Shown here in pieces: positions 1 to 28,459 of a stretch of DNA of 28,459 bases. The stretch comes from Anaerolineae bacterium. Its GTDB lineage: Bacteria; Chloroflexota; Anaerolineae; JAAYZQ01. Position 1 is the first letter of the stretch; each line of letters opens with the position of its first letter. A program made the position numbers and the translations under genes. Below the pieces are notes generated by a model. It did not search any database, was not told the origin of the DNA, and saw only the letters and a list, made by a program, of their open reading frames with translations. Location of the stretch: positions 1 through 28,459 of the forward strand of contig JAFGIA010000061.1 in the NCBI GenBank assembly GCA_016929795.1. The letters are read 5' to 3'.

Positions 1-3000
1 CCTCTCTACCAACTGCTCAGCGTCCCCTTCATCTTGCTCTTTGGCCGCTCCGAAGACGCGGCGGTGGCGGTCAACTTGCTCTTTACCGCCCTCCTGCTGT
101 GGGCCACCTATGGCACCGGCCGGCTGGCCCGCAATGGCTGGACCGGATTACTGGCTGCTTTTCTGGTGGCAGCCTATCCTCCCCTCCTTCACCTGTCCCG
201 GATGTACCGGCCCCAAGCCGCCCTGCCGGCTTGCGTCGCCGTGAGCCTCTTCCTGCTCTTGCTCCTGCTCAACCGGCGCTCCATCGGCCTTGCCTGGTTG
301 TTCGGTGTCTCCCTGGGGGCGGGCATGTGGATGCACCTCAATTTCTTCTACTTCCTGCCCGTGCCGGCGGCGGGCCTGGGCCTCTACATGCTGCTCTTCC
401 AGGCCCCGCCCCGGCGTCCGCCCAGCCTTAAGGGGACGCCGCGCTGGCTGCTCCGGAAACTCGGCGACCCCTTTGTTCTGTTCGGGTTGCTGCCAGCGGC
501 GCTCATCGCCGCAGGGCTGGCGGCCGCCTGGTACCTGCCCCACAGCCAGGCCATTTTCGAGCTTCAGCGAGAGGTCGAATCCAATTATAGCTTTGCCCGG
601 GGCTTTGGCAGCGTGCCCCACAATTTCTGGTGGTACGTGCTCACGGCGCCCGGCGCCCTGTCCACAGTCCAGGCTTTCTTGCTCGGGTTGGGCCTGATCC
701 TCTGCCTGGGGCTGGGCCTCGCCCGGCGGCGGCTCGCTCCCCTGGTCCTGGTCGTCACCTTTGTCCTTCTCTACCTCTTTTTGGGCCAGAGGGTGGGCGA
801 TCTGGGTTGGCTCCATTTTGCGCCGGCCCTGGCCGTGGCTGCCGCGCTCACGGCGGTGGGGCTCGGCGAATTGCAGGACCTGGGCTTGCCGCGCTGGCCT
901 TCCGCAGGCCGGTGGCTCTCGACAGTTGGGGTCCTGGGGGGTGTCGCCACCGCTGCCTTGACCTTTGCCACCGGCACCTGGGGGTTGCAGCCGTGGAGCC
1001 GCCCCCTTGTCCTGGCCCTCGGTTCTCCACTGGATACCATCACCTGCACCTGGCGCATGCACCTGGCTTTCTGCCCCGACCGTGCTGCGCAGGATGACTG
1101 GCACGTGGACGACATCCTGGAGACCGTCCTCGACGATCCACAATGCCTGGGCAGCCCCTGCCAACTGGCCGTCGTGCCCGCGGACGAGTATTTCAACCCC
1201 ATGACCTTTGACTCCTATCTGGACCGCCTCTATCCTCAATCGCGCGACCAGGTGGTGATCCACAATCCCGGCGGCTGGGCAGGCTGGCCCGGCGATGGAC
1301 AATGGCTCGCCAGCCACTACCTGCTCTTTGTGCCCACCATCCGGCACCCGGGCTATGGCCGAGAGATCCGCGCCGAGATCACGGCGTTCCTGGAATCACC
1401 GCCGCCAGATTTTGCCGAACTATACCGGCCGGTGGCTGCGTTTCCGCTTCCGGAGGGGATGATGGCCACGCTGCTCAAACGCAGCCAGCCCTTGACCATA
1501 GACCGGGCCATCCCGATCTATGAGCAGGCCCACGAGCAGGTCCCTTCCGACGGCGCGTTGTGTGGCAACCTGGGCACCCTCTATCTGCGAGCAGGCGACG
1601 AGTCGCGGGCCGAGGAACGGCTCCTGGAGGCTACCCGGATCGCGATTCGCCCCGGCCCTTATCTCCGGGCCCTGGGAACCCTATACCAGGATCAGGGGCG
1701 GGAGGAGCAGGCCGTTGCGGCCTTTCGCCAGGCCATCAAACAGGAGCCCTTCGAGCCCCGGAGCTATCGCCACCTGGCCGATCTGTTCGAGGCCAGGGGC
1801 GACTGGCAGCCGGCCGCCCTCGTCTACGAACAGGCCATCCGCGACAACCCGCGCCTGGCGTGGCCCCACCTGGACCTGGGCGCTCTTTATGTGCGGGCCG
1901 GACTCCCGGCCGGCGCCAGCGCCGCCTACCAGGCGGCGCTCCGGGTCGATCCCTGGAATGAAACGGCACGTGCCAACCTGGACGACCCCCACTGGAGTCT
2001 GGCTTCCAGCCTGGGCACCCTTCGCGCCTATGCCGGCGACACGCCCCTGGACTGGTGGCAGGACGAGACCTGGGTCAGGCCCTACCCCGATCCGCCGGAC
2101 ACCCTGGTGGGCCGCTCCGTAGTGGAGGCCGGGGGCCAGGTCCGTCCCGACCAGATCTTTTTCCATCCCGCAGGAGCCAGCCAGGCTACCCGTCTATCCT
2201 TCGACGTACGGATGAACCAATACGACGCACTACAGGTCGGCTATAGCCTGGCCGATCAGGTGGCCGGCCTGTCCAATGGCGTGCGCCTCACGCTGCAAGC
2301 CAGCGTGGATGGTGGCGGATCGTATACTACATTGTGGCAAGAGCACGTCACGGGCTCTGCCTGGCAGGTGCACACTCTGCCCCTCGTCGAGTATTGGGGC
2401 CAGGACCTATCATTTCGGCTGGACGTGGACGCCCTGGGCGACGATAGCTATGACTGGTTGCAGACAACCGTGCGCCTCTTTCCCGCTGTGCGGGTTTGGG
2501 ATCTGGCTGCGAACCTGGCCTCGGTGCAGGTGGCGGGCCCGGATGCTGCCCTGGTATGGGATGGCACGGCTGCGTGGCAGGACGGTAACGGGCGTTCCCT
2601 TGTCACCCTCTCGCACTCTCCGGTCCAGGGCGCGGCGCGGCACAACCAGGTTCAATTCCATCCCTTTGGGCAGGGGCAGGACACCGTGTTAACGTGGACT
2701 GTCGAGGACAATCCATATACGGGCTTGAGAACCACCTATGCCATGGCTGACGAGGCCGCGGGACAGTCGGATGGCGTGGATTTGGGCATTTCAGTCAGCA
2801 TCGACGGTGGCAGGACCTTCACGCCCCTCCTCGAAAGCCAGGTGGTGGAAAATACCTGGCAGGCGGCCATGCTGGACCTGGCAGGCACCCTGGGCCAGGA
2901 CCTCGTCGTGCAGTTACGCTCCTCCAGCCGTGGCAGCGACAACTATGACTGGCTGCAAGTCACCGTGGCCTTGATGGTCCCTTCGAGCACATTCGAAGCG

Positions 3001-3012
3001 TCGGTACGGTAG
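1..3012 (+). CDS. GT39-like membrane glycosyltransferase with TPR region and duplicated C-terminal module (5' partial)
   Basis: The reading frame is open from base 1, where it reads PLYQLLSVPF, resembling the 'PPLYxLL' segment of GT-C (GT39/ArnT-like) transferases, so the start lies upstream of the window. About the first 330 visible residues are hydrophobic with many membrane segments. A soluble loop follows, then a TPR region (about nt 1500-1985) of roughly four helical pairs. The tail carries two similar modules of about 110 residues (about nt 2149-2484 and 2644-2976), each opening with FHP and containing 'SxDGGxxxTxLxE' and ending '(D/N)YDWLQxTV'. These are probably extracytoplasmic beta-sandwich domains. 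By analogy to GT39 the enzyme would move a sugar from a polyprenyl-phosphate donor to an acceptor in the envelope, but the usual catalytic Asp loop is outside the window. It converges on the glycoside hydrolase with a 16-nt gap. GT-C assignment is moderately sure; substrate unknown. Confidence 0.7.
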   Translation, partial: PLYQLLSVPFILLFGRSEDAAVAVNLLFTALLLWATYGTGRLARNGWTGLLAAFLVAAYPPLLHLSRMYRPQAALPACVAVSLFLLLLLLNRRSIGLAWLFGVSLGAGMWMHLNFFYFLPVPAAGLGLYMLLFQAPPRRPPSLKGTPRWLLRKLGDPFVLFGLLPAALIAAGLAAAWYLPHSQAIFELQREVESNYSFARGFGSVPHNFWWYVLTAPGALSTVQAFLLGLGLILCLGLGLARRRLAPLVLVVTFVLLYLFLGQRVGDLGWLHFAPALAVAAALTAVGLGELQDLGLPRWPSAGRWLSTVGVLGGVATAALTFATGTWGLQPWSRPLVLALGSPLDTITCTWRMHLAFCPDRAAQDDWHVDDILETVLDDPQCLGSPCQLAVVPADEYFNPMTFDSYLDRLYPQSRDQVVIHNPGGWAGWPGDGQWLASHYLLFVPTIRHPGYGREIRAEITAFLESPPPDFAELYRPVAAFPLPEGMMATLLKRSQPLTIDRAIPIYEQAHEQVPSDGALCGNLGTLYLRAGDESRAEERLLEATRIAIRPGPYLRALGTLYQDQGREEQAVAAFRQAIKQEPFEPRSYRHLADLFEARGDWQPAALVYEQAIRDNPRLAWPHLDLGALYVRAGLPAGASAAYQAALRVDPWNETARANLDDPHWSLASSLGTLRAYAGDTPLDWWQDETWVRPYPDPPDTLVGRSVVEAGGQVRPDQIFFHPAGASQATRLSFDVRMNQYDALQVGYSLADQVAGLSNGVRLTLQASVDGGGSYTTLWQEHVTGSAWQVHTLPLVEYWGQDLSFRLDVDALGDDSYDWLQTTVRLFPAVRVWDLAANLASVQVAGPDAALVWDGTAAWQDGNGRSLVTLSHSPVQGAARHNQVQFHPFGQGQDTVLTWTVEDNPYTGLRTTYAMADEAAGQSDGVDLGISVSIDGGRTFTPLLESQVVENTWQAAMLDLAGTLGQDLVVQLRSSSRGSDNYDWLQVTVALMVPSSTFEASVR

Positions 3013-3028
3013 CCCTCCCTTATCCGTT

Positions 3029-4729
3029 TTATTGCGACAGGAAAAGCGGCTCTGCTGTGTACCGGTACCACTCTCCGGGTGTGTCGGGCGGCGTTGCCGG
3101 CGGCGCCGGCAGCTCGATCTGGATCGACCCATTCTCGGCACCATCCATATCCCCTTCGCCACCGTCGGCCACGTAGGTCACATTTCCGTTTCGATCGACC
3201 CTACGCACCTGGTCGGCGCCGGGCATCGTCAGGTATGCCGGCTGCAGCGCCTCACCCCAGGCCCACGCCACGATCTTGGTCTGGCCGCCGGCATCGGTAA
3301 AAGCGTATGCTTCGACGCCAGGCGCGTCGAGAGTGTGCGAGTAGGTGTAGCCTGCCAGCTCGCCCGTCAGCGTCTGGTAGGTGTAGAAGGCGGGCTTGGG
3401 CGTAAAGTCGCTGTACAACAGCCCTTGATCATTCGGATCGTAAGGCGGCGACACGAGGGCGAACCAGGTGATATTGACCGCACCGGCTGCCAGCGCCCGG
3501 GCGTGTCCCTGGATGACGTAGCGCGCTTGCTGCTCCAGCGTAGAAGGCCGGTCCGGGTATCCGTGCTCGGCCAGCTCGGTCAGCCACACCGGTTTTTCCA
3601 CGGCAAAGCACGTCGCCATTCTATTGCGCAAGTGCTCGATCTTGGCGCTGACGTCGATACCCCACGCCTCATATGGCGCGCCCTCTCCATCCTCCACGTC
3701 GTCGCACGTCGGCGGGGTGCCTCCTGGCACCCACCGCTCCCACTCGAGCGCATAATCAGCAAAATAGTGCACGTTGAGTGCATCGATGTACGCCGCGCCG
3801 CCCGATTCCATCACCACGTCCGGAAAGTAGCGGTAGAACGGGCCGTCGTACTCGGTAAACGCGTCGTACGCGATGCCTCCCATCAGCACCGTCGCGTCAG
3901 GATCCGCCGCCTTGATGGCCGGATACGCTGCCTGCGCCATGGCCGCGTACTTGTAACCCACAAAGCCGCCGCATCCCTGGCCCACCTCGTCAAGATTCGG
4001 ATCCGTGCCATCTGGCTCATTCCGTAGCTCCCACGTGTGAATGTTCCACGGGGGCTCTTTGTACCGCGTTACCAGGTCGGTGACAAACTGCGCAAACTCG
4101 TCCAACCGATCCTGACGGATGGGCGAGCATGACAGCCAGTATGGTTCGTCCGCGGCCCAATCCGGCACGTCGTCGATCGTCGCGATCAGATGTGCGCCGG
4201 TGCTTGTGAGGAGTGCCAGCCTTTCGTCGTGATCGGGACCCCAGTCCCAGTTGTACACAGGCGGCTCGCCTTCCACCGGGGCGGTGGGTTGGATCTCGTC
4301 CCAGCTAATGCGCACGCGCGTCCAGCACGCGCCACTTTGATACAGGGCGTCGATGAGCTCGACAAAGTTCGCTTCATAGACGGCCATCCACTCTGCCTCG
4401 GTAGAATCCAGGGCCTGTTCCTTCAGATCGGGAACAATCTGGTGAATCGCCGCGATCTGGAGAGAGAAGGGGGAATCGGTCGGACAGACGCGCGGGTTGC
4501 GGCGGGCGCGCAAGACCACCGGGAGAACGTGGGTTACCGTGACTGGAGACGATGCTTCAATCTCTGCCGTGGACTGGCCCGACGTGGGGGCATAGAGACT
4601 GCCCGGTTGTGCCGAGTACGGTGTGCGCCCAGAGATATCGGTTTGCGTCGATGCAGGAACGGACGTGGTGAGTGTCGTAGACAGGAGAAGGAACGCGACC
4701 AGACACAGGGCGCACGCCCATCCTTTCAT
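3029..4729 (-). CDS. secreted clan GH-A glycoside hydrolase
   Basis: This 566-residue protein begins with a signal peptide (hydrophobic residues about 5-22, then VPAS), so it is exported. Residues about 85-460 look like a (beta/alpha)8 barrel of clan GH-A: the acid/base motif is WELRNEP with Glu238, and the expected nucleophile is in VWLTELAEHG with Glu385, about 147 residues later. Other barrel features are 'VRISWDEIQP' and 'ITWFALVSPP'. The tail (about 460-566) is beta-rich. Similar enzymes in GH5, GH39 and related families cleave beta-linked polysaccharides; the family and substrate cannot be set by eye. The ATG at 4729 is preceded by GGAGG with 5-6 nt spacing. The gene follows nuoN by 32 nt on the same strand with no visible terminator, so it may be transcribed as the tail of the complex I operon. 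Confidence 0.8.
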   Translation of the reverse strand: MKGWACALCLVAFLLLSTTLTTSVPASTQTDISGRTPYSAQPGSLYAPTSGQSTAEIEASSPVTVTHVLPVVLRARRNPRVCPTDSPFSLQIAAIHQIVPDLKEQALDSTEAEWMAVYEANFVELIDALYQSGACWTRVRISWDEIQPTAPVEGEPPVYNWDWGPDHDERLALLTSTGAHLIATIDDVPDWAADEPYWLSCSPIRQDRLDEFAQFVTDLVTRYKEPPWNIHTWELRNEPDGTDPNLDEVGQGCGGFVGYKYAAMAQAAYPAIKAADPDATVLMGGIAYDAFTEYDGPFYRYFPDVVMESGGAAYIDALNVHYFADYALEWERWVPGGTPPTCDDVEDGEGAPYEAWGIDVSAKIEHLRNRMATCFAVEKPVWLTELAEHGYPDRPSTLEQQARYVIQGHARALAAGAVNITWFALVSPPYDPNDQGLLYSDFTPKPAFYTYQTLTGELAGYTYSHTLDAPGVEAYAFTDAGGQTKIVAWAWGEALQPAYLTMPGADQVRRVDRNGNVTYVADGGEGDMDGAENGSIQIELPAPPATPPDTPGEWYRYTAEPLFLSQ

Positions 4730-4761
4730 CTTGCCTCCACTATGCGCAGTTGGGAGCAGCG

Positions 4762-6222
4762 TCAGGTACCGATTAGCCCTGCTGCAGCCATGCGCGCCAG
4801 TTCAATGATCGCCGGCCAGAACCCCAACACCACCACCGCCACCGCCGCGATCCCCACGCCGGCAGCCAGCGCCGGGCAGAGCCCCTCGGCACGCCCTCCC
4901 TCAGGTGCCTCGCGCATATACATCGCCGCGACCACGCGCAAATAGTAGTAGGCCGAGATGACGCTGTTGATCACGCCCGCAATAGCCAGCCACGCCAGTC
5001 CGGCCTGCACGGCTGCGCCAAACACGTACAGCTTGGCCAAAAAGCCGACCAGTGGGGGCACACCCGCCAGCGACAGCATGAACACCGCCATGGCTGCCGC
5101 GAGCCAGGGCTGGCGCCGGCGCAGCCCCTGCAGGGCATCCATCGTCTCCCCCTTTACGCTGCCCCCTTCGAATCGCGTCGCCGCCACCAGGATGGCGAAT
5201 GCCCCGGCGTTCATGAACGCATAGGCCAGCAGGTAAAAGAGAACGCCGGTCACCCCTGCTTCGTTGCCCGCCGCCACACCGGTCAAGAGATATCCTGCGT
5301 GCGCGATGCTCGAATAGGCCAGCATCCGCTTGACGCTCGTCTGTCGCAGCGCCGCCAGGTTCCCCACCGTCATCGTCAGCACCGCGAGCACGGCCAGCGC
5401 CAGCGGCGCGCCCGCCTCGCCGCCAAAGGCCAGGATCACCACCCGCCCCAGCGCGGCGAACGCCGCCGCCTTGGCGCCGACGCTCATGAACGCCGTGACG
5501 GGCGTCGGGGCGCCCTCGTACACGTCGGGCGTCCACCACTGGAAGGGCACCAGCGCCACCTTAAAGCCCAGGCCGACGAGCATCAACCCGAGACCGACAC
5601 TCAGCAGGGCGGGCACGGTGTCGAGGGCGAGGACGTGGGCGCGCACACCGGCGAGCGACGTCGTGCCTGCCTGGCCGTACACGAGCGCCATGCCGTAGGC
5701 CAAAAAGCCAGTAGCAAAAGCACCGAGCAAAAAGTACTTGAGTGCCGCCTCTGACGAGCGGCGCTCGGCGCGGTTCAGGCCCACCAGGGCATAGAGCGAG
5801 AGCGACAGGATCTCGAGCGCGACAAAAATGGTCATCAGGTTGATAGCCGCGGCCATGAGCATCATGCCTGCAGTGGCGAGGAGGAACAGGGTATAATACT
5901 CGCCCTGTGGCAGGCCCATGCGCTCTGCATAGTCGGCAGAGAAGAGCAAGGCGAGCGCCGCCGCCACCAGGATAGCGAGGCTCACAAACAGGGCATAGCC
6001 GTCGGCCGCCAGCATGTCGTGCAGCGTTGGATCCGTGCCATCCCACACGTAGAATGACACCGCGCCCGCTGCCACCACGCCGGCGAGGGCGACCCACACC
6101 AGCCGCCTCTTCTGTGCGTGCGGCATCAAGAGATCCACGATCATCACCAGCAGGGCCGTCACCAGCACCACCAACTCGGGTGCCACGACCAGCAAGTCAA
6201 ACGTCGGTGCCGCTATCTCCAT
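4762..6222 (-). CDS. nuoN: NADH-quinone oxidoreductase subunit N
   Basis: NuoN is one of three antiporter-like proton-pumping subunits of the complex I membrane arm. The protein is almost wholly hydrophobic (about 14 membrane helices) and shows the conserved helix with Glu (FVALEILSLSLYALVG), followed by the 'SSEAALKYFLLGAF' segment, and the broken-helix region 'FKVALVPFQWWTPDVYEGAP' with its Lys and 'PTPVTAFMS'. A length of 486 aa is normal for the family. I prefer the ATG at 6222 because GGGAG lies 5 nt upstream; an in-frame ATG at 6234 with a weak AGG is the alternative (490 aa). It is the last nuo gene; the spacer to nuoM holds an interspersed repeat. Confidence 0.95.
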   Translation of the reverse strand: MEIAAPTFDLLVVAPELVVLVTALLVMIVDLLMPHAQKRRLVWVALAGVVAAGAVSFYVWDGTDPTLHDMLAADGYALFVSLAILVAAALALLFSADYAERMGLPQGEYYTLFLLATAGMMLMAAAINLMTIFVALEILSLSLYALVGLNRAERRSSEAALKYFLLGAFATGFLAYGMALVYGQAGTTSLAGVRAHVLALDTVPALLSVGLGLMLVGLGFKVALVPFQWWTPDVYEGAPTPVTAFMSVGAKAAAFAALGRVVILAFGGEAGAPLALAVLAVLTMTVGNLAALRQTSVKRMLAYSSIAHAGYLLTGVAAGNEAGVTGVLFYLLAYAFMNAGAFAILVAATRFEGGSVKGETMDALQGLRRRQPWLAAAMAVFMLSLAGVPPLVGFLAKLYVFGAAVQAGLAWLAIAGVINSVISAYYYLRVVAAMYMREAPEGGRAEGLCPALAAGVGIAAVAVVVLGFWPAIIELARMAAAGLIGT

Positions 6223-6241
6223 CCCATCTCCCATAAAGACC

Positions 6242-6271
6242 TGTCATTGCGAGCGAAGCGAAGCAATCCCC
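6242..6271 (+). repeat. interspersed repeat of the TGTCATTGCGAGCGAAGCG type
   Basis: The nuoM-nuoN spacer contains a 30-nt element starting TGTCATTGCGAGCGAAGCG and ending GAAGCAATCCCC, with a short inverted repeat ATTGC (6246-6250)/GCAAT (6263-6267). From memory, near-identical words recur as dispersed elements in genomes of several unrelated phyla, so this is likely a copy of a mobile or structural repeat and not a nuo-specific site. Confidence 0.6.
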
Positions 6272-6277
6272 ACCTTG

Positions 6278-7804
6278 TCACTCGCCACTTTCTATCAGAA
6301 CCACCCGGTTTTCCTCAGCCGCCGCCAGCAGATCGGCGACCGCTGCGTCTGTGGGCCGCAACACCAGCCCCGGCAGAATACCCAGCACGAACATCAGCAC
6401 GACGAGCGGCAGCAGCAGCAGGCCCTCACGCCTGCGCAGGTCGGGCAGCGTGCGGTTCTCCGGGCGGTCGAGTGGTCCGGCAAAAACACGACTGAACAGG
6501 CTGAGCATGTACCACGCCCCCAGGACGATGCCTGTGGCGGCTGCCGCCGCGGCGGCAGGGCTCTGGCGCAAGAGCCCGAGCAGCAGCGTGAACTCGCCAG
6601 GAAAGCCGCTCAGGCCCGGCAGGCCAATCGCTGCCATTATCACCGTCAAAGTCAGCGTGCCGAGCAGTGGCACGCTGTGCCACAGCCCGCCCAAGGTCTC
6701 GATCTGCGTGCCACGGCGCACGGCCAGGAACTCGACGATCAAAAAGAGAGCCGACACGGTGATGCCGTGCGACACCGACTGGAGCAATGCGCCCTGCACG
6801 CCCTGCACGTTCGCGGCCAGCACCCCGGCGACAATGATGCCCACGTGCGCCATGCTCGAATAAGCGATCAGTCGCTTCAGGTCCGACTGCACCAGGGCCA
6901 CGAGCGAGGCGTACACGATCCCGACCACGACGAGCGGCCAGATCCATGGCCGTGCCACCGCCAGCGCATCGGGAAAGAGTGGGATGCAGAAGCGAATCAG
7001 GCCGTAAATTCCCATCTTGGATAGAAGGCCCGCCAGCAGGATCGTCACCGGCGTGGGAGCCTCTACATAGGCCGGCGGCAGCCAGCTATGGAACGGCCAC
7101 ACGGGGGCCTTGACGGCAAAGGCGAGGGCAAAAGCCAGGAAGAGCCAGATCTGAGCGTCGAGGCCGAGCGGCAGTGCCTCCAGGGCCAGCCGATCGAAGG
7201 TCATCTCGCCCGTCTGCTGGAACCCGAGCGCGGCCAGGACCAGGATGGCGACGAGCATCAGCGCGCTGCCGGCCATGGTGTAGAGAAAGAACTTGACCGT
7301 CGCGTACATGCGCCTTTCGCCACCCCACCGGCCGATGAGAAAGTAGGCCGGCACCAGCATCGCCTCCCAGAAAATGAAAAAGAGGACCATGTCGACGGCG
7401 GCAAATACCCCCAGCACGCCCGTCTCGAGCGCCAACAGCCAGAAAAAGTAAGCGCGCACATCTTCAGCGGGCCAGTGCGACACGGAACGCCACGAGGCAA
7501 TGATGGCGACAGGCACCAGGAACGCCGTGAGCAGCAAAAGCCACAGGCTGATGCCGTCGACGCCCACATAGTAGCTGATCCCAAGCGTCTCGACCCACGG
7601 GACGCGATCGACGAACTGCATGCCACCCCGGCCATAATTAAAGAGCGCCCACACCGTCCCCGCGAGCGCCAGCGTAGCCAGTGATACCACCAGCGCCCAT
7701 ACCTGTGCCACCTGCCGTCTGCGTCCCACGGCCAGCGTGATGACCGCGCCGGCGAGCGGCACCAGGATCAGAATCGATAATAATGGAAATCCAAGCCGGT
7801 TCAT
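6278..7804 (-). CDS. nuoM: NADH-quinone oxidoreductase subunit M
   Basis: NuoM is the second antiporter-like proton-pumping subunit of complex I. Diagnostic segments are 'FFIFWEAMLVPAYFLIG' with the key Glu, 'FALAFAVKAPVWPFHSWLP' with the central Lys, 'VEAPTPVTILLAGLLSKMG' and 'GLPGLSGFPGEF'. A length of 508 aa with about 14 membrane helices is typical. The ATG at 7804 is preferred: GGAGG lies 4 nt upstream in the sequence TGTGGAGGCTTG. An upstream in-frame GTG at 7834 would overlap nuoL and has no better site. It starts 22 nt after the nuoL stop and is translated as part of the operon. Confidence 0.96.
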   Translation of the reverse strand: MNRLGFPLLSILILVPLAGAVITLAVGRRRQVAQVWALVVSLATLALAGTVWALFNYGRGGMQFVDRVPWVETLGISYYVGVDGISLWLLLLTAFLVPVAIIASWRSVSHWPAEDVRAYFFWLLALETGVLGVFAAVDMVLFFIFWEAMLVPAYFLIGRWGGERRMYATVKFFLYTMAGSALMLVAILVLAALGFQQTGEMTFDRLALEALPLGLDAQIWLFLAFALAFAVKAPVWPFHSWLPPAYVEAPTPVTILLAGLLSKMGIYGLIRFCIPLFPDALAVARPWIWPLVVVGIVYASLVALVQSDLKRLIAYSSMAHVGIIVAGVLAANVQGVQGALLQSVSHGITVSALFLIVEFLAVRRGTQIETLGGLWHSVPLLGTLTLTVIMAAIGLPGLSGFPGEFTLLLGLLRQSPAAAAAAATGIVLGAWYMLSLFSRVFAGPLDRPENRTLPDLRRREGLLLLPLVVLMFVLGILPGLVLRPTDAAVADLLAAAEENRVVLIESGE

Positions 7805-7826
7805 CAAGCCTCCACAGGCCCCCACC

Positions 7827-9752
7827 CTACCCACCGATCAGTGCGCGCACCAAAAAGTAGCCGAGCAGCGCCACAACGCCGATCAGCATCCCCACTGCAT
7901 AGTTGCGCACCAGCCCCGTCTGCAGCCGCTGTACACCGCCGCCGAGCATCCCCACCAGTTCCGCCAGGCCGTCCACAGCGCGATCCACGCCCATCACCTC
8001 GACCGTGCCCGAGAGCGCGCTCCCCGCCGCGCGCAGCGGGTTGACAATCACTTCGGTGTAGACCCTGTCGACATAGTAGGCGTTAAACAGCAGGTCGTGC
8101 AGCCACTTTGCTTCCCGTGTCCAACGCGCCGCCAGCTCCTCCCGTGCCAGGTAAAGCCAGTAGGCAAGCCCTGCGCCCGCCGCCACCGCCACCACCGCGG
8201 CACCGATCATCAGCCATTCGAGCGCGACGCTCTCGACAGCTTCACCGGCGAGGATCGTGCCCGCAAACACCGGCTCCAGGAATTCTTCTATCGCGCTTCC
8301 CACCCCCACGACGTGGGGCAGGCCCAGGTAGCCGCCCACGACAGCCAGCACGGCGAGCCCGATCAACGGCACGAGCATGACCACCGCTGGGTCGTGCGCC
8401 TCCTCTGCGCGCCTGCGCTCGCCGCGTGCGCGTCCATAGAACACCACGAACAAGAGACGGAAGGCATAAAAGGCCGTGATCCCCGCGGTGACCGTGCCGA
8501 GCAGCCACGGCACCACTCCTGCCTGTGCATACACCCCGGCCAGGATCGCTTCCTTGCTGAAAAAGCCGCTAAAAAGGGGTACGCCGGCGAGCGCCAGCAC
8601 CCCCACCAGGGTCGTGACAAAAGTCCAACGCAATTTGTGCCTGAGCCCGCCCATTTTGAAAATGTCGAGCTCACCGTCCAGCGCGTGCATCACCGCCCCG
8701 GCGCACAAGAAAAGAAGCGCTTTGAAAAAGGCGTGCGTCATCAGGTGAAAGATGGCCGCCCCGTATGCCCCTGCCCCGAGGGCGAGGAACATGTAGCCCA
8801 ACTGGCTGATCGTCGAGTAGGCCAGGATGCGCTTCAGATCACGCTGCACCAGGGCGACCGTCGCGGCGAAAAAGGCCGTGATCCCACCGATCCAGAGCAC
8901 CCAGTTGAGCGCCGAGGTCGATGCCTCAAAGAGTGGGTGGCAGCGGGCGATCATGTACACGCCGGCGGTCACCATCGTCGCGGCGTGGATCAGGGCGCTG
9001 ACAGGGGTGGGGCCTTCCATCGCATCGGGCAGCCACACGTGGAGTGGGAACTGGGCCGACTTGGCCACGGCGCCTGCCAGGAGCAGCAGGGCGATGGCCG
9101 TCGCCGTGCCCGGCGTCGTGAGCCCCGCTAGTGCCGCCGGCAGCACGTCATCGTACATGACGCTGCCGAACGTGGCAAAGATGAGCATGATGCCCAGGGC
9201 AAAGCCCAGGTCGCCGACACGGTTGACGAGGAATGCCTTGCGTGCCGCAGCGGCCGGCGCCTCACGCTGGAACCAGTAGCCGATAAGCAGGTAAGAGGAG
9301 AGGCCGACCCCCTCCCACCCGACATAGAGGGTCACGAAACTGTCGCCCAACACCAGGATGAGCATCATCAGCACAAAGAGATTGAGCCATGTAAAGTAAC
9401 GCTCGTAGTAGTGCTCCCCGTGCATATAGGCGGCCGAGTAGACGTGGATCAGAGCGCTTACCCCGGTCACCACCAGTGCCATGACGATGGAGAGCGGGTC
9501 GATCAGCAGGCGCGCTTCGACCTCGAAATCTCCTGCCACGATCCACCGGTAGAGGGGCACGACGTGGCTGCGGCTCTCGGGGTCGAGTCCAAGCAGCTCG
9601 ACCAGCACGACGAGTGCTGCCACAAAAGAGGCAGCCACGGCGAGGTTCGCGATGGCGGCGACCACCCGGCGCCCCAGCCACCGTCCCAACAGGGCATTCA
9701 CCAGGACCCCGGCGAGTGGAAAGAGCGGGATCAGCCACGCGGTTTCAAGCAT
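7827..9752 (-). CDS. nuoL: NADH-quinone oxidoreductase subunit L
   Basis: NuoL is the distal antiporter-like subunit of complex I and carries the long lateral helix. The 641-aa protein shows 'YFTWLNLFVLMMLILVLGDSF', 'GWEGVGLSSYLLIGYWF' with the pumping Glu, 'KAFLVNRVGDLGFALGI', 'AKSAQFPLHVWLPDAMEGPTP' split across the central Lys/His helix, and 'MTHAFFKALLFLCAGAVMH'. The C-terminal part (about 510-641) contains the amphipathic lateral helix region and a final membrane helix. The ATG at 9752 has AAGG 7 nt upstream; a GTG at 9758 is possible but too close to that site. The gene begins 9 nt after the nuoK stop. Confidence 0.97.
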   Translation of the reverse strand: MLETAWLIPLFPLAGVLVNALLGRWLGRRVVAAIANLAVAASFVAALVVLVELLGLDPESRSHVVPLYRWIVAGDFEVEARLLIDPLSIVMALVVTGVSALIHVYSAAYMHGEHYYERYFTWLNLFVLMMLILVLGDSFVTLYVGWEGVGLSSYLLIGYWFQREAPAAAARKAFLVNRVGDLGFALGIMLIFATFGSVMYDDVLPAALAGLTTPGTATAIALLLLAGAVAKSAQFPLHVWLPDAMEGPTPVSALIHAATMVTAGVYMIARCHPLFEASTSALNWVLWIGGITAFFAATVALVQRDLKRILAYSTISQLGYMFLALGAGAYGAAIFHLMTHAFFKALLFLCAGAVMHALDGELDIFKMGGLRHKLRWTFVTTLVGVLALAGVPLFSGFFSKEAILAGVYAQAGVVPWLLGTVTAGITAFYAFRLLFVVFYGRARGERRRAEEAHDPAVVMLVPLIGLAVLAVVGGYLGLPHVVGVGSAIEEFLEPVFAGTILAGEAVESVALEWLMIGAAVVAVAAGAGLAYWLYLAREELAARWTREAKWLHDLLFNAYYVDRVYTEVIVNPLRAAGSALSGTVEVMGVDRAVDGLAELVGMLGGGVQRLQTGLVRNYAVGMLIGVVALLGYFLVRALIGG

Positions 9753-9761
9753 CGACACACC

Positions 9762-10064
9762 TTACCCCTTTAGCAAATTCGCCTCGTCCACGTCCGCGGG
9801 TACGCCGTGGCGAGAGAGCGCGACAATGATCGCCAGGCCGACAGCGACCTCAGCCGCGGCAACAGCCATGATCAACAGCACAAATACCCGGCCCGCCACG
9901 TCGTCCCACACGCGTGCATAAGTGACAAGCGTCAGGTTCACGGCATTGAGCATCATCTCCACCGACATGAACACGACGAGTGGGTTGCGCCGCACCACCA
10001 CGCCGACCGCGCCGATGACAAACAACGCGGCGCTCAGGATCAAATAATATTCGCCAGGTACCAT
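9762..10064 (-). CDS. nuoK: NADH-quinone oxidoreductase subunit K
   Basis: NuoK is a small membrane subunit (MrpC-like) of complex I with two Glu residues in membrane helices that belong to the proton path. The 100-aa protein has three helices and the signature 'RRNPLVVFMSVEMMLNAVNL', followed by 'MAVAAAEVAVGLAIIVAL'. The start is the ATG at 10064, which begins the typical 'VPGEYYLILSAALFVIG' sequence; any upstream extension reads into non-homologous sequence. GAGGAG lies about 10 nt upstream. It follows nuoJ by 25 nt. Confidence 0.96.
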   Translation of the reverse strand: MVPGEYYLILSAALFVIGAVGVVVRRNPLVVFMSVEMMLNAVNLTLVTYARVWDDVAGRVFVLLIMAVAAAEVAVGLAIIVALSRHGVPADVDEANLLKG

Positions 10065-10089
10065 AGCGACTCTACTCCTCCCCTGCCCA

Positions 10090-10584
10090 TCATGACAACC
10101 TCGCCTTGGCCAGCACAATGGCACCGATGATAGCCACGAGCAGCACCACCGACACCAGCTCAAAGGGCACACTGAAATCTGTCAGCAGCGCAGCCCCGAT
10201 CTCGCGCACGTCCGACACGATCCCCGGCTCGATGGCAGCGGCGGGCGGCGAGGCGGCAAATGCCCACGCCACGCCACCCAGGAGCGTCGCACCGAGCGCC
10301 ACCCCCGCGATCGTATGGTATGGGCGCAGGTCTGGTGCTTCCCTCGCGCGCTCCATGCCGAGCAGCATCACCACAAAGAGAAAGAGGACCACGATCGCCG
10401 TGGCATACACGATCACCTGCACCACGGCCAGGAACTGGGCATTGAGCAGAATGTACAGGCCGGCCAGGCAGGAAAAGTTGACCAGCAAAAAGAGGGCACT
10501 GTGCACCACATTGCGCTGGGCGACGACCCCCAGTGCGGCCAGCACGGCGACCCCGGCGAGTACGGCAAACACGACCATCTCCAT
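10090..10584 (-). CDS. nuoJ: NADH-quinone oxidoreductase subunit J
   Basis: NuoJ (ND6-like) is a membrane subunit near the quinone-entry end of complex I, with five helices; it contains the conserved 'FLAVVQVIVYATAIVVLFLFVVMLL' helix spanning about residues 50-75, including the pi-bulge Tyr region. The ATG at 10584 is preceded by GGAGGG with 8 nt spacing and is followed by EMVVFAVLAG. Length is 164 aa, normal for the family. The gene starts 13 nt after the nuoI stop and ends in a final helix 'VVLLVAIIGAIVLAK'. Confidence 0.95.
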   Translation of the reverse strand: MEMVVFAVLAGVAVLAALGVVAQRNVVHSALFLLVNFSCLAGLYILLNAQFLAVVQVIVYATAIVVLFLFVVMLLGMERAREAPDLRPYHTIAGVALGATLLGGVAWAFAASPPAAAIEPGIVSDVREIGAALLTDFSVPFELVSVVLLVAIIGAIVLAKARLS

Positions 10585-10597
10585 CTCGGGTGCCCTC

Positions 10598-11134
10598 CTA
10601 TGGCCTGGCCCGCCGCGCGCGCCGGGCTTGGCCCGTCTCCGGACGACTATCCACCGAGTCGGACCGGATGACGGCGTTCGGCGCCTGAGGCTTCTGCAGG
10701 CGCTCCTGCCCGTAGAGGAGTCCCTTCCGGCTGTAATCGGCCAGCGCAAATTCGCGTCGCAGCACGATCGCCCCGGTGGGACATGCCTCTTCGCAGTAGC
10801 CGCAAAACATACATCTCAGCATATTGATCTCGTACACTTCTGCGTACCGCTCACCTGGCGAGCGCTGCACGCCGTCCTTGTTCTCGGCCGCCTGCACATA
10901 GATGCATTGCGTCGGGCAGTAGGCCGCGCACAGCGAGCAGCCGATGCACCGCTCCAGCCCCTTGTATGGACCCTCTTCGTAAAAGAGGAGTTGGTGTCCT
11001 CCCCGGAACCGTGGATACAACGGTACCGGCTCCTTCGGATACTGGATGGTCACCGGCCGCGTGAAAAAGTATTTGAGCGTTAGCCCCATGGCCCGCAGCA
11101 CTTGCCACAGGCCAACTATCGAGTCTCTGATCAT
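10598..11134 (-). CDS. nuoI: NADH-quinone oxidoreductase subunit I, 2x[4Fe-4S] ferredoxin-like
   Basis: NuoI holds clusters N6a and N6b, which hand electrons from NuoG to the terminal N2 cluster. Two classic motifs are visible: [12 protein letters not shown] and [12 protein letters not shown], 45 residues apart, after an N-terminal amphipathic stretch '[22 protein letters not shown]'. I place the start at the ATG at 11134 (178 aa), although AGGAG is only 1 nt away. A GTG at 11146 and a TTG at 11149 are alternatives, and the true initiation site is uncertain. The Arg/Pro-rich tail is not conserved. A large hairpin lies directly upstream, between this gene and nuoH, and could affect its translation. 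Confidence 0.95.
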
Positions 11135-11152
11135 ACTCCTACTCACCAATCT

Positions 11153-11210
11153 ACCAATTTACCAATCTACCAATCTACCAGTTGGTAGATTGGTAGATTG
11201 GTAAATTGGT
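11153..11210. repeat. perfect inverted repeat, 28-bp arms, 2-nt loop, built of 8-bp units
   Basis: Arms 11153-11180 and 11183-11210 are exact reverse complements separated by GT. Each arm is made of near-identical 8-bp words (TACCAATC/TACCAATT). The left array runs on one more unit toward nuoI. The element starts directly after the nuoH stop codon (11211-11213) and ends about 18 nt before the nuoI ATG, so it fills the spacer. In the transcript it would form a very stable hairpin. There is no U-tract, so it does not look like an intrinsic terminator. Confidence 0.9.
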
Positions 11211-12218
11211 CTAGACAAACGCCACCACCACTGCCGTCACGATGAGGTTCAACAGCGCCAGCGGCAGCATGAATTTCCACGCAAAGTTCATAAACTTGTC
11301 GATGCGCACGCGTGGAGTGGCCGTGCGGACCCACACATAGACAAAGAGCATGAACACGACTTTGGCCACAAAGAGCGCTACGCCGGCCAGGGGGTGAAGG
11401 TCCGATATCGCCGCCGGCCACTTCCATCCACCCAGGAACACGGTGGCGACAATCGCGCTGTTCACCACCATCGCTGTGTACTCGGCGATAAAATAGAGGG
11501 CGAACTTGATGCCTCCATACTCGGTCATAAACCCCGACACCAGCTCATTCTCCGACTCGGGCAGGTCAAAGGGAGAGCGGTTGCTTTCGGCAATGATCGC
11601 GATCAAAAAGATGACAAAGGCGATCGGTTGGAGCGCCACCAGCGGCCAGCTTCCCTGGTAGTCGACGATCTCGCGCAGATTCAGGCTCCCGACGAGCAGT
11701 GCCACGGGCAGCAGCGCTGCGCCGAGCGGTAGCTCGTAGCTGAGCATCTGCCCTGTGGCGCGCAGCGTGCCGAGCAGCGAGTACTTGTTGTTCGACGACC
11801 AGCCGCCGAGCACGACGCCATAGCTCGCCAGCCCCGCCACTGCCACCAGGAAGAGCAAGCCGATCTCCACGTCGCCGATCACGAGTCCGATCGTCCGCCC
11901 AAATAGGTCGACCTCGGGCCCAAAGGGGATGACGGCAAAGGTAATCAGCACCCCCGCGAAAGAGATGAACGGGCCGAGCAGGTAGGTCACCCTGTCGACG
12001 TGGCTCGGGATAATCTCCTCTTTAAAGATCGCCTTTACCGCATCGGCCAGCGGCTGGAGGAGACCAAATGGGCCGGCCAGATTCGGGCCATAACGCACCT
12101 GGAAACGGGCGCAAATCTTGCGCTCGCCCCAGGTCATGTACGCGCCTCCAAGCAGCAGCAGCAGGACAACGACGACCCCTTTGATGAGAGGAATCCAGAA
12201 ATCCCCTACCCAATCCAT
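11211..12218 (-). CDS. nuoH: NADH-quinone oxidoreductase subunit H
   Basis: NuoH (ND1) anchors the peripheral arm and forms the quinone tunnel. Signatures are 'TWGERKICARFQVRYGPN', 'GPFGLLQPLADAVKAIFKEE', 'AESNRSPFDLPESENELVSGF' and 'EYGGIKFALYFIAEY'. These loops face the quinone site and the Glu-rich E-channel. The 335-aa length with eight helices is normal. The ATG at 12218 has GGAG 6 nt upstream; a TTG at 12230 lies further up but would place the site inside the gene. It starts 19 nt after the nuoG stop and is followed by a large hairpin. Confidence 0.97.
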   Translation of the reverse strand: MDWVGDFWIPLIKGVVVVLLLLLGGAYMTWGERKICARFQVRYGPNLAGPFGLLQPLADAVKAIFKEEIIPSHVDRVTYLLGPFISFAGVLITFAVIPFGPEVDLFGRTIGLVIGDVEIGLLFLVAVAGLASYGVVLGGWSSNNKYSLLGTLRATGQMLSYELPLGAALLPVALLVGSLNLREIVDYQGSWPLVALQPIAFVIFLIAIIAESNRSPFDLPESENELVSGFMTEYGGIKFALYFIAEYTAMVVNSAIVATVFLGGWKWPAAISDLHPLAGVALFVAKVVFMLFVYVWVRTATPRVRIDKFMNFAWKFMLPLALLNLIVTAVVVAFV

Positions 12219-12237
12219 ACCTTGCTCCAATCAAAAC

Positions 12238-14898
12238 TCACGACTGTTGCCCGGACGCCGGGTGCCCGGCACCCGGGGCCGGCACGGGATCTACCGCCGC
12301 GATCCGCACCCATGGCAGCGCCCCCGCCTTTTCGAACAGCGCGATCACCAGCTCGTCGCCAAGGTTCAAAGGCGCCCACACCACCCCTGGTACTACCCCA
12401 TCGCTCACCTGCGCGACCCGGTCGATCGGTTCTGCGCCAGGCACGCTGTGTGGTGATTCGACCCGCACCACCTGGCCGTTCACTACCCCTGCCTTGCGCG
12501 CGTCGTCGGGATGGACCAGCACAAAGGGCTCGGGCACGCTCTTTTCAATCGCGTCTGACCAGCGCAGCAGAGGCCCCTGGTCAAAGAGGACATGCCCTAT
12601 AACCAGGATGAGCGGATAGTCGTCGCCCGGCGCCGCAGTGGGCATGGCCTCGATCCGGCTCCACGCACGCCGGCGGCTCTCGCTGGCTGACGGCTGCCAT
12701 CCTTCGCCTTCGAGTGCTTCCTCGTCGAGTGCCTGGTAGGCGGGCACCACGCGCCGGATCTCGTCCAGCACGTCGCCGGCAGTGGCAAAGTCCCACGCCC
12801 GCCGCTGCTTGTCGTCGGCCAGATGCCTGGCCACCTCGACCACGATCTGCCAGTCGGGCAGGGCGCTGCCAGGCGGCAAACGATGCGCCTCGATCTTTTG
12901 CACACGGCCGGTCATGTTTGTCAGCGTCCCGTCTGTCTCGGCAAAGCTGGCTCCCGGCAGCACGACGTCGGCCATCGCCGCTGTCTGGGTCAGGAACAGC
13001 TCTTGCACGATCAGGAAGGGGATCTGAGCCAGGGCCTGGACCGCCCCCGGATAATTCCGAGCCGGGTCAGCACCCAGGATCCACATCGCTCCCAGCCGTC
13101 CCTCGCCCGCCGCGTTGAACATCATGTCCAAGTCGAGGCCCGAAACCGGCGATAGCCGGCTTCCCCAGAAGCTCGCCAGCCTGCTACGCACATCGCGGCT
13201 GCTCATAGCCTGCCGCCCCGGCAAGAGGCGGGGCACGGCGCCCATATCGAGAGCGCCGAGCGTGTTGGCGTCGGGCGGCACAAAGGCCACCTGGGCGCCG
13301 GCCAGCAGCAGCGACAGGTTGGCGATGGCATCGAGGGCCGGCAGCCCACCTTCTGTTGATGCCTCGCGAGCCTGGTGCCTGTTCCTATTCTGGAGCAGCC
13401 ATTGAGGGCCGTAGAGGATGACTGGGCGGCGCGCTGTTGCCAACAACTTGCCCGCTTCTGCCAGTGCCTGAGCAGAGGTCCCCGCCAGGCGAGCCACCTG
13501 GGCCGGATGGTAACCCTTCAGCGCGTTCCGCACCTCGTCGACGTGGAACCCCCGGCTCCCGGTTCCCTTTCCCCCTGCTTCAAGCACGGCATGGGCAAGC
13601 CCGTTGAGCATTGTCACTCCACTGCCCGGCCGGTAGCCGAGCCACGGACCTTCATACCGCCCCATTTCGACCAACCATGGATTGGCGACGATCACGCGCG
13701 CTTGGTGCCTCAGCACCGCCTTTTTAAGCCACAGCTCCACCAGCGGCGCCTCTGTGCTCGGATCGAACCCGAGCAGCAGCACGACGTCAGCCTGCTCCAG
13801 GGCCGGCAGCGAGGCAAGGGGCTCGCTGCCGAGCGGCGCCCGATCCAGATGGTCGATATTGTTGGTGCCGATGAGACTGCGCATCAGCCGTTGAAAGAGA
13901 TAGTTGGCCTCGTTGGTAGCGTGTGTTGAGCTGATGCCTGCCACCGCCTCGGCACCCGAAGTGTTGACGACAGCGCGCAGCCGCTCGCCGATCAGGGCGA
14001 GGGCTTCTGCCCACGTCGCGGGCTCGAGTTGCTCACCGCGGCGCACCAGTGGCGTCATCAGGCGGTCGGGATGGTCGACGAAGGCATGGCCAAAGCGGCC
14101 CACGTCGCACAACCAGGCGTCGTTCACCTGCATATTTTCGCGCGGCGTGAGGCGCCGCAGCGTGTTGTTCTTGACGTGCAGGGTGAGGTTGCATCCCACA
14201 GAGCAGAGTGGACACACGCTCGGCCCGTATGTCAGCTCCCAGGGGCGTGCTTCGAAGCGAAAGACGCGGCTGGTAAGCGCGCCAACGGGACAGAGGTCGA
14301 TCGTATTGCCCTGCCACTTGCTGCGCATGGAGCGCGAGTCAAAGGTTTCCAGGCGCGTCGTGGCACCTCGTCCGAACAGGTCGAGCTCGTGGTCGTCGGC
14401 CCATTCGTCGAGGAAACGGATACAGCGCCAGCAGAGGACACACCGCTCCTGGTCCAGCACGATCAAGTCGCTCAACGGGTAGCGTTTGAGCTTGTGCCGC
14501 TTTTCCTCAATATACCGGCTGCGTCCGGGCCCATCGGCCAGGGCCTGATCCTGCAGGGGGCACTCGCCCCCCTTATCGCAGACCGGGCAGTCAAGCGGGT
14601 GGTTCGTCAGGAGGAACTCGATTTGCGCGCGGCGTGCCTCCACCGCCTTGGGCGAGGTCCACGCCCGCACGATCATGCCCTCGCGCACTGGCGTCGTGCA
14701 CGACGTCTGCAAATTGACCATGCCCTCGATCTCGACCAGGCATTGGCGGCACGCGCCGACAGGCACCAGCTTTTCGTGGTGGCAAAAAGTCGGGATGTGA
14801 ATACCTGCCGCCGTGGCCGCTTCATATACGGTGGATCCGGCCGGCACGGATATTTCCTGGTCGTCTATTGTCAGGCGTACGAACGTTTTCTCACTCAT
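12238..14898 (-). CDS. nuoG: NADH-quinone oxidoreductase subunit G
   Basis: NuoG is the large iron-sulfur subunit of the peripheral arm. All cluster ligands are present: [2Fe-2S] N1b at Cys39, 50, 53, 67; N3-type His100, Cys104, 107, 113; N4/N5-type Cys153, 156, 159, 203; and an additional [4Fe-4S] site at Cys229, 232, 236, 264, matching the N7 cluster found only in some bacteria. Residues about 225-860 are a molybdopterin-oxidoreductase-like domain with a C-terminal dinucleotide-binding fold; in complex I this domain is believed to have lost its cofactor. Length 886 aa is in the range of long NuoG forms. Its ATG overlaps the nuoF stop in ATGA, which implies translational coupling. Confidence 0.97.
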   Translation of the reverse strand: MSEKTFVRLTIDDQEISVPAGSTVYEAATAAGIHIPTFCHHEKLVPVGACRQCLVEIEGMVNLQTSCTTPVREGMIVRAWTSPKAVEARRAQIEFLLTNHPLDCPVCDKGGECPLQDQALADGPGRSRYIEEKRHKLKRYPLSDLIVLDQERCVLCWRCIRFLDEWADDHELDLFGRGATTRLETFDSRSMRSKWQGNTIDLCPVGALTSRVFRFEARPWELTYGPSVCPLCSVGCNLTLHVKNNTLRRLTPRENMQVNDAWLCDVGRFGHAFVDHPDRLMTPLVRRGEQLEPATWAEALALIGERLRAVVNTSGAEAVAGISSTHATNEANYLFQRLMRSLIGTNNIDHLDRAPLGSEPLASLPALEQADVVLLLGFDPSTEAPLVELWLKKAVLRHQARVIVANPWLVEMGRYEGPWLGYRPGSGVTMLNGLAHAVLEAGGKGTGSRGFHVDEVRNALKGYHPAQVARLAGTSAQALAEAGKLLATARRPVILYGPQWLLQNRNRHQAREASTEGGLPALDAIANLSLLLAGAQVAFVPPDANTLGALDMGAVPRLLPGRQAMSSRDVRSRLASFWGSRLSPVSGLDLDMMFNAAGEGRLGAMWILGADPARNYPGAVQALAQIPFLIVQELFLTQTAAMADVVLPGASFAETDGTLTNMTGRVQKIEAHRLPPGSALPDWQIVVEVARHLADDKQRRAWDFATAGDVLDEIRRVVPAYQALDEEALEGEGWQPSASESRRRAWSRIEAMPTAAPGDDYPLILVIGHVLFDQGPLLRWSDAIEKSVPEPFVLVHPDDARKAGVVNGQVVRVESPHSVPGAEPIDRVAQVSDGVVPGVVWAPLNLGDELVIALFEKAGALPWVRIAAVDPVPAPGAGHPASGQQS

Positions 14899-16259
14899 TT
14901 TCTTTCACGAAAAGGATCTGGTGGGGCTGTGGGGCACCGCCCCTCTGCGATGTGCAACTCGTACTCGTCGCGAAAGCGCTGGATGCTGCTCACCACCGGC
15001 CCGATGGCCGCATCGCCCAGTGGGCAAAAGCTTCTGCCCGCGATGTTGCCACTGATATCAAGCAGCAGGGAAAGGTCTTCCGGCCGCCCCTGCCCGGCCT
15101 CGATGCGTGCCAGGATCTTGTACATCCAGTCGGTTCCCTCGCGACACGGGATACACTTGCCGCACGACTCGTGCCGGTAAAAGCTTGCCAGGCGTTTCGT
15201 TAACCGCACGATGCATGTCTGCTGGTTGGCAACGATCACGCCGCCCGATCCCAGGTTCGAGCCCGCTTTTGACAGCGACTCATAGTCGAGGTTGGTCTCC
15301 ATCGCCACCTCGGCAGGGAGCATCGGCACCGACGACCCGCCGGGGATGATGACCTTGAGCGGAATACCATCCTTGGGCCCGCCGCACACATCTTCGATCA
15401 GCTCGCGCATCGGCGTGCCCAGCGGTAGCTCGTACACTCCCGGCCTTTCCACGTGACCCGAGACAGAAAAGAGCTTGAGGCCAGGGCTCATCTCCGTGCC
15501 CCACTGCCGGTACCACTCGGCGCCGTTCAACACGATGAGAGGCACGTTCGCCAGTGTCTCGACATTGTTGACGATGGTCGGCTTCCGGTACAACCCCTGG
15601 GACGCAGGGAAGGGGGGCTTGAGCTTGGGATGACCGCGCTTGCCTTCGAGGGACGATAGGAGCGACGTCTCTTCGCCACAGATATAGGCGCCTGCCCCAC
15701 TCACGACGCTCATCTCCAGGTTGTAGCCGCTGCCCCGGATGTCTTGGCCTAAAAACCCCCACTCGTACGCCTGGCGGATGGCCTGCTCCAGGCGCCGCCG
15801 GCCCAGGTCATACTCGCCGCGGATATAGATAAACGCGTGTGCCGCCTCGCAGGCATAACTCGAAATAACGATCCCTTCGATCAGCCCGTGCGGGTCCTCC
15901 TCAATCAGGATCCTGTCTTTGAACGTCCCTGGTTCGCCCTCATCGGCATTGCACACCAGGTAGCGTGGGTAAACGCCTTTGGGCAGGAACATCCACTTGC
16001 GGCCCGTGGGAAAGCCGGCCCCACCCCGACCACGCAGGCCAGAGTTAAGGACCGTCTCGACAACCTCGCGCGGCTCGCACCCACACAGCGCCCTCTCCAG
16101 CCCGCGATACCCCCCGCGCTGCACGTATGTCTCAATGTCTGCTGCCCCTGGTACCCCCACATTGCGCAAGAGCACCCGCCGCTGAGGGTTCCAAGTCGGT
16201 TGCGATCCCATCATTTGCACCCCATCGTCCGTGGCTGGCAATCCAAAATCACTCGCCAT
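14895..16259 (-). CDS. nuoF: NADH-quinone oxidoreductase subunit F, NADH/FMN-binding
   Basis: NuoF oxidises NADH and passes electrons through FMN to cluster N3. Visible sites: 'GLRGRGGAGFPTGRKW' for NADH, 'CNADEGEPGTFKDR' for FMN, 'CGEETSLLSSLEGKRG', and the N3 ligands Cys366, 369, 372 (SCGKCIPCREGT) and Cys412 (FCPLGDAA). The chosen ATG at 16259 gives 454 aa and overlaps the end of the ferritin-like gene by 11 nt; an ATG at 16214 or 16211 with GGGG nearby is a reasonable alternative, as the first 15-16 residues are not conserved. The gene is coupled to nuoG by an ATGA overlap. It pairs with NuoE and NuoG in the NADH dehydrogenase module. Confidence 0.97.
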   Translation of the reverse strand: MASDFGLPATDDGVQMMGSQPTWNPQRRVLLRNVGVPGAADIETYVQRGGYRGLERALCGCEPREVVETVLNSGLRGRGGAGFPTGRKWMFLPKGVYPRYLVCNADEGEPGTFKDRILIEEDPHGLIEGIVISSYACEAAHAFIYIRGEYDLGRRRLEQAIRQAYEWGFLGQDIRGSGYNLEMSVVSGAGAYICGEETSLLSSLEGKRGHPKLKPPFPASQGLYRKPTIVNNVETLANVPLIVLNGAEWYRQWGTEMSPGLKLFSVSGHVERPGVYELPLGTPMRELIEDVCGGPKDGIPLKVIIPGGSSVPMLPAEVAMETNLDYESLSKAGSNLGSGGVIVANQQTCIVRLTKRLASFYRHESCGKCIPCREGTDWMYKILARIEAGQGRPEDLSLLLDISGNIAGRSFCPLGDAAIGPVVSSIQRFRDEYELHIAEGRCPTAPPDPFRERK

Positions 16260-16755
16260 ACATCCCCGACCACCCCCATGCCCCTTGATTGCTGAGAGCA
16301 TAAAACTCGTCCTCGAGGATGCGCTGGTGCATTTCTTCTTCATAGGCCAGGCGACCGAACATGGCCTGTCCGCTTGGATCCTCCGTCTGCTCGGCGAGGG
16401 TTCGATACTGCTCGTGCGCCGTCTTTTCATTGCCGATGGCAACCGTCAAGATCTCTATTTCGCTGCCCAGGTCGTCCACCTCGACCCCGGCCGCCTCCCC
16501 GGCCCCACGGAACGGCTGCACATCCTCCATCGTCCGCGCCTCGTAGCTGATGAATCCCTCGCCGTCGTGCAGCGAGCGGGCCAGCTCTGACAGCTTCTGA
16601 TAGTGATACTGCTCGAACGCCGCCAAACGGTTGAGCAGGTCACGCCCGCGTGGATCCTGCACCTGCACGGCGGCCTGGGCATAAAACGCCTGCGCTTTCA
16701 GCTCAGCGTTCATGGCAATGTCGAGTGCTTCTTCCAACCCTAGTTTGCTGCTCAT
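16249..16755 (-). CDS. ferritin-like/rubrerythrin-family protein inserted in the nuo operon
   Basis: The 168-residue protein is helical and has the paired carboxylate-histidine pattern of ferritin-like diiron proteins: 'NAELKAQAFYAQAA', 'FEQYHYQKLSEL', 'GNEKTAHEQYRTLAE' and 'LAYEEEMHQRILEDEFY'. This is a four-helix bundle of the COG1633/rubrerythrin type without a C-terminal rubredoxin domain. Such proteins reduce peroxide or store or handle iron. It is in the same direction as nuoE upstream (43-nt gap) and overlaps nuoF downstream by 11 nt, so it is co-expressed with complex I. A role in protecting or supplying iron to the Fe-S-rich NADH module is an inference. The ATG at 16755 has AGGA 5 nt upstream. 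Confidence 0.85.
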   Translation of the reverse strand: MSSKLGLEEALDIAMNAELKAQAFYAQAAVQVQDPRGRDLLNRLAAFEQYHYQKLSELARSLHDGEGFISYEARTMEDVQPFRGAGEAAGVEVDDLGSEIEILTVAIGNEKTAHEQYRTLAEQTEDPSGQAMFGRLAYEEEMHQRILEDEFYALSNQGAWGWSGMYGE

Positions 16756-16798
16756 GGTTTCCTCGCTTTCAGGCGCAATACATGCGTGTGCGCCGCAC

Positions 16799-17266
16799 CT
16801 ACAACAACCCTGCCAGGATCTCGTCCACCTTTTCTTCTGTCAGGTTCTCATAGTACACGTCGTCGATCTGCATCATCGGCGCTGTGCCGCACGATCCAAG
16901 GCACTCGACCTCGAACAGGCTGAACTGCCCATCGGCCGTCGTGCCGCCCGGCAGCACACCCAGCTTGGCGCCGATATACTTCAGGATCTGCTCACCGCCG
17001 AGCAATGAGCAGGAGATATTCGTGCACACATAGATCTTGTGCCGGCCCACAGGTGCCGTATGGATCAGGGTGTAAAAACTTGCCACCGAGCCAACAAAGG
17101 TCGACGCCAGCCCCATCAGGTCGGCCACCTCGTCGATCGCCTCCACCGGCACCCACCCACCATAGTCCGCCTGCGCCAGGTAGAGCGCTGGCAGCACCGC
17201 CGACTGCGCGTCCGGAAACTCGTCCCGTAGCCCAAGAATCTTTTCTTTGGCTCCCTCTGTCAGCAC
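16799..17266 (-). CDS. nuoE: NADH-quinone oxidoreductase subunit E, [2Fe-2S] thioredoxin-like
   Basis: NuoE carries cluster N1a, ligated by Cys81, Cys86, Cys122 and Cys126 in the pattern 'CTNISC ... CLGSC'. The N-terminal helical part includes 'SAVLPALYLAQADYGGWVP' and 'STFVGSVASFYTLI', both family hallmarks. Length 155 aa is typical. The start is a GTG at 17266 with GGAGG about 10 nt upstream, 28 nt after the nuoCD stop. It partners NuoF; here the two genes are separated by a ferritin-like gene, which is not usual. Confidence 0.96.
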   Translation of the reverse strand: MLTEGAKEKILGLRDEFPDAQSAVLPALYLAQADYGGWVPVEAIDEVADLMGLASTFVGSVASFYTLIHTAPVGRHKIYVCTNISCSLLGGEQILKYIGAKLGVLPGGTTADGQFSLFEVECLGSCGTAPMMQIDDVYYENLTEEKVDEILAGLL

Positions 17267-17294
17267 CTGTCTCGGTCCTCCAATTTCCTACTCC

Positions 17295-19061
17295 CTATCG
17301 ATCGACCTCGCCCAGAGTGATATCAATACTCCCAATCATCGCCACCATGTCTGAGAACATGCTCCCCGGCGCCATCACGCGCACGGCAGAGATGTTGGAA
17401 AAAGATGGCCCGCGGATCTTGAGCCGGTAGGGCCGGTTGCTGCCGTCAGACACGAGGTAATGCCCCAGCTCCCCCTTGGGATTCTCGATGCTCACATACA
17501 CGTCGCCTGGCGGCGGCTGGAATCCTTCGGTCACCAGCTTGAAGTGGTGGATCAACGCCTCCATGCTCTGGTCCAGCTCTTCTCTGGGCGGGAGCGTGAT
17601 CTTGCGGTTTGGATCTTTGAATGGCCCGGGACCGATACGCCGCAGTTTGTCCAGCCCCTGGCGTACGATGTGCAGGCTCTGCCGCATCTCGGCGACGCGC
17701 ACCAGGTAGCGGGCGTAGGCATCGCCCGCCGTCTGAACTGGCACTTCAAAATCATACTCCTCGTACCCCGTGTATGGATGCGCCTTGCGCACGTCATACC
17801 CAATGCCACACCCGCGCAGCACGGGGCCCGTGCAGCCGAGCGCAATGGCGTCCTCGGCCCCGATGACGGCGACCCCTTCGATCCGCGATCGATAGATCGG
17901 ATTGTTGGTGAGCATCGTCTCGTACTCGCGCAGCCGCTTTTCCATCACGTCCACAAACTCGGTCACCGCGCCCGGGAATGCGGATGGCACATCCCACCGG
18001 CAGCCGCCCGTGGTGAAATAGCTCGTCGTGATCCGCGCGCCGCACACCATCTCCAAGATGTCCAGGATCATCTCGCGCTCGCGAAACGCGTACTGGAGCA
18101 GTGCGTGGATCGTGCCCGACAGGTCGAGCGTCTGCGTGCCGATCCAGATCAGGTGCGCTGCCAGGCGCTGCAGCTCCACCAGGATGACGCGCAGGACCTG
18201 GGCGCGTGGGGGTACCTCGGCGCCGACCAGTTTTTCCACGGCGAGGATGTACGACAGGTCATTCGACATGCCCGCTACGTAATCCATCCGGCTTGGGTAA
18301 GTGGCATACTGCTGGTAGGTGCGATGCTCGGCTGTTTTCTCAAATCCCGAATGCAGGTGACCGATATCGGGGGCCGCGTTCACGATCCGCTCTCCGCTGA
18401 GCTCGACGACGACGCGCAGCACGCCGTGGGTCGCAGGGTGCTGCGGCCCCATGTTGATGATCATCGTGTCATCGCGTCCGCTGAACCAGGGCGGTACGTA
18501 CGACTCGTGAGAGGGGGCAGGCAGCACCTGCTCGCCCAGGCGCTCTAGCGCCGGCAGGCCCTCATTTACCGTGAACTGCACCGGCTCGCCGCCGAGTGGA
18601 TAGTCCTTGCGCAGCGGGTGTCCCACCCAATCGTCGGGCATCATAATCCGCCGCAGTTCGGGATGGCCGCGATAGAGGATCCCAAATAGATCGTATGTTT
18701 CGCGCTCGTGCCAGTCGGCCGCACGCCAAACGTGGGTCACACTGTCGACCACAGGTGGATCGCCACTCAAGGGGACCTTCAGGCGCAGGCGCCGGTTGTG
18801 CCGGAGTGAGTAGATCTGATAAATGCCAACAAAGCGCGGCTGTACTCCCAGATTGAGCTGGTCGATGGCACTGACGAACACACACAGATCGAAGGCCAGA
18901 TCGGGCTCGTCGCGCAAAAAGAGGCACATGGCCACGAGATCGCGCGGGTGCACGACCACCGACAGCTCGCCGCGCGACTCTTCCACGGCGAGCACGCCGC
19001 CTGGCCTATCCCCCTGCGGAAACCGCTCTCTCAATTTAAGCACCAGATCGCCGTCGGTCAT
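17295..19061 (-). CDS. nuoCD: fused NADH-quinone oxidoreductase subunits C/D
   Basis: One 588-residue chain joins the 30-kDa-type NuoC (about 1-165) and the 49-kDa-type NuoD (about 196-588) through a short linker. NuoC is shown by '[18 protein letters not shown]' and '[12 protein letters not shown]'. NuoD is shown by '[13 protein letters not shown]', '[10 protein letters not shown]', '[14 protein letters not shown]' and the C-terminal '[20 protein letters not shown]'. NuoD shares ancestry with NiFe-hydrogenase large subunits and forms the quinone pocket with NuoB and NuoH. The ATG at 19061 overlaps the nuoB stop in ATGA. Such fusions are known in enterobacteria and some other groups. No internal stop or start separates the domains, so the fusion is real at sequence level. 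Confidence 0.96.
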
Positions 19062-19585
19062 TCTTCTGCCTCGGTTGGCTCGTCCGCCACCATCGGCTTC
19101 TCGGGCCGATAGTCGGCGAATGTCTCGTCCTGGATCTTGGCGTACAACTGGGTGATACCATACAGCAGCGCCTCTGGCCTCGGCGGGCAGCCAGGCACGT
19201 ACACGTCGACAGGGATGAGCTTGTCCACCCCCTGAATCATAGCATAGTTCTCAAAAGGGCCGCCCGTAGAAGCACACGCCCCCATGGCAATTACCCACTT
19301 TGGATCAGGCATCTGCTCGTACAGGCGCTTGACGACAGGCGCCATCTTTTGCGACACCCGCCCGGCAACAATCATCACGTCTGCCTGGCGCGGCGATCCA
19401 CGAAACACCTCCGCCCCAAACCGCGCCACATCGTGGCGCGGGCCACCGGCTGCCATCATCTCGATCGCGCAACACGCCAGGCCAAAGAGCAGAGGAAAGG
19501 GCGATCGTCCCCGGCCCCAGTCGACCAGCTTTTCCAGGGTAGTGGTGACCACCATCCCGTCCGGCAGGGCGTTTTCTATTCCCAT
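19058..19585 (-). CDS. nuoB: NADH-quinone oxidoreductase subunit B
   Basis: NuoB binds cluster N2, the last Fe-S centre before quinone. Ligands Cys38 and Cys39 ([11 protein letters not shown]), Cys104 (GACASTGG) and Cys133 (PGCPPRPE) are present. The ATG at 19585 lies inside the last codons of nuoA (10-nt overlap) and has GGAGG 6 nt upstream, giving 175 aa; an in-frame codon further up at 19606 is less likely. The C-terminal acidic tail overlaps the nuoCD start. The protein sits at the junction of the peripheral and membrane arms. Confidence 0.97.
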
Positions 19586-19938
19586 TCCAGCCCTCCCTTG
19601 CGCCAAACGTACACCAGGCCGAGGACCAGGACCAGGAGGAACACACCGGCCTCGATCAAGCCCACCCAGCGTGGCGATAGGTCACGAAACACCGTGGCCC
19701 ACGGAAAGAGAAAGAGGACCTCGATGTCGAAAAGGATAAAGAGCACCGCGTATAGGTAGTATTGGATGGCAACGCGGCGCCGTGCCGGGCCAACCGGCAG
19801 CTTGCCCGACTCGTACGGTGCGAGCTTGGTCGGCGTTGGGCGCCTGGGGCCAAAGAGGGCAGGCATCAGGACGGCGATAGCCGACAGAGCAACAGCGATC
19901 AATGCGTATATCAGGATTGGTCCATAATCCGATGGCAT
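19576..19938 (-). CDS. nuoA: NADH-quinone oxidoreductase subunit A
   Basis: NuoA (ND3) is a three-helix membrane subunit that contacts the quinone site through the loop between helices 1 and 2. The 120-aa sequence has '[44 protein letters not shown]' across that loop and helix 2; the family Cys of 'YECG' is replaced by Ser here, as in many bacteria. The ATG at 19938 is preceded by AAGG (3 nt) and GGAG (9 nt). It is the first gene of the operon, with a likely promoter at 20018-20044. Confidence 0.96.
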
Positions 19939-20017
19939 ACGCCTTTTCTCCGGTCTAGTGGCAATTTTGGATAGAGTCGCCGCGCGTCTGTAGCGTCCTC
20001 CAACCAACATTGAACAG

Positions 20018-20044
20018 ATTATCACAATCAGCCCTGTTTGTCAA
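20018..20044 (-). promoter_or_regulatory. predicted promoter of the nuo operon
   Basis: On the minus strand a perfect -35 TTGACA (20039-20044) is followed by 15 nt and an extended -10, TGTGATAAT (hexamer GATAAT at 20018-20023). The spacer is 2 nt shorter than ideal. Transcription would start near 20011, leaving a leader of about 72 nt before nuoA. The sequence TTGTGATAATCTGTTCAA overlapping the -10 partly resembles a Rex box. Confidence 0.6.
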
Positions 20045-20105
20045 AAACCAACAAGGTAGACAGACAACGCCACTTTTCCCACTCGCCACAACTCGCCCTT
20101 GGGTC

Positions 20106-20129
20106 ATCGCGCCTGGCGCCAGGCGCGAT
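20106..20129. promoter_or_regulatory. 24-bp perfect palindrome, candidate operator
   Basis: The sequence from ATCGCGCCTGGC onward is followed by its exact reverse complement without a spacer. It lies 6-7 nt upstream of the -35 region of the response-regulator promoter and about 60 nt upstream of the nuo -35. A dimeric regulator could bind here. It lacks a U-tract, so a terminator is unlikely. Confidence 0.5.
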
Positions 20130-20136
20130 TGCCCCT

Positions 20137-20164
20137 TTGCGCAAGCACCCGTTTATGCTATAAT
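20137..20164 (+). promoter_or_regulatory. predicted promoter of the response regulator
   Basis: A perfect -10 TATAAT (20159-20164) with the extended -10 TGC in front follows a weak -35 TTGCGC (20137-20142) at 16 nt. The same decamer TGCTATAATG is present in the predicted promoter of the FHA gene. The leader to the GTG start at 20210 is about 40 nt. Confidence 0.6.
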
Positions 20165-20209
20165 GTCCGGCAGAAGTAGACGTAAGCGCGTGACTTGATG
20201 GAGGCATAG

Positions 20210-20896
20210 GTGGCGGAGCGCATCCTCGTCGTGGACGACGAAACGAAAATTGTGGACTTTGTCCGGCGCGGCCTCGTGTACGAGGGGTATGAAGTGGACG
20301 TGGCCTACGACGGCGAGAGTGCGCTGGCACAGGCGCGCCGTGAGCCCCCCGACCTGATCATCCTGGACGTGATGCTTCCCGGACTCGGCGGCCTGGATGT
20401 GTGTCAGCGGCTGCGCGCCGATGGCTGGGCCGACCTGCCGATCTTGATGCTCACAGCCCGAGATGCCGTACCAGATCGCGTCGCCGGGCTCGACGCGGGC
20501 GCTGACGACTATCTGGTCAAGCCCTTTGCCTTCGATGAGCTGCTTGCCCGCCTCCGCGCGCTGCTCCGGCGCAAGCGCCGCTCCGACGAGACACAGGTGC
20601 TGCGCTTTGGCGACGTGGTGGCCAACCCCGCGACACGTGAGGCACGCCGTGGCAGTCGCGACCTGAGCCTGACTGCCAAAGAATTCGACCTGATGGAGCT
20701 CTTTTTGCGCCACCCGCGCCAGGTGCTCACCCGCGACATGATCTATGAGCACGTGTGGGGCTATGACTTTGGCGGCGAGTCGAACATCATCGAGGTCTAC
20801 ATCCGCTACCTCCGCTCCAAGCTGGAAGCAGAGAACGAGCCGCGCATCCTGCAAACGGTGCGTGGCGTGGGCTATGCCCTGCGGGAGGAGCCGTAG
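20210..20896 (+). CDS. OmpR/PhoB-type response regulator
   Basis: The 228-aa protein has a receiver domain (1-120) with the acidic pair Asp9-Asp10, phospho-acceptor Asp53 in '[10 protein letters not shown]', Thr82 and Lys104 (YLVKPF), and a C-terminal winged helix (about 130-225) with '[24 protein letters not shown]' and 'RYLRSKLE...TVRGVGYAL'. It is a DNA-binding transcription factor activated by phosphorylation. The GTG start at 20210 is set by GGAGG 5 nt upstream. No histidine kinase gene is next to it, so it is an orphan within this window. It is divergent from the nuo operon and shares a 271-nt control region with it. Targets are unknown. Confidence 0.95.
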
Positions 20897-20899
20897 GCA

Positions 20900-21748
20900 G
20901 TGCCGACCCTCGAACAGGTGCAGGCCCTGCGCGCCGAGCGCTACCGGCAGCGGGCAAATCTGCGCATAGATAACGAGCAGGAAGCGCTTGCTTTTCTGAA
21001 CGACGTCGGCATCAGCCTGCTCTTCTCCGCTGCTGATGTGGAGTTGCCCTCGCTGTGGGGGGCGCTACGGGGCGCGAACACATCCCCGCCGCGCAGCAAC
21101 CGCGGGCGCGAGATCGGCCTGGCCTGGCGCTGGAAAGACACCCTGCCGATCGAGGGCAAGGTGCTGTATGGCAAATTTCTCCGCAAGAAGCCGGTCTTTA
21201 TCGCCCTCGCCCTCGCCCCTGCCTTTTACGCCCTGTCGCCCAACTATGGCCAGCCAGCGGTGGACTACCTGATCGACTACCAGGATGGCCTGCTATCGAT
21301 CGAAGCCAGGCAGGTGTATGAGGCGCTGCTCGCGTCCGGCGCACTGCCCACAAGCCGCCTGCGCCGCGAGGCCAGCCTGTCGGGCAAGGCGAACGCTGGC
21401 CGCTTTGACCGTGCGCTGGCCGAGCTGCAAATGCAGTTCCGGATCACCAAGGTGGCGACCTCCGACGCAAACCGGTGGGGCTATATGTACGTCTATGACC
21501 TGTTCCACCACCATTTCCCCGCGATCGTCGCCGCCGCACGCAACATTTCAGGCGCGCAGGCGCGCGAGACGATCCTGCTGCGCTACCTCCATACAGTCGT
21601 CGCGGCGACAGAGGCTGACATCGCCCGCCTGTTTGGCTGGACACCGCGCGACGTGGCGCTGCTCGTCGCCCGCCTGGCCAATGAGCAAAAGCTGCGCGCC
21701 GGCATTCAGATCGAGGGCCTGGATGGCGAATACCTCATTCTGGGATAA
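20900..21748 (+). CDS. winged-helix AlkZ/YcaQ-related protein
   Basis: The gene starts at a GTG 3 nt after the regulator's stop and encodes 282 aa, so the two are translated from one message. Features: an Arg-rich N-terminus ('ALRAERYRQRANLR'), 'ELPSLWGALRG', a 'WKDTLPIEGKVLYGKFLRKKP' segment, 'YALSPNYG', and a C-terminal 'YLHTVVAATEADIARLFGW' followed by a predicted winged helix. The pattern recalls the HTH_42 (AlkZ/YcaQ) family and in particular the smaller 'AlkZ-related' proteins, whose better-known relatives excise crosslinked or alkylated bases. I do not see a sure catalytic motif, so DNA glycosylase activity is unproven; it may be only a DNA-binding protein. Confidence 0.6.
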   Translation: MPTLEQVQALRAERYRQRANLRIDNEQEALAFLNDVGISLLFSAADVELPSLWGALRGANTSPPRSNRGREIGLAWRWKDTLPIEGKVLYGKFLRKKPVFIALALAPAFYALSPNYGQPAVDYLIDYQDGLLSIEARQVYEALLASGALPTSRLRREASLSGKANAGRFDRALAELQMQFRITKVATSDANRWGYMYVYDLFHHHFPAIVAAARNISGAQARETILLRYLHTVVAATEADIARLFGWTPRDVALLVARLANEQKLRAGIQIEGLDGEYLILG

Positions 21749-21763
21749 TCAGCCCGCGGGGCG

Positions 21764-22945
21764 CTAATCGTTCCTCTTGATCGCCGCCTCGATTTTCTCC
21801 TCGAATATCTCGTATGGATAGGCTCCCACCACCAGCTCGCCGTCGATCAAGAACGAGGGGGTGCCCTGCACGCCGGCTTGCTGTCCTGCCAGCAGATCCT
21901 GGTCGATCTCGTCTTGAAACTCACCGGTGGTCATGCACTTCTCGAACACCGCTCCATCGATATTGAGCCAGCCCGCGAGCTTTTGGAACATGCCCGACGC
22001 GTCGTTTGGTGACAGCCCCGACCACTCCGCCTGGCGTTCATAGAGCGCGTCGTGCATCGGCCAGTAGCGGCCCTGATCTCCGGCACAGCGCGCGGCCAAC
22101 GCGGCCAGCCGCGCGTTCGGGTGAAACTCGAGGGGAAAGTCGTGTACGACATAATACACCAGGCCGGTTTCGACATAGGCATCCTTGATGCGCGGCACAG
22201 TGTTGAGCGCATGTCTCGCACAGTAGCCGCACTGAAAGTCAGAGAACTCCTCGATGACGACCGGCGCCCGGGGATCGCCCATGGCGCTCATCGCGTCACC
22301 AGGCGCGGCGGCGCGTGGCGTGCCCGCCTGTTCGCGCTCTACAGGATAACCGGCCCGCTGCCACGCCGACCAGCCACCCGCCAACGCCGCCACCTGCTCG
22401 AACCCATTCTGATGCGCTGTGAGCGCCGCACGGGCGCTCGCGGATTCACCGCCTCAAGCTCAGTAGAAAATCAGCAGCCGGTCGTCGGGCAGCTCCTTGT
22501 AGCCGCTGGTAGATACCCCGCCCGGCAGCGAGATGGCGCCCGGCAGGTGTCCCTGTTGGTACGTCGCCTCCGTGCGCACGTCGACGAACACGGCTGTGCC
22601 CATCTCGACCTGGGTGCGAGCCGCGTCCACCGCGATGCGCGCCACCTGGTTGAGGCTCGCCACCACCGAGCTGGTAGGCGGGGCGGGGAGTGTCGGCACC
22701 AGCGTGGGCGTGGGTGCCGCCGTGCGCGTGGCAGCCACTCTTGTTGTAGCCGTTGGCAGCGGGGTCGCGGTCTTGACCTGTGCCATTCGGTATTGAACGA
22801 CGGCCGACGGCGATGCGATGGCGCCTGCCGGTTCGGCTGCCGGAACGGCTGCGCCGAGCAGCCAGGCCGCGCCCGCGACGACGGCAAGGAGCAAGATCGG
22901 AGCGAGCCAGCCAATCCACCTGGGATGCGTTTTCGAGTCTTTCAC
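21764..22945 (-). CDS. membrane-anchored rhodanese-DsbA-like fusion read through two in-frame TGA codons (candidate U-x-U selenoprotein)
   Basis: The reading frame starts at a GTG (22945, GAAGG 8 nt upstream, 15 nt after the FHA gene) and encodes a signal anchor (about 11-33), a Pro/Thr linker (to about 95) and the first half of a rhodanese domain: 'VFVDVRTEATYQQGHLPGAISLPG'. It meets TGA at codon 162 (22460-22462) and again at codon 164 (22454-22456). Beyond them the same frame supplies the rest of the rhodanese domain, 'GGESASARAALTAH' and 'VAALAGGWSAWQRAGYPVE', and then a DsbA-like thioredoxin fold with Cys239-Gly-Tyr-Cys242 and Thr362-cisPro363. The TGAs replace the two Cys of the Y-C-x-C active loop of related rhodaneses. 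A hairpin suited to a SECIS follows. I read it as one 393-aa protein, FYUAUGGESASARAA at the active site. The alternative is a pseudogene with two nonsense changes. No sel genes lie in the window. Confidence 0.7.
22421..22439 (-). promoter_or_regulatory. candidate bacterial SECIS hairpin inside the coding region
   Basis: In the mRNA sense, GAGCGCC pairs perfectly with GGCGCUC around a 5-nt loop CGUGC. The stem can extend by CGC/GCG across a 3-nt bulge. The loop begins 27 nt after the first TGA and 21 nt after the second, inside the 16-37 nt range reported for bacterial SECIS elements, and has G at loop position 2. The surrounding DNA is GC-rich, so chance is possible. Confidence 0.5.
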
Positions 22946-22960
22946 GCCAGGAACCTTCTT

Positions 22961-25429
22961 CTAGGGAGCCCAGTCAATGCGCTCCGACTGCCAGCCGGAC
23001 ACCAGCCCGCCGCCCCCGATTGGAAATAGCTTGCGCTGGTTCGAGCCGTCCAGGCTCATCGCCCACACGGCCCACGCCCCACCCTGATCTGAGACAAAGG
23101 CGATTGTCTTACCATCGGGCGACCAGGTCGGCAGCCCATCGTTCGCCGCGTTTTTTGTCAGCCGCTGCAGACCGCTGCCGTCGAGGTTGATCAGATAGAT
23201 CTCCCAGTTGCCCTCGCGGTTCGACATAAAGGCCAGGCGATCGCCATGCGCCGATGGGGCCGTGTCCTCCTTGCGATCCGTCAACTGCTTAAAGGGATGC
23301 GCGCCGGGCGCCGCTGACATGATGTACAACCCGCAGGGAGCCGGCTCGATCGTCAGGTCGCACCCCGAATAGACAATGCGCCCATCCAAAGTCCAGGTCG
23401 GATATTCGCCGCGCACGTCGTCAGGCCCAAAATTCAACGTCCGGCCCTCTAGCCTGCCTCCCTCGAAGGGCACGTCGTCGAGGATATAGATGCGCGACTG
23501 CTTGTCGCCGTGGCGGGTGGAGCTGAATACGAGGCTCTTGCCGTCAGGCGACCAATCAGGCAAACCATCCTCGATGTTGGTCGTGATCTCGATCAGTTGG
23601 CTGCCATCCGGCCGCACGATAAAAAGATTCTGGTGGTCGGCGCGCTCGCCATTGACCGCCAGCCAGTTTCCTGCCTGGTTAATCGCCGGCTGGTGCATCT
23701 CGGCGGTCACCAGCCGGCGCCCGCTGCCGTCGACGTTGGCCAGATAGACGTCGTACTTGCTTGTCTGCTGGTTCCACACAGGAAAGGCAATGCGCCCGCT
23801 GATCTGTGCCGGGCGTGCCGTGGCCCTTGCCTGTCCAGAGCCCTCGGGCGTGGCGACCGGCGTGGGCGCTGAGGCCGCGGGGCTGGTGGCGGTTGGTGTG
23901 GGGGGGGGGACCCCCCTCTCACATAGATCCAGCGCTTCCTGGGCCAGTGGCTGATCTGCGTCCTGCTCCAGTGCCTGGGTATAATACGGTTCGGCGTCTT
24001 GGCAGCGATCAGCGTGTGCCAAAGCTGCGGCAAGCAGGCCATACGTGCTGGCATCGTCCGCACCAAGGGTGACTGCTTGTAGCAGCGACGCGCGTGCCTG
24101 GTCGTATTGGCCGAGGCGATAGTACGCCTCGCCGATCCCTGCATAACTCACCGCCTTGGGCCAGATGCCAAGGGCATCCTGGAAGGCCATGATCGCCGTT
24201 ACGTAATCCTCGGCGCGCAGCAGGAATGTGCCCAGGTCGTGGCGGCGCATCCACTGCTCCGGCTCTAGGCCGGCCGCGATCTGCAGCTCGCCCGCTGCCC
24301 GTCCCATGTCGTTGTCGACGATATGATATAGCCAGCCGCGCACGCGGTGTGCCTCGGCGTTGTTGATGTCCTGCACAAGTGCCAGGTCGGCCTCGTCGAC
24401 TGCCAGTTGGAGCTGTCCATCGAGCATGTATGCCTCGGCCAGCACCGCGTGCGCCACCGAGCTGCCCGGATCCAGATCGACCGCTCCCTGGCCAAAGTCC
24501 ACGGCCTGCTCCACTTCGTCCAGCGCGCTGTACACGCGTGATGCAACCGCCGCGGCCGCGCTGCTGTTGGGGTCGAGCGCAACCGCCCGCTCGGCATGGG
24601 ACAGCGCGTCGGCCGGCCGGTTGTCGAGGACGAGCGCCCAGGCCCACCCGATCTCGGGACGCGCGTCGTCGGGCACGCGCGACGTCAGCTCCTCATAGAT
24701 CGCCTCTGCCTCCTCGAACTTGCTCCTGCGCGCCAGCGCCGCCCCCTGCGTCAACAGATCATCGATCTCGGCGGTGTCGGGTCTGGCCTCTGTTGGGATC
24801 GCTGCCTGCGTGGCGGCGGGTGACGGTTCCGTGGGCGGTTCTGTCGTCATCGACTGGGTAGGTGTCTCGTCACTCACCACCAACGTGGTCTCTGTGGGAG
24901 AGACCAGCCCGATATCCTGCAAGACATCTGGGCGGATCAGAAAGAGGAGCGCGGCGGCAATGCCTACGATCACGACGAGGCCGATCAAAACCAGCCCTGC
25001 AATCAGTCCGCGGCTGACACCACCGCCCTGTGTCGGTGCCGGCACCGCCACAGTTGCGCGTGGCGCCGATACCACTTTCATCGGCGCGGTATCCTGTGCC
25101 GCCCGGCCCGGCTCCTGGTACGTCATCTCGGTATCGCCAATAGTGATCCGTTCCCCATGCTGCAATACGTGATCCTTGGTCACCAGGACGCCATTGACGC
25201 GCGTGCCATTGGCACTGCCCAGGTCGATGAGGATAAAGGCTGCACCTTCTCGCTGCACCCTGGCGTGGTGTCGCGACGACCGGGGATCGCCCAACTGCAC
25301 GTCATTATCTTCTGCTCGTCCGATGGTCACATCCTTCCGCAGCTCAACTTCCTGTACCACCCGTCCTCCCGACCGTATCACGAGACGGGGAAAGAGGGAA
25401 GGATCTACCAACGTTGTCTCACCTGTCAT
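22961..25429 (-). CDS. FHA - membrane helix - TPR - TolB-like propeller protein
   Basis: The 822-aa protein has an N-terminal FHA domain (about 15-107; 'TIGRAEDNDVQLGD', 'SSRHHARV', 'GSANGTRVNG'), which binds phosphothreonine. A Pro/Ala linker and one membrane helix (about 142-165) follow, then a Thr/Pro linker, a TPR region (about 215-510) and a beta-propeller of PD40/TolB repeats (about 545-822) with 'LPDWSPDGKSLVFSSTRHGD' and 'LPTWSPDGKTIAFVSDQGG'. The likely layout is an inside FHA sensor linked to an outside scaffold, which is an inference. The start is ATG 25429 with AAGGAG 6 nt upstream. A 10-C run in the sense strand (23900-23909) codes the Pro-rich joint before the propeller. It begins an operon with the rhodanese-DsbA gene. 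Confidence 0.88.
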   Translation of the reverse strand: MTGETTLVDPSLFPRLVIRSGGRVVQEVELRKDVTIGRAEDNDVQLGDPRSSRHHARVQREGAAFILIDLGSANGTRVNGVLVTKDHVLQHGERITIGDTEMTYQEPGRAAQDTAPMKVVSAPRATVAVPAPTQGGGVSRGLIAGLVLIGLVVIVGIAAALLFLIRPDVLQDIGLVSPTETTLVVSDETPTQSMTTEPPTEPSPAATQAAIPTEARPDTAEIDDLLTQGAALARRSKFEEAEAIYEELTSRVPDDARPEIGWAWALVLDNRPADALSHAERAVALDPNSSAAAAVASRVYSALDEVEQAVDFGQGAVDLDPGSSVAHAVLAEAYMLDGQLQLAVDEADLALVQDINNAEAHRVRGWLYHIVDNDMGRAAGELQIAAGLEPEQWMRRHDLGTFLLRAEDYVTAIMAFQDALGIWPKAVSYAGIGEAYYRLGQYDQARASLLQAVTLGADDASTYGLLAAALAHADRCQDAEPYYTQALEQDADQPLAQEALDLCERGVPPPTPTATSPAASAPTPVATPEGSGQARATARPAQISGRIAFPVWNQQTSKYDVYLANVDGSGRRLVTAEMHQPAINQAGNWLAVNGERADHQNLFIVRPDGSQLIEITTNIEDGLPDWSPDGKSLVFSSTRHGDKQSRIYILDDVPFEGGRLEGRTLNFGPDDVRGEYPTWTLDGRIVYSGCDLTIEPAPCGLYIMSAAPGAHPFKQLTDRKEDTAPSAHGDRLAFMSNREGNWEIYLINLDGSGLQRLTKNAANDGLPTWSPDGKTIAFVSDQGGAWAVWAMSLDGSNQRKLFPIGGGGLVSGWQSERIDWAP
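23900..23916. repeat. G10 homopolymer next to C6
   Basis: Ten G, one A and six C in a row, within the FHA/propeller gene. In the coding strand this is G6-T-C10, giving 'RGVPPPT'. The length shown keeps the frame open across both domains. Such tracts are prone to slippage in replication and sequencing. Confidence 0.9.
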
Positions 25430-25461
25430 GACTTGCTCCTTTGCAGACAAAGTCGAGCCGC

Positions 25462-25490
25462 ATTATAGCATGAACAAAGGCAAGTAACAA
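25462..25490 (-). promoter_or_regulatory. predicted promoter of the FHA-rhodanese operon
   Basis: On the minus strand, -35 TTGTTA (25485-25490), a 17-nt spacer and a perfect -10 TATAAT (25462-25467) preceded by TGC. The start codon at 25429 lies about 25 nt after the expected transcription start. The -35 falls inside the first copy of a 19-bp direct repeat. Confidence 0.7.
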
Positions 25491-25520
25491 GTGACAGGGC
25501 ACAAGTAACAAATGACAGGG
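25481..25520. repeat. two 19-bp direct repeats at a 21-bp pitch
   Basis: CAAGTAACAAGTGACAGGG (25481-25499) and CAAGTAACAAATGACAGGG (25502-25520) differ at one base. A GA-rich run follows. The pair fills the spacer between the sortase stop and the FHA promoter and overlaps the -35. Confidence 0.9.
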
Positions 25521-25561
25521 AGAGAGAGCAACGCACAGGAGAGCGGGGCAGGATGGGATGG

Positions 25562-26647
25562 TTACGGATCATCGCCGGCGAGGGGCATTTCTGGCACCGC
25601 GAGCTGTGGCGGCTGGGCAATGACGACGAGACGGTGAGTGGCCAGACCGATGGGCGTGCACGTGACGAGGGTCAGCCGCTCTTCCGGATAGGCGCCGATG
25701 AGTGCCACGTTTTCCGCGCGCTGCGCCGCTGTGGCAAAGGTTTCCGGAACGATCAACACCTCGGTTACCTGGTATGTGTAGGCCACCTCTGCCACATAGA
25801 CCACGATCTCATCACCCACACCCACCTGATCGAGGTGGGCAAACACTGCTCCCAGGATGTCGCGATGCCCGTTGATAACAGTATTGCCCGAGTGGCCGGG
25901 ATAAGCCGACGTGTTATGAAAGCCGCCCGCATTCGGCACGTCCCCCCATACGATCCGCGTCCTGTTCCCCTCGCGCACTTCTTTGGGCACCACCGGCTTG
26001 ACAGGGATATCGACATTGATCTTGGCGATCACCAGACGAGTGGGAGGTGAGACGGCTGGTGGGCGTGGAGCGGGCATCGTGGCAGTAGGGGGGAGCAGGT
26101 ACCCGGGTGTTGGGAAAAGCGGGCGGGTGGCGGGTGGAGAAGTGGGGGCAGGGGTTGCGGTTCCCGTCAGTCCTGCAGTAGGAATGGACGAGGGGGGCGA
26201 AACAGCGCCTGTGGGCGCTTCTTTGGTAGTGGCGGCTGCAACCTCCCGGTCCGGACCGACGAGCAGTCGGTTGTGGACGGCATATCCGAGAAACAGCGCG
26301 GCCACGACCAGCGACAGCACCAAGCCCCTGATCAGGAACTCGAACAACTTTGGGCGCCTGCGCCTGGCACGCTTCGCCGGTTGTAGCTCTGTATAGCGTG
26401 CCTTTGTTGGCCTGGCAGCCGGCGCGGGCGTGGGGGGGCGCGGGCGTAGCTCGCTGCGCACAACGGGCGTGCGCGTCGCCAGGCGCGGACAGCGCAGATA
26501 GCCAGCGGTGAGGCACGTTGAATCCTGAAAAGCGTTGCCGATGCGCTCCGGCTCGCGTGCCAAGTAACACCGGTGGTGCGGATGCGCCACTGAAAGGGCC
26601 TGGTCGCGGCTCTCCAGGAGGCCAAGGTAGGGGCAGTGCTTGCTCAC
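25562..26647 (-). CDS. membrane-anchored sortase with Cys-rich N-terminal domain
   Basis: The 361-aa protein begins with a Cys-rich segment (Cys5, 27, 45, 53; 'CPYLGL', 'HRCYLA', 'CLTAGYLRCPR') that I know from other Chloroflexota envelope proteins and which may bind metal. A basic stretch and one membrane helix (about 103-124) come next, then a Pro/Thr-rich linker (about 135-203) and a sortase domain with His261 (INGHRD), Cys330 (LVTCTP) and Arg339 (THRLVV), the full catalytic set. Sortases join proteins to the cell surface or to each other; the class looks like D/E, but this is not certain. The start is a GTG that overlaps the mnmG stop (GTGA), so translation is coupled. No LPxTG-type substrate is obvious nearby. 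Confidence 0.88.
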   Translation of the reverse strand: MSKHCPYLGLLESRDQALSVAHPHHRCYLAREPERIGNAFQDSTCLTAGYLRCPRLATRTPVVRSELRPRPPTPAPAARPTKARYTELQPAKRARRRRPKLFEFLIRGLVLSLVVAALFLGYAVHNRLLVGPDREVAAATTKEAPTGAVSPPSSIPTAGLTGTATPAPTSPPATRPLFPTPGYLLPPTATMPAPRPPAVSPPTRLVIAKINVDIPVKPVVPKEVREGNRTRIVWGDVPNAGGFHNTSAYPGHSGNTVINGHRDILGAVFAHLDQVGVGDEIVVYVAEVAYTYQVTEVLIVPETFATAAQRAENVALIGAYPEERLTLVTCTPIGLATHRLVVIAQPPQLAVPEMPLAGDDP

Positions 26648-28459
26648 GTTTCCCTTTCCACTGCTCTGGTGCCGGGCGTCGATTCCATCCGCTTGAGGTG
26701 TACCAGGAGGACCGAAATGTCCGCCGGGTTCACACCCGCCAGCCGCGTCGCCTGGCCCACCGTCGCCGGGCGTGCGCTCGCCAGCTTCTCACGCGCCTCG
26801 GTACGGAGGCCGCTGAGCGTGTGATAGTCGATGCCTGGCGGAATGCGCCGCTCTTCCAGCCGGCGAAAGCGCGCTACCTCGGCGCGCTGCTTGTCGATAT
26901 ACCCGGCGTACTTGGCCTCGATCTCGACCTGCTCTGTCACGGCGGCAGCCAGCGGCCCTGGCGGCGGCACCAGGCTGGCGACCATCTGATAAGTCACCTC
27001 GGGGCGTCGCAAGAATTGCAGTGCGTTCACACCGTCGGCCAGCGGCGACAGGCCCGCTGCCTCCAATTGCTCGTTCACGGCCTGATCCCCTGGTCGCAGC
27101 CACGTCTCGTCCAACCTTGCCAGCTCGGCTTCCACCGCCTCGCGCCGCGCCTCGGCGGCGTCGTAGCACTCTGCGGGCAAGAGCCCCGCCTGGTACCCCA
27201 CCTGCGCCAGCCGCAGGTCTGCATTGTCCTGGCGCAGCAGCAGCCGGTACTCGGCCCGACCGGTCATCATCCGGTACGGCTCTTCGATCTCTTTGCAGAC
27301 AAGGTCATCGATCAGCACGCCGATATACGCCTGGTCGCGGCGCAGGATCACGGGCAGTCGCCCCTGCACCTTGAGCGCTGCGTTCATCCCGGCGATCAAC
27401 CCCTGCGCCGCCGCTTCCTCGTAGCCACTCGTGCCATTGATCTGCCCTGCGTGGAACAGTCCCTCGACACGCTTGGTCTCGAGCGCCGCCGTCACCTCCT
27501 GGCATGGCACGCTGTCGTACTCGATCGCATAGCCGGGGCGCATGATCTCTGCGCTCGCCAGTGCCGGGATCGAGTGCAGCATCTGGAGCTGTACCTCCTC
27601 GGGCATGCCGGTGAAAAATCCCTGCACGTACACCTCGCTCGTGTGCCACCCCTCGGGCTCCAGAAAGAGCTGGTGCCGCTCCTTGTGCGCAAAGCGCACT
27701 ACCTTTTCCTCAAAACTCGGGCAGTAGCGCGGCCCCGCCGCCTCGATCGTCCCTGGCGCGATGGGCGACCGGTGCAGGTTCTCACGTACCGTACGCAGCG
27801 TCTCTGCGGTGGTGTACACGGAATAGCACGGCAGTTGAGGCCGCCAGCCCCCCAAGTCGGCCGCCGGGTAGACCGGGTTCGGCGACGTGAGCAGGAAGGT
27901 GGGGAGGGGAGCATTGGGTATGGGGTATTGGGACATTTCCTGTCTGTCGCTTGCGCGTTGCGCGTTGTGCATGGCGAAATGCAGCGGCACGTCGCTGCCC
28001 GGCTGCAGCGTCGTCGCGCCAAAGTCAATGGTCCGCGCGTCGATGCGTGGCGGGGTGTTGGTTTGCAAGCGGACGAGGGGAAAGCCGAGGCGGGCCAGGG
28101 AAGCTGACAGGCCGGCGGCCGGCGCCTCTCCCGCACGGCCCGCGGGCCAGCTCAGCGCGCCCGACAGGATCCGTCCGCCGAGAAAGGTGCCCGTCGTGAG
28201 GATCACGGTGCGCCCCCTGTACTCGCGCTCCGTGTGCGTCCTCACCCCCGCCACCCTATCGCCGCCATCCGGCACCAGCAGCTCCTCGACGCGCGCTTGC
28301 TTCAGGTGCAGGTTTGGCGTCGACTCGAGCGCGTGCTTCATATAGAGCGCGTAGCGTCGCTTGTCGGCCTGGGCGCGCAGCGCCTGCACCGCCGGCCCGC
28401 GGCTCTGGTTCAGCATCCGGATCTGGATGAACGTCGCGTCGATGGCGCGCGCCATCTCG
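26644..28459 (-). CDS. mnmG: tRNA uridine-5-carboxymethylaminomethyl modification enzyme MnmG (5' partial)
   Basis: MnmG, with MnmE, installs the carboxymethylaminomethyl group on U34 of certain tRNAs using FAD and methylene-tetrahydrofolate. The visible 603+ residues start at 'MARAIDATFIQIRML', which corresponds to about residue 68 of E. coli MnmG, so the N-terminal FAD motif lies outside the window. Further matches are 'TNTPPRIDARTIDF', 'GPRYCPSFEEKVVRF', 'HQLFLEPEG', 'GLFHAGQINGTSGYEEAAAQG', 'EEPYRMMTGRAEYRLLLRQ' and the C-terminal 'GQATRLAGVNPADISVLLVHLK'. Between 'VPLHFAM' and 'QLPCYSVYTT' there are about 35 residues more than in E. coli, coded by low-complexity DNA (about 27845-27975). 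The reading frame remains open, so it is probably active. Its stop overlaps the sortase start. Confidence 0.95.
   Translation of the reverse strand, partial: EMARAIDATFIQIRMLNQSRGPAVQALRAQADKRRYALYMKHALESTPNLHLKQARVEELLVPDGGDRVAGVRTHTEREYRGRTVILTTGTFLGGRILSGALSWPAGRAGEAPAAGLSASLARLGFPLVRLQTNTPPRIDARTIDFGATTLQPGSDVPLHFAMHNAQRASDRQEMSQYPIPNAPLPTFLLTSPNPVYPAADLGGWRPQLPCYSVYTTAETLRTVRENLHRSPIAPGTIEAAGPRYCPSFEEKVVRFAHKERHQLFLEPEGWHTSEVYVQGFFTGMPEEVQLQMLHSIPALASAEIMRPGYAIEYDSVPCQEVTAALETKRVEGLFHAGQINGTSGYEEAAAQGLIAGMNAALKVQGRLPVILRRDQAYIGVLIDDLVCKEIEEPYRMMTGRAEYRLLLRQDNADLRLAQVGYQAGLLPAECYDAAEARREAVEAELARLDETWLRPGDQAVNEQLEAAGLSPLADGVNALQFLRRPEVTYQMVASLVPPPGPLAAAVTEQVEIEAKYAGYIDKQRAEVARFRRLEERRIPPGIDYHTLSGLRTEAREKLASARPATVGQATRLAGVNPADISVLLVHLKRMESTPGTRAVERET
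27845..27975 (-). repeat. low-complexity in-frame insertion in mnmG
   Basis: The DNA contains short repeated words (for example CATTGGGTATGGGGTATTGG and TTGCGCGTTGCGCGTTG on the plus strand) unlike the surrounding gene. It codes a segment beginning HNAQRASDRQEMSQYPIP, just before the conserved Cys of 'LPCYS'. E. coli MnmG has about 8 residues in this place; here there are about 43. The exact borders are uncertain. Confidence 0.6.

Follow-up and report, generated by a model that had tools for sequence, protein, structure and literature searches.

The window, the whole stretch of 28,459 nucleotides analysed here, carries on its minus strand a gene of 393 codons (21764..22945) that opens with a GTG start and closes with a TAG stop. 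Read from 22945 to 21764, its only in-frame stops are two TGAs, at codons 162 (22460..22462) and 164 (22454..22456), both of which we take as selenocysteine (Sec), the first where a rhodanese has its catalytic Cys and the second at a C-x-U position specific to one rhodanese family. All domains of the product follow on the same strand. A hydrophobic N-terminal segment (about residues 10–30, 22856..22918; best 18-residue hydropathy mean upstream of the rhodanese domain, 2.51) is a likely membrane anchor, and a Pro/Thr-rich linker comes next. After the rhodanese domain (residues 109–197, 22355..22621; PF00581) stands a DsbA-like thioredoxin-fold domain (residues 221–386, 21788..22285), which passes the gathering scores of both PF13462 (102.4 vs 23.2 bits) and PF01323 (54.3 vs 25.6 bits) and bears its CxxC as a CGYC active-site motif (residues 239–242, 22220..22231) in ordinary TGC/TGT codons. 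The rhodanese–DsbA fusion would thus be membrane-anchored and extracytoplasmic. Upstream, 15 nt before the selenoprotein gene, lies the gene of an FHA/TPR/PD40 protein (22961..25450, minus strand), and the downstream side holds the NADH dehydrogenase genes NuoG and NuoF, with two plus-strand genes intervening. The gene of an AlkZ-related protein (PF24741; 20900–21748, plus strand) converges on the selenoprotein gene. The window gave no match in an Rfam search and no tRNA with ARAGORN. A genome-wide reassignment of TGA was considered and rejected, since eight of the 21 other open reading frames taken as window genes terminate in TGA and none of the 21 has an in-frame stop; the recoding is therefore local.

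Standard gene calling turns this locus into two ORFs of 161 aa and 209 aa, so that such genes appear as a rhodanese fragment next to a DsbA-like protein and a fused family is easily overlooked. The original prediction held that the frame codes a complete rhodanese domain only if both TGAs are read as amino acids, and the profile scores agree: the read-through reaches 61.8 bits against PF00581 (E 9.3e-17; gathering cut-off 22.2 bits), the piece before the first TGA only 28.3. Two such ORFs are also what a decayed gene would leave, namely a pseudogene whose remnants are a rhodanese fragment and, starting at the GTG at 22393, a DsbA-like ORF of its own, and database entries such as P0036 and P0040 do begin downstream of the TGA position. 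Against decay, the 393 codons contain no further stop or frameshift, both domains score above their cut-offs, the 7-bp stem of the hairpin described below is intact, and the database proteins P0123–P0127 likewise end at the C-x-U position; we regard a pseudogene as very hard to credit.

How the two TGAs are placed among relatives was read from four rhodanese domain searches. Matches came from 75 of 396 genomes in one class (E ≤ 1e-15), from 60 of 400 genomes in the phylum, a draw that overlaps the first, from 14 of the 15 genomes of earlier loci (E ≤ 1e-5) and from 10 of 13 genomes in one order (E ≤ 1e-10). All listed TGA-bearing matches of the class and phylum draws were fetched, and ten stop-free phylum matches were left out; the loci of the 13-genome order were read apart and are excluded from the SECIS, TGA-row and Cys-position counts. 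Sorted gene by gene on their active-site codons, the sequences comprise 75 C-x-U, 14 U-x-U (the window included), two C-x-C and 45 without TGA, and six more whose TGA lies at another loop codon or solely at the catalytic Cys. The original prediction asked whether homologues show C-x-C, U-x-C or U-x-U; C-x-U is the commonest form, and both U-x-U and C-x-C occur beside it. The 149 aligned rhodanese rows (14,855 residues) hold 109 TGAs, of which 15 stand at column 162, 92 at column 164 and two at column 165, the last two through an alignment shift. All 109 lie within the active-site loop, which bears out the view that a chance placement of the TGA pair is improbable. Of the random stops in homologues that the original prediction named as grounds for abandoning it, these rows show two TAA codons, the only stops other than TGA. 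Most of the 89 Sec-type genes (79) have a lipobox-like motif or hydrophobic stretch by a crude script, which found neither in the group of L183, L186, L187 and L189 or in L179.

The second TGA (codon 164) encodes selenocysteine with high confidence, as judged from sequence, since a known C-x-U rhodanese family (NCBIfam NF041203) has Sec there and since the hairpin is conserved in register with it. When the N-terminal 161 aa served as the query, seven proteins were returned, one of them the window's own; P0123–P0127 stop exactly at Y-C-A or Y-C-S, where the next codon would be TGA, and P0128, a partial record, continues through the loop as C-N-C, without a DsbA-like part. Pieces that start after the TGA position came from the full-protein and C-terminal ORF searches (P0036, P0040 and, among those retrieved, P0134, P0136–P0146, P0148, P0152, P0154 and P0155). 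Another entry, P0129, is a DsbA-like segment identical to the window's, from a second contig of apparently 4,638 nt. Several of these entries (P0036, P0040, P0136–P0146 and others) are named "protein-disulfide isomerase" and resemble downstream halves of TGA-cut rhodanese–DsbA selenoproteins. Cys forms fused to DsbA also exist, namely P0039 (C-N-C) and P0158 (C-H-C). Position 162 is Cys in 75 of the 89 genes of C-x-U or U-x-U type, and position 164 is Cys in P0039, P0128, P0158, L122 and L166, so that at both positions the in-frame UGA stands opposite Cys in homologues, as is expected of a bacterial selenoprotein. The TGAs thus do sit at Cys positions, as first proposed, but the family loop is not the "Y-C-x-C" then assumed, the relatives being mostly Y-C-x-U.

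The candidate bacterial SECIS (bSECIS) is a hairpin at 22421..22439 on the minus strand, with a 7-bp stem (22439–22433 and 22427–22421) closed by a CGUGC loop (22432–22428), overlapping the codons for A-S-A-R-A-A-L. As predicted, its loop starts 21 nt past the second TGA and 27 nt past the first. The bSECIS model, as described in PMC13188914, has a loop of 3–9 nt, a stem of 4–16 bp, a G in the first two loop positions, a distance of 16–37 nt from the UGA and a minimum free energy of at most −7.5; the window hairpin, with its 5-nt loop, 7-bp stem and G in second place, fits this model for both UGAs. Nucleotides 7–45 after the second TGA fold with −15.8 kcal/mol. Folded by itself, the window stretch does not stand out (z −0.87, or −0.12 when compared with synonymous recodings) and is thus uninformative, which is why the case for a SECIS was built on a register-by-register comparison across genes. 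Counted from the first base after the second TGA, bases 17–21 pair with bases 27–31 around a CGUGC-type loop. All five of these core pairs are found in 14 of 14 U-x-U genes and 70 of 73 C-x-U genes, in three of the six genes whose TGA lies at another loop position, and in none of 46 rhodaneses without TGA. In this count identical 60-nt downstream stretches were taken once, which reduces the 75 C-x-U genes to 73; the resulting 87 Sec-type genes do not include those six.

The register itself is specific: 84 of the 87 pair in register, none does when the partners are shifted by 1–4 nt, and under random synonymous recoding (2000 draws) 4.6 of the 87 pair on average and never more than 13. At the second loop position all 87 have G, and at the third 84 have U, in genes where CGT makes up 19% of Arg codons and GGT 21% of Gly codons elsewhere. 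Several stems are altered with the pairing intact, as in L099 (UCAGCC/GGCUGA), L095 and L117 (GUGCC/GGCAC), L103 and L179. Mean folding z against synonymous recoding is −0.90 for the 14 U-x-U genes and −1.08 for the 73 C-x-U genes, compared with 0.08 for the 46 without TGA. The hairpin codes for S-A-R-A-A in 67 of 89 genes, with close variants in the others listed, and this motif is absent from the Cys forms L122 and L166 and likewise, by eye, from P0039, P0128 and P0158; part of the protein motif that lies over the hairpin therefore seems to be set by the RNA.

The first TGA requires more careful consideration. In an alignment with ordinary rhodaneses, whose loops read C-R-S-G-N-R, position 162 falls on their catalytic Cys, and TGA-x-TGA recurs at the same codons in 13 more genes, one in each of 13 related genomes (L095, L113, L116, L117, L118, L119, L120, L121, L179, L183, L186, L187 and L189). 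A single clade of these genes and the window was rejected by an AU test (p-AU 0.0007) on 99 rows, namely a 105-row set from which the long-branch L167 and L192, as well as P0123, P0124, P0126 and P0128, had been removed. On a quick tree of about 100 columns with many unresolved forks, the U-x-U label needs 8 to 9 parsimony changes, two of which are forced by well-supported branches. U-x-U is present in four of the 13 genomes of one order, where the three closest U-x-U genes differ by dN 0.28–0.32 and dS 1.4–1.9, the latter near saturation, and two pairs involving L187 by dN 0.44–0.46 and dS 0.86–1.5. Such low dN next to large dS implies that both TGAs have been kept across a large silent divergence. 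One U-x-U genome of that order, G537, also has a C-T-U copy (L227).

The closest comparison is with a fused gene of the genome G064, whose order is represented in the genome collection by two genomes, G064 and G028. This gene (L175/L087) encodes a C-A-U rhodanese fused to DsbA. It is preceded by a TPR/PD40 protein with 66% identity over 418 aa to the window's neighbour, in a piece, L175, that is cut so that the FHA part falls outside, and it is followed by a NuoB-like gene. Given the shared upstream TPR/PD40 protein and the NADH dehydrogenase-type genes downstream in both, we take the two genes to occupy the same locus. For the upstream gene, L175:2703-3959 was the one neighbour ORF compared directly. 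Between the window gene and L087, dN is 0.50 and dS 0.88, a weak sign of constraint. The DsbA-like domain is confined, among 93 Sec-type rows, to the window and this one gene, and no fused U-x-U gene was found there besides the window.

Because Cys occupies position 162 in the nearest relatives, P0123–P0127 and the orthologue of G064, the first Sec of the window looks recent; a single base probably changed not long ago, giving a state found repeatedly elsewhere. The same facts can be turned the other way. If the second TGA alone encodes Sec, the first could stem from faulty sequencing or assembly, or from a nonsense mutation of very recent date, in what is truly a C-A-U gene, for a single base separates TGC or TGT from TGA, and in the window's lineage the first TGA rests on one contig. 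Such an error, however, would have to strike codon 162 and yield TGA, the very codon that bears TGA in 13 other genomes and in four genomes of one order, and in 149 rows none of the 109 TGAs falls outside the active-site loop. We therefore consider a single-Sec gene rather improbable, and read both TGAs as Sec codons.

Whether related genomes could decode them was judged from the Sec machinery. Each of the 13 U-x-U genomes, and G064 too, has a SelA match above the cut-off, and among 14 control genomes only E. coli matches. The tRNA-Sec model RF01852 gives matches of about 45–53 bits even where such a tRNA is not expected (all of the 14 controls match at E ≤ 0.001, five of them over the cut-off), so tRNA-Sec was counted only above 60 bits, a threshold picked after the scores had been seen. 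By this count tRNA-Sec occurs in 11 of the 13 U-x-U genomes and in G064, and it was not found in G343 and G516. SelB is above its cut-off in seven of the eight U-x-U genomes tested, and G064 has a SelB fragment below the cut-off. The eighth, G263, has short SelB fragments only (G263:C1:135772-135897) despite its tRNA-Sec, SelA and U-x-U gene, perhaps owing to assembly frameshifts. As tRNA-Sec above 60 bits is equally common elsewhere (7 of 10 genomes with a C-x-U gene, 9 of 12 in which no rhodanese matched), the machinery permits Sec decoding and does not single out these genes. Together with the in-register bSECIS, the 13 other U-x-U genes and the fused C-x-U and C-x-C homologues, its presence in related genomes supports the central proposal that the window encodes a selenoprotein with a U-x-U motif and a fused DsbA-like domain. 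In the source organism, Sec would then actually be inserted at both codons.

Very probably, then, the gene encodes a membrane-anchored rhodanese–DsbA fusion in which a single bacterial SECIS would make SelB insert Sec at two UGA codons with one codon between them, Sec162 taking the place of the catalytic Cys in the rhodanese loop, with Sec164 as a second redox centre, common to the C-x-U relatives. Most likely Sec162 would take up sulfane sulfur or another electrophile; Sec164 could then attack, freeing the product and leaving a Se–Se bridge, where the C-x-U relatives would form a selenenylsulfide (S–Se), and the CGYC of the DsbA-like domain may trade electrons with that bridge. As to whether U-x-U rhodaneses with both UGAs on one SECIS arose more than once in Chloroflexota and form an intramolecular diselenide, coupled here to the fused DsbA-like domain, we see the balance as even. 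No common neighbourhood hinting at a substrate was found around the stand-alone U-x-U genes (36 of 39 flanking ORFs at the 13 U-x-U loci and L175), where the most shared family among the 25 of 73 listed is Usp, with three members.

The same double-Sec protein could instead have another task, with its U-x-U pair serving as an extracellular binding site for soft metals or metalloids (Hg, Cd, As) and not as a centre of sulfur or redox catalysis. Reducing a diselenide is far more difficult than reducing a disulfide, which would favour either a strongly reducing centre or metal binding and has led us to retain this alternative. PMC11818150 describes the CXU, UXC and UXU motifs in the Sec-rich C-terminal domain of animal SELENOP as Cd-binding, and PMC13188914 links most transporter subunits that contain Sec, along with related proteins, to resistance against metals or metalloids. 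However, the pair lies in a rhodanese catalytic loop, with 162 aligned to the Cys of C-R-S-G-N-R, and the fused DsbA-like domain with its intact CGYC suggests electron exchange. Metal binding seems unlikely on these grounds, if by no means negligible; since it shares the double-Sec claim, its likelihood overlaps with that of the redox enzyme, which we continue to prefer.

Among known systems, NF041203 (rhodanese_LYCAU) is alike in domain, loop and second-position Sec, and differs in having Cys first (Y-C-A-U), where the window has Y-U-A-U and a C-terminal DsbA-like domain. The window scores 79.5 bits, under the curated cut-off of 115, lacking the Cys at the first loop position and having Sec at the second; ten relatives given to the same model, the C-x-U genes L089 and L087 included, all fall below the cut-off as well (53.6–97.6 bits), nine of them being domain pieces. 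The C-terminal domain resembles NF041057, the Rcas_1661 thioredoxin-like (seleno)lipoprotein (DsbG-like, UxxC), at 139.7 bits, under its cut-off of 190, but has a Sec-free CGYC in place of UxxC. TsoB, the rhodanese/DsbD fusion-like selenoprotein of NF045694, shares with the window a rhodanese, a fused redox module and two Sec, yet its motif is UxxxxU (Sec four residues apart instead of one), its partner is DsbD-like, and the window reaches 34.9 bits against a cut-off of 805. Canonical rhodaneses (PF00581; GlpE NF001195, PDB 6mxv and 1yt8) share the fold, and their catalytic residue lies at the same place, but their loops (C-R-S, C-A-S) carry a single Cys, with Ser third, where the window has Sec at both places.

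The 2026 survey PMC13188914 covers 119 selenoprotein families and subfamilies, and its Table 1 gives rhodanese form 3 with the motif CxU and one Sec. It also contains redox proteins with more than one Sec or CxU, such as ferredoxin-thioredoxin reductase (CxU, two Sec), Prx-like and FmdB-like (UxxU), which have other folds and none of which is U-x-U; its motifs include UxxU, CU, CxU, UxC and UxxxxU, and U-x-U is absent from the portion of the table seen. In the open-access literature, among the matches listed and as far as their available text goes, U-x-U is named for SELENOP only, whose C-terminal UXU has two Sec with one residue between them, as in the window (PMC11818150, PMC3281104). That UXU lies in the Sec-rich tail of an animal protein, however, not in a catalytic fold. 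SELENOP uses a eukaryotic SECIS. The initial claim that a double Sec joined to a CGYC domain had not been described consequently needs to be narrowed: Sec at the second position was already known from NF041203 and from Table 1 of PMC13188914, and what is new is Sec at the catalytic Cys as well. Our verdict, drawn from sequence comparison, is that the window gene is best read as a variant, with two Sec and a DsbA fusion, of a selenoprotein family already on record. Related enzymes of C-x-C, C-x-U and U-x-U type can be compared directly, and this natural series allows tests of what selenium contributes at either position and of why a diselenide centre would be retained. It also raises the question of how SelB and one SECIS decode two UGAs six nucleotides apart.

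Finally, the searches brought up other placements of TGA in related proteins. In L188, L193, L214 (G474) and L223 (G495), a TGA stands five codons past the Cys (C-x4-U; CIGKTU, CTGATU, CDDFQU), another Sec placement. In L109, L156 and L157, it immediately follows the Cys codon, in rhodanese loops reading D-R-C-U-P, C-G-R-C-U-P and C-S-D-C-U-P. L190 (G586) and L218 (G614) are rhodaneses with Y-U-N-M-Q-H, the TGA being solely at the catalytic Cys, and L215 resembles their Cys form (Y-C-M-M-R-H). Beyond rhodaneses, the DsbA-like matches L177 (G064:C466) and L176 (G028:C24) have one in-frame TGA each and are possibly further Sec-containing DsbA-like proteins.
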